64,000 nucleotides of DNA from Cerioporus squamosus (lineage: Eukaryota > Basidiomycota > Agaricomycetes > Polyporales > Polyporaceae). Where the stretch lies: assembly GCA_022592435.1 (NCBI GenBank), contig JABYQS010000060.1, positions 1 to 64,000 of the forward strand. The letters are read 5' to 3'. The position numbers and the translations under genes were made by a program. Shown piece by piece: positions 1 through 64,000 of this stretch; position 1 is the first letter of the stretch, and each line of letters begins with the position of its first letter. Below the pieces are notes generated by a model. The model worked only from the letters and a program-made list of their open reading frames with translations. It had not been told where the DNA came from and ran no database searches.

Positions 1-59
1 TGCATGTTATTCTGTCCAGTATCTCCCATCGCTGACTTCCCACCGCTATCCTTGCAAGA

Positions 60-1750
60 ATGCTCTCGAGCATGCGCCGCTGCCTCCTCTGCCCGGACAT
101 CCTCAAGAACATCTGTGTACAGGCGTATGAGGGAGGCTACGATCCGGACTGCAGAGGGGCTGTAGCGGCGCTCGGAGCGACATGTCGAGCATTCAACCGT
201 ATCGCCTCGAAGGTCCTCTGGAGCCGGATCTTCAGTCTTCGGCCGCTCGTCAAGTGCATGCCTCCGGATGTGTGGGTGGAAGAGGGTTGGACGCCACCGA
301 GTGTCGTAGCGCCATTGTAGACGCGCATATACTGCTGGCAAACAAGCCGCTGACACTCGACGAGCGCAGGCAATAACGCGACCACCGGACCTTGTGGACT
401 GGGAGAGGTTTGTCGCGAACGCGGAGCACGTCACATCCTTCAGGCGGTTCGGGATGACACCCGATCTCGACGACGACGCCTACTGCACGTTATGCCTCTA
501 TCGGCCTGGGTCCCGCCGTTCCTTCCAAATCTTCGGGAGCTCGTGTGGGAGGAGCCGGATGCGGACGTGTTCGAGTACGGATATCACCTCTTGGGACCGA
601 AGTTAACGACACTGCACATCGGGCAACCGCCAAGCGATTCATTGCTCTTCCCTTTCCTCCGCTCCCTGCACCTGAAGTGCCCGCAGCTTCGCCATCTATC
701 GGTGCAGTGTCGCTCTGCCGTCGGACCTGTCGACCCAGTCGCCTCACGTGCAATATCACAGTTGCAGCACCTGGAGACAATTGACTTGACCATTCCTCTG
801 TACGATGATGCCCTCCTGCACTTGGCGACCCTCCCTAGTCTCACCGTGGCCAAGCTCTTCATACCGCGGAACACAGCGATCCACGAACGTCTTGTCGCGG
901 CGAATACACCCATATTCCCCACTCTGACTGTTCTACACGTCAGCGTTATCCGCTACGAGCCATTCCTAACTTCCCTTGTCGACCTCATCTCATCTACCCA
1001 ACTTTGTGAGGTCCAGCTGTGCGCTGCGCATGATCCTCCCGGTGCGACATTGAGGGAGTTTCTGTCAGCTCTCACGCGTACGCCCAGCCGTGACGCGCTC
1101 TCCTCCATCCACCTATCCTTCCCGCTCCCTCAAGTGTTCCCCTGATGCGTTCGCTGAACGCCCTCCCTCCCCTCGACCATCCCGAATGCACCCTCGATAT
1201 CACGACCCTCGAACCCCTCTTCTCATGCCCCGAGCTCACCGAGCTCGACATCACATCCTTCTTCCTCCGTCCGGACGACGAATTCGTCCGGTCATTGGCA
1301 GCAGCCTGCCCAAGGTTACAGTCGTTACGCCTCGTCCCGCCCTACAACGCGGGCCGGCTCTCGGAGGTAACCCTGGACGGCCTCCTGCCGCTCTTCCGCC
1401 TCTGTGCGGACCTCACCGACCTCGCCCTCCCGCTCAACGCGGCGCTCCCCGTGTCGAGCGTCGCGGGGGGCATGCACGACTCGCAGCTCGTCACTTTGGA
1501 CGTCGGCGACTCCCCGATCCGCTTCCCAGACGAGGTCGCGGCGTTCCTCTCCGCTCACTGCACCCACCCGTCTTTCGAGATCGCGGCGGCGCGCGCTCTG
1601 GACGGGGATAACAGCGCTGAGCACATCCGTTCGCGCGAGCTGCATAGCGTGATGTGGGACCAGGTTGGGCGCCTCGTTCGGCTGTTCGCAAGGGTGCGGG
1701 GCCAGGAGCGCGACCACTGGGTGTCTCGGAATCCTGCCAGTGATACTTGA
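60..1750 (+). pseudogene. F-box/LRR-like protein gene, frameshifted
   Basis: The N-terminus (frame of position 60) reads as an F-box: CPDILKNIC, then a Cys/Ala-rich helix and KVLWSRIF. Downstream are leucine-rich segments such as FLPNLRELVW and LKCPQLRHLSVQ, the usual layout of the many Agaricomycete F-box/LRR proteins that select substrates for SCF ubiquitin ligases. Reading frames do not join. A gap near 270-370 could be an intron (acceptor cag at 367-369). A frame change at about 500 (LYRPG, then PPFLPNLREL) and another at about 1143, where TGATG joins two frames, cannot be explained by splicing. The last frame ends with a stop at 1748-1750. Either the gene is decayed or the sequence carries indel errors. 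The family call is fairly sure; functionality is doubtful. Confidence 0.6.
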
Positions 1751-2493
1751 CAGTCCTGACTGTGCGCGGGTGGCAGGTATTTCACTGGCATCACCGTTCT
1801 ATGCCCGTTACCGGATGTACGAGTACGATCGATCGGACACTCCAGGTGCTCATGTGCAACCCAAGTCGCAGTGTGCCGTTGCTTGGTTAGTTACTGTATG
1901 TGCTCAGCCTACCAACTGACGTTGTTGGCTGAGACGTCCGTACGTGTACCACCGCGTACTTTCACTCGGACTTATGCATCGTGCTCTGGTCGCACGTTGG
2001 CTTTTCCAAGGTGAAGGCTCGTTCCGTTGAGAAGACGCTGCTCTCAAGATCTCAAGCCTTGCACGACACGAACAATGCTAAGTCTGAATAGCAGCGAATT
2101 GCTCTCTATGTAGCTGAAGAACAGGGCCTAAAACAAGCTATTGTATCAAAGGGATTCATCCAAGTCCATGCACGAGTTGCTGGTGCATTTCGTCTGTCAA
2201 TGAGAAGTACTTACTCGTACATGCATATGGACGTTCAAGCATACAAACGCTGAAGCTCACTGAGTGCAGGGCGGCAGTTGCCGACAGTTTATCACAAGCG
2301 ACATGCAGTGGCTGTGTGCGGATGACGTCTGCGGGCGCCTGACTGATGAGTGCGCCGACTGCTGCCGACTTTCTGCAGAGTTCGAGCGAGGTTCGAGAGC
2401 GATGGTCCCGGGCATGGCCCGCCCTCCGACGCTGCCGACTCTCTCTCATCCCGAAACCTATCTCTCTCCTCGCTCGACTTTCTCCTCGACACC
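1751..2493. other. intergenic, no gene seen
   Basis: No reading frame here has family resemblance or sensible splice structure. The last 80 bases before 2494 are CT-rich (ctctctcatccc and similar), a common core-promoter style in basidiomycetes, and probably serve the epsin gene. Confidence 0.5.
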
Positions 2494-4342
2494 ATGTCCC
2501 TCCAGACTCTCGGCAGGAGCGCGTTGCGCATCACCAAGAACTACACCAGGGGCTACTCGCATACACAGACCAAGATCCGGAACGCGACATGTAACGACCC
2601 ATGGCCACCATCCGGGAAGGAGATGTACGAGCTTGCGCAGATGACCTTCAACGAGTGAGTGGGAGAAGACGTCTGCAGCTCGTTGGCGTCTTGACGTGCG
2701 TGCAGGAACGATTTCGTCGAGATTATGGAGGTCATAGACAAGAGGCTAAACGACAAGGGCAAGAACTGGAGACACGTATTCAAGGTGAGTGACCAAGTGA
2801 CACTGGGGGCCCCGACGTCTCGCACTCCAGCATCTTATCCCAAATACATCCGTGCGCCCAGGCTCTCGTCGTGCTCGACTACCTCTTGCACTCCGGCTCG
2901 GAGAACGTCATCCGTTACTGCGAAGACAATCTGTACGAGATCAAGACCCTCCGAGAGTTCCAGTACATCGACGACGAGGGCCGCGACGAGGGTGTGAACG
3001 TCCGCCGCAAGGCCGCAGACATCACCAACCTCCTCATGGACAAGCAGCGCCTCTACCGCGAGCGACGCACGCGCGCACACATGCGCGACCGCATGATGGG
3101 CCGCTCCCGCAACTCGAACGACACCGATTCGGACGACGAGCGGCCACCCCGCAGGCGACCGGTGCCGAACGGACTCGAGAGTGCCGCGGGCGGGGAGGGG
3201 GAGGACGAAGAGCTGCGGAGAGCGATCGAGGAGAGCAAGAAGAGCGCGGCTATGGCGAAGAAGACCGCGGAGGATGAGGACTTGGAGCGCGCGATCAAGC
3301 TGAGCCAGGAGGAGGAGGAGCGACGGAGAAAGCTGGTCGAGGAGAACGCTGCTGCACTGTTCGATGACAACTATCAACTGTACGTCTCTTGGGTGAACTG
3401 TGTGTGGCCGGCCCCTGACCTCGGTGTGATAGGCCTCCACCCGCGACCCAGCAGACGCAAGCTCTCGTCGATGCTTCCCTGCCCCTGCAATACATCCAGC
3501 CCCAATACACGTCTATCCAGCCTCAGTTCACATCTATTCAGCCCCAGTTCACGACCATCCAGCCTCAGTACACCTCGTTCAATCCTTACCTCCAAGCAGT
3601 GCAGCAGGAAGCAATGCAGGTAAGTTCTACAATGCCAAAGTTGTCCTTGTATGCACTAATAGCACCTTCCCCCAGGCTGAGTATATGCGCCAGCAAGCGG
3701 AGTACGCACAGATGCTGCAGATGCAAGCGCAACAAGTGCCCGCAGGCTTCTTCCCGCAACAGCTCGAACCCCAGCCGCAACCGCTCGTCCCACAAGTCAC
3801 CTCCTTTGGCTCCAACAACCCCTTCCTCCCGCACTCTCCCATCGCCACGGGAGCGCCGTCCTCGCCTACCTCACCCCCCCGTCCCACGTCCGAAGTCTCG
3901 TTCAATCTTCCCGGCACCTACGAAGGGCGCGAGCGCGAGCCCCCGCGGTCCCGCAGCGAGCTGGAGAGGAGAGACAGCAGCGGCACGGAGGCGTTCCTGC
4001 GCCCGTTCTCGACCGGGTCGGAGCCGCGGCGGCGCGGCCGCGAGCGCGAGGACGATCGGCTCGCGGCGCTGTTCGCGAATTACACGGGCGACGGGGTGGA
4101 TACGTTTGGGAACGTCGGGCCGCTCAGGTGCGTTTTCTCACTGGCTCCTTGATTTCGCGCACGCGGAGGGTGCTGACTGTGTACCTCGTGCATGCAGGTT
4201 TGGACAGACGCAATTTGGGAGGCTCGCGGCGCAGAAGACGGGTGCGGTGGGCTCGGGTTCGAGCTCGAGCCACAATCCGTTCTTGCACCCGCCTGAACAG
4301 TCCCCGCCGCCGCCGCAGGAAGGGAACCTCATTGACCTCTGA
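2494..4342 (+). CDS. epsin (ENTH-domain endocytic adaptor)
   Basis: Six exons: 2494-2654, 2706-2784, 2862-3379, 3433-3619, 3676-4127 and 4198-4342, all with GT-AG introns and matching phases, giving 513 aa. Residues 1 to about 150 form an ENTH domain (ITKNYTRGYSHTQTKIRNAT, ALVVLDYLL, IKTLREFQYID), which binds PtdIns(4,5)P2. Two ubiquitin-interacting motifs follow (ELRRAIEESKKSA and DLERAIKLSQ). Next come a Gln/Pro repeat (IQPQYTS, IQPQFTS, IQPQFTT), two NPF motifs for EH-domain partners (NNPFLP, HNPFLHP) and a C-terminal clathrin box, LIDL. This is the complete layout of yeast Ent1/Ent2, which link ubiquitinated cargo to clathrin at the plasma membrane. The start fits the context ACCATG. No defects were seen. 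Confidence 0.95.
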
Positions 4343-5151
4343 GCAACAACACATTAGGATCAATCACCTTATCGTACGTTTCATTCGGTTAGAGCTAATG
4401 ACTGCATCCGCGCCCTACTCCTTGTTGTTGTACTAACAATCAGTGTGCTCCTTGTGTTTCGCTAATAGTACTAGTACCTACCTTGCCTCCCTGAGCCTAC
4501 ATCTACTTCCTATCTTTGGCGCGTTGTATACCAGATCTTCTTACTTTCTCTTGCTTAGCACCGCTGTAATTTATTCTCCGCCGTGCTTTGACTCTGATGC
4601 GTGAACATGATACATACTTCCAGCAGGCAATCAATCAGCTTCAGTATCTCCGGTCGTCACCCCACAAGCCCAGGTATGAAAGGCGAAGAGTTTCCTGGGA
4701 ACACTGCCGACTGCTTACTGGTCTCGGGTGGGTACGATTCTCGATACAATATTCACTAGTGCCCTTGCGCGGGAAGTCGTCTTCCAGCTACATGGTGAGC
4801 TGATACTCCCCGTTGACTGCCGCACCTCAATCGGTTTCACTGATATAGAAGCACAAGCAGTGCGTCGAAACACAGTGGCTTCCGACATGCTTATGGGGCC
4901 TATCAGTATTCGGAGAAGGACAGATGGCCATGGTGAGATTCGATCAGTCAACAACATGATCAACGAACCTGACTATGACGTAGCACCCGTCGACACCCAG
5001 GGGGCTCGAGTGCGAGCAAGGGATCCTTCTCGCGCACACAGTGACACATACCCGTCAGCGGCTTGGCAAGAATGGCAAAGAAGTCCTAGCCAAGTTACAG
5101 TTACCTCGACATTCTCCTAGCTTGCGTCGTCCAGCCGTTGCCATACTGCTC
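4343..5151. other. intergenic, no gene seen
   Basis: 3' flank of the epsin gene and 5' flank of the HNH-type gene. T-rich just after 4342. No supported ORF or RNA gene was recognised. Confidence 0.45.
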
Positions 5152-6532
5152 ATGTCTTCTCCGCCGCCGCATCGTGTGCTTGCATCTTTCAGGAAGCAAG
5201 CGCCTGAAGCTGAGCATCCGTGGAGAGTCCGCATCTCTCACCCCTTCCGCAACGAGGTCTTCCTCAGCATTCCCGTTCGCCGCTGTCCTCTCCCAGGGGA
5301 TGTCTCAAGTGCCAACGCTTGCATCCCGCTCACAGCTCTCCTGGACGCATGCCATATCGTCACCGGGGTGAAAGGAGGAGTACTTGCGCTGGACGACTTC
5401 GGTCAGCAGCTCGTCCACTCCGACCTCGTCGACAAGGGCCTCTATCACTACATCGTGCACGACGACCCGAAGGAAGACTATCCCATCTTCCACTCCTTGG
5501 ACGAGTGGGTGCCCCCCATACGCCAGGATGTCCCCGACTGCTGGTTCACCTCAATTTATCCCCGAGTCAGATCTACCAGAGGCAATGATCCCCGTTCCTG
5601 GGATGCCGTCTCTGGCGAAACAGCGAATACGCTCCGCTCAAAGGCCAGGGAATATGATGGAGCGTGCAGGCTATCGGGCTTCGACATGGCAGTGGATGCC
5701 TGTCATATCGTGCCGACCTCGCTGAGCTACTGGGTGAGTTCGTCTCTCAAAGGCGACAGCATGGTTCTGACTTCTGCTTCATGTTCAGTTCTCCGTCGGA
5801 CGGGACATTGTCAGCCAACTCCACAACCCATACCCGCTCTCGGAGAACCTCGACGAAAACCTGATTGACGACATCCGGAACCTCCTCACACTGCGGAAAG
5901 ACATCCACGACCGGTGGGAAGATCATGCCTTCGCGTTCATCCCCGTTGACGGGCGGTTCGTCGCCTACTACATGTCACTCGCGGACCCCTGAACGCCACG
6001 CCTCCGAGTTTCACTGTTGTGAACTTGACGCACCCGCTCGCCTGAACGGGTATCTGATGTACATCCGCTTCGGACTCGCGATCTTCTCGTGTCTCGCTTC
6101 ACACAAGGGGATCCTGCGCCATCCGAATTTCTCGCGCCTCGTCAAGCTTGCCGCCCGAGGTCGACGGCGAAGACCTGACATCTGCTGGAGATCCTGAGAG
6201 CTGTGCTTCGGTGCCGACGAAGGTGGACGAGTTCTACCCCGACGCTCTAATGGACGACGTCGCGGCTGCGAAGCATATCTTTGAGTGGTTCAGCGGTGGG
6301 TATTTAACAATACCCCTCCGCTTGCGATACCTTTGTGACCTTAAGCTGTATAGACGTCGATGGACCAGCCCTGCCTGACGATCTGGCCGTGGCTTGGGCG
6401 AAATATATTCCCGAGGAAGCCAAGCTGGATACGGAGCAGTTGAGGCGCGAATGGGAGGAACGACAGAGGCGTCTGCGCGAGGATGCAGGGTGGACTGCAT
6501 GCACGCAACACGGTTCAGGGGACGGTATGTGA
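5152..6532 (+). pseudogene. HNH-nuclease-like hypothetical protein, multiple frameshifts
   Basis: From ATG 5152 the frame encodes HPWRVRISHPF..., then an HNH-like core: a CRLSGFDMAVDACHIVP segment, an intron from 5734 (gtgagt) to an acceptor just before position 5789, then DDIRNLLTLRKDIH and AFAFIPVDGRFVAYYM. This is the conserved pattern of a large Agaricomycete HNH family. After 5990 the frame breaks twice, each time at a CCTGAAC sequence (about 5989 and 6042). The segments LNATPPSFTVVNLTHPLA and LNGYLMYIRFGLAIFS therefore lie in successive frames. A third shift at about 6145 leads to PPEVDGEDLTSAGD, then an intron near 6295-6352 and a final exon ending at 6532. The function of intact family members is not established. 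The family call is moderate. Confidence 0.55.
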
Positions 6533-7071
6533 TGCCGCAGTCAGGACTTTCGCTGAGGACCCTTGTGCAATAATTCGCATGGTTGTTGTACGAAAACGGC
6601 AGTCCTTGTATGTAGCTTTCTATCGGTCGACGGAGGGCTGTGCCACCGCTGAGAAGACCGACCGTGGATGTTGACCTGACCGCAACTTGTCAATGCGGGC
6701 AATAATCTCGGTTCTCGGGTACAGCGGCATGCACTCAACAAGTATGCACTACTAGTTTCGCACCCGTGGCTTTGCCCCGCAAATGAGCCTTCGGCTCAAT
6801 GCTACGTTGCTTCGCCGCTGGCTCAGCAGAGCGCGCATGTGAGAAAGGTGACATAATCACTTTTGCCTTCAGCTCAACGCTGCGTAGCTTCGCTGCTGGC
6901 TAAGCAGAACACACATGGCTGAAATGTAATAATAATTTACCTTTGCCTTTGGCTCAGCAAAGCAAAGACAGTTAGTAGCATTTATTAGTGATAGATACTT
7001 ACCTTTACCTTTGGCTCAGAGTGAAGTTTTTTTGTGCCTGCCCTAAAGTCTGAGATAGATAATAATGATTT

Positions 7072-8395
7072 TCATTGGATTCCAGTTAGATAATGTGGTA
7101 TATACATCTGAGTATGAGTCTGTTCCCGATGTTGCACATATCCCCAACTTTGTCCACCCAATCTATCTGCCCCGTTCTGTCGATCAATAAGCAGAGGTAT
7201 CTGCACCCACGATGATCCAGCAATCGGCTGGTTAGTCTGTCTCCAGGGATCAGAACTTTCATTCAATCCTTGCCCGAACTCATTACGCAAAGGCCCACTC
7301 GATCCAACAGTGTGCAAGTACTGAGGATGATATTGAAATGCAGGTTCTAACTGGAATCCATGTCCACTACTGTGATGACTATCATTGCCATAAGGCGACT
7401 GATATAACACAAACTGAGGCCGTGGCGGGGCTCAAAGACCTGTCCACTGTCGGCCTCTTCTCTCTGATGGAGATGTCATCTGCAATCGGCCCTCACGGTC
7501 ATTATGCTGTTTGACTGCTCTATCCCGTTCTGGTGTCCGTCTATGGGTTCACTGTGAGTTTACTGAACTATAACGAAGGCAATGACTACTTACTGAGACT
7601 TTTCTGGAGGGCTACCATCTGAACTTGGTGCGTTCATTTCAGCGGAGAGTGTCAGACTGCAGCCACAATTATATAAGCACAAAGATTGTTGTTATTCAAT
7701 ATTGAACTACTTATGGAGTTATATGGAGGATATCAGATTGCAACGGAGCGAAGTTGTGGGTAGGAGGTGCACACTGAGGAGCGGATTGTAGTGGCTGTAA
7801 GCCCATGTTAATAATCTGTACTATGCGGTAAAGGTGCAGTTGTTACTCACCTGAATGCTGAACCCGCAGAGTTGGGATGTATTGACGGAGCGCGTGAAAG
7901 CGAGTTATAGTCGCTGTAAATAGAGGTTAGTAATGGTGAGCTTGTGATAGTAAGCTATTTAGAACACTGACATTGATTGTTGCAATTGCTATGCACTGAT
8001 AGCGGCGCCTGGAAGCAGGTGGTAGAGTCTATAGAACCTCATCAGAACGGCTTGTTATGCGGTAAAAGTGCATTTGAAACCTACTTTGATAGAGGGATGC
8101 GCCCACTGATAGGAGGAATCAATCTGGCTCTTATGATAGCGCACTATTAGGGCTGTCAAAATGCGCATAAGCAAGAGTAAGCAGCCATTAGAAACTCACA
8201 TTGATAGGGAGTAAGAGCCGCTGTGCTTATCAAGCTTGTCGGGTCTTCTCCCATACAGTAGGCAGGGGGGGCTGGGTGGCAGTGCATTGACGCGCCGCGC
8301 ATGAGGCGTGAAAGTAGGTGTCCACTATCACGGCGGGCACTGCCCCGGAACCGGCGGCGAGAAATCTTCGTGTAATCCTCCACGTAGCTCAGCTG
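7072..8395 (-). CDS. possible intron-rich gene inside the repeat block
   Basis: On the minus strand several open segments are separated by plausible introns. About 8383-8203 encodes RRRFRGSARRDSGHLL and ends at a GTGAGT donor. A segment at about 8160-8090 encodes VRYHKSQIDSSYQWAHPSIK and ends at GTAGGT. Shorter Arg/Gln-rich pieces lie near 8030 and 7900. A final open frame runs about 7410-7072 (QSPYGNDSHHSSGHGFQ, rich in Gln, His and Ser). Not all junctions keep phase and no ATG start is clear. It may be a decayed transposon passenger gene. No family recognised. Confidence 0.25.
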
Positions 8396-8895
8396 CCGCG
8401 AAATTTATGACAACATAATAGAGTGCGGAAAATCTTACCATTCGTGGGACTGCATCTGTCATTTCAGGATGCAGTAAAGGACGCCTTTCACCAACTTCCT
8501 CGGTGAGATGATGGAGTGCCTATATTGTAGCGTACTCCCGACTTCTGCAGCGTCCAAAAAGTTTCGCTAGACAGGTTACCTTTGTCTTCGCTATCTGGTG
8601 ACTAGAAATTCTGATAGAGCGGAAAATCTTCTGAGAATCAGATGAGAATGATCACAGAAGGACACCTTTGTCCCACTATCGTTTCCTGCGTCGAGAAAGT
8701 TCAGTTGGAGGTAACATTTCTCGTACCTTTCTAAAGGCGCAAAATTCCGGACAAAGGTGTTCTTTCTCGCGCCCATGTAAGACGGTCAACGTTCTGTGAA
8801 AGGTCAGACTTTTGGAACCTCATAATATTGTTAGAAAGTCCGCGGCAGCTGAGCTCAGTCGAGGATTACATGAAGATTTCTCGCCACCAATTTTG
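8342..8895. repeat. imperfect inverted repeat
   Basis: The minus-strand sequence of about 8342-8397 (GCGGCAGCTGAGCT..GGATTAC, then GAAGATTTCTCGCC) recurs on the plus strand at about 8842-8893 with a few mismatches. The roughly 440 bp between the arms holds further related pieces around GGAAAATCTT and AAGGACACC/GACGCC. It looks like a degenerate foldback or a duplicated-and-inverted fragment of the same repeat. Confidence 0.5.
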
Positions 8896-9250
8896 GAGCT
8901 ATGCCCGCCGTGTATATCGCGTTTTGGCAGGGGCCTCCCTTGCGCGATGATTTCGCGCCTGCGCACAAAACACAGTTTGCCAAATTGCGAAGGCATTCAT
9001 TTAGATGATTCTTACTTTTTGGTACCGGAGTGTTCAGACGGGCTGTCGCTATCTATCTGCGAAGTTATAGAGTTTATTCGTACGTACTACGGGTGCTATA
9101 GAAGCTTTCGGGGTTTGCGAGGACTTAGAGAAATCGCCGCAGCGGGCGCCTGGCAGCGGGCAAGATGGTGGGGCCTCGCAAGCTCGGCCGCGCACATGGC
9201 AGCCACGTGGACCCCCCCCCCCCGCTGCGCCATTAGTTATAGATAGCTGT

Positions 9251-9879
9251 TTGACCCTCGCGGTGGGCTTATAAAACAAGGTGAACATTTTTGTCAGTGT
9301 CGCACATATGAAGAGGTTTGGGAGGGCTTTGGTCACGTGACGTCGTAGCACACTTCGCTTTGAGCACCAGTTGTCTAGATCTGTTCCAAAAGACTACTAG
9401 CATAAGTATTCCCTGATGACATGAAGGATCAACTTAGAGTCCCCGTGAGGACATCAACGTTCCTAGGACAAGAGGAATGTGAACATAGGCACGTTTGATG
9501 GGATTCAAACTTGACCTATACAGTGTACTCTGACCAACCTGAAAGTTGCACGAAAGAGGGACGCGATCTTCGTTGATTTTGTCATATCAAGCTCTGGTAA
9601 TTGAACACTCTCCAGCTCCGGTGAAACCACGCACCAGCCGGCCGACTGTACGCTCCATAGCTACGAGTGCGTTATTAATTGCAGCTAGTACATGCACAGA
9701 ACGCACTAGATGGCTGTACAACAAATACGTAGGGCCCAGAAATACACATTCGACCACAGCTTCGAAGTCCATCCACACGGTGCGTAGCCAGCCACACCAG
9801 TCGCCCATCGTGGCGAGCTGTGTCGATCCCCCACCGCACGTTCGCTACCACAGAGCTATGTATGTGTAGCATAGAGCAG
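9251..9879. other. intergenic, no gene seen
   Basis: Moderately AT-rich flank between the repeat block and the 3' end of the acidic membrane protein gene. Nothing recognised. Confidence 0.4.
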
Positions 9880-12034
9880 TCACCGCGAGTGCCTGCCCCG
9901 ACGCGTGCGCAGCTTCCCTCTGCCAGATCTCCCAGTTCCACCTCCGACGGAGTCGCTGTGCCTGCCTTTCCTCTTCCCCGTCGCACCCTCCGAGTCCGTA
10001 TCCAATGGACCGGGCGCAACAGCCCAGTCCGGGTGCTCGTAACTGTGCCGCCGCGCCTTCATCGTCGCCGGGCTGTCACGGTCGTCCGCGTCCCCAGCCT
10101 GAGGTGCGACAGCCCAGTCAGGCCGGTCGGGAGTGTGCACGCGCGTCCCTCCGGGGGTCGCGGGCGACCCGCACTGAGTCGGCGATCCCACAGAGCTCTG
10201 GGATGCCGGCGCATCTCGACGCTCCGTCGTGAAGTCAAGGTGGGAGGGTGTGTGCCTGTCATTGTGTCCTCGACCCGACGAACCTGATCCTGCAGTGGGA
10301 TCAGGCCCGAGCTGGGGAGCCGAGTGTGCCTCCTCAGCGTTGGACTCAGCCTGATGGTCCGTAGACGTAGACATGCCTCCTAGATGGAGGAATTCGCTCT
10401 CTGTCATGAGCACCGTGGATCCCTCCAGGGCGGATATCGGCACGGTCATCAGAGTCGACGCATCGTCTGCCTGCAAGAAAGACTCGGCTGCGTCTCTGTA
10501 CGCAGGGGAGGCGTCCACGGGCGTCCCTGCGCGTGGAGTCCGACCATCCGTATGGTCAACAGACGTCCACTCCAAGTCGCCGTCTTCACCGTCGTCCTCT
10601 GCGTCGCACGAGTGAGCACATGAAAGGGAGCTCGTGGACTGCACCCCGGCGCCGTCGCCGTAGACGTCGACAAGTAGCGCAGACTGCATGATGCGTACGA
10701 GGCTATCGGAAGCGTCCTCAGGGTCCGTCTCCGGTTGGGGCTCGACTTCCTCCTCTGCAGGTTCGCTGACGGCCGTAGGCGACGCAGGTTGCTGGTGCGC
10801 CGCGATAGGTCCTGCTGATGCATCTTCGACGCCCATAGGCGAAACTGCAAGCTCGGGCGGAGACGCCTCAGAACCAGAGCCAGACACCTGTCCGTTCTCG
10901 TCGTTCTCGGTCTGGGGATGCGTCGGTACCGCTGAGGGCTGAGGTTGTTCGGGGGCGTCTTCAGGTAGGATTCCAGGCTCAGTTGATGCAGCGCCACTCT
11001 GCGCAGATACGGGACGCTCCACGATGTCCGTCTCGGGACGTTGTGGAGAACTGGGTTGGGGCTCGAGCTCTTCCGAATGGCTCTCCGCAGCTTCCGACTG
11101 AGAAGCAGGGAAGTCGTCCTCGGGAACCAGGTTCACAGCGTTGGGAGCAGAAGGGGATTCATTGGCGAGACTTTGGGATGCAGCCGAACCGTCACGGTTG
11201 TCCGCATGAGAGTATATCGGTAGTGCTGGACTTGGTTCATGATCCTCGACGGAACGAGCGGCTTCGGTATCATGGTGTCTGAAGCATTCCAATGTTCTCT
11301 CGGACTCTAGGATCGAAGGTACTTCGCCCTACAAGTACATGAGGAACGTTAGATGGCGATTGATGAACGGAGGTATGTCACGAGGATGTACCTCTGGAGG
11401 AGTCGCATGATCTGACGCTATTGTAGGGGCGTCATTCTCTGATGGTAGTTGAACAGGATCCTGCGGAGGGACTCAACACATGAACAAGGAAGCTTAGCCC
11501 GAAACCTACGCACCGAGGAGGCGGGATATGCATTGCTCTCCGATGACTTGATGTAACGGGTTATCGGAGCCTTTGACGAGCGTAACTTAGATCTACTGCG
11601 TGCGCAGGAGTGAAGATATGCGTTGAAGGAGTGGCGAAGATGGGAGACGAAATGAAAGGCATACTGCGGGAGCACCGAGCATCAGGATAGTAGCGTATTG
11701 AGCCGACTCGTCGACGTACATAGGTCATAAGAGAGGTCGTGAGCATCAGGACGACCGCAAGGAGCAAGTTCTGTGGGCCCATGGATGCAAGAGAAGATAT
11801 AGGAAGGCGTTCCAGCTTCAGCTCGTACATAGCGGGGTGTGCAGATCTTCGGATTGCGGTTCAACAGAGCGAGATGACAGTCAGAATATCGAGAGCGGCG
11901 TGCAAGCAGCAGAGACGAGAGAGATGGGTATATCGAGCAGGAGGTATACAGATGAGGTAGCTGGCGAACGAGCAGGCCCGTCGCAGCCAAAGCACCGACC
12001 AAACGGTGGTGGTCAAAGGCACGAGCTCTTCCAT
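9880..12034 (-). CDS. predicted membrane-anchored acidic, disordered protein
   Basis: The last exon is long, from about 11331 down to the stop at 9880. It is preceded by small exons (MLPQ..PASS region, and DPVQLPSEND..TPPE at about 11460-11393) with clean GT-AG introns on the minus strand (about 11392-11331 and 11510-11461). Upstream, about 11830-11722 encodes a hydrophobic helix, NLLLAVVLMLTTSLMTYY. The first ATG with a hydrophobic stretch is at 12034 (MEELVPLTTTVWSVLWL), but its junction to the next exon is unresolved. The rest is Ser/Pro/Glu/Asp-rich and presumably disordered. It has two PDWAVAP repeats and a basic Arg/Gly C-terminus (GRGKLRTRRGRHSR). No known domain. Function unknown. Confidence 0.5.
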
Positions 12035-12693
12035 GCCGCAGACAATGGGCTTGGGCGCCTGCGAACCTTCGCCCGAACGATGACATTGACCCTTCTGGAT
12101 TCCTTGCTGCCAGCTTGTCTTTCGCTCCTTGCTGTGTGCTCATCAGGTCTACAGTACTCGAATCGTCATGAGTCATGACGCGACTCTTTATGGATAGGAG
12201 AGTAACTGTGGTGACTATTGACCAAGCCTCCGACACACGGCCCGGGTGTTGGGTCAGATCAGGGCTGCATGTATGTAGGACAGCCTGAAGGAGGATACAC
12301 GGAGATCGTATACCAGCGGTCTCAAAGTACACGCGCGGGTTGAGGTGAGTACTTGTCCGTGCCGGCATGTGGTTATACATGCTGCCGCAGCTGGGAGGTT
12401 CACGCCACAACGTCAGCTTGCTCCATGCCAGAGGTTATTCCTATGCTCTGGAGTCGGCATTCCCGGTCTTCGTTTACTTACTTTGTCTTGATCGATGTGA
12501 CGAGCTGGAGAGCGTGCGCAGTGACAGGTTGACATGCCCCTGTCGTGGAGCTGCGCAGTGTCGCCACCGACCTCATAGGTCTCGCCAGTGTCGTCCTCGT
12601 CCTCGTCCTCTTCTCCATCTCTCCTGGCCAAGAAACAACGTCGTCATGGTCTTCACAAGAGCCGTCTAAGCCGCAGATACCCCCCGGCAAGCC
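12035..12693. promoter_or_regulatory. shared divergent promoter region
   Basis: About 660 bp separates the likely start of the minus-strand acidic membrane protein (12034) from the plus-strand start at 12694. The right half is CT-rich (cctcgtcctcgtcctcttctcc). No specific operator was identified. Confidence 0.4.
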
Positions 12694-14057
12694 ATGGATA
12701 TACCACAATCTCCTCTCCGTTTTGCCTACAACATCTTCGTCGCGTCTCTCTTCATCTTCGTCTCCTACCTCCTCAATCGCCCCATCCACGGCCACAGACT
12801 CTCAATAGGCCGCCTCTCCTTCTCTGGGGCTCATGACATCAAGTACCAAGCCACCGTCGCATCCGCGACCTACACCTTCACCTTCACCGCTGCGTCTCTA
12901 ACCTGGCGGCTACACCTCCCGCACGCGACAGACCCGCGCTGGTGCATCATCACCTGCGACTCTATCTTCTATACCTCGACGACCGGCGACGTCTCCACAG
13001 CGCGCTTAGAGACCGTCCTCTGGTTCTTCCCCGTCTTCTTCCGTTACACCGCCGGGCCATGGGTCAACATCACCATCGATGGGCTGCGTATACGCGTCCA
13101 CCGGAGCACGGAAACCCCGTACTTCATCCAGAGGCTGCGCGAGAACCTGGTGGGAACGTTTCTTACGGGGGAGATCTTGAGGGCAGACGTGTTCCGGACG
13201 ACGTTCAGGTTCGCGGGCTTGTCGGAGCGGCCGGAGCTGAAGCCTGAGGGGTACACGAGGCCCGAGAGTATGCTGCATGCGGAGGAGCCCAGCGAGGACA
13301 CGGGGGATGGCGAGAGCGTACGCACGACTGACGACGACGGCTACGCATCCGCTGGCGACAGTGAGGAGGTCGAGCGGTGTGATGGTGAAGGCGAAGAACA
13401 GGAAGAAGAGGACCGCAAGTACCGCACGCAGCCGCTCACGCCGTACCACGATGACGAGATGGCGTTCAATGTACTTGCGCGCACGCTGCACATCAACAAC
13501 CACGAGGGGCGCATATACACGTTTGGGCGCATCGACTCGCAGATCCGGCGCGACTGGACGCGCGATCGCGGCTCGCTCGTGCTCGTCGCGGAGGAGTGCC
13601 GCTGGGTGCACGTCCACTTCCCGTTCGAGCGCGTCGCGCCGCGCACGGGGTTCACGTAAGTTGTCCTGCCCTCAGCTGTCGACGGCTCGTGAAGCTCACA
13701 CACGCTCTGATCTCCACAGACAGCTGCTGTCTTCCTTCTTCCACTTCCCGATCGACCTCGTCCGGACGTTCAACTACCCCGTGAGCAGCACAAACCTCTA
13801 TATCACCCGCGTGGACGTAACCTTTGACTCTTTCCGCGTAAGTGCCTTCCGTACTTACTCCCGGCGCGATCTATACTGACGACGCGATACAGCTGCGCGA
13901 TGCGGAGCTGCTCAAGCAGGGTTTCTCCCTCATACGTCAGAAGACCATGACCAGCGGCATCGATTTCAGCGACATCTTCCTCGACGCGGTCATGCACGCG
14001 TGCAGGCCCGCTCCTGGTTCTGATGGTGCGCACGAAGGTGAGAACGTCCGCAACTAA
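12694..14057 (+). CDS. short Fmp27/Hobbit-like (RBG-type) membrane protein
   Basis: Three exons: 12694-13655, 13720-13837 and 13893-14057, all in phase, 414 aa. Residues about 8-24 form one transmembrane helix (AYNIFVASLFIFVSYLL), followed at once by HRLSIGRLSFSGAHDIKYQ. That resembles the start of the SABRE/Fmp27/Hobbit lipid-transfer bridge proteins, where a membrane anchor leads into beta-strand groove repeats. A further beta-rich stretch (PWVNITIDGLRIRVHR) supports this. A Glu/Asp-rich loop lies at about residues 190-255 and a beta-rich part follows. Fmp27-type proteins normally exceed 2,000 residues, so this would be only the N-terminal region or a separate short paralog. The family call rests on resemblance of the N-terminus only. 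Confidence 0.6.
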
Positions 14058-14508
14058 AAACGACAGTGGTCCGCCGATCTCCCTTGGCTACTTCAGATCT
14101 CTCCTAGACATTGGACACGCGATTGCACGGACCCACGCTCGTACACGACATACACACCTGCATGATACACGGACCCGCTGATACCTGTCACTGAGATCAC
14201 CTAGACGTTAGACATCGCAATGTAGCCATAGTCTCCAAGCCCTTTCGCCTCGCCTCTGGCATGTGCATCGAAGAATGAGCAGCTGGCCCCAAATTTGTGG
14301 TCGGCCTTCAGATGTATCAAGTCTCTGGACATGGTCATAGAATACCAGGAGCGATTGAGGCACGACGAGCTCGAGCTCGAGTCGCTATCAGCTATAAACG
14401 AGAGGATACTTCACAGACGAGGTACAGAAGGAAGCACAGCTGCAGATACAATGCGGGCTTTACGGATACATGATTGTCAGCACACGAAACCTTGACAGGC
14501 ATACAAAG
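14058..14508. other. convergent intergenic region
   Basis: 3' ends of the Fmp27-like gene (plus) and the FunK1 gene (minus) face each other here. Nothing else was recognised. Confidence 0.4.
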
Positions 14509-17101
14509 CTAGCAAGACACGCTCAGGTTCTTCCCGACGAGCTTCCTCCCACCCTTTCCGTCACTTCGTTCTCTGACGAGACTAGTCACACTCGAGCTCT
14601 TCCGCGCCTTCTTGTACGGCCCGCTTGCCGGCCGAGTTGGGAACCCGGAGTCAGTCCACGTCCTTTTCCTGCTCACGCGATGACCACGAGCTTTCTCGCG
14701 CTGCACTCTGTCGACGCGCGGCCACACCTTGCGGATCGCGCGCATGCACGCGCTCACCATCCGGCTGTGGTCGCGCAGTGGAGACATGGCGGGGTCGCGC
14801 GCCGGCACACTGGGAGGCTGCGGGCTGGGAGCAGCCTCGAGTTCGTCTTCGTCCGCTGCTGGATCCAGGTCAAAATCGGGCAGGCCGGATTGCAAGCCGC
14901 ACACGGCGCCGTCCTCGAAACAGCCGTCTACATCCCGATAAGAAGTCGAGGTGGCGGGCGGCGGGTAGACGTGCTGGTAGTGCAGCTTGCACAGGCGAGA
15001 GAGCTCCTCGAGCAGCAGGCCCATGGGGTGCCCATCAGGGAGACCCTTGACGAACGACGTGCCGTTCTGCACCTTCTCCAGCTTGAGCGCGCTGCCTTTC
15101 CTCTTCCCGGGGTTGGAGGTCGGGACGACGGTGTAGTACGCCGCCTGAAGGAGGTATGCGAGCTCCTCGGTCGACAGCACGTCCGGGCGGGTGAGGTGCT
15201 TGAGCGCGCAGAGGTTGAGGACGTGCATGAACGACTCGAGGTCGTCTGCCAGCCCGTGCGGAGCCTCGGGGTGCTCCTGCAGGTGCGCGGACACGAACGG
15301 CCATGAGCGAGAGCTGGAGTGATCGGGTATATCAGGTCCCCCGGGATCGTGGACGTGGCGGGGGGCAGCGAGCTCCCAGCCAGCGAGCAATCTGTGAGTC
15401 GTGACCGGATCTGGCCGCCCCGTTTCGGAGGCGTCGTATATCAGTATGCTGTCTGTACTGATATCGCAGTGGAGGAGGTCACAGTCCCTCCACGCCTTGG
15501 CGTGAGCTGCACGGGGGAAAGGTCTCGGTCACTGCCGTTGCTACGGTGTGAAGACGGAGCTTGGGACTCACCCACAAGAGCCCACGTCACGCATTTGACG
15601 AGCTCAAACGCGTTGGTGAAGTCCTCGAGAGGACGGCAGATCTCCCTGAAGACTAGTCGGGCGTGTACACGCCCTTCCTGCGCGCACGCGGCCGTGCGCT
15701 GAGGCTCGCCTTCCAGGAGCACGTCCCCGCCGCCGAGCAAGGTGGGGATGTAGAGCTCGCCTGGCGCGTTCTCCCGGAGGTGGAGGTACGTCTCGAGCTC
15801 ACTCCGTGCCTTCGCGGAGTCGACGCGCCAGGTGTCCTTGATGAACACGACCTGGTCGCCGATGAGATCGTATGCTACGAAGGTCCGCGTGCCGCGCCCA
15901 GTTAGAGACGTGTTAACGGAAGAAGGCTTGCCAACGAGGAACTGGCGGCGAGAGGGAGGAGTGCCCCGAGTGAGAGCTTTGCCATCTGGAGAGAAGGGTG
16001 CGTCCACGGTGAGCTTGTACACCGGCCAGCCCTCAGACGCGGCTTGGTACAGGCCGCGCTGCGTCGCCGACTCTTCGGGGTACTTCCCAGCCAAGCTCCT
16101 GAAAAGTGTCGCCTCCTCGTCCGATGCTCTCGTCGCACTGGGGTCGTACCCGCGCAGGGCGAGGCTCAACTTGGAGAGCCGGTAAAAGAATGTTGCGATA
16201 AACTCTGGGTGCGTGAGGTAGTTGAACTCCTCCGAGACGACTGCGCCAGAACGGTCGAAGCGCACGAGTCGGGCGCAGTCCTGCAGGAACACGACCACGC
16301 AGATCGATTGGCGGTGCTGCCCATTGAACACTTCCGTGGCGTACTCGACGAGCTGGCCGCGGCTCAGGCAACGATCGCGTCCGCTGGGAAGGAACGGGCT
16401 GCGCGGAGTGTGCCGAGAGGAAAACGGGAAGGCCCTCGGGTCCCACTTGACTTCGATCAGGACCTCGACGGAGAACCAAGCGACACGGGCGTCGGTGTGC
16501 GCGCCAGGAGAGGAGAGGAGACCAGCGCGCTCGGTCTTGGGATAGATGCCGAGGTCGGGACGGAGGGCTCTGCGGTCGTCTTCACCAGTTGAGCCAGCGG
16601 CCAAGACGTCGGGAAGACGGTCAGTTGAAAGGGCTTCGTACTGCGTACATCCGACTGTGTTCAGGGTGTCGTTCAGCCCAGCGACCTGATGCAGAACAAT
16701 CAGTTTCCTGACGACGGTATGCTGCAGAAAATACTCACCAACCCGCCATACATGCCTTCTTCCTGATGCTCGAGATCGATGGCAAAGGGCTTCGGAGTCA
16801 CGCTCGTAGGAAGCTCGCCTCCAACAGACGCATAGCGTTGCATCCATTCAGTGAGAGGCAACTCGCGCCACTTCGTCTCGCGGTCGAGCTCAAGACGCCT
16901 CTGCTCGTGCTTCACCGAACCAGTCTCGGCAAAGCTCCCGCCACGTGGTCCAGGAGACGAAGAGACGTCGGGGAGCGTCTGCGCAGATTCCGTGCGGTGC
17001 AAGCGAGCGCGGCCATCACCGGGAGGTTGGCTAGGATGGGGAGGGGGCTCTCCCGAGGTGGGAGAAGGTCCGCACGTTGGCGGACCCATATTGCAAAGCA
17101 T
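14509..17101 (-). CDS. FunK1 fungal-type protein kinase, probably inactive
   Basis: Three exons on the minus strand: 17101-16739, 16685-15572 and 15506-14509, in phase, 824 aa. The N-terminal 150 residues hold a basic/Pro-rich region and then a restriction-fold-like segment typical of the family (VAWFSVEVLIEVKW, YATEVFNGQHRQS). The kinase part has the ATP-binding Lys in VVFIKDTW. The catalytic loop reads HCDISTDSILI and the DFG-equivalent reads AGWELA. In active kinases these positions carry HRD....N and a Mg-binding Asp; here the Asn is Ser and the Asp is Gly. A Lys/Arg-rich C-terminal tail ends in KNLSVSC. FunK1 proteins are expanded in Agaricomycetes; substrates are unknown. Start ATG 17101 was chosen because the longer frame upstream has only a TTG. 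Confidence 0.88.
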
Positions 17102-17715
17102 GTGAGTGTCGGATTGGGCTGCAAGGAGCAAACGGATTGGGATGTGTAGCGGGGAGTCGAGTCAGAGCTCGCAAGGAGACCCCAATCGAGTGAGCCTGTG
17201 TTATACCTGGAGGGTCTGACATATGCGGAAGGGCAGATCATGAGTATCATTGCATCGGACGGGTCCAGGTTACTTCGATGGCTGGCTGATAGAACCGCGG
17301 GCGGTGTGCAGACGCTCGGAGAAGCACTTTGTGGGCGTCGGTCCTCCCACATGCCTTCCAGTTATGGGTCGTCGACATTGCCTGCTGGCCATTGGAAGAG
17401 ACGATCAGAGAAAGGGTGTCTCCGACATCGGAAGAAGGATGAGTGTAATACTCACCTGACGGCTTCGCTTCGAGCAGGGCCAAGTGAGAGAGGGTGCAGT
17501 GCACGCGCGCCCTACTATGAAGGGCCGAACAAGAGCCCAGGGATGTAGGTGTGGGCAACCATGTTGCACGAGGGTGGTTGTGTGGGCTGCCGGGATCGAA
17601 CGCACACGAACGATAATGACTAGACCTAGAGACAAGTGAGAGGCAGCCGCAGTGCAGCCTGAGGAAGGCGGCTGTGCGCTGTCCTCAGGCGCTTACGACT
17701 TGATCCTCCTCCACG
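17102..17715. promoter_or_regulatory. divergent intergenic region
   Basis: 5' flanks of the FunK1 gene (minus) and the 163-aa gene (plus). No TATA box or operator is convincing. Confidence 0.35.
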
Positions 17716-18207
17716 ATGTCCGTCCCATCCTCTTGTCAGTCTGGTACTCGTCCATACATCCCTGTCACAGACCCACGTGCTCGTGCTCCTGAGTTTGCGG
17801 CGCGACTACATCAGGGACGCTCGCCAAGCCGAGCTTTGGCGGTTAAGCTCGACGCTGAGGACTGTATCATGCGGTGGGCAGAGATCCTGTACGAGGAGGT
17901 CTATCCCGGCCAACGTTCGCAGATGTCGCCGGAGGAATTCCGCGAGGACATCAAGGACATGAGGACTCTCACAGTGAATTATATGGCGTACAGGGTCTAC
18001 TGCGAGTTCCCCAACGTGCCTCGCCTCGGCCGCGCCGGCCTCCTGGTTCCATGTCCGAAATTGACGTGGCTGTTTGTCTTCAAGGACAATAGTTCGCATG
18101 AAGTACGCCATGCTCCGCTCGACCCGGTGGACGTGCAAGGCGTGAAGGCATTCTTGGGAGTGAAGAAGCAGGGCGCGAAGTGGTACGATGTGACCCGTCG
18201 GGTATGA
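17716..18207 (+). CDS. hypothetical protein, 163 aa
   Basis: An uninterrupted frame from ATG 17716 to the stop at 18205-18207. Composition is protein-like: an acidic helical segment (PEEFREDIKDMRTLTVNYM), then a mixed stretch (PKLTWLFVFKD) and a C-terminus GAKWYDVTRRV. No signal peptide or transmembrane helix. An alternative 3' end is possible. The GTATGA at the stop region could be a donor, with an acceptor near 18265 (tgcatgcag), replacing the last residue by FAEESHPATS. No family recognised. Confidence 0.5.
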   Translation: MSVPSSCQSGTRPYIPVTDPRARAPEFAARLHQGRSPSRALAVKLDAEDCIMRWAEILYEEVYPGQRSQMSPEEFREDIKDMRTLTVNYMAYRVYCEFPNVPRLGRAGLLVPCPKLTWLFVFKDNSSHEVRHAPLDPVDVQGVKAFLGVKKQGAKWYDVTRRV

Positions 18208-21013
18208 GTGAACTGTGCGTGCGCGGAGGGTTATCTGGGCCTTACGTTCTGACGTTTGCATGCAGTTCGCAGAAGAATCCCACCCTGCCACGAGCATCGG
18301 ACGCTTAAGAAGGCTTTCCGCGGAAGCTGACTGTGCGTGTAATTTCCGTCTAACTTTCCGCGTTGGTTGCGGTTGAAGTCGTCTGAACACTAGTGGTTTC
18401 TGTGTCCATATTCCAGCGTATCTGAGTGCGCTCGGGCGCCGAGAGCGTGCAGTATATCACAACGCCGCGTCGACTGCGCTGATACAGCAAACAGAATATG
18501 AGTTAACTTCCTTCCAAAACTGAAGTGGCCACTCGATGAGCTCGTGGGCGCGGAAACCGAGGAGAACGCTCATTATTGGCACCCATTATTTGTGGTACTA
18601 AGCCAGTCTCACACTCTGCCGCGCTCCGATATCCCGGCATGCGCATTGTTCAGGCCCTGTCCGAACGACGTCCGGGCCTGTTCCTGTGCCTTGGCTCCTG
18701 CAGCATTGTGCTGATGTGTGGCCTCACCTCGACTGCTCGCGGATGGTCCTCCTCACCGTCGCGTTGTCCCTGCTCAACTAGCACGGCATGAAGGACGGGC
18801 ACGGGGCACGTCTTACTCTTGGAACCTTGCCCCGGTTCTGTGCGGCAGAGCTCAGCCGCTACCGCGATTTACATTCCCTACCGGCCGCATAGGGAGGTTT
18901 ACCCCGGCAGCCCGCATGCCCGTAGAATTGCATTGCTATACGAGGCAGGAAGTCCGCCCGCGGACCAGGATTAGTCTCGCCCATCAGCACCGCACCCGGG
19001 CGCAAACCTTGTCTTGTATTGCCCGTCACCATTGGGTAGACTGGCCGGCGTGGTCCTTTATCTTCAGATCCACCGCAGCCTTGGTGACATGCGGCATGTG
19101 CTACTGGTCCGTAGTTTCCCATTCCGACGACAAAGTTATAGGATGCGTTGACACCCGTCGTACCTGTGTGAGTAATAGTCCATACGTGTGCATGCTGAAA
19201 GACGCGACTCTCAGGGATTCAGAGCTATATGCGGCTGACTCTGGTGCGTTGCTGCGAGCTTCTGTGGCGGGCGCAACCGTGCAGGCTTCGAGAAAAAGGC
19301 TCGCAGTACCTCAAGACCCCAGAAAGCACATGCTAGCTGCATAAGAGGTCGTGGAGCGTCCATCGCAAGCCCAGTTTGCCCCAACTAGCAAGATGGACCT
19401 GACAAACCCCGAGATCAAGACGCCGCCCGTCTGACGGACTCAATGAGCTGCTTCGCGTCTCGCTCCTCAGCGCCGTCCCCGGCCCATGCTCTTCGCAAAT
19501 TCCTGATACCCAGAACGTATGTCCGACTTCCAATGGACTCGGGCTCACATACATCTGACGTCTTCCTAGGACAGGCAGGTACGAACAATGCTATCCCTAT
19601 TGGAGACTAAAGAAAGCGCGTTATGGCATCCCGCTTGCCCTGGGTAAGGGAATCTCTGGGCTCCTTCGCTGCCCACGGTTTCCAGATACCAGTACATCTA
19701 GAAGCTATCAACAGTAGCGGTACTAGCATCTCGAGGACTGCGCAGGAACCCAATATCCCGAAGCAATGTCACAGGCCGGCCCGCCAGCCTGTGCGCTTCT
19801 TGTCTCGTGTGCATCCCTCGACGCCGAGAGGGCAGATGACGATAAGAAGCCTCAGGCCTCAGGCTTGGAGATGCTCGTCGGGGATGCAAGCGCAGTGAAC
19901 CTTCGCTCTGCAGCCGGCTCCGCGGGAAGCATCGCTCTTGCTTCCCGCGTGAGCGGGGGGCAGCACTCTCTCATGTCGATGAGGGAGCGGCCGTGTCTCC
20001 CGGACAGCACTTAATCATGAGATGGCGAAGTACCAGCAGTGCAGAAGCCCGCCGCGAGCATGGTCGACTTAACAGCAACAGGAAGCCCAACTTCCAGGAC
20101 AGTGATGAGCATGTGTTTGTACAAGCCCACTTGGCCGTGCCGTACATGACATAACGGGCCCTGTGGCATTAAGCTCAAGCTCGCCCGCCGGTATCTGAGC
20201 GTAGCTATATGATGTTGCCCCGCAGGCCTAGTGCTGGAGTGCATGTGCGAGGTCACCGGACACCGGTCTGCAAGGTTGGCCTTTGGGGACGGACACTGAC
20301 AACACCTCCGTGTCCACTGGTATACTTCCAATAATCTCAAGCCGCGGGCATTCCGGTTGATTAGCCCTTCCTCCCCAATCTATCCAATTGGAACCCTAGG
20401 AACCCCGTGGGGACCGGAGATCTTATCGCCAAGAGGCTCGCGCAGGTAAGGCTTGAAACATGACTTGCAAAGCAGCCATTCGTACGACGGACGGAGCGCT
20501 TTGATCTCGTCTTGCAGAGATAAAGTTCCATATACTCTACGCCGAGACGTCCGTTATAACTGTCGCGCTCACCATGACGCCATGCCGTGCCTTAAGTATA
20601 GCATAGGGTCCTACGCTAGTACTGTAGGGAGCACCCGGAGAGTACTCACAACACACGCATGCCGAGAGAACTTCCGATGTGCACGGCGGGTCGGTTCCAG
20701 ATGGCGCCACTGGCATGTGCACGCGCGCAATCTCATTCAGAGGGAGAACTCACTGTCAGAAGCCCGCTGAAGTCGGCGACCCGGTATGACCGGGGCGACG
20801 CTAGTGTCATCGTCAAATAGGCCACAGGCGCGAATTCACTATCTGAATCCGGAGCGTGCCTGGCGTCCTCCGATAGGAACGCCGGATTTGGGACAAAACG
20901 AACGGGGACCAGGAGGGGGCACTTGCGTGTATAACGAACCAATGCCCGAGTACAACAGGGCAAAGCCCACATATTGAACGAGCTGCTACGCTCGCAACGC
21001 ATGCAGCGACCAC
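18208..21013. other. 2.8 kb without a recognisable gene
   Basis: Open frames here (for example 18718-19344 plus) lack family resemblance, biased codon use or consistent splice signals. Stretches such as 19610-20000 look like scrambled, formerly coding or repeat-derived DNA, but nothing could be named. Confidence 0.45.
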
Positions 21014-23518
21014 TCAGTACAGCGCAAGCGCATCCACGACGACGTTTGGAGACTGCAACAGACGCCTCATCAGCATTCGACGTCGACCAAGGCCACCAGG
21101 CACAGAGATCAAAAAGACCACATACGAGGTAATCATCGCCGCTCGAGCCGGACGCAACGTAGATGGTGAGCGTGTTCGAGCCCGACACCAGCGTCCCCGA
21201 CGGGATCGCGTACGTATACTCGTTGTTGATCCCGCGCCACGTCCCGCGCGTCACCCCGCGGCTGTTGAGGTCCGTCGGCGCCGCGGGCACGCTGCTGCTC
21301 CACCCGTTCACGGTCACCGTCGGGCGCCCGCCCGCGAACGAAAGCGTCGTCGCGATCTTGAGCGTGCGCGCGCCGGTCTGGGAGGACGAGAGGTTGAACT
21401 TGACCGTCACGGGCCCGATCGCCTTGAAGATCGCCATGGGGAACTCGGACACGGACGAGGAGCCGACGGTGTAGGTGATCCCGGACCAGCCGCCCATGCG
21501 CGAGTCCGACGGGTGCATCGTCTCGATCTTGTCGGCGTTCTTGAAGCCCGCGGGCGTGCCGTCAAAGTCGCCGATCTGCCAGATGTAGGTCGTTTTCTGG
21601 GCCGAGCAGGGGTGGCGGCACGGCGTCAGCTCCGGGGATCGGGGCCAAGGGAGTGCGAACAGATAGCTATTACTCACGTCGTCGGCGTTCGAGTCGGCAA
21701 TGTTCGCGGTCACCGTCGTGCCGGTGGAGACCGTGACGGTGGTCGTGCCGACCGCAAGTTCGTTCTTGTAGACTACATCCGACGCCCACGGTCCCCTTCA
21801 GCCACCACAAATACACGCGTGAGACGCTGAGCGTGACACTCACGAGTCTGAGTGTAGGTCCCGGGCTTCATCTTCGGCGACGTGAACGAGCCCGACGAGT
21901 CTGCCTTGACCCAGTACTGCGCCGCCGAGTTCGCCCAGCCGATGACGATCTTGTCCGAAAACGCAGACGGGATGCCGGAGGCCGTGCCCCTGACGTAGCC
22001 CCGGTTGGCGAACGTCGTGAGACCGCTCGGGTTGAGCGCCTCCCAGAACGTCGTGTCTGCGCCGTAAATGTGAGCGAAGAAGGGCCGGTCTCAAGGACGG
22101 GAACGGGGACGCACCGAAGTCGGCGGACGGGGCGGAGCCGGTGGTGAACCAGAGCGCGTAGGGACCGTGCAGGCCCTGGCGGTACGCTGCGTGCGGAATT
22201 CAATCGGGATGCGGAGGAAGAAGAGGCAGGCACGCAAGGAGTGCGCTTACATTCGGTCTGGACGTGTCCGGAGTTCTGTAGAAGATACGGCGTAAGCTGC
22301 TGCGTCATGCACGTTGTTCGTGTACCGTGGTATTTACCATGTCTGGAACGCGCGTATGAGCATTGCATCAACGCGCAAAGATAATCAGGGCAGACGCACA
22401 GAAATAGAGCTCCGATTGGTCCGCTGGACATATGTGGGAGCCAGTCTGTCAGTGATGCTCGGATGATGGGCGCTGCAGGTCGTACTAACCACCCTGGAAG
22501 TCAATGTCGCTGGGAAGCCAATGTGAGCGCTACGACTCTACGGGGATGTCCGAGCCTGGACGTACCGGAAGAAGGGGCCCCCAGAGCTGCTCTCGTAGCC
22601 GACCCCAGGGATGATCATGTAGGCACCTATGCCGTTGCCAGTGACGCCATGGACCTGGTCCTCGATGAACCGCTTTGACGAGTAAACTGCGCACCATCGT
22701 AGATCCAGTCAGCGACCGTCACGACCAGCACATAGCGGCAGATGGTGGCGTACACTTTGAACGGGTCTGTCCGTTGACCATGAACACGTCGCTGCCCTCG
22801 ATGGCACCGGAGTTGCCGTAGATCGTCGCAGGGGTCGGGCCGGTGGGGAGCGTCGCGCGGCTGAGACGGGCGATGAAGCGGAGCTCGCCGACGGACGGCT
22901 CTGCGGTCGTGCTGCAGTGTGATGAGGGCGCATATACTTCGGAACGGCACGGCACAACGCACTAGGTGGCCATGTGGATCGCGGGAGTCTTGTACTGCGC
23001 AACATACTGCAGAAGAAGGGAAGCAAAGTCCGTTGAGGCCAGGATAGAGCGCAGCACGGTGAATTGAGGAGAGCGTACGTACGTATTGGGTGAGAGTGGA
23101 GGTCTGGCAGGTGATCAGGATGTAGTTGTTGTTGTTACCGGTGCGGGCGTTCGTGCAGGAGGCAGAGCCAAGACCCGAAGACTGCATATACGGGACGTAG
23201 ATCAGCTTTAAACCTGCATTACCCAGGAGAGAGAAGGGACGTACGATTTGGCTGAACTTGCTGGAGTCCTGCGCCTCGATGCCGTTGAACTTCATGGACG
23301 TGATGTCGCCATTGCTGGAGTTGACTGCGGAGAAACATGTGTGAGCATCTGACTAGTACGAGGAGGCACTACGCCAACAACGCACTGGTGAACACCAGAC
23401 CGCCGGCGGTGTCGACTGTCCAGGACGAGCCAGACGTGGTCAGGCCGAAGGCTGCAAAAGTCGGTGCAGCGAGCGCAACAAGCGGCAGGAGAGCGCGAAA
23501 GGCCTTGTTCAGCAGCAT
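21014..23518 (-). CDS. rhamnogalacturonan lyase, PL4 family, secreted
   Basis: Cleaves the rhamnogalacturonan-I backbone of pectin by beta-elimination. Fifteen exons (minus): 23518-23386, 23324-23245, 23181-23083, 23006-22963, 22911-22754, 22686-22566, 22509-22490, 22423-22400, 22342-22338, 22275-22251, 22186-22115, 22056-21844, 21772-21678, 21596-21126 and 21052-21014. All phases match, giving 532 aa, close to the fungal RGL4 length of about 530. Signal peptide residues 1 to about 22 ([22 protein letters not shown]). The catalytic domain shows LRFIARL, the TRSKFYSS lysine and the NSGHVQTE histidine known as active-site residues in Aspergillus RGL4. A fibronectin-III-like linker ([10 protein letters not shown]) follows, then a C-terminal carbohydrate-binding jelly roll ([34 protein letters not shown]). 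One exon is only 5 nt. Appears intact. Confidence 0.93.
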
Positions 23519-23630
23519 GATGGCAGCGACCACAGACCAAGTACTCGAGACCGGGCGGTATGTTCTCCGTATCCCAGAGACAAGGCCGCAGCTTGTCTGA
23601 AGGATGCTGTGATCGAACCACGATGGCGCC

Positions 23631-23638
23631 CTTATATA
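23631..23638 (-). promoter_or_regulatory. TATA box of the PL4 lyase gene
   Basis: TATATAAG on the minus strand, 113 bp upstream of the start codon at 23518. Its placement fits a core promoter with a 5' leader of about 80 nt. Inferred from motif and position only. Confidence 0.5.
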
Positions 23639-26600
23639 TGCCGGCGGTATCGAGGTCCAGAGGAGGGGTACATAGTATGCTTAAACCCTCTCGCGGCCCG
23701 CCGAGGTGAGTGCGAGCATCGTCCAGGACGCGCATGATCCTCGCTAGGCGGTCGTCATCACGCCTGCATCGCGGCGGGCCCGTCTCATGATCACCGCGGA
23801 CGTATTCCGGAGCTATTGGATGCACCGGGCGAAGGCGGCTGCAGCATGGCAGCAGCCCGCTAGAAGCTCGCCGGTACCGAGGGACAGGGGAAAAGGCTGT
23901 CGATACGTCCGCGACGCTTCGCACACTGTACATGGGCGTCGGGTGCTGCTCTTGTGCGCGGTCCGCCGCTGCCGCGATGAATACTTGTCCGCACCGACGT
24001 ACGCTGACGGTGACCGTCCCTTGACCGTGTGCCGCGGTCATGGCGACGCACCTGACGGAAAGTGCAGAGGATCAGCGAGAGGTCTGCGACAAAAACCCGG
24101 ACGTGGGAAGGCCGGAGGGTATGAGGGGGTAAAGTCTGGAAAAGCGTCACGCAGGCCGGCGGCGGTTGCCAGGCTGGAATATCAGCTGCGTTGGGCGCTA
24201 TCGGGCATACTCCTCCGGTAAGTCCGTCGAACGGTGCCTTGCAGGTAGTTATACTCTACGTGAGGAGGCGAGGGCCTGGGGTCGAATGGTTGGAGATACG
24301 CACGTAGTGAACTCGAAGATCATCCTGCATGTGCTGGGATGTTACTCACATAATCGGTCAGCTGGCTGCCCAGCTGAAACGGCGGTCAATCACTTGAGAT
24401 TCCTCCTGTCGTGAAGTCCTCGCAGCCTTGACAATGAAAACACCGAGGGACATGGATTGTCGCCGAACCACTGCCTGCAGCTGGAGCGATTGCGATGCGA
24501 CGGCTCTGCTCGGGTGCAAAGGGCTGCAGTCGCCTCGTCCTCGGTGAATATTCCTCCTCCCTCCTCGTTCGTCTCTCGTGTCTCCTGCTGCGCAGCGGCG
24601 AGCAGGGGCCCATGGCTACCGGACGGAGCAACGTCGCAGAATTCTATCTTCGTCAGACCTCGGCCTTACGATACTCTAACTTTGCCCAAGTCTAGTGGAG
24701 TGAGGGCGTTGTTTCGTATCATGGATCCGAGTCTACACTTCAGCGTAGCTACACGAGGAGGTATTGACAGGACTTACGAGTTTCGGAATGAGTCTGAGTC
24801 GTGTCGTCCTTGCAAACTCGAAAGGAAACAGGGCAGTCGTGTTCGGCCTTTTGACACAGCGTGCTCGGGACTCGGGACGCCGCAAACGTAAGGCATGTCC
24901 ACCGGCGTCTTGTCTGGACGGCGAGCTCCTCCAAAGGCAACGCGCACTCCCACCGTGTCGCTTGCGGCTCACGTCACGGTCCCTGTGCAGCGGGGCGGCG
25001 CGAAGGCGGCGAGCGTGCAAGGCATGCGTGCGCGTGCTGCGGCACCGGCGGACGGCTCGCCGCCATCGAGTTGGACGTCCGCTGCGCTCCCGTCACTACT
25101 GATGTCAGCATCCTCGGTGTGATCGTCACTACTCACAAGGCAGTTCCAGTACGTGCGCACGTATATAAGTAGCTATGGGCATGCAGCGAGGTGAGCGAGC
25201 CAGTCTGTCGTGACACACTAGGGACTGGGCGCGAACGCGGCTCGGCGTGAGACACCCCGGTTGTGCGTCGAACGTCGACGCTCGATGGGGGCCCGGAGGA
25301 CGCGGCATGCGTCGGTGCTTTTCGCGTGCACGTCAGGTCAGGGGCGGCGGGTCCAATAGAGTAGCCACTGAGTGCTCAGTATACCGAGCCAGGGCCGCGA
25401 AACGTCCAAGTAACGTCACGCCACGCGGGTTGCCATGGGGACCCCGCGGACGCAAAGAGGCAAGGCTGCAGACGAGTACGTACGCGGGGGCACGAGGTGA
25501 CGAGACGGCGTCACGGTCCGGGTACATTATATGCTGCTGCATGAGCGGCGAGCGTACGACTTACTTACCAGGAGCCGCAGCCTGCAGGTGACGAGGACAG
25601 CGACTCGGACAGTGCCTGGGCGACCGTGATGTGTGCACGTCCAGACCGCCAGATGGCCCGGGATCGTAGAATGGCGAGCCACGCGCGACGACGGAGGCCG
25701 GGTGAGACACGGCCGGGCTTCGCAGCTGCAGCTGGGCACTGGGCTCGAGCGGCGAGCTTCGACGAGCTGCAGGGCGCCGCTTGAGCACGCGTCACGCAGG
25801 TTCGGACGGTTCCCGAGTACAATTACGACCGAATCGGAGAGTCATGCAGCCGGCCGCTCCGAGTCAGAGAGGGCGCGGAGGAGGACGCTCGTCGCTCGGG
25901 GGTAGTAGTGGGCTTATTTGGGCGAAAGCGGCGAGCCGGGGCGTGATGAAGCTTGTTCTGAGACTTGACTCTGGCACTGGCAGATACGTAACAGCGCGGT
26001 GAACTGACTGGACGTACGCTACAGGGCAGTGGACCCTCCCGGTTCCGGGAAATGAGACCTATGAGGACTGAGGACGGGTACAAGGATCACGGTCGCGTCG
26101 TATCCCCGGCTCTGATCACTACGCATGAACGTATGTTCAGCATCCGTGCCGCGGTCGGAAGTAGTACATGATGCATACCTGCTATCACGATGCGCGTCGG
26201 ATTGCACTTGAAGTCAAAACTCAGTACTGAGCCCGTGCATAGGTGATTTCTTGGGTACCACCAGCGATTCTAGAGGAGATGCCACGCACGATTGTGCAGC
26301 TAGCTTGCTTCAGCATCCGGATGCTTGAGCAGGCGGCCAACTGAGGGACGGTCGCGCTCGTCGCTCCGGTGCTCCGGCCGAAGAAGACAGCAGCAGCTGG
26401 CGGATTTCCGGGCAGAAGGAATGGACGCGTTCCCACGAGGAACAGAGCAAGCGGCGAGGGCCGTATGTCGGCGGGGTTCCATCCAAGTCATACGCCATAT
26501 CCTGCGTTCTAGAAGAGCAGCGCTATCGGCCGTGGAGTGTTCTACCGACGTGGGAGCATGCGTGCGAAGAGCTGCCCGTGCGCGGCCATGCGAGTCGCGA

Positions 26601-27028
26601 GACGAGGAGCTCGAGGAGAAGACTGGAGAAGAGGGCAGCAGCAGCGACGGTAGGCAGACTCCGACAGGCGTTGTGGATGGATCATGGATCGGCCGCGGTG
26701 AGAGGGAGAGAGAGCTGTGCTGGAGGAGGACGTTCTGATGTTTTGCTTCTTGCACCGGATCATCGCCCGCTCCGAGTCCGTCGCGTGCGCCTGGGGGGTT
26801 GCCTATTGCAGGACGGAGGTGGACGTCCCTCATTCGCACTCGTCCAGCCACCGCCTGAGCCAGCCACACGCTCCCGTTCCTTGTCGCCTTCCAGAACCCG
26901 TCGCCTGCCTTGGCCTGCCTTCTCACACTTGACTTTTTCCGCCAGAGAGCGCCAGGCTGTCACATACCGCCCTCATTCATTCCGCCTCTCCCTGCCCCTG
27001 CCCCTCCTTCCCCCGACCGTCCTCGGCC
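23639..27028. other. 3.4 kb intergenic region
   Basis: Upstream of both the lyase (minus) and the G-alpha gene (plus). GC-rich, with many overlapping long frames on both strands that show no family resemblance and contradict each other. The last 100 bases before 27029 are strongly CT-rich, like a promoter leader. No RNA gene seen. Confidence 0.45.
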
Positions 27029-30000
27029 ATGGCCCCCGCCCACAAGCCCCCGCCCGTCCACAGGGCCTACTACCCCTCCATCCTCTCCGACCAGGACCCC
27101 CTCGCCGCCGCCCTCCAGCCCCCGCCAAACGAGACGCCCCAGCAGCGCGAACAGAGACTGAAGGCAGAGGAGGACGCGAGGAAGCGCAGCGAGAACATCG
27201 ACCGCATGCTCCGCCACGACGACAAGCGCAACCGCAGACGCAAGCAGGTCAAGGTCCTCCTCCTCGGCCAGAGCGAGAGCGGAAAGAGCACGACCCTCAA
27301 ACGTGAGTCTTCCCCGCTCTTATGTGCCCCCGCTTGAGTGCATGTATCGCCGCGTCCCACGCCCCGCGTTTGCGCGCGGATATCCGTCCCTTGCGTCCCC
27401 CCTATCGTCCGTTGCATCCGAGGACGCGTGTGTCCCGCCCGTACAAGGTTCCCGCAGACAGCGACAACTCGACAGAGGTAAGCGCGTCTGCTCCCTTGAC
27501 ACGTAGCTCTCCCTGTGCAGGCCTTCTTACATGTCACATACACAGCCAGACGTCCTTGATTGCTCTTCCTCCTCACGGCAGATCGGAGGCGCCCCTAAGC
27601 GCCCACTGTCGATCGCACCAAGGCAGGGCAGTATGCCAAACCCCACAGTCTGTCGTGGGGTTTGCATCCGTGAAGCTTCGATGGGTCTTGTACACGCAAT
27701 CCGTGATGTCAAGCTCTTCGTCTGCTCAGACCATGTCGTCCAGTACCGTCGTTTGTGGTTGACCGCACACTGTATCTGGGACATCTCTATCTTCACCGCC
27801 TTTTGACAGACCACAGGCCCGCTGCTGGGTGTGGTACCGCCGATACTGCCCCACGCTGTGTCTTGCTGCGTCGACGCGTCGCTCACCGTTCTATTTTTCC
27901 ACCAGAGTTCCAGCTGCTGCATACGCCCGCCGCCTTCCACAAGGAACGCATAGCATGGCGCTTCGTTATCTACCTCAATCTCGTCCGCTCCATCCGTCGG
28001 TACGTCGGTCTTCATCGCACGGCAGGTTCCCGGTCGCTGCGGCCGACGTCTGACCTTCTGGCTCCCGCACATGCAGCATCCTCGAGGCGATCGCGCCAGA
28101 GGACAACGCGATTCCCGAGGAGGAAGAGTTCGGCGACTCGACGGAGACGGCGTCGATCATCATCAGCGGCGGCGACCGCCCCTCGTCGTCGCTCGCTGGC
28201 TCGCAGCCCAACTACGAGTCGTACCGCCGCCGACTCGCACCGCTGATGGACCTCGAACAACGCCTGATCAACGTCCTCTCCGACCCCGAGGAGGAGGGCG
28301 AGAAGGAAGCGACGCACCTGCCCGAGGGCTACAGCTCCTTCACCTACGGCTCCTCCCTCGCCTCGCCCTCGACCGCCTCCCCCCTCGGCCACGCACCCGG
28401 ACGCCCGCCCCCGATCACCATCCCCTCGTCTTCCGCTCCCGGGGCGTCCTCGTCGTCGTCCTCGTCGTCGCACCCGTCGGTATACGGGGCGGGGCCGACG
28501 TCGCCGCGCTCGCCCACGTCGCCGGCGGTGTCGGTGGTGAGCAACAGCACGCACGAGCTCGCGATCCGGACGGGGTCGAACTGGAAGAAGCACTTCGCTC
28601 TGGGCAAGATCCAGAGCCCGAAGAGCGCGCACTCGGGCGAGCTCGAGGGCTGGTGGGAGGACCCGACGGACCCCGTGCACACGCTGAACCGGTGCGCGCC
28701 CGTCATGACCGAGCTCTGGCGCGACCCGAAGGTGCACCAGCGGCTGGCGGAGCGGCGGATACGGCTCGAGGAGAGCAGCGGCTTGTGAGTGTTTCCTCCT
28801 TCGCCTGGACTTGGCGGATGTGCGTGCCTGGGCCTGCTGCTCCTGCGCTGTTCGCTGGCTCGGCGACGGGCGAGAGGTGGAGCGAGTTCCGGAGCGGACA
28901 GTGCAGACTGTGAACAGCGAACGGTGGTGCTGACATGCGGTTTACGGACAGCTATTTGGACGAGATCGATCGAATAACGGCCAAGATGTACTTCCCGACT
29001 GATGGTTAGTCCCCCTCCCGCCGCTCCGCTCGGATCGGAGGCTGCTTCTTCCTCCGAGAGGACCGGCTGCTGATGCCCTGTCCTTTCCCTCTCTCCGTCC
29101 GTTCGGTAGATGACGTTCTGAAGGCGCGGCTAAAGACGACGGGGGTCGTCGAGCACCGATTTACGCTGGCGAAGAACAGCGAGTTCCGCGGCGTGGAGTG
29201 GGTCATCTTCGACGTCGGGGGTGCGCGCAACCAGCGGCAGGCGTGGGCACCGTACTTTGACGATGGTGCGTCTGGGACTTGTGGCTGTCCTGGCTGGCGG
29301 ATTGGAACACGCGACTGACCGTGGATGGGGGTGGGGGTTGCACAGTGAACGCTATCATATTCCTCGCGCCCATCAGCGCATTTGACCAGCAGCTTGCTGA
29401 GGTACGGCGGGCAGTCTTTTTCTCGCGGCCTTGACATTGAGAATTACTTTGCGCGTTTGCTGACAGGACCCGCGGGTGAACCGCCTGGAGGACTCGTTCC
29501 AGCTCTGGAAGTCTGTGATCGAGAGCAAGCTGCTCGCGCACGTGAACATCGTGCTGTTCCTGAACAAGTGCGACCTGCTGAAGAAGAAGCTCGAGAGCGG
29601 CGTGCGGCTGTGCCACCACATGCCGTCGTACAACCGGCCGAACGACTACGAGACGGTCTCACAGTGTGCGTGCTTCCGACTTTTGCTCCGTGGGATGGTC
29701 GGACGAGGACAAACACGCTGACAGCAGATGATGTGCAGATTTCCGCAACCGATTTGGCGCGATGCACCAGTCGCTGACTCCGAACAAGACGAGGGAACTT
29801 TTCAGTATGTAGTTTGGTCTGTCTCATCGTCATAGTGCGGCGTGGCTGACACTCATTTCTGCAGTACATCTGACATCTGTCACCGATACCCGGAAGACGC
29901 ATATGATAATATCCAACGGTGCGTCTCGCTGCGCGACGGCGAGCAGACCTGGTGCGGTGCTGACCCGCGTTTCCTTCTCCCTTCCTCTCCTCCGGGACCT

Positions 30001-30055
30001 AACAGTGCGGGACATTATCCTGACGGCGAATCTGAAGTCGTCCTCGCTGATGTGA
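27029..30055 (+). CDS. atypical G-protein alpha subunit with long insertion
   Basis: Ten exons: 27029-27302, 27906-27999, 28077-28784, 28952-29004, 29110-29265, 29346-29401, 29467-29665, 29739-29804, 29865-29918 and 30006-30055, in phase, 569 aa. Canonical G-alpha proteins are about 350 aa. Nucleotide motifs: P-loop GQSESGKST (about 80-88), switch I RLKTTGV with the arginine finger (about 383), switch II DVGGAR (about 411), NKCD in FLNKCDLL, and TSVTDT near the C-terminus. The extra length is mostly a Ser/Pro-rich stretch within the helical domain (exon 3). The N-terminus (MAPAHK) lacks the MGxxx(S/C) lipidation signal. The switch II Gln needed for GTP hydrolysis is Ala. Such divergent G-alpha paralogs are known to be expanded in Agaricomycetes. 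Signalling partners are not inferable. Confidence 0.9.
27633..27667 (+). other. stable hairpin inside the long G-alpha intron
   Basis: A 13-bp stem, ATGC(c)AAACCCCAC paired with GTGGGGTTTGCAT, one bulged base and an 8-nt loop. It lies in the middle of the 603-nt first intron (27303-27905). No box C/D or clear H/ACA pattern was verified, so it is listed as structure only. Confidence 0.5.
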
Positions 30056-32274
30056 CGTGACGCAAACGTGGACATGCACTCGACGCGCGCCGTGCTTCTT
30101 CTAAATATCTTGAGTGGGATAGGGAAACCCTGCGAAGGGGTGTATAATACCATCATCATGTACGTGTGTCATTTAACGGACTGGCCCCTCTCATTTCATC
30201 CCCCCGCCCTCTATAACTCCCCGCGTCACATACGTACGCCTCCTGTTGTAAATTGCAACCTGGTTGGACCCCTCCTTGGATGGTTCACGCGTTCCTCCGG
30301 GCCTTCCTGCCTTCTCGGCTTCGGGTGTTCGCATTGTTCCGCCCGAGCGGACGTCTCCATTCATATCCACTGCTATCACCCCCCACGCGCGTGTCCGAGT
30401 CGGAAGCCGGGCTGGCTGTTCACACCCCCTCTCCACTCTCCACTCTCCCCTCTTCCTCTTCTCCCTTCCCCCTTCTACTTGCTGGATCTCTCCGGTCTTC
30501 TCTTGAATTCGGTCTCGCATCTTGCCGCTCGTCCGGCTGACGTGACTGACTGACACACACCTCCGTCAGGACCGCAGCGCTGCCATTATCACCAAACGAC
30601 ACGACGCACACCTCACGCCCGAAACCTGCAACCTGCAACGTGAAACTTGTACTCTAGAGCAATCCTCCGTAGTCTCCCTAGCGCACCCAGTCCCCAGCCC
30701 CGTCCGCGCCCTCTGGGCTCACCCTCCTTGTGCATATCCCCTGTGTTCGTATTCGTACACCCATGTCGTGCTTTGACGACCGTCGATGATATATGATATC
30801 TCGCGCCTCGCATGACGCATCTTGCCGTACCCGTGTCCGTTCGTATCCTCACTTGCTATATCCATATCCATATCCATATCCGGCCCCCCTCCCGACCTCG
30901 ACTTAGCCTGGATCCGCTCCTTCGTTCGCTGCTGCTCATGTTCCTGACGTTACGTGCCTACCTCTGCTGCTGTTCCTGCTCCTGCCTCCAAACTTTGCCT
31001 GCGTCACGGTTCTGACTCCACATACGAATATAGTACCACTCTTCTTACTCGCTGCTTGCTGCCTTGAACGACGCTACTCAGTGCCACTGCGATGCATATT
31101 AGTACATAATGACATTCGTTCGTTCGATCTGCGCTGCCCGCGGGAGGAGAGTCGCAAGGCCCTAGCTACCTCAGGGGGCCAATCGTCAATTGGTGGGTTA
31201 TGGGTAGACTGACCGACACCGCAGACCGACGGGCGGAGGACATGGCAGACGCGACATACGCAGCGCTGAGTGCGCGCGCGGGACCCTCACACAGATGCGG
31301 CTCGCTTCCGATCGCTTCAGTTGCCGTAGGTTGGCTTACCATGCGAACTGTCACCCTATCATGCATACATACAACAAGTGATCGTGTACTTGCCGTATAC
31401 GTGTGATGGGGCCGTTTGATCTGAGATGTGGGGTGTGTCCTTCGCGACATGCTGTGCAGCATTTGTGGATCCCCGGAGTGTGAACCTCAGTCGAATGAGG
31501 ACTGAGTATTGCTTCCACTCAAGTGTCGACTGTGCTAACCAAGCTGCGATCCATCCGTCTGTTCTCGAGCCGCGGGATGCTCAGTGCTCAGCCAGGAGGA
31601 CCATATTTGGCAAGTTGGCAAGTGCAGACGGGTGTTTCGACGAATGCATATACTCGGCCGTCAGGGCATCGGCATCATCCGCCGGCACGAGAGACACTGC
31701 CAGAGAGGCGTTAGGCTCGACGTGGTATGGGTACAATGATTGTCGAGAACATTGAATGTTGTCCTGGAGGTGCAGTGAGACTCGGGTCAGATTGGCGATA
31801 GTGGCAAAGCGTCTATCTTATCTCTGTCGTCTCCTTGCTGGTGATTGGACGGTGGAGAGCAACTTGGCAGTTACTGTCACCGCCCTGTCGTCGAGCTACC
31901 GTCTGCTTCTCATGTCTGCCACTTTTTCCGCAATGAACATATCGTCTGCCATCATGCAAAATGCTCGGGACGTGCTCATGACTCGCAAATGTACAAAGAC
32001 AACTGGGGATGTCTGTATCCATCTGCAATCAAGGAATAGCGATGCGGCCAACAGTGGTGTGCATTCCCGTGCGTCGTGAACGATCACTTGCTGCAACGGC
32101 CTCCTCGACGACCATCAGCCCCGCGTTCGCACCCAACGGAGCGGGTCGCCCATAATATCAGGACGCGTGCCGTGGTCTCCGTTCCGACATGCACCCTGCT
32201 CCCCGCCCGTAGCAGCGTGCTAGTCCCCCTTTCTCCCTTTCTCGTTCGTTCGTTCTTTTCACGACTTTACGGGC
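30056..32274. other. 2.2 kb intergenic region with a short microsatellite
   Basis: 3' flank of the G-alpha gene and 5' flank of the Ser/Thr-rich membrane protein gene. It has a TATCCA tandem (about four units, 30857-30881) and CT-rich tracts at 30425-30490 and 32220-32260. No supported gene. Confidence 0.45.
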
Positions 32275-34910
32275 ATGGCTCCCCTGGTCCGGGCATTCGC
32301 GTTGAAGCGCGAGGACGCGGCTTCTTCTTCAGGTGGTGAGTACCAGCATCTCTAGCTCGGGTGGCGACGCGCGCAGCTGACGAGCGTATCTATATAGCGT
32401 CCCAAACCCGTCTCGCTACGCTCGTTAAGCGGGGATACTGAGTCCACATTTCTGTATGCAGCGCAGGCTAGCACTGCAGCTTCTTCCTCTGTTACGACTT
32501 CCCCTTCGTCCGCAAGTGCTGCTTCCTCAGCAACCCCCTCCACCTCAGACAGTAAGCCATCCAGTTCTGAGGCACCTTCTCCTGCATCGGCTTCCTCGGC
32601 TGCTCCTACCTCAAGTAAGGCGGAAAGTACTTCAGTGTCGCTTTCGACGTCGAGTGCGCCGAGCAGGACCGAGGCCCCTTCGTCGTCGTCTGCCGCGCCG
32701 AGCACTACGGATGCACCTTCCTCTTCAGCATCTTCAATCACTTCGGCAAAGCCGGTCACAAACGCTGCTTCCTCACCTTCGTCCTCAGTTGTAGTCCCTA
32801 CCGCGGTCATAGTGTCTGAATCAACGTCTGCAGCTCCGTCAACATCCGCCACACCTTCGGCGTCCACTGCGGTCCCTTCGACGTCTGCTACTCCGTCGTC
32901 TTCCAAGGCTCCAGCTTCGTCCTCCTCTGCCGGTCTCATCCCGACCGCGATCGTCGGGCCCGGAGACGGAGATGATGGTAGCAGCAGCAGTGCGTGTTTG
33001 TCAATCTCCTTTTCGTGACTTCCCGAATTCATGTACGGAACCTGCGCTTCTTTTCCCGCCACAGCCTCTTCGGCTCCTGCTTCCACCTCTGAATCCCCCA
33101 AGCCGTCTTCTGCGGCACCTTCTTCCTCCGGCAAGTCTCCCGCATCGCCCGCTCCTTCAAGTTCCAGCTCGAGCGCGATACCCACCGCGTCTCCGTCTGC
33201 CACGAGCGGCGGCTTGATCCCTACTGCCATCGTGTACGTTCATCGTCTTCTTCGGGTGAATGCAGGGGCTCTGATCCTCGTACAGCGGCCCCGGGGACTC
33301 CTCTGGATCTGAGAGCGGCACGAAGTCGGTATCGCCGACGGGCAGCAAGACCGACGGTGCGGATCCAACTCCTACTGGGAATAAGACGGCCGCGGCGGAC
33401 CCAACTCCCACGGGGAGCAAGTCCGGTGCATCCAGTACTCCGGCTGCTTCTGGCTCTGGCTCGCCCGCTGGCACCAGTGGCGCTGCAACGACGATTCCTA
33501 CCACAGGCAACGGCGGCAGTGCAGTCAGCGGTACCAAAACGGGGAACACAGGTTCGGGCTCAGGTAACAACTCGGGCACTGGGAACGACAACGGCAACGG
33601 AAACCAGGGAACTGGTAACACGGGGGCGAACGGGAGCACTGGAGAAACTGGGAGCATTGGCAACGAGAACACGACGGCTGGGAGCAACGATGCCGGCACA
33701 ACTGGTAGCGATAGTGGAACGACTGCAAATAACGCTGCCAGCAGCGGCAGCGGCACAGACGGACAGACGGCAGCAGGTGCTCAGCCCTCGGGCTCCAACA
33801 ACATAGCAGGCTCCGACGCCAATGCGACACCAACAGCGTCTGGTGGTGCGACCCCGAGGTGAATGCGCTCTGTCTGCGCCTGCCGCCCCGTGTTGACGAG
33901 CCTGCCTCAGCATCACTAACGTTCAGAAGGCCGCGGCTCAGTCAGCAGCGGATAATGCACCGCAGACTGCGCCCGTGACGACGACGTTCACGAGCTTGTC
34001 GACGTTCAGCACTGCGATCTCTACCATCGCCTCCGACGGTAAGACGTCAACGGTTATCGAGGTCCGCACGAGCACGGGCGTGTTCACGTCGACGTCGTTC
34101 CCCACTGCCAGCGTCGTGTCCTCTACCGCATCGTACGTGTCTTGTCCATTGCACAGCATCCGTTTCTGACGGCTCGCTGCAGAAAGAAGAGCTCACCGGC
34201 AATGGGCGGGATCATCGGCGGCGTGCTAGGAGGCCTCATAGTCCTCGCCGCCCTCGTCTTCCTCTTCTTCCGTGTCCGCGCCCGGCGGCGCGCCGCCGCA
34301 CGCGGACCGTTCATGGGCGGCGGCATCTCCTACGACAACTACGTGGCGCGCTCGCCGTCGATCGTCCCGGACTCGCCGCATTTCAGCATCAACTCCGCGA
34401 TCGGGGCCCCCGTGGCCCCCGCGCCGAACATGGCGTTCGTCGGCGCGCCGGGCGCGGTGAGCAGGAGCGAGATGTTCCCGAGCTATCTCTCGACGTCGTC
34501 TGCCAGCGGGATGCCGATCAGCCCTGTGCCGAGCGACACGTCGGCATTTGGTGCGGCCGGGCCTCAGCCGTACATGCGCGAGACGATCGTGAGCACCGCG
34601 GCGTCGAGCACGGTCGTCGAGGGCGCAGGGAAGGGGCACTCGAGCCTCAGCGCGGATGCGATTTTGGATCCGTTCGTGGACCCCGTGCCATCTGTGGCCG
34701 CGAAGGACGCGAATCCGTTCGCGGACCCGGAGAGACTCGCGCCTGCTCCTGCACCCGCACCCGCACCCGCACCCGCACCCGCAAGCCAGAGGTTGTCTGT
34801 GGCCTCTGGGATCTCCACTTTCTCCGCTGATGTCCAGGTGAGTGATGATCTATCGTGGTGTGTGGGCCGGTACTCACGCAAGCCGTTTCCAGCCGGGCGA
34901 GGCTATGTGA
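32275..34910 (+). CDS. Ser/Thr-rich single-pass membrane protein, mucin/sensor-like
   Basis: Eight exons: 32275-32335, 32398-32423, 32467-32989, 33065-33233, 33286-33858, 33911-34132, 34183-34837 and 34893-34910, in phase, 748 aa. Residues about 30-300 are almost pure Ser/Thr/Ala/Pro. About 300-520 are Gly/Asn/Ser/Thr-rich repeats (GTGNDNGNGNQ). Then come a Ser/Thr stalk (TTTFTSLSTFSTAIST), one transmembrane helix (GGIIGGVLGGLIVLAALVFLFF, about 531-553) with a basic stop-transfer RVRARRR, and a cytoplasmic tail of about 190 aa. The tail carries an NPF motif (ANPFADP) and seven AP repeats. The layout resembles fungal cell-wall sensors of the Mid2/Wsc kind or mucin-like proteins. No N-terminal signal peptide is evident ([14 protein letters not shown]), so an upstream exon may be missing. 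Intron 2 (GTTAAG donor, 43 nt) is the weakest junction. Confidence 0.75.
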
Positions 34911-35412
34911 TCTTGGGGAAGTAACGGGACATTGCGACTCATATACGGACGCTGTACAACTTGCTCGTAACTCATGCATTATTTGAGCGAGCGATCTCAC
35001 TCTCAACGTGCCCAGTCTGACCTCTCACGACGGTTTGCGTTGCATGGTCTCGCTTGTAGGACTATTGTTTCGAGGGACAATGTCTCTGGGAATACGCTCT
35101 CGTGGTTGATCCCTCGCAAGCTGATGACGCCAAGGAAATAATACCAGCACGGTTCTCTTCTCGCTCTCCGTAAGGGCACAGTAGGGCATACTTGTCCTCG
35201 CAGCGACGCGAGAGGCAAGGGCATCGGGAACGTGCGAGGTACAGAGCTGCTGCATAGTGGATTGGGACAAGAGAGGGAATATATGCAGAGTGTTATGGAT
35301 GCAGTTTGACAGCCTGAGCGCATTCTGCTATGTGACATTGACCGCAGACCACAGAGGCAGGTTTCTGACGAGCATACTGAAGTATAACAGGTCACCGCGG
35401 GGTCAATCGTTC
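34911..35412. other. convergent intergenic region
   Basis: 3' ends of the membrane protein (plus) and MFS copy A (minus) face each other. Nothing recognised. Confidence 0.4.
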
Positions 35413-37840
35413 TCAGATGCTGGCGTCCTCCTTGGGGACCACTTCCTCCCTCATGGCTTCTCCACGATAAACTTGAGGATGGCGGGCTATCTGTATAGAT
35501 GCAGTAAGTACGTCGCTACACGCCCACCCAAGCGCAGATGGCATCAAGAACTCACGAAGGACCTGACACGCTTGCCAAAGATGTACATCGGAATGGACGC
35601 AAGCCAACAGAACGCCTGGCATGCCCCAAGGATAAGGAGCGACACCTTGACGCCCCGGTCCAGGATCATGCCGTTGGCGAAGAATGTCGAGCCGTAGAGG
35701 ACCATGTTCTTCGCGAAGTTGGTGATCGCGAGGATGTGCAGCGCGTTCTCGCGATGGGTGTCGAGCAGGTAAGTAACGGCGGCAGAGCCCGAGACGACCA
35801 TGCTGAAGTTGAGCATGCTATGCGCGCAATCAGTGAGTCTACCGAGGGCAGTAGAGGGCAGAGACGTACGTGATGCATGCCACTGCTCCGATCCAAGGCA
35901 TGTGGTGGTCGTTCCCGACAGCCCAGCCGACGTACCCGAAAACGCCAAAGAGCATGCTGACCATGAAGAGAAGGCGGAACTCTGGCTCGTATATCCCGCC
36001 GTTACGCTTGGCTATCCACACCACGCCCCAGTCGTTTAGGGGCCCAGTGACGAGCATCGCTAGAACAATGCCGACAATTCCTCCTAGGTTCGTCAAGCCC
36101 TATGTGCCACCAACGTTCAGTCTGGCGAAGATGGTCAAGAACACAAGATGCATACTATTTGTGCGGCGTTGAAGTTGTACTCCAGAGTGAAGATGGTCGC
36201 TGAGCATAGCGGGACCAGACCTGCGTAGAATGATGAGGCAGCCGCTTCCATCGCGTCAACAGGTTGCCTCACTGAGCCAGACAGTCTGCATGCCGTACGT
36301 CAGAAAGACGAACCATGTCTATCCGCGCCGTCAGCGTCTGCAACGACAGGAGTCGGGGGTTACATACCACTGGCGAGAGGATGAATGTGAACGGTCTCAA
36401 GGATATCCTCAACAGGTTGTCGTTCGTGTACGTTCCATGCCAGATCTTGAGCCCAGAGATATACCCGCGTGGCGCTTCCGGAGATTCGCGTTCGACGATC
36501 TGGATATCCGTCTCAGAGAACGACTTCTCAATGCTGTGGTGATCTGAGGTTTGCTTCTCGGTTGGCCGAATTGCCGTTTCCCGGTGGAACGTCGTCTAGT
36601 ACGAACGTCATGTCACTGGTCAGTAAAGAGAAATCACCGTAGTACAGTATCACAGTTTACCTCCGGAACGAAGAAAAAGACCATGACCGTGGCGATCCCA
36701 AGGGCGATGCTGACGAACCAGAAGCCAAACTCCCAGGTCAGGTTTTGGATGACGTAGCTGCAGATCAGCGGTCCTCTGGAAACGAGCAGTGAGCTTCGCA
36801 TCGGTCGTCATCAGCGAAGCACTCACAAGGTGATACCAGCCATGATAGAGAAGTTCCATATCACAGAGCGCGACCCTCTCTCATGTACGCTGTGGACTGG
36901 TCAGTAAGGGAAGGTCTCAAACTGAAGGCATGAGGCCCACTAGTATATCTGCTCCAGAGTCGAGGGGACGAGACTACGTTGCGGTCAGCCTTGAGAGGCA
37001 GTGATACCCGTCTGGACGCACGCTTGTCCCGCGGACATGCCGCAACCTTGGAAGAAACGCGATGCTCGGATCGATGCTAAGTTCGGGCTCAAGGCGCACC
37101 ATATGCAAGAGATGAACATCTGTGCAACGTGATCAACAGGATTGCAGTACCCAAGACAGAGCCTCACTTACCAGAAGCGACGAAAACAAGTACACGATGC
37201 GATGCCCGAACTTGACTGCCAGCGCGTTCTGTAATACCCTGTGTCGCTCATGAGCAACGCCGATAACTCTGGCTAGGCTTGAGACGAACATGCCAATACC
37301 GAGCCCCAAGAGTAAGATGCCGAATGACGACGTGACATCGTCGACTGTGACGTTGAACTGCTTCGAGAGCAGCACGTACCCCGCGCTCACTAGCGGGGAT
37401 AGCGCACCGGTGAGGCTAGTACCGAAGGATCTGCCAGCGAATGTTCAACTATTTGTTCCGCAAACATACTCGGCGGGAGGATGTCGCACAGAGTCCAGAA
37501 GCACGCTTCTTTCTTCCAGGACGGCCAGTTCAATCTATCCGTCGCGATGGTCAGTAGGTAGTATGGCGCACGAAGTGAGCAAGCAAAATGGACGTACGGG
37601 TCTCGCGGGTCGTCAGACGGTTGTGGGATGAGGATGATATGCGCGTATCTCCCGGCACCCCGCTTCAAATCCTTCGCCTCGTGGATATCGACCTCATGTC
37701 CCCGGACGACCCCGTGGTCGGACAGTAGCCCAGTTCCGGGAACACTCTCCAAGGAGTGGTCTTCTGTATCCGGGAAACTAAGCAGTGAGCACCATGAGCG
37801 TTCCAAGAATGCGCAACTCACCGAGTATCCCAAAGACCAT
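35413..37840 (-). CDS. MFS transporter, DHA1-type, copy A
   Basis: Fifteen exons on the minus strand: 37840-37822, 37763-37598, 37534-37490, 37430-37290, 37238-37172, 37119-37022, 36973-36941, 36889-36827, 36775-36661, 36595-36368, 36318-36273, 36220-36156, 36099-35870, 35817-35556 and 35490-35413. All are GT-AG and in phase, 551 aa. The N-terminal cytoplasmic part has DDPRDPLNWPSWKKEA, a DHA1 (drug:H+ antiporter, 12 TMS) pre-TM1 signature seen in Hol1/Flr1-like transporters. Hydrophobic segments include FGILLLGLGIGM, WEFGFWFVSIALGI, GGIVGIVLAMLV, LLFMVSMLFGVFGYVGW and VSLLILGACQAFCWLASI. A central cytoplasmic loop (about 240-320) is charged. The substrate is not inferable. Copy B at 56138-58641 has the same exon layout. 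Apparently intact. Confidence 0.88.
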
Positions 37841-37900
37841 GGTCGACTGGCGGGTATACTGGGAAACCGCAAAAGTATCGGTATTAGGAGCGAGGGTGCC

Positions 37901-37989
37901 CTTTATACCGTTCAGACGGGCGTCCTTCTCCGTCAGCTCTCACGCGTCTCACCTACGCTTGGCTCTTCTCTGTGGCTCATGGGACTTCT
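37901..37989 (-). promoter_or_regulatory. promoter of MFS copy A: TATA and conserved block
   Basis: On the minus strand, TATAAAG (37907-37901) lies about 65 bp before the ATG. A 15-bp block AGAAGTCCCATGAGC (37989-37975) lies about 135 bp before it. Both elements are repeated at similar spacing in front of MFS copy B (56013-56027 and 56079-56085), which suggests a shared regulator or simple common descent. Confidence 0.55.
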
Positions 37990-38962
37990 GGTTCACGAAG
38001 AAGCTTGCGGAGCAGCAGCGCCTAACGTCAACTGACCACGCTGCCCCCTAGATCGAGCGAAATAGAGAAAGTTGCTCCCAAGAACGCAAATCATGGGAAG
38101 GGTCGACGCAAGAGAAGGAGCGATGCCCACGACCGACGAATGAGAATATGGCCGGCTCAGTTGGCCCGATATAAAACAGCTTGTCGGACGTAGTAGATCG
38201 GAGGATATGCCACAATGTCGGACATTCGTCGCACGGCTATCTAGCATTGGGGGGGTCGCAGACCCATCCTCCATCGCCGAGCAGCAGTGTCTGCACGAGG
38301 CGGTCAATACTGGACATCCCAATCCGAGGACGACTCACCCGTGCTCCATAACATCAAGTCTGTCTGCATTGATGAGCCGCAGTGCGCGAATGCAACGGCG
38401 ATGTAAGACGGATAACGACGTCGCTGAACAAGTCGGGGTCTTTACATGCACTTGAACGTGGCCCTGGGCACCGCCTGAAGGGAGAGTCAACGAACGCCAG
38501 GGCAGCAGTCCTACTCATCCCGGCGGCTCCTCTTATCGAGGACCACTGCGAAGTCTCGACGACGAACTGTAATACGGCGTCTTCGGGACCAAGTGTGATT
38601 GGGACGGCCGCAGCCACTGATGCAGCGCATGAGACAGACCTGGCAAGCCCAAGTAATGTGAACTAACCGGGGCTAACATCATTGAACGTTGAACTGACAA
38701 GCATACGTACCGGCGTACCACGCAGTGTCCGACTGCTATCTGTCGTCGGCTGTGATGGGATCACGACGACTGTAGCTGTTGTCGCGGGCACATCTGGCAA
38801 GCGTGGTGGATGACTGGCTATGACTGGTGGATGCAGTGAGCACCATTTGTCATCCTCGATCTCTGTTCAGGGGACGCCGGCGTACGCACGGCGAGAAGCC
38901 GAACGCTCGGGAAGCGCCACCCGAACCTCTGCGAGCTCGCCTCCTCCATGAGTCTGGAGTAC
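37990..38962. other. intergenic, no gene seen
   Basis: Between MFS copy A's promoter and the MITE. Frames present are short and without resemblance to known proteins. Confidence 0.4.
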
Positions 38963-39426
38963 AGTCGACACCCTCCTAATGCATACCCCTCATAACGCAT
39001 AAATGTTGATAATGCATAGGTTTTTGGCTTTCCCGAGTTGGGGAAGGGGGAAACTGTATGCATAATGCATAATCCGTTGATAACGCATAATGCATACCAA
39101 ATCTGGAGGAAAATGCATAGGATTGTTTACTTAATAAGGCAGTTTGTTGCTGATATAAGTGGCCTGGTGACACATATCTGGGGCCAATTATGGCTGATAT
39201 GGTCGGCAAGCCTCCAGATATGAGGGTTTGGCTCATATTCTGCCTCCCAAAACCCGTATGGGAACCTTTCCGAACCCTTATCCAGGGCCGGCTATGCACT
39301 CCAGGTGAGCGCTTACGAGACTAACCGCTGGCGCTCATTAGGCGCTCATTCGTATAAGACATAACCTCCCATAATGCATAACTGAGGCCCTTTCCCGACA
39401 GGTATGCATTAAGAGGGTGTCGACTG
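38963..39426. mobile_element. 464-bp MITE, pogo/Fot-like, TA duplication
   Basis: Terminal inverted repeats of about 27 bp start with CAGTCGACACCCTC and continue through TAATGCATACC; the two ends differ at one internal position. The element is flanked by TA on both sides (38961-38962 and 39427-39428). The CAGT start and TA target site are hallmarks of pogo/Fot-type Tc1/mariner elements. It has no coding capacity. The interior is rich in TGCATAA/ATGCATA words and contains two GCGCTCATT units. It ends about 85 bp before the TATA box of the downstream oxidoreductase gene. Confidence 0.85.
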
Positions 39427-39509
39427 TAGTATACTCATGATGACTTTACGAGGTGCTGCGTTTGCACTGCGTACGGGCGACGATGAGGATAATGGGAGCC
39501 GTTCTCCAG

Positions 39510-39516
39510 TATATAA
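39510..39516 (+). promoter_or_regulatory. TATA box of the MDR oxidoreductase gene
   Basis: TATATAA, 103 bp upstream of the ATG at 39619. Only about 85 bp of host DNA remains between it and the MITE end. Confidence 0.55.
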
Positions 39517-39618
39517 GAACAGGACGTGTGTTTCTACCAGGACAATCCAAGTCAGCCCAACACGTTCCGCACACTACTCAAACGCTCACCGCTCAGCATC
39601 CTCACCCACGCACGGAAA

Positions 39619-40578
39619 ATGTCTGAGACAATCAAAGCTGCCCAAGTCTCCTCCTGGGGCTCTCCGCCCGTATACACCGCTGTCACAGCGCCGCCCGCCC
39701 CCCTTCCCGAGTCTGGTATCGTCCAAATCCGCGTCCTCGCGGCGGGTGCGCACCAGCTCGTTCGCTCCCGCGCCGCTGGCAAGCACTACACGTCCGGACC
39801 ACTCCCTCACGTCGTCGGCGTCGATGGCGTCGGATCTACCGTCCCAGGCGGCAAGCTCGTCTACTTCATCACCCTCCGGACGGGCGGCGGCTCCTTTGCT
39901 GAGGTCGTGAACGTCCCCAAGTCCTACGTCTTCGACCTCCCCGAGGGCGTGAAGCCCGAGGCGGTCGCGGCGATGGTCAACCCGGCCATGTCGAGCTGGA
40001 TGGCGATCAAGACGCGAGTCGACATGACGCAGCTCCCGAAGGAGGGCTGGACCGCGCTCGTCGTGGGCGCGACGAGCGCGAGCGGAGTCATCGCCGCGGC
40101 CACGGCTCGCAAGCTCGGCGCGACGAAGGTCATCGGCGTCGCGCGCAACGCCGAGAAGCTCGCGGCGGTCCCGAACATCGACGTGCAGCTCGTCATCGCG
40201 GACCCCGTCACCTCCACCGACTTCTCCCAGCTCGGCGAAGTCGACGTTATCCTCGACTATCTGTACGGGCCGCTCGTCACGCACCTGCTGTCCACCCTTC
40301 CCCGCCAGCGTCGCCCGCTGCAGTACGTCCAGATTGGCACGGTCACGGGCCCTGACATCGCGCTGCCTGGTGCTGCGCTGAGGAGCAAGAACCTGACCAT
40401 CCGCGGGGCTGGTCCCGGAGCATGGGGCTTTGACGAGCTCAACGACGAGCTCCCGGAGATGTTGTCCTTCGTCGCTGAGACGGAGCCGCCGAAGTTGAAG
40501 GTGGAGAAGATGAGTGACATTGAGAAGGTGTGGGGAGAAAAGGTGCAGGATGGGGAGAGGCTTGTCTTCACCCCTTGA
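39619..40578 (+). CDS. MDR-superfamily NAD(P)H oxidoreductase (quinone reductase/zinc-less ADH-like)
   Basis: Single exon, 319 aa, rare here because most neighbours have many introns. The N-terminal GroES-like part (residues 1-110) has PESGIVQIRVLAAGAHQLVR and PHVVGVDGVGS. The Rossmann part has VVGATSASGVIAAATARKLGA, the nucleotide-binding glycine-rich turn of MDR enzymes, and the later beta strand VDVILDYLYGPL. Typical zinc ligands of alcohol dehydrogenases are absent, as in quinone oxidoreductase and related reductases. The real substrate is unknown. The longer upstream frame lacks an ATG in a better context; AAAATGTCTGAG at 39619 is a good start. Confidence 0.88.
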   Translation: MSETIKAAQVSSWGSPPVYTAVTAPPAPLPESGIVQIRVLAAGAHQLVRSRAAGKHYTSGPLPHVVGVDGVGSTVPGGKLVYFITLRTGGGSFAEVVNVPKSYVFDLPEGVKPEAVAAMVNPAMSSWMAIKTRVDMTQLPKEGWTALVVGATSASGVIAAATARKLGATKVIGVARNAEKLAAVPNIDVQLVIADPVTSTDFSQLGEVDVILDYLYGPLVTHLLSTLPRQRRPLQYVQIGTVTGPDIALPGAALRSKNLTIRGAGPGAWGFDELNDELPEMLSFVAETEPPKLKVEKMSDIEKVWGEKVQDGERLVFTP

Positions 40579-41021
40579 GACAGCGCATGATACCATGCTC
40601 CGGATCGCTCTGTAGTTTCCCGTGTACAATGTATCGCGTTTCCAATGACTCGATGACTTTCAAGCTCCAGTTGACCACCCTCGTTCTCGTTGTCCTCCTC
40701 CACTCTACGTTGGTAAATCAGGAAAAGACACGAATGACCTTCATTTGAGTATCTCCGAAGTTCAAGCATTTCGAGCTATCCGAGGTGAGGATCTCGGAGA
40801 GGCAGAGGAGGTTCAGGCAAGGTTGAAACGAAGGATGCTGGGTGGAGGAACTCGACTCCAAGTCGCGCGCGCTCGACGCGTCTCCGGCTGCCGGCGGGCG
40901 TCTGCCATACACCTGTGGCGGCGACGAGTTCACTGTCAGTCTTGGTCCCAACCCTCGTCATCCACTCACCATCCTCATCCTGCTGTTTGCGTGACGTCTT
41001 GCCGTCTCATGCCTGAGCAAG
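40579..41021. other. intergenic, no gene seen
   Basis: Short tandem intergenic stretch. The region before 41022 probably holds the THO subunit promoter. Confidence 0.4.
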
Positions 41022-43650
41022 ATGCAAGCAATTGAAGATAGCCTGAAGTCCTTGCTCGCGACGCTACCCGCACGTCCGCTCGAGAAACAGTCTCTCGACG
41101 CGCTCGTGGAACGCACACTGTCGCAGACGCAAGCCAACGCGAACCCGGAGAGTTGGAAGACCAGATGGGAGTACGTGCTGAGGAAAGAGGTTTTTGACCT
41201 GGCCGTGAGTACACAAGCCCTTCCATCGGTGCCTAGGAGGGGGTCGGACTGACGGTATTGCAGGCGACAGAGGGGAAGGCCCTCAAGGACCCGAAGACGG
41301 ATTACTACGAGCAGCTCAGCGATATGCTCGACATCATCCTCACCTTTACCGAGCACGGTCAGCTTGTTCGTATATGCTCATGCTGATCTACGTCTTCTCA
41401 CTGCCGACCCACCTCCAGACGCATGCGACCAGGTGTTTCCCTTCACCGTCCTGCAAGACCTGCTTGAGACACAAACCATTGCCTCCTGCTCGCACATCTT
41501 CTCCTGGATTGAGGCGCGCGCCGATCGGCTCACGAAGGACATGGTCCCGCAGAAGGGCAAGGCCCTCGTCCTCCTCCGCACGCTCAACGATCTTCTCCGC
41601 CGGCTCTCCAACACGGGTGCGACGACCATGTTCTGCGGGCGCATCCTCACATTCCTCAGCCGTGTCTTCCCGCTTGGGGAGCGCAGCGGGGTGAACTTGA
41701 GGGGTGAGTATGGACCTATGTGGGATGGGCCTGTGACGAAGGATATGGAGAAGGAGAATGCGACGGAGAAGTCTGAAGATGAGAAGGACAAGATGGACGT
41801 GGACGAAGTGAAGGAGGAGGATGCCACGAACGCCGCGGCGGAGAAGCAGCGCAAGGAGAAGGAGGGTACGTATGTCGCCTCTTCGTTCGCATGCCGCGTA
41901 CTGAGCCCACACAGACTTTTATTACACGTTCTGGTCACTCCAGCTACCCTTCTCGCGCCCTTCGCTCTTTGCGGAACCGCGGACCTTTGCTGAGTTCAAG
42001 GATGCGGTGGCTAAGGTTTTGCCTGTCATCAAGGAGGCCACCGCGAAAGACCGCGCACTTATGGGCAGCAAGTCCAACCATGCTTCTGCCGCCTCGTCGG
42101 GCCCTTTAAAGCGAAAGCGCGAACAAGGCTCGGCGGAGAACTCGGCGAAGAGCGAGTACTACTTCGCGAAGTACCTCACCAGTCCGGAATTGCTTGATCT
42201 CGAGGTACGCAATTCGTGCAACCCTGCATGCGATTGACTAAGGAAACCACAGATTGCGGACACGCATTTCAGACGGCAGTTCCTGTTCCAACTACTAATA
42301 CTCCTCCACCACTTGCTCACGTTCACGAAGGCCGCCAAGTCGACATGGTCCACGCCGCGTAACCGCTCCCTGCAGATCGACTTCACGCTCGAAGCCGCAG
42401 ACGCACAGTGGGTCCAGGAGACCATCACCCGCGCGACAGAGGAGCTGCGCCAGACCGCCCCGAACGGACGTGCATTCGCCGAGACGGTGCAGGTCATCCT
42501 GGAGCGCGAGAAGAACTGGGTCCGGTGGAAGAACGAGCTGTGCACGCCGTTCGACCGCGAGCCATGGAGCGAGGAGATCGAGGTCAACGGGGAGAAGCGC
42601 AAGGTAGGCCTAGAGGCGGCGACAGAGGAGGTGCGCAAGAAGATGCGGATGGACCCCGAGCCGTGGCCGCACCGGTACGGCAGCGCACCGTTGACGGAGA
42701 TCTGGGAGATGGGCTACCGGGACTTGTACGACCTGCAGCATCCCTTCCAGTGAGTCCTGCCTGCAATTGTTCGTCATCCCGTACTAACTGTGTCTCCATC
42801 AGCAGGCCTGGAGACGTCAGGGACTTCGTGCGAAGATTAAGCAGGAGGATGCCCGCATCGAGATGCGCAAGAAGATGCTCACCAAGCAGGCCGAACGGAT
42901 CGCCCAGGCCCGCGCAAAGGCTGCCGCGCTCAAGGAGGGGGCAACTGGCCCTGGCCTCCCCGCCGCCGCGAACACCGCTCCAGCCAGCCCGGCACCACCT
43001 GTAGTGCCCAGCTCTACATCGTCATCATCACAGGACGGCATCAAGGCGCCAGGTACGCCGACGCCGCTTCACCCGTCGCTGCCCGCGAAGCCTGGAACGA
43101 CACCCGTGCCCGGCGAGAGCGCAGCAGCGTCACCTGCTCGTGTCTCCACGCCCATCCCACCGCCGGCTGCACCAGCCACTCCTACGCCGGCGCCTGCCCC
43201 TGCACCAGAACCGGCACCCATCGTGCTGCCTCCAGACGAGCAGATCATGAAATACGAGGAGGTACGTATCTCGTCAGCATTTGTCCGCACACTGGTCGGA
43301 GTTGCTAACGCGTATGATGATCGCAGAACAAGCATCGGTGGGCCTGGCTTGCGCTCCGGATGGCCCGGGACCAGTATTTGCAACACTTCGGGAGGATCGG
43401 CACGGGGGACGTGGTTGCGCTCGCGCAGGAGATCGACAAGGAGAAGGAGAGGGCTGCCGCGGAGGCTGCGAGCGCGGCGGCACAGGCGTCCGCGAGTCCT
43501 GCGGCTCCGGCAGGGGCCACAGAGCTCCCCCCTGCTGTTTCGCTCGACGGTTCGAAGGCCACGGTTGCCAAGCCGGGGGGTACGGCGAATGGCGACGGTG
43601 CGAACGGACAGAAGGACGCGGAAGGTGATGTGAAGATGGAGGAGCGATAA
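41022..43650 (+). CDS. THO complex subunit 1 (Thoc1/Hpr1), with apparent 1-nt frameshift
   Basis: THO couples transcription to mRNA export in the nucleus. Exons: 41022-41204, 41264-41357, 41419-41865, 41915-42204, 42253-42749, about 42806-43261 and 43327-43650. Conserved Thoc1 segments include [18 protein letters not shown], the [16 protein letters not shown] region, [17 protein letters not shown] and the [11 protein letters not shown] segment. Exons 1-5 are in phase. In exon 6 the frame entered by the splice reads PGDVRDFV and then goes wrong. From about 42832 the neighbouring frame reads [15 protein letters not shown] and stays open to 43261. A single missing base explains this better than any splice choice. 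A Pro/Ala/Ser-rich region follows, then [21 protein letters not shown] and a tail ending in DVKMEER. Confidence 0.85.
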
Positions 43651-44611
43651 CCTAGCGGCGCAGCGGGTGGGTACCGTGCGGGACTCCCGAGCTGCTGTTC
43701 GTAGTGTGTCTACCAACGTATTAGTAGGAGGCGTTTTGCAAGCTTCCTTCGAGCTTGACGTCCTCATATGCTCGGACAGCGTACACGCTTATACCGGGCA
43801 CTACCATACCCGCTTTCAAGGAGGTGAGCCCGGCGATGGCCTCATTGTAAGGTTAGCAACCGCGGATGGCGGGGAAACTGCTTCAGGCTTCCACGAGAAC
43901 CCCTTCCTGTCTTATTACTCGATATTCTACCGAACGTCACTTACATCTTGCTATGTCAATGAGATGCATGGAACGTCAACGGATCCGGCGTGGCTGAGTT
44001 TATAACCCTGTATACCTGGTCTCGTACCCAGACGGTCGGTTATAATCCGCACCCCACCACAGCGAGGTACGAGACCAGCAGGTACTTGCGAAAGAGCATA
44101 TCGATGGTTACATATCACTACAGAAGTTCATCGGCGGGGTCGCGGCGGTAGCAGGAGCTACCGTGCACTGATTGGTCAAGTAGGATGCTGCACCATATGG
44201 ACCTGTGGTGTTGCGGCCGGTAGACGTCGGGACCAGCTGGCCACTGTGACGACATTCTGGCCGCCGTCCGGGGCGAGTTGGGCCTCGTCCAGCAACCTGC
44301 CTGCATATTGAAGCTAAAATCCGACGAGCAGGCTCAGCAAATCAGCAAAAGCTGGCGAGACCGTCTAGATGTGCCGTCGACCACGCAGGCGCACAAAATG
44401 GAGCTGGGATGGACTTGAGAGCAGATGGAGGTGTGAGTTCGCGCCGGGCGGTGGGCGGACCGCGATCAGTATTAGAGCGAGATCTGTACTCGCGATCTTG
44501 ACAAACGGACCGACTCGCCCAAATCGATAAATAGTCCTCCCCGCGCGAGGCCTGGCTTCCTCCAACTGCCCTCTCGCCGCCTCACTACCCTCCCACTACT
44601 ACAGAACAGCT
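43651..44611. other. intergenic region with a perfect inverted repeat
   Basis: Contains CTGGTCTCGTACC at 44016-44028 and its exact reverse complement at 44066-44078, a 13-bp stem with a 37-nt loop. The last part (about 44510-44611) is CT-rich and precedes the epimerase start. No gene recognised. Confidence 0.5.
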
Positions 44612-46267
<1,656 letters not shown>

Positions 46268-46962
46268 ATGGTCGCAAGTGCTGCCACGCGCGGCGCATAG
46301 TGTAAGCTAATACCGCGGCTGCCCCAAAGGGCGCCCCGAGAAGAAGTACGGACCTCGGTGCTATATGTAATCTCAGAGACTGTGTTATCATCGTAATAGC
46401 CATATACCGATCCCGAGCGATGTGTGCGACTGCGTAGACTTACACGTGCGGTACCAGTAGAGGACGATGCGTAGACGCAATGTAGACGTATATACGATAT
46501 GTCCCGTAGCGACAGTTTGAAGTGTTGTTGCGCCAGCGAATAATGCATGATGCTGCGTTCCTTCCGTTTGGGCAGGACCAGTGCCGTACAGTATCAACTG
46601 TGTGTCCTACGTGCGCGCGTCGGGTGTTGCATGTCCACGTAGGGAGGGATGTGTGGGATGTATGCTGCTCCGATGTGAGCATGACGCGGAACCTTCGGTA
46701 GTAACTCGTACTCACCCGAACTTGCCCATAACCCATCTGCCTCCCAGCCGACGCGATCACGAACATCTCAGCATCTCTTCGCCGTTCTGGGGACAGTGCC
46801 AGTGGAAACCACGCATACATGATCGCTCGGGATCCTGCACAGAAGATGAGCATCGTAAAGGAGACACAAGGGCGGCATGGCTAGATTACCCACTGCGAAG
46901 CGTAGACCCGCCATCCCGCAAGGTCCCATGGATATGCAGAGCCAAGGAATCCACCACCACCA
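46268..46962. other. convergent intergenic region
   Basis: 3' ends of the epimerase (plus) and the small coiled-coil gene (minus). Nothing recognised. Confidence 0.4.
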
Positions 46963-47349
46963 CTACTTCTCCGACGGCTCGCCCTCGCCCTCACCTCTGC
47001 CTGGCACCACGACAGCCACGAGCTCCTCCTCCTCGACCACAACCGCTGCCGCTGTCTCCACCACCTCCCCTTCTTCCTGCCCGGCCCCGGTCCGTGCCTC
47101 CAGATCGCTCAGCAGGTCATCAAGGCTGTCCATAATCCCGTCCAGCCGCTCCTCCATCCCGTCCGCGAGGCCTTCCGCCGCCTCAAGCCTGCGCAGGAGC
47201 TCGACCACATCTTCGCCCTCGCCCGAGTCTGAAGAGCCGGTGCCTGAGAGAAGTTGCGTGAGGAGCGCGATGTCGGCTTCCAGACCAGAGGATGGCTTTG
47301 GTGGTGTGCCGCTGGGTTTGGAGGGCGCGTTTGAGGTAGGAGCGGACAT
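46963..47349 (-). CDS. small acidic coiled-coil protein, 128 aa
   Basis: Uninterrupted frame from ATG 47349 (MSAPTSNAPSKPSG) to 46963. A Ser/Pro-rich N-terminus is followed by a helical, heptad-like region (ADIALLTQLL, then VVELLRRLEAAEGLADGM, ERLDGIMDSLDDLLSDLEA) and an acidic/Val-rich tail ending in GEPSEK. The helical part looks like the small coiled-coil subunits of larger complexes, but none could be named. No membrane or signal segment. Confidence 0.55.
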   Translation of the reverse strand: MSAPTSNAPSKPSGTPPKPSSGLEADIALLTQLLSGTGSSDSGEGEDVVELLRRLEAAEGLADGMEERLDGIMDSLDDLLSDLEARTGAGQEEGEVVETAAAVVVEEEELVAVVVPGRGEGEGEPSEK

Positions 47350-47658
47350 GGTGAAGGTTAAAGACGGGCGCAAGGCGTCGTGCCGGGTACGGGTTAAGGA
47401 CTCCTATTCGGGGGTTCGGGCCGGGAGTAGACGCCAATCCCCTTCGGAGGTTCGGCATCGTCTACCCTCGTCTACCTGCAGTGGTACCTACCATATCGAC
47501 CGTTACCAGGACATGTGCATGCAAGTATCGTTTTTCGGACGTACATATGGCGCGGTTTAGAGAACATTTTCCCCATGATGCATGAGTACTGACTGTGGTT
47601 ACTTGTGAACATCACTTGACAGCCCGGATCAGCTCATGCAGTAAAGAGCTGGTGACAT

Positions 47659-47732
47659 GGGTCGGTGGCGTAGTTGGTTATCGCATCTGTCTAACACACA
47701 GAAGGTCCTCAGTTCGAACCTGGGCCGACTCA
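47659..47732 (+). tRNA. tRNA-Val(AAC), no intron
   Basis: Full cloverleaf: acceptor GGGTCGG/CCGACTC with one G-T pair, D-arm with GTTGG, anticodon stem TCTGT/ACAGA and loop CTAACAC with anticodon AAC at 47693-47695, T-arm CTCAG/CTGGG with TTCGAAC loop, discriminator A at 47732. A T-rich tract (tttcttttg) about 20 bp downstream fits a Pol III terminator. A-box and B-box (GGTTCGAAC-like, here AGTTCGAAC) are internal. The X-Y repeat copy 2 starts about 110 bp downstream. Confidence 0.95.
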
Positions 47733-48006
47733 TGATGGCTACTTCTTGGGTATTTCTTTTGTACCGTTTATCGGGATCGTGGCGTTGTTTATCTCATCAG
47801 AGGGACTTAAGAGTAGACGTAACCTCAACGGTTGCCAGAATCTATAACTAATGGCGCAGCGGGGGGGGTCCCACGTGGCAGCCATGTGCGCTGTTGCCGC
47901 CGAGCTTGCGAGGCGCTCTGGGTGCTGGGCCGAGCTTGCGAGGCCTCCGAGTTGGACTGTCTTACGCCGAGTTCCGCTCGGCGTCCCGCTGTCAACGCCG
48001 TAAGTG

Positions 48007-48051
48007 GATGACTTCCCATAAGGTTTACGGACGTCAGGACGTCCGTAAATG
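48007..48051 (+). repeat. left TIR of the Harbinger-like element, with internal palindrome
   Basis: Starts GGATGACTTCCCATAAGG. Positions 48025-48050 form a perfect palindrome: TTTACGGACGTC, two spacer bases, GACGTCCGTAAA. The word CGTCCGTA recurs at 48161-48168 and near the right end, and may be a protein-binding site. Confidence 0.85.
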
Positions 48052-48122
48052 CCTAGATCTGACTGAGATTCAAACTCAGCTGATGTTATTGGAGTCCGCA
48101 AATGCAGCAGGCGCCCAAACTC

Positions 48123-48150
48123 TAGAAGGGGGGGTCGACCCCCCTTTCTA
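48123..48150. repeat. G7/C6 near-perfect palindrome in the left subterminal region
   Basis: TAGAA, a G-run, TCGA, a C-run, then TTTCTA. A 28-nt palindrome with one mismatch, centred on TCGA, about 115 bp inside the left end of the transposon. Confidence 0.6.
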
Positions 48151-48365
48151 AACTGCAAAGCGTCCGTAGCTTATGTAATCTTTCCTTGTAAGGCTTCGTT
48201 TCGCGCTCCGACTCGATCTGGGATCTTGTCCGAAGCGCTCACGTCCGCGTCGCGCGTCGCGTTGCGCTCTCCTAGGCTCTCTTCTCTCCCTCATATCGTA
48301 TTCATCTTGTAACTACTCGCTCACTGCTCATCTTGTGTATCCTCTGCTCTTCTCGCTTTGCTTCT

Positions 48366-50180
48366 ATGGACGGATTTCAAGGCCCCAGCTCGCAGCAAGC
48401 CTCTTGGCAGGACCAGGCCAATGGCCGCTGGCATGGGAATCAGGCTTCAGGCTCTCAGCAAGACGTACGTATATCATCCTTATTCTGTCTATCAAAGCTA
48501 CGCTGACCATCATAACAGTATGCAGGGCCTGAGAGGTCGACAGGCACCCCATTTTCTGTGCAGCAGCCAGGCGCTCAGCTGCCCAACGGCGGTCCCAGCG
48601 CGCAGGGTGCCCCGCCTTTCCCTCCACATGGTGTGCCACCCTTCCCTCCCTTCCCTTCCACCTTCTCCTTCCATTATCCGCCCCCTGGGTTCCAACCTCC
48701 CTCGCAATCCACACCTCCGCCGGCACCGTCGCCGGCCCCTCCATCCTCCGCTTGGTACGAGAGGTTCTACCCCCCCGAGTCTCCCGCACCCTTGAGTCCA
48801 GAACCCGAACTCGAGCCTCGTGCAACCGAAGCCCCCGCGTCGTCGTCCGATCAGAGCAAGAAGCGGACGGCGGCGGAGCCGCTGAAGCCGTCGAAGAAGA
48901 TGAGAATGGAGTCGAAGGCGAAGGCGAAGGCGGGCAAGGGCAAGGGTAGAGCACGACAGGCAAAGGATGGGGATGGGGCGGCTGGTCCTGCGAAGGCAAA
49001 GGCATCCGGGCACAGCGGGCGTGCGCCGGGCGCGCAGAACTACATCAAGCAGGACTTCAAGGGCCTCTTCAAGATCCTCAAGAAGAAGAAGCCGCTGGGC
49101 CCTAGGGGATGGGAGAAGTGTGGGCGCAAGTTCAACAGATGGGCCGAGAGACACGGTCGTCCTCCACGGGCGGCAAAGGCTCTGCGGACAAAGTTCGAAC
49201 AGGTGAGTGTGTTCTCCCGTTGTCCGCAGCGTGTGCGTTGCTGCAGGGGTCGTTCCCATGCAGCGCGTCCTCGTACTGCATGCAATCGCTAACTGCATTT
49301 CGTCGTGCAGCTTGTGAACACTCCAAAGCCAACCGGTGAAGCCAAGGTTCCATGGCATATCAAGAAGGCCTGGAAGATCAACAGCCTCATCGAGGCGAAG
49401 GTCTGCTTGCGCGAGGTCAATGACAACAAGAAGATCAACCGCGACTCGGAGTCTGCCGACTCTGAGTCTGAGTCTGATTCGGACTCGGACTCGGACTCGG
49501 ACTCGGACTTGGACTCGGACGACTCTAGCTCCAGCTCCGACGACGACGACTCTAGCATCGACGAGGCTGGGGACGAGGACGACTCCGGGATTGAGGTGAT
49601 CGACACTCCGCCAAAGTTGTCCAAGACTTCGAGTGCTTCATCCTCGTCCAAGGCACCTCACGCAGCAAGTACATCCGCGAAGTCGATCGCCGCCACACGC
49701 CGTGCCCAGACCGCACAATACATGAGCTCCATCGCCACCGCTCTCGATCCAGCTCACCGCAAGGCTCAGAGTGAAGCCCGCTTTGCGCAGAAGCTCGTTC
49801 AGGGTGAGCTCGATTCTTTGAGGCAAGAGAAGCGCGACCTCGAGGCACGGAACCGCCAGCTCGAGGACCGTGTCTTCCAGCTGCAGCTGCAGCTAGAGCA
49901 GCGGGGCATGGAACTGGCCCGTCTCCAGGCCCGCCTCGAGATGCAAGATCTTCTGCGCACTTCCCATCGTCGATCTCGCTACGATGACTATTCACCCCGC
50001 ACCCCCCCGAACCGCCATCACTCATACCGCACCGTCTCCCCTCGTTCCCCTTGGTTTGACTATAGTCCACGGATGTGCAGCCCTTCACCCCAGACTCCTA
50101 GTCGCTCGCAGCGTACAGAGTCAGGTGCGAGCGGGCTCGACGCTCTGGCCTCTGTTGCGTCAAGTTCATCACATGTGTAA
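48366..50180 (+). CDS. Harbinger accessory protein, Myb/SANT-like plus coiled coil
   Basis: Three exons: 48366-48464, 48519-49202 and 49311-50180, in phase, 550 aa. The N-terminal 130 residues are Gln/Pro/Ser-rich. A Lys/Arg-rich region (KKRTAAEPLKPSKKMRM, KAKAKAGKGKGRARQ), likely nuclear-localising, follows. A helical domain reads LGPRGWEKCGRKFNRWAERH, then RAAKALRTKFEQLVNTPKPTG and IKKAWKINSLIEAK. It looks like the Myb/SANT-like fold (DUF6818 type by memory) of Harbinger partners. Next are an acidic Ser/Asp-repeat block (about residues 310-350) and a long coiled coil (KLVQGELDSLRQEKRDLEAR). In other Harbinger systems the partner brings the transposase to the nucleus and the ends; that role is inferred here. 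Confidence 0.8.
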
Positions 50181-50439
50181 GGATATACTCTCGTGCATAT
50201 CTCTTATGCTTCTTCCCCATCTTCCCTTGTCGCTTTCAAGTTTGGTGAAGCTTTACCATTACTGTCCTTACTGTCCCATCTGTCGTCTTAGAGCCTCCTA
50301 ATGTAACTTGTACATAGTACTCTCGAGAGTCGATTAATGCTGCTTTGATGTGGATATTTCTTATGATACTGTACATAGTTTGAATTCATGAACATAGTTG
50401 ATTTCATATTGTATGCCTTGTGATTGAACTACATCCAAG

Positions 50440-51851
50440 TTACTCTTGAGCTACACGATGGAACCGAGAGACCCGATCACGGCGACGGATCTCACCAAAG
50501 AGCACATTCTCGAAGTCGTCCCATATATCTGCATCCTCCGCATCCTTCCAGATCCGCATGTAGACATTCCGGATCTCCGAGATCCCCACCCGCTCTGCAC
50601 GCAGGTTGACCGAACGTACGCAGACCTCGAGAAGCTCTGAACGGCCCTCCGCATCATTGATATCGAGTGGAAGTCGGAGTCGTCCAAAGCCTGCGCGCAA
50701 TTGCCGCATGCCCCATTCAGCTGTTTGCCGATAGGACAGCAGCTGGCGGTCTCGGGCGAGCAGGGCCTCACGCTCGGCTGGATCCCGTGGCAGAACCGCA
50801 TTAGCCTTCATCGGGGCTTGGATGCGCCCTGCGATGCTTCTTGTTCCTCGTGGAAATGCAGTATCAGCGACCAAGTAGTACCCCTCAGGTGTCTGGCAGC
50901 GAAGCAGCTCATACACTGGACGGGCAACCTTGGCATCATGCCAGCTGCCTGGAGCGTTGAGAACTGCCTCCTTGACTAAACCTGCCACCAACAATTAATA
51001 TGAGTTACTGCTAAAATGTGCGAAAAATAACAGGACAAACCGCGCGGTGAGAAGACAAGCACACAGCTTGTATAGTGGCCATGCAACCACCCATTGTATG
51101 TTCCATTCTCAATCTCTGGATCGTCGGATGCGGCAGTAAGGAGATTGAGCCCATCTACACTCCCAATCGCTCCCCTCAGCAAGGGATGCCGTGCACGGAT
51201 GAGTGCGTTGTCCTCTGCACACTCATCCTCATCCTTCCACCATACGATGCTGCTGGCTGGGATCTGTTTAAGCACCTCCAGCAGGATCTTGAGAGCCCAT
51301 GAGCGGTAGCGGCTGATGGTCGAGGGGACGAGAGCAAATATTTGCTGGAGAGCGGTGTCGGGCATAGCTGAGGAAAGATAGTGGTAGATGAGACCTAGAG
51401 CTCCAGCTGCATCCAATGACCGGCGTCCAAGACGAGAGAGTCCATCAGGATTAGCGTCGGGGCGAGGGATAGGATGGTCGTTCCATGCGCGGGCAAAGCC
51501 CTGATCGAGGATGTAGTGGAAGGTCTCGACATCGATGCCCATGGTGGTGATGTACGCGCGGTCGTCGCGGCTCTTGTACAGAGCTTGCCACGGTGTGTCG
51601 CTGCGGGGGTTGGGCGGAAGCTGGGGACGGCGCAGGTACCGCCTGCTGGGCTGACGGCGCTCAGCGCGGGCTATCCGTGCTTCTTCCGCACTTGCGAAGG
51701 CCACAGCGAGGCCTGCAAGCGCGATCATCTCGTACTCCGCGTCTTCTTCCTCCTCAGAGGTGTCGTCGTATGCGAGGGATGCGAGAGGCATGGTGTCGAG
51801 ACGGCAGGAGCAAAGGTGCGCGGAGGGCCGGCGAGGTCGCGCGCGAGCCAT
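50440..51851 (-). CDS. PIF/Harbinger-like DDE transposase
   Basis: Two exons on the minus strand, 51851-51041 and 50981-50440, in phase, 450 aa. The N-terminal region is Arg-rich with an acidic patch (DDTSEEEEDAEYE). A helical segment (GLIYHYLSSAMPDTALQQIF, VPSTISRYR) matches the helix-turn-helix part of the family. The DDE_Tnp_4-type catalytic core shows GSVDGLNLL (first Asp), YNGWLHGHYTSCVLVFSPRG, LNAPGSWHDAKVARP, LVADTAFPRG (second Asp) and RQTAEWGMRQLRAGFGRL (candidate Glu). All appear intact. It converges on the accessory gene with about 260 bp between the two stops. Confidence 0.88.
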
Positions 51852-51860
51852 TTGATGGAG

Positions 51861-51920
51861 CGTCCGTAAACTACGTCACGCATGTTGACCATCCTTATGG
51901 ATACGGATAACGCGTCCGTA
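51861..51920. repeat. right subterminal CGTCCGTA motifs
   Basis: CGTCCGTAAA at 51861-51870 and CGTCCGTA at 51913-51920. With the palindromic TIR copy (51964-51971 and its inverted half) they form an array near the transposase start, plausible as transposase/partner binding sites or as the transposase promoter operator. Confidence 0.6.
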
Positions 51921-51946
51921 AATATATTTCAAACTCCGACGGTTGA

Positions 51947-51991
51947 ATTTACGGACATCCTGACGTCCGTAAACCTTATGGGAAGTCATCC
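51947..51991 (-). repeat. right TIR of the Harbinger-like element
   Basis: Reverse complement of the left TIR with one difference, in the second half of the internal palindrome (ACATCC versus ACGTCC). Followed directly by AGT, the target duplication. Confidence 0.85.
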
Positions 51992-51994
51992 AGT

Positions 51995-52869
51995 GTTACG
52001 CAGAGTCCTGATCAAAGATAGGGAGCCCAAAGAAAATTTGAGCAACCATGCCTTATTATGTACTGACTTATGATGGGTTGATCACAAGTACTTACTTACC
52101 CAGACTTACTTATCCCCGGCTGATCAGTAACTAATCGGTCACAGTGCGCATCATTGACGGGTTCTAATGCCCTTCAACTCTGCAAGTCCTGCCACATTGA
52201 CCGCCCTTCACCAAGTGGTATTAAGTATACCGACCCCCTACTTACTCAGCTTGCCTCAAGCATTCAAGGTCTAGGTGAAATCATGATCCTTGAAGTGTTC
52301 AAAGGCTCACGGGGGCAGCTACGGGGCTTACTGCCAACGAATTCACTAAGTTCCCTTCAATGAAATAGATACTTATTGCACACTGAGCCGCAGGCGAAGC
52401 AACGTAACGATGAGCCGAAGGCTCACGCGCCACGGGGCAAAGCCACGGGTGGAAAACTAGTACTCACTGAGGGCGGAGGTTGGACAACCTCAGTCCTGTG
52501 CTGTGCCGCTGCGCAACATGAGGTCTGGTGTTCGTGTAGTCATCGGACGCTGCAGTCCCTGTACATGCCAGCATATCAGCTACTGCTGCTTCAGATCGGC
52601 GCGTGTCCTGTGAATGCGAACATGTATGTACCCATGGAGACCTCGACGTGAACTACTAGGAACTACTGGTACTTACATAGACGAGACTTGCCCTGACTTG
52701 CGATCCACACTAATTGGCGCTCAGTACACAACCGCCTTGATCTAGTACCACCACCTTCTCCTCCTCTGCCCCTCGTTATTTCTACCTCTGTCTTACGGAG
52801 CGCATGAATCATCGATAAACTGGACACACACATACTCGCTAGCTCGCGCGTCTTCCCCGACCGTCCAAG
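51995..52869. other. remainder of repeat copy 2 and 5' flank of exo84
   Basis: To about 52475 this is the AT-richer right part of the X-Y repeat. After that comes single-copy-looking DNA with a CT-rich tract at 52745-52800, likely promoter of the EXO84 gene. No gene recognised. Confidence 0.45.
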
Positions 52870-55506
52870 ATGCAGTCTTTACGAACCCGCAAGCCCTCTG
52901 AGTCGCGGCCGAAGGGCGCGCAACGCCAGGGGACGATGCGAAAGCCCAATCCCGCTGTGCGCGACCCGGAGCGGCGAGCCACACGCGTCGGCGAGAAGAT
53001 GAAGAAGCGGATGTCTATGCGTTACGCAGACATCTCCGCCCCGACCGACGCACTGGTCCCTGACGTGCCTTCGTTACCGATTGGAATGCGCGTGGGGCAA
53101 TATAGACAACAGAGTCAAGACGAACAGACAATCACCGAGGAGCCCAAGGAGGATCCAACGGCTGCTGAGCTGAAGCTGTTGGATAAGGACGACTTTGATC
53201 CGGATGCTTGTGCGTATGCTTGCTCTTGTGGTCGCGATAATGCTGCATGTCTGAGGCAGACATCAAGCTGAAGCTCGCGAATTCGACTGAGTCTGAGCTC
53301 AGATCACTGCAGTCATCGTTGCAGAGTCAGAAGGACGGCGTTGCAGTTGACCTGCAGCGGAACGTATTCAAGAAGTTGGTCGTCTGGCTTTTGGCGCAGT
53401 GACTACGTATCTGACATCTGTGTTTCAGCTACGCAGAATTCATGCTCGTTTCGAAGGAGGTGAGCACCTTGGAGAACGAAATGCTGGAGTTCAAGGAGTC
53501 CCTTGCGGAGTGGAAAGGCATGCCATCACTGCTACACATTGACGACTCTGCTTCTGTTGCTGGTACGTCGTATTTCCCGCTGCATCGCCTGCGTCTCAGC
53601 TACACACGTCAAACGTAGAGCGTCGCCGGAACGTTCGCTCGTCGGTCGCGGATCTACGCGTACTGTACGCGAACCAGATGCAGAACTTGCACATGCAAAT
53701 CGAAGGCTCCTCCAAGTTTGTCCCCACGACGCCCGGAAGGCATATCGTCACTGAAATCGATAACGTGGTCGCACTGAACCCGGCTACATACAAGGTCGAC
53801 CATTCGGTAAGGTTCGTGCTACTTGACGACGCCGTCCTGGTCGCGCGGAAGAGGAAGCGGCGGAACAATGCGGAGAGCGACAAGCTTGTGGCGGAGAAGT
53901 GTTGGCCGCTGAACGAGATGCTCGTCCTAGACACAAAGGATTCCCCGAGTGCGTTGCTCTACCGTTTCATCTGACCATCACCTTGGCTGACCTCTGCTAC
54001 CCACAGGCATGACGAATGTATTCAAGATTAGACATGGCAAGGAGACGCACGTATACCGGACTGAAATATCCGCGGACAAGAAGAACCTGCTCTCGCAGTT
54101 TCGTTCTGTCGCAGAGGAGCTTGCCGCGAAGAAACGCAAGGAGCGAGAGGGGGAACATCAACGGCGCAAGAGCTTGTGGATGGGTGACGTGAGTGACATA
54201 CCGTACTCGCCTCCCCTAGACTGACCACCGGTCAAGCGAGGCTCGATGGCTTTCCCAGGGGACAGTATCCCCGGAATGCCACCTATGCCGGACTGGATGA
54301 CCGACCTCGCAAGCAAAGCTGGCGAACTCGGCGCGAGTGCGAAGGAGAAGGCGGAGCGCGACGCACGCTGGATAGGCGACTGGTCCGACGAGCTCACCGT
54401 CGCGATTGCGCTACGCGAGTGGGACAAGGCTGTCGCGCTTGTCGAGGAGGGCGAGGGCAAGCTCGCGGTGATGCCCCCGCTCGCGGCGAAGTTGACTCCG
54501 CTCAAGGCGTCGCTCACAGCCGCACTCTTGCAGAGCCTTTCTGTGCCGTCGAACCGCAAGAGCACCGTTGTCAGCCTCATCGGCCTGCTGGTCAGGCTCA
54601 AGGCTGGTGCTGCAGCGAGGAGCACGTTCCTTGCTGCGCGTGCAGATGTGATCAAGAAGTGCGTCCGGAAGATCGCGTTCGAAGGACACATAGGCTCGTA
54701 CATAGGCGACCTGGCGACCGTCGTGTTCACGGGGATAAAGCATACCGCGGACTGGTTCCTCGCTAGTTTCAGAGAGAACGAGGTTGCAAGTAGTGAGTCA
54801 TGTCTCTTTATTTGCACGGTTGGTCGATGCTAACGGCGTCACAGGCTTCGTGGAATGGGCGAAATCTCAGATAGAGCTATACGCGGAGATGTTCCGGAAA
54901 CAGGTGTTCAGCTCCGACGTGGATTCGCGCACCATCGACGAGGCGATACAAATCACCCACGTCCAGAGCAAGAAGCTCCTCGAAGAGTTCGGCATCGACT
55001 TCCGTTTTCTCCTCGATAGTCTCCTCGTCGAGAAGCCCAAAGAGAACACTCGCCCGCCGACATATCGCGCGCACGCCGATCGCACTGTCGACCCAATCCA
55101 TACGCCTGCGTCAACCCCCGTACGCTCCCGCTCTCCAGCCCCTTCCTCTGCCTCGACGCCTTCTCGATCGCGTACTCCCGTTCCTGCCGTACCACCGGTA
55201 CCGTCTTCTGCAGCTCTCCCTGTTCCGGCAATGCCCGCGCTTGCAGTCCCGACGCCGCTTTCCGCTTCTCCTGGCAGATCTCCGCCGTCAATGCGACTGC
55301 GTTCACCGGTGCCCCCACCTCGAACCGCGAGCCAGGCGTCCTACAGGAGCCAAACGCCGACGAATGACCTGAGCAACAGCTCGAGTCGGTCCGTGCGCGG
55401 TAGCCCTGCACCTCCTCCACCGCGCTCGAGGGATCGTCCTGGCAGCTCTGCAGGGCAGCGGCCGCAGGGTTTGGAGCCATTGCGGCGACAGGGTGGCATG
55501 TTCTGA
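52870..55506 (+). CDS. exo84: exocyst complex component EXO84
   Basis: Subunit of the octameric exocyst that tethers secretory vesicles to the plasma membrane. Seven exons: 52870-53209, 53260-53374, 53429-53562, 53619-53948, 54007-54188, 54237-54792 and 54845-55506, in phase, 772 aa. The N-terminal coiled region has the family pattern NVFKNYAEFMLVSKEVSTLE, then EMLEFKESLAEWKGM. A PH-like domain follows (about 220-330, VRFVLLDDAVLVARKRKR, WPLNEMLVLDTKDSPS). The C-terminal Exo84 domain (about 385-620) has WIGDWSDELTVAIALREWDKA and FVEWAKSQIELYAEMFRKQV. The last 150 residues are Pro/Ser/Arg-rich and probably disordered. All junctions are consensus. Confidence 0.93.
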
Positions 55507-56012
55507 GATCGGACGTGGCTTGTGCTCATGAAAGCTCGCAGTCACAGATCTCTGTATTTCTACGCATAACTTATTTTGTTTGGAGGAATGAGGTTGTGAT
55601 CGTGTGCCCCGGTGTGCCCTTCGTCTCATCCGATGTCCCAGTGCTTCATAGTAAGCCTGTGATTGCCCTGCATATGACAACTTCACTGACGTGCGCGCAT
55701 AGATGAACAGTGGGATACCTGGTTTCATCACGGCAGATGTGTCGACCCCAAGCTATGCTCGGGACCAGTATATGCACGAGCGTCCTCCGGATCCCGGTGC
55801 AGGCCCTCAATCGTGTGGCTCCGACCGCGCGTTCTATATCTGTGCGCCAGACAAGCCATGTCCAGAATCATTAGCGTTCGACGTATGCTATCGCCTCTCG
55901 CCCGGACTATGATTGGATTTCATGAGAGTAAGCTTCTGTTTCTTGCTCAAGGGACAAACTGGCCGTGATCACTTGACAGGGGGGACGGTTCCGCAGGGCT
56001 TCCACTGCAGTC
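55507..56012. other. intergenic, no gene seen
   Basis: 3' flank of exo84 and upstream part of the MFS copy B region. Confidence 0.4.
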
Positions 56013-56085
56013 AGAAGTCCCATGAGCTGCCCAGAGAAGGTGAGAAGCGCGAAGGGCTCCCGTAAAGCACGCGGCTCGTATAAAA
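56013..56085 (+). promoter_or_regulatory. promoter of MFS copy B: conserved block and TATA
   Basis: AGAAGTCCCATGAGC at 56013-56027 and TATAAAA at 56079-56085, about 59 bp before the ATG. The same 15-mer and a TATAAAG sit at similar distances before copy A, on the opposite strand. Confidence 0.55.
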
Positions 56086-56137
56086 CACTCTCGCTCTCAG
56101 TGCACGCTCGCGGTTACAGACCCCCACTCGATTATCC

Positions 56138-58641
56138 ATGACTTTCGGGATACTTGGCGAGTTTCACGCTTGGGTCGTTCGCATTCTAGAGTTTGACCTT
56201 TTCTGCAGAAGACCACTCCCTCGAGAAGATCCCCGGCACCGGGTTGTTGTCTGACCAAGGGATAATCCACGGACATGAGGTCAACATCGATGCGGCGAAG
56301 GACTTGAAACGGGGAACTGGAAAGCATTCGCATGTCGTTCTCATCCCGCAGCCGTCCGACGACCCTCGCGACCCGTAAGCAACATACCTCTCGCTTCGAG
56401 TCTTCCTGCCTTCATTGCTCGTGCTGACCGCCGGACACGTAGCTTGAACTGGCCAACCTGGAAGAAGGAAGCATGTTTCTGGACCCTGTGCGTATCCTCT
56501 CCATGCTGGATCCGACCCGAGCTGCCTATCTGCAACTGAGCCACAGAGTGTTCGCTGCGAGCCTGGATGGTGCGCTATCGCCGATGGTGGGCCCGGGCTA
56601 CGTGCTCCTCGCGAAGCAGTTCAACGTCTCGGTCGACGACGTGACATCCTCGTTCGGCTTCATCCTCCTCGGATTAGGCATATTCATGTACGTCTTGGCA
56701 TCCTCTCTGGACGGCTGCTGTGCCGGACATCTTCGTCAGGTTGGCGCAGAACGCTCTGGCTGTGAAGTTCGGCCATCGCATCGTCTACTTGCTGTCTGTA
56801 TCCCTGGTGAGCCGAGCCCGTGGTCCGCCGAGAGGCTTGACGTTGCTTATCTGCCCATGTGTATTCCGTACAGATGTTCATCTCATGCATCTGGTGCGCC
56901 CTGAGCCCCAACCTGGCCTCAATCAGGGCTTCGCGCCTCTTTCAAGGTTTTGGCATGTCCGCACTCCAAAGGTGCGTCCGACGGCGTTGACTACTCGTCC
57001 GCCGACTGACCGGCTGAACCTCACACTAGCCTCGTCGCCTCGACGTTGGAACAGATATACCAGTGAGTCGGACTCCAAGTGTACAATTGCGAACCTCCAT
57101 ACGATGCCGCCCCCGGTTCGCAGTGTGCATGAGCGGGGCTCGCGCTCTGTTATATGGAGTTTCTCCATCATGGCGGGCATCACCCTGTAAGCCCTCCTCG
57201 GAAGATGCAATGTATCCGTGCGAGACTGACCGCTAGACTCTCCGATTTTCCGCTCGTCCCTTTCCCAGGGGCCCGCTCATCTGCAGCTACGTGATCCAGA
57301 ACCTGTCCTGGGAGTTCGGCTTCTGGTTCGTCAGTATCCCCCTCGGGATGGCGGTCATCATGGTTTTCTTTTTTGTGCCCGAGGTGAGTTACGTTCATCC
57401 CACACGCATGGTACTTTCTGTTGATTCGTGTGTGCAGACCACGTTCGACCGGCAGGAGGCCATCAGGCTACAAAGGAAGCGAAGCAGAGACCGGAGTAGC
57501 CTGGAGAAGTCCGAAGTTTCTGGACCCGAGGTGGATGTCGAGAGCGTCGACGGTCGCGCCTCTTCGCCGCCTAGCTACGTCTCGCAGCTGAAGATCTGGC
57601 ACGGGTCGTTCACGGACGAGAGTATCTTCAAATTGTTCTTGAGACCGTTGCCGTTCTTGCTGTCACCTGTGGTAAGTCAGTTCAGAGCAATGCATAGGGC
57701 GTACAGGCCGCTTCAACTGACGTATGGGAACCAGACCTGGTTCCTCTTCCTCTCGCACGGGCTGCAAACTGTGTGGCTCAGTAAGTCACAAGCGACATGC
57801 AGACTCGCTGAACGCTCACTTGCGAGCAGGTCTGGTGCCCCTATGCTCGTCCACCATCTTCACGCTAGAGTACGATTTCGACGCAGCACAGATAGTGCGT
57901 ACCTCCTTCTCGTCTTCCTCAGATCAGATGGCACCACTCTGACATCCGACACCCCCAGGGCCTAACGAACCTCGGAGGCATCGTCGGCATCGTCCTAGCC
58001 ATGCTCGTCACCGGGCCTCTGAACGACTGGGGCGTCGTCTGGATGTCCAAGCGCAACCGCGGGATCTACGAGCCCGAGTTCCGCCTCCTCTTCATGATCA
58101 GCATGCTCTTCGGGGTCTTCGGATACGTCGGCTGGGCAGTCGGGAACGACCACCACATGCCCTGGATCGGCGCGGTCGCCTGCATCACGTACGGCCCCCC
58201 ATGCCATACTACTATGTACCCTCCTAGCCCTTCTCTGACGCACGCCTCACAGCATGGTGAACTTCAGCATGGTCGTCTCCGGCTCCGCGGCGGTGACGTA
58301 CCTGCTCGACACGCACCGCGCCAACGCGCTGCACATCTTCGCGCTCAGCAACTTTGGGAAGAACATGGTCCTCTACGCGTCCACGTTCTTCGCGAACGGC
58401 ATGGTCCTCAGCCGCGGCGTCAAGGTCTCGCTCCTCATCCTCGGCGCGTGCCAGGCCGTCTGCTGGCTCGCGTCCGTGCCGATGTACGTCTTTGGGAAGC
58501 GCGTCAGGGCGTTCGTGAGTGCTCTTCTTTCCGAGACTGGGTTCTTGTGCCAACGCCTTTTGGTGGCTAGAGCTGATGAGAGTTGGGCAGATCGCACGAC
58601 ATCCGGAGCTGTTTCGAGGGGATCTGCCTACGGAGGATTAG
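56138..58641 (+). CDS. MFS transporter, DHA1-type, copy B
   Basis: Fifteen exons: 56138-56156, 56209-56374, 56443-56487, 56547-56687, 56740-56806, 56874-56971, 57030-57062, 57124-57186, 57269-57383, 57438-57671, 57735-57780, 57830-57894, 57959-58188, 58253-58514 and 58591-58641. Exons 1-9 and 11-14 have exactly the same length as in copy A. Exon 10 is two codons longer and exon 15 nine codons shorter. Residues are highly similar (for example MLVTGPLNDWGVVW and YVGWAVGNDHHMPWIG in both). Intron 1 starts with GC (GCGAGT), where copy A has GTGAGT. The start region is MTFGIL. The protein seems intact. Substrate unknown; DHA1 call from DDPRDPLNWPTWKKEA before TM1. Confidence 0.87.
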
Positions 58642-58966
58642 TCAATGGTAGTGCGGCGTCCCATGCGCTGACGAAGAGAAGCTGTATAATCTTGTATTAG
58701 TACGTGAAGTGTATGGGCCTCCCGCGGCTCGGAGCGTGTGATACTGCTGGACAACGGCAACTAGGGGTTAGTGGGACGAAGTACGGCCTGCGTACCTGGG
58801 GCACGTCAGAGCACGTCGTACGTTCGGAGAGGCTATATGCGCACGATGGACAGACAGGCGAGCAAAGTAATGCGATAGCGCAACATAGATGTACATATGT
58901 GCTTCTGCAGATGTTCTCTTCCTCTTTCAACATGAACATGCTCACGCAAGGCTATGATCAAGCGAA
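58642..58966. other. convergent intergenic region
   Basis: 3' ends of MFS copy B (plus) and the RidA gene (minus). Nothing recognised. Confidence 0.4.
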
Positions 58967-59628
58967 TCAGCCTCGAGATCCCACTTCCGCTAGAGCACGC
59001 ACGCACCTGACGATGGCCTCAATCTCGAACAGCGCATCGAGCGGAAGCCGCGCGACCTGGACAGCCGACCGCGCAGGCTTGTGCTCGCCAAAGAACTCGG
59101 CGTAGATCGCGTTCACGGGCTTGAAGTCGTCCATGGAGTGCAAGAAGACCTACGCGATCATCAGCGTCCATCGCCTCACTCACCCCACGCACACGGGACA
59201 TGATGTCGCAGATTCGTGTGAAGAGGCGTAGGGACGCACCGTGGTCTTGACGACCTTCCCGACCTCGCTCCCGCCCGCCTCGATGACCGCCTTCATGTTC
59301 TTGAGGGCCTGACGCGCCTGCGCCTCGACGCCTCCCTCGACCTTGAAATCCCGACCGACCAGTTTCAGCTTCAGAGTGCGCACCCAGCACGGTGCCAGCA
59401 GCACGAAGAACTCACGAGCTTCCCCGTAGACGGGTCCAGGCCGAGCGAGCCAGAGCAGAAGAGCAGGTCGCCGACGCGGACCGCCTGGGTGTACGGGCCA
59501 ACCGCGGCGGGTGCGTCTGCGCGTATTCAGTCAGCATGTGTAGGCTCCGGAACCAGAACGGTGGCTCGGGAAAGCTCACTGGAGGTGGAGACGAGAGAAA
59601 GAGACGGGTGGGTCGTGACGGAGCTCAT
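58967..59628 (-). CDS. RidA/YjgF/UK114 family protein
   Basis: Four exons on the minus strand: 59628-59580, 59516-59416, 59368-59240 and 59149-58967, in phase, 153 aa. RidA enzymes deaminate reactive enamine/imine intermediates such as 2-aminoacrylate. Family signatures: [70 protein letters not shown] and [22 protein letters not shown]. The conserved Arg near the C-terminus (PARSAV) that binds the carboxylate is present. The tail after EAIV ([13 protein letters not shown]) is unusual for the family. GGTGCGT there could instead be a donor of a last intron. Exon 3 uses an AAG acceptor. Confidence 0.88.
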
Positions 59629-60029
59629 CGTGCGTGCGCTGCTGCGAGGGTAGGAGGAGGAGGAGAGAACGGGGATGGCTCTGCTGCCTAAATGTGCACG
59701 GGCGGTGGACGCGGAGAGACGGAAGAGCGAGACGGAAAGAAGGCGGGTCGTCGACGCGCTCTGCAGCATCCTCGAGCTTGCATACGCCTTCGACTCGCAC
59801 ACAGAGTCAGGAGGTGGGTTGTCTCGTATAGGCGACCGGTTAGCGCGACAGCTGCGTTGTGCGCGTCCGTCGGGCTTATGACTGCGTTCGACTCCCTGCA
59901 AGAGAACCTCTTTCTGCCCAACACTTGCATGCCTGTGCGCATGCGCAAGTGAAGTCCGTACGTACTCAAACATATGCCACCCATCTAGATACAGCACCCC
60001 AGCGTCCGAACGCGTCGTCCGTCAAAGAC

Positions 60030-62084
60030 CTACACCCCAACACCACCCGCCCACTCCTTCACCTCGATCCGGTCCCCGACACGCACAACACCCTCCCCAC
60101 CAACGACCGCGTTGCACCCAAAGCACGCCTTGTTCTTCCGCGCCGGGTCCTTCCCCGCCCGGAACTTCATCAGCACCTTGTACGGCACCGCCGCGTCGCG
60201 CACCCCGGTCGCCGTATCGACGTTCGGCAGCTGCGTGTGCGAGTGAACAGGTCAGGCTCAAGCTCAAGCAGTGCACAAACCCACAATCGACGTACGAGAC
60301 AGCGAGTGCACTTCGACACTAGGGAGAACGTGCGGGTCTCATCTGACCCCTCCGTGGGCTCGACGGGTCGGATGACGATCTGCCGCCACATGTCCTCCGC
60401 GAAGGGCACGCCCGAGCCTTTGAGGACGATGTTCGGGCGGAATCTGGGCAGGCGGCTCGGTCAATGTCGTCGCGATCACGTCAACGCGCACGCACCTTTC
60501 GATGTTGACCCCGCCGTCGCGCCACCGCTCGCGGTCGATCCCGCCAATCCGCCCCTGGGGACTCTCATCCTGCGCGAACCGACTGACGACGCGCCCAACC
60601 TCCTCCAGGCTCTCCTCGCTCGCGACGAGGAACGGGTACCCGTCCTGGAACACGGCCGACGCCTTGAGGTCCGGGAACGCCAACGTCGGCCCGCATGGGC
60701 GCACCCGCGGGCCCTTCATCACGAGGTGGACCGCGCGGCCGAAGTAGTCTGAGAGGATCTCGGAGGGGGAGCGGCTCCCTGGGTCCAGCGAGGCGCAGAC
60801 GTAGCCTTCGATCACGTATACGCCGAACATAGTGCAGTCTTCAACGCTGCGCGTGGGACTACCGTCAGCGACGCGTCAGGACACAAAGAGGTGGGTGAGT
60901 GTGACGTACACGGGCCAGTCAGACAGGATGTCCTGTGTGGGGTACAGAGGGACGGAGAAGGACTCGCAGCCAGAGTCCTCTGGGAACGAAACGACCAACC
61001 TCCCGCCGTACGGCGAGGCGGAGTCAACCTCTATGCGCGGCGTGATGAGGACCATCTATCTCAGTGGGATGAGGGCACATAGGATACATGGGCAGCCACG
61101 AGAAGCGTACCTTGCCTACTTCTCTAGCGGTGATGATAGCGTGCGACCCTGCCTCTATGATGCACCATCTTCTATCATTCTGTCAAAGGCGACACAGTTA
61201 ACCCATCGAATCTAGACCTGGATATTACCCCTACTGAAAAGTAGGAAAGTCCGCCAGAGTGTGACACAATGTGCGAGTTACCATACTGCCCTGCCATGGC
61301 TTGTCGCCGTCTGTAGTATCCGCCGGCCAGCGCGCCTTATGCACTGCTGTGGTTGCAAACCGCTCCATGTCCCTATCGAAGCCTCGAACGCCCGCGTCGC
61401 TCACAGAGGTCGGACCTCCGACGTCTTCGACCTCGCGCTCGGTTTCGAGCTCGACTGCTTAAACCCTGCCCGAGCCACTTTCCACTGGACATGAACGCGC
61501 AAAACTGATAGGAGAAAGCCGAGAGCGCACGCCTGTCCAGCAGCCATGACTAAGGGTCGAAGATGACTCGGGCGTGCGTTTGAGACGCACATGCGTAGAG
61601 CCCCTGTACACAGGAAGAGGGGGAGGAGGAGATGGAGAAGGACATACCTCCAGACCTTCAGGCGAGTACCGCGACTCGGTGACAGACGTCCCGCGGCAGC
61701 TCTGCACAGAACATGTGAAGCTTCAGCAGACAGGCCAAGCACCACCACGGTGAGCACACGCACCTTGATAGGGTGCACGAGGATCTTCGACACCCGCGTG
61801 TCGCCAATGTCGAACGGCACGGTGATCTCGCGCTCGAACGTGTACGCGTTTGCGACCCCGCCCTTCAGTGTCAAGTCGTCCTTCAGCAGCTCCGGCGGGC
61901 ACCGAGCTCGTCCGTTAACAACCCCAGCCCCAGCCCCTTTCCGAGCGTTCGACGTCCTCCTCGACCATTTCCACAACCATCCAGCGAGCGAGAGCACCAG
62001 AACAGCGAGGGACCATGAGAGCGTCGACGGCGAGGCCTGAGCGTGCCAATGTTGGACGGCGCGGTCGAAGAAGGGAACTGCCAT
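60030..62084 (-). CDS. MOSC-domain protein, mARC-like, membrane-anchored
   Basis: Seven exons on the minus strand: 62084-61764, 61701-61648, 61179-61111, 61055-60910, 60846-60496, 60443-60296 and 60230-60030, in phase, 429 aa. The N-terminus has one hydrophobic helix (WSLAVLVLSLAGWLW). The MOSC N-terminal beta-barrel follows (VSKILVHPIKSCRGTSV, NDRRWCII, IITARE, MVLITPRIEV). The MOSC domain follows (FRPNIVLKGSGVPFAEDMW, KCTRCLLPNVDTATGV, ACFGCNAVV). Family members carry molybdenum cofactor and reduce N-oxygenated compounds, usually on the outer mitochondrial membrane with cytochrome b5 partners. Location here is inferred. The second intron (61180-61647, 468 nt) is far longer than the others. 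An alternative upstream ATG is at 62180. The exon 4-5 junction uses a GTACGT donor. Confidence 0.85.
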
Positions 62085-62585
62085 GGCCGGGATGTCCGCA
62101 CGGGCGAATCCAGTCGGGATGGGCGCCTCCTGCGAGGTGCCTGTATGGGCGTCAAGGGCACCGGAAGCTGCCGCGGGCATACTCGACGCTCAGGCACGTC
62201 CGCTGACATCATCGTAGCCTTCGTGAGGCAACGACAGACGACTCTACTATAATCCACACAATGATCAGTAGCTCAAATTCACTTCAAAGTCAATCTATTC
62301 CCGGGTGAGCGTTACTTATGCTGCAACTCTGCACACCAGGCGTGAGACGATAAGGACGAGGGTCAGACATATGTCATAGTGACGCAGAGTCCCCACCACA
62401 CACAACTGCTGGATCTCTCCTCTCCGCCCACGTCGTTGCTGGAGACTTGCTGCTGCTGCTCTATGATTAGCGTCCCTGTATGTCTTACAGAAGACTATAT
62501 ATGCCTCTGCCGCCGTAGCTGGTGGCTCCAACTTGCTTGGCTCCATCTCAGACTCTTCCTCGCTACCGCATTCAACGTTACCACC
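62085..62585. promoter_or_regulatory. divergent promoter region
   Basis: Separates the MOSC gene (minus) from the ICL/PEPM gene (plus). CT-rich in the right half. No specific site recognised. Confidence 0.4.
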
Positions 62586-63813
62586 ATGCCTCTCCCACTT
62601 TCCTACAAGACTGACCAGGCCAAGAAGCTCCGGCAGCTGATGCAAGAAAGTAAGTACCGCATGCACAACATGAACACACACCCAACATCATCTCATCATC
62701 TCTGACGGACCTCCCTATGTACGCGCCGCCGCAGAGGACTGCATCATCTGCCCCGGAGTCTTCGACGGCATCTCCGCGCACATCGCCAACGCCGCCGCCT
62801 TCGACGCGCTCTACCTCGCCGGCAGCGGCGCCTCGGGCTCCGTCATCGGCGAGCCCGACCTCTCCGTGATCACCGTCAACGAGCTCGCAGACACCGCGCG
62901 CATGATCGTCGGCGTCTCCGACGCGCCCGTCATCGCCGACGCCGACACCGGCTTCGGGGGCCCGCTGAACGTCGCGCGCACCATCGCGCTGTACGAGGCC
63001 GCGGGCGTCGCAGGGTGCCACATCGAGGACCAGACGTTCCCGAAGCGCTGCGGACAGCTCACGGGTAAGGACGTGGTGGATATGGAGACGTACCTCGAGC
63101 GGATCGTGGCAGCCGTGAAGGCGAGGCAGAACCCGGACTTTATCATCATCGCACGCACGGACGCCCGCAATGCGACCACGTTTGGAGGGGAGAAGGCGGG
63201 CGAGGAGGCGTTCCAGGAAGGTGTCAAGAGGTGCGCGGGTTTCACTTCGTGATGTTCGCTCACGAGGCTGAAGACCTGGACAGGCTGAAGGCTGCGCTGG
63301 ATGCGGGAGCGGACGTCGCTTTCATGGAAAGCCCCCGAACGATGGAGGAGGCTGAACGTCTCGTGAAGGCACTCGCACCTCATCCGGTTATGATCAACGT
63401 CCTCCCCAACGGCTTGACGGGCAACTACACAGTGCAGGACTGCAAGCGGCTTGGTTTCAAGCTCGCGATCTACCCCTGCACAGGTTTCAGTACGTACTCG
63501 GCGATGCACAGACGTGTGACGGGAAACTCACCGGCCCTTCCAGTCCCTGCCGCCATCGCGATGGAGAGGTCATACAAGGCGCTGAGAGACAAGGGGACCG
63601 ACCTCGATCACTGTGAGAACTGGCAGATCAAGGACTTCTTCGAGGTGAGTCGACGCCGTATCCCGTCTATGCGCATCCCACCCATTGCTGCTCTTCATCC
63701 AGCGTGTTGGTCTCAAATCCTCGTGGGAGTTCGACCGCGAAGTCGCAGAGAACACGAAGTCCAATGTTAACCCGAAGAAGTACGAGCAGATGCAAGGCCA
63801 CGACCTCTTCTGA
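62586..63813 (+). CDS. isocitrate lyase/PEP mutase superfamily enzyme
   Basis: Four exons: 62586-62649, 62735-63230, 63284-63644 and 63703-63813, in phase, 343 aa. TIM-barrel enzymes that make or break C-C or P-C bonds next to a carboxylate. Signatures: CPGVFDGISAHIA, LYLAGSGAS, VIADADTGFGGPLNVART (metal-binding Asp pair), HIEDQTFPKRCGQL with the catalytic-loop Cys of lyases, IIARTDA, and ADVAFMESP. This fits lyases of the methylisocitrate/dimethylmalate lyase or carboxyphosphonoenolpyruvate mutase group. Oxaloacetate acetylhydrolase, which makes oxalate in wood-decay fungi, is in the same superfamily. The ESP motif and the loop do not let me assign it to that activity. The last intron is 63645-63702. 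Complete. Confidence 0.88.
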
Positions 63814-64000
63814 GCCGCTCTCGTTGTGTACCTTGCTCGTGTTTGCTCGTGGTTGGCCTATGTTGGCTGGTGCTCCGGACAGTGACTCTTCTTGACCTTG
63901 GACATACCACATGTACGATGATAGCACAAAGATGTACTTGTATGCGTGTACTTCCGAACGCTGTATGATGTTACACCTGCGAGACTTCTCTTGCTCTATT
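63814..64000. other. 3' flank, no gene seen
   Basis: T-rich 3' end of the ICL/PEPM gene to the window end. Confidence 0.4.

What the first reader, a model, noticed from the sequence alone, without database searches (positions are those of the whole stretch)
48007..51991. Complete two-gene PIF/Harbinger-like transposon in a basidiomycete
Both ends, the AGT target duplication and two uninterrupted spliced genes are present, and the TIRs differ at one of 45 positions. This looks like a young, possibly active autonomous element. Seen directly: TIRs, TSD, exon structures and DDE-like residues. From family knowledge: Harbinger elements encode a DDE_Tnp_4 transposase plus a Myb-like partner and make 3-bp duplications. 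The Ser/Asp-repeat and long coiled coil in the partner are unusual.
Basis: partly seen in the sequence, partly recalled or inferred. Interest (0 to 1): 0.75.

Follow-up and report, generated by a model that had tools for sequence, protein, structure and literature searches.

The report
Intact two-gene Pangu-type fungal transposon
This is a complete, structurally intact two-gene cut-and-paste transposon, most likely in a mushroom-forming fungus; it belongs to a lesser-studied branch (Pangu/Harbinger2) of a well-known superfamily, landed in another mobile element, and comes with families of near-identical miniature relatives.

Summary
Both genes are open after predicted GT-AG splicing: a 450-aa DDE_Tnp_4 transposase and a 550-aa DUF6818 partner.

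The element interrupts a 631-bp Helitron-like repeat. Of 14 other copies fetched, 13 carry the uninterrupted site with AGT once, so the duplication is shown by paralogous empty sites. This exact sequence was found once in the 54-Mb assembly. A 69%-identical two-gene relative (transposase broken) and MITEs share its ends; 21 of 21 complete elements examined have perfect 3-bp ANT duplications.

The partner's DUF6818 domain is predicted to resemble Myb/trihelix-type DNA-binding domains (modest scores), relevant because the Pangu paper's Results report no known motif in the second ORF. A one-sided subterminal palindrome is kept in 19 of 21 elements. Activity is inferred, not shown.

The parts
48006..51991 (.). 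Complete Pangu-type (PHIS superfamily) two-gene DNA transposon, 3986 bp
   Evidence: TIRs, TSD, two open genes, paralogous empty sites
48003..48005 (.). Left target-site duplication AGT
51992..51994 (.). Right target-site duplication AGT
48006..48050 (+). Left TIR (45 bp); contains an inner perfect palindrome 48024-48049 (12-bp arms, 2-bp centre)
51947..51991 (-). Right TIR (45 bp, 1 mismatch to the left one)
48123..48150 (.). One-sided subterminal palindrome (core GGGGTCGACCCC at 48131, imperfect outer arm); the core is kept in 19 of 21 family elements at a near-fixed distance from one end
48366..48464 (+). Partner gene, exon 1
   Evidence: ORF and GT-AG splice sites
48519..49202 (+). Partner gene, exon 2 (proline-rich N part, basic Lys-rich stretch, first part of DUF6818)
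49311..50180 (+). Partner gene, exon 3 (rest of DUF6818, Ser/Asp-rich acidic stretch, coiled-coil region); stop at 50178-50180
   Evidence: structure of the homologue P0121
51041..51851 (-). Transposase gene, exon 1 (includes catalytic D233)
50440..50981 (-). Transposase gene, exon 2 (includes catalytic D310 and E359), stop ends at 50440
47841..48005 (.). Left part of the interrupted 631-bp Helitron-like repeat (starts TC, preceded by A)
51995..52460 (.). Right part of the same repeat (ends CTAG, followed by T)

Best explanation
It is a structurally autonomous cut-and-paste DNA transposon of the Pangu (Repbase Harbinger2) group of the PHIS superfamily. Inferred mechanism: the DDE transposase (D233, D310, E359; RNase H-like fold) cuts at the outer ends of the 45-bp TIRs and joins the element to a Y-ANT-R target with a 3-bp stagger, which is duplicated on gap repair. 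The DUF6818 partner, through a Myb/trihelix-like domain, a basic stretch and a coiled coil, binds terminal or subterminal motifs and brings the transposase into the nucleus and onto the ends, as the Myb-like protein does in zebrafish Harbinger3. The same machinery, or its close relatives, mobilised in trans the MITEs that share these ends. Shown here: ends, 3-bp ANT target duplication with empty sites for this element, both open genes, domains by profile, nested insertion, MITE families. Predicted: splicing and folds. Inferred: protein-protein and protein-DNA contacts, current activity, trans-mobilisation.
Confidence: 0.87

Rival explanations
1. A canonical PIF/Harbinger (TWA) element, that happened to land in AGT.
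For: Same superfamily, two-gene plan, length about 4 kb (PMC4482050 gives about 4124 bp for PIF/Harbinger).
Against: 21 of 21 family members examined have A-N-T duplications; none is TAA or TTA.
Confidence: 0.04
2. A structurally intact but silent relic (an alternative to current activity, not to the classification): the genes are open because the insertion is young, yet the element no longer moves, and the MITEs were spread by other, now lost or unassembled, elements.
For: Single copy found in the assembly; the MITE ends fit this element at only about 69-92% and the 424-bp subfamilies carry their own end variants.
Against: The interrupted repeat is itself young (9 of 14 other copies 98.9-99.7% identical to it, 2 at 98.0-98.1%, 3 at 95.3-95.7% with a gap), so this insertion is younger than that; transposase lineage under purifying selection; no other intact transposase of this family was found in the assembly.
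Confidence: 0.35
3. The second gene is an unrelated passenger and the transposase works alone, as in Spy.
For: No interaction data; the partner diverges faster: the window and C76 partners are 39% identical over 500 aligned positions, their transposases 74% over 415.
Confidence: 0.1

Closest known systems
Pangu group of the PHIS superfamily (Han et al. 2015, PMC4482050; = Repbase Harbinger2 according to PMC12730594)
   Same: 3-bp ANT duplications confirmed by paralogous empty sites; TIRs starting GG; DDE transposase without other recognised domains; two ORFs; length (3986 bp) near the reported mean (about 3487 bp); group already known in three basidiomycetes.
   Different: TIR of 45 bp lies just outside their reported 11-40 bp. 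The second ORF carries a recognisable domain, DUF6818, whereas their Results section reports no known motif there (their Discussion, inconsistently, says Myb/SANT). Only 2 of their 34 families were potentially active; this one has both ORFs intact.
Canonical PIF/Harbinger (TWA), e.g. zebrafish Harbinger3 and rice Ping/Pong
   Same: Superfamily, two-gene plan with a (here probably) Myb-like partner, MITE satellites.
   Different: Target is ANT, not TWA; the partner domain is DUF6818; no Myb/SANT profile over cut-off.
Bacterial IS5 family
   Same: Han et al. report the same ANT target and tree adjacency to Pangu.
   Different: Prokaryotic, no partner gene (recalled, not tested).

Membership tests
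PHIS superfamily (PIF/Harbinger-ISL2EU-Spy) | DDE transposase alignable over the catalytic region (DDE_Tnp_4) | tested here: met
   PF13359 55.3 bits, cut-off 24.8; D/D/E conserved
Pangu / Harbinger2 group | 5'-ANT-3' 3-bp target duplication confirmed by paralogous empty sites | tested here: met
   21 of 21 elements; empty sites for the window's element in 13 of 14 fetched paralogues
Pangu / Harbinger2 group | Two ORFs, one a DDE transposase without further domains | tested here: met
Pangu / Harbinger2 group | TIR 11-40 bp starting AG or GG (range in Han et al., not stated as a criterion) | tested here: inconclusive
   starts GG; length 45 bp, slightly longer
Pangu / Harbinger2 group | Transposase falls in the Pangu clade next to IS5 | not testable with these tools
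canonical PIF/Harbinger group | TWA target duplication | tested here: not met
   0 of 21
canonical PIF/Harbinger group | Second ORF with a Myb/SANT DNA-binding domain | tested here: inconclusive
   no Myb profile over cut-off; DUF6818 instead; predicted fold Myb/trihelix-like with modest Z
Helitron (host repeat) | TC...CTRR ends, insertion between A and T, no target duplication (criteria recalled) | tested here: met
   A|TC in 13 of 13 readable 5' ends and CTAG|T in 13 of 13 readable 3' ends among 14 copies; no duplication apparent by eye in the flanks
Helitron (host repeat) | 3' hairpin and an autonomous RepHel relative | not tested
   not looked for with a tool

The most novel reading that the evidence does not exclude
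DUF6818 is the Pangu group's own trihelix/Myb-type end-binding protein, and Pangu elements use an asymmetric transpososome: besides the TIRs, one end alone carries a conserved dyad (GGGGTCGACCCC core, about 126-146 bp in) that the coiled-coil partner dimer binds, marking one end and loading the transposase. MITEs keep spreading because they keep this one-sided site.
Probability: 0.22. Interest if true: 0.6.

Novelty: new member of a known kind. Interest (0 to 1): 0.42.

Why it matters
Han et al. counted only two potentially active Pangu families and their Results could not name a motif in the second ORF. This genome offers a structurally intact copy, a close broken relative, MITE families with near-identical copies and empty sites: a usable system for testing what the second gene does and how the ANT target is chosen. 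It also suggests a function (DNA-binding helper of a transposase) for the uncharacterised Pfam domain DUF6818.

Tried and rejected
Canonical TWA Harbinger: rejected by 21 of 21 ANT duplications.

Sequence search of solved structures: the only hit of the transposase profile was a hemoglobin at E 0.36 (chance), and the partner's hits were E 0.024 or worse and unrelated. Foldseek alone gave nothing at E <= 0.001 for either model; its first rows for the transposase model included RNA polymerase II elongation complexes as well as Tn5. NCBIfam gave no family for P0001 and P0123. A tRNA-proximal targeting idea for the host repeat (tRNA-Val at 47658-47733) was dropped: ARAGORN found no tRNA in the 1.2-1.3-kb stretches around the 14 other copies; the flanks seen were short.

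Allelic empty site: a second contig (C256) matches window 52485-58493 at 98.0% but begins just after the repeat, and the left flank showed no second copy over 45400-47400; so whether the other haplotype lacks the element is unknown. A genome-wide count of the subterminal palindrome could not be obtained: searches were all answered 'busy'; the same request was repeated unchanged. So it is not known whether the palindrome is specific to this family. Against the dyad reading: the window's own palindrome has a mismatch in the arm, and in C246 and C667 the outer arm pairs only with a one-base offset.

Rows dropped: the single ends (C946 cut by its contig end, C1 near 1035215, C211, C46, C899) and one 4-mismatch off-target in C317 were left out of the 21. 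C71 (fetched), the fifteenth strong right-half match, was not analysed. The 14 repeat copies include at least one pair that shares flanks (C156 and C24), so they are not all independent; likewise C946 and C76 share a flank. The DUF6818 search of the genome found only C76 and missed the window's own, intron-split domain, so it is a lower bound. P0001 and P0123 being on one contig is inferred from equal contig length only. Protein searches scored only the candidates sharing most words in two of three cases; of 509 transposase hits 120 were listed. My notebook entry is superseded where it differs (partner start and end one base off; repeat given as 633 bp with its flanking A and T).

Full report
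What is there. The stretch 48006-51991 (3986 bp) is bounded by 45-bp terminal inverted repeats that match at 44 of 45 positions and by AGT on both sides. The TIR core, with up to 3 mismatches, is found nowhere else in the window, and 100 shuffles gave no match.

Genes. On the minus strand a transposase gene (51851-50440) with one 59-bp intron gives 450 aa. On the plus strand a partner gene (48366-50180) with introns of 54 and 108 bp gives 550 aa. Both are open and they converge. Pfam finds DDE_Tnp_4 in the first (55.3 bits, cut-off 24.8) and DUF6818 in the second (44.3 bits, cut-off 27). The second partner intron is supported by relatives: P0121 (Polyporus arcularius) aligns across it without a gap, and the predicted protein P0122 carries extra, intron-like residues at that very place.

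Insertion site. The flanks are not unique DNA: 47840-48005 and 51992-52461 are the two halves of a dispersed repeat. Fourteen other copies were fetched, of 15 strong right-half matches. Against the window copy with the element left out, 9 of 14 are 98.9-99.7% identical, 2 are 98.0-98.1% and 3 are 95.3-95.7% (these three are about 27 bp shorter); 13 of 14 read CGTAAGTGTTACG at the insertion point, with AGT once. The repeat starts A|TC and ends CTAG|T in all readable ends (13 of 13 each), so it looks like a non-autonomous Helitron of 631 bp. The transposon therefore landed in an already young mobile element, and its own insertion is younger still.

Family in the same genome. The assembly (54 Mb, 988 contigs) was found to hold this exact element once. 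The 18-base TIR core with up to one mismatch occurs 47 times, against 2 for the reversed control. Among the fetched loci 21 elements at 20 loci have both ends; 21 of 21 have perfect 3-bp duplications, all A-N-T (ACT 9, AGT 5, ATT 4, AAT 3). In the symmetrised flanks Y precedes (and R follows) in 35 of 42. Sizes: this element, a 4076-bp relative (C76), 424-bp MITEs in two subfamilies and related forms of 413-1716 bp. Ten copies of one MITE subfamily are 98.3-100% identical to each other; the four 424-bp copies of the other are 97.2-99.5%. Two MITEs at C105 stand side by side sharing an ATT, which fits an insertion of one at the duplication of the other.

The relative C76 has the same convergent two-gene plan and a DUF6818 partner, but its transposase frame has an in-frame stop and, judging by the overlap of the matched pieces, a frameshift. 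C946 is cut off by its contig end and shares C76's flank and a stop. The window element is thus the only one of this family seen here with an intact transposase; the DDE_Tnp_4 search listed two further, unexamined loci (C163, and C236/C164). Between the window and C76 transposases 74% of 415 residues agree, with dN 0.20 and dS 2.6 (saturated), ratio about 0.07; the partners agree at 39% of 500 aligned positions.

Candidate binding sites. The 9-mer TTTACGGAC/GTCCGTAAA occurs six times in the element, all within about 130 bp of the ends, and once in the rest of the window. A palindrome with core GGGGTCGACCCC lies 126 bp from the left (partner) end here and 145-146 bp from one end in the other elements that have it: 19 of 21 have the exact core, C152 has a variant, and C282 has it split by an insert. 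Pairs 9 and 13 of the arm change on both sides between C76 and the MITEs while staying complementary; but the window's copy has an arm mismatch, and in C246 and C667 the outer arm pairs only with a one-base offset. This is suggestive of a dyad under selection, on few independent sequences. In zebrafish Harbinger3 the Myb-like protein binds a 9-bp subterminal motif and its contact with the transposase is needed for both to reach the nucleus together (PMC9710019, passages read), so a role as partner-binding site is a reasonable guess.

Classification. Han et al. 2015 (PMC4482050; abstract, first part of Results, Discussion and found passages read) define PHIS groups by their target duplication: TWA for PIF/Harbinger, ANT for Pangu. 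PMC12730594 (passages read) equates Pangu with Repbase Harbinger2. By that rule this is Pangu; the clade test could not be made. Han's Results state that no known motif was detected in the second ORF of Pangu, while the Discussion lists Pangu among groups with Myb/SANT. DUF6818 appears in no paper of the library searched. Searches for Harbinger with basidiomycetes, Pangu, Harbinger2, Polyporales, Agaricomycetes plus MITE, and Lentinus listed 7, 5, 1, 2, 0 and 1 papers; only PMC4482050 and PMC12730594 of these were opened, and no title of the rest points to this family. The library lacks most subscription journals.

Verdict. A well-supported, structurally intact member of a known but little-studied group, recent by nesting, with MITE satellites. 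Its special value is the domain assigned to the partner and the conserved one-sided palindrome. Activity is not shown.

Noticed in passing
window 48123-48150; C76, MITE loci L033-L049, L076, L077: One-sided subterminal palindrome (core GGGGTCGACCCC in 19 of 21 elements) at a near-fixed distance from one end, with arms that differ between subfamilies yet remain largely complementary (offset by one base in C246 and C667).
   Followed up: partly
L035 (C105) 1886-2736: Two MITEs of different subfamilies stand side by side sharing an ATT duplication, which fits insertion of one at the target duplication of the other.
   Followed up: partly
window 47841-48005 and 51995-52460; L060-L073: A 631-bp Helitron-like repeat with 15 strong matches elsewhere in the genome; three of the fetched copies (L070, L071, L072) share a roughly 27-bp shorter form.
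   Followed up: partly
window 47658-47733: tRNA-Val (AAC) gene 107 bp upstream of the Helitron-like repeat.
   Followed up: partly
L074 (C256:1-6000) against window 52485-58493: A second contig at 98.0% identity begins just after the Helitron-like repeat, suggesting a partly phased assembly of a dikaryon.
   Followed up: partly
   Followed up: no
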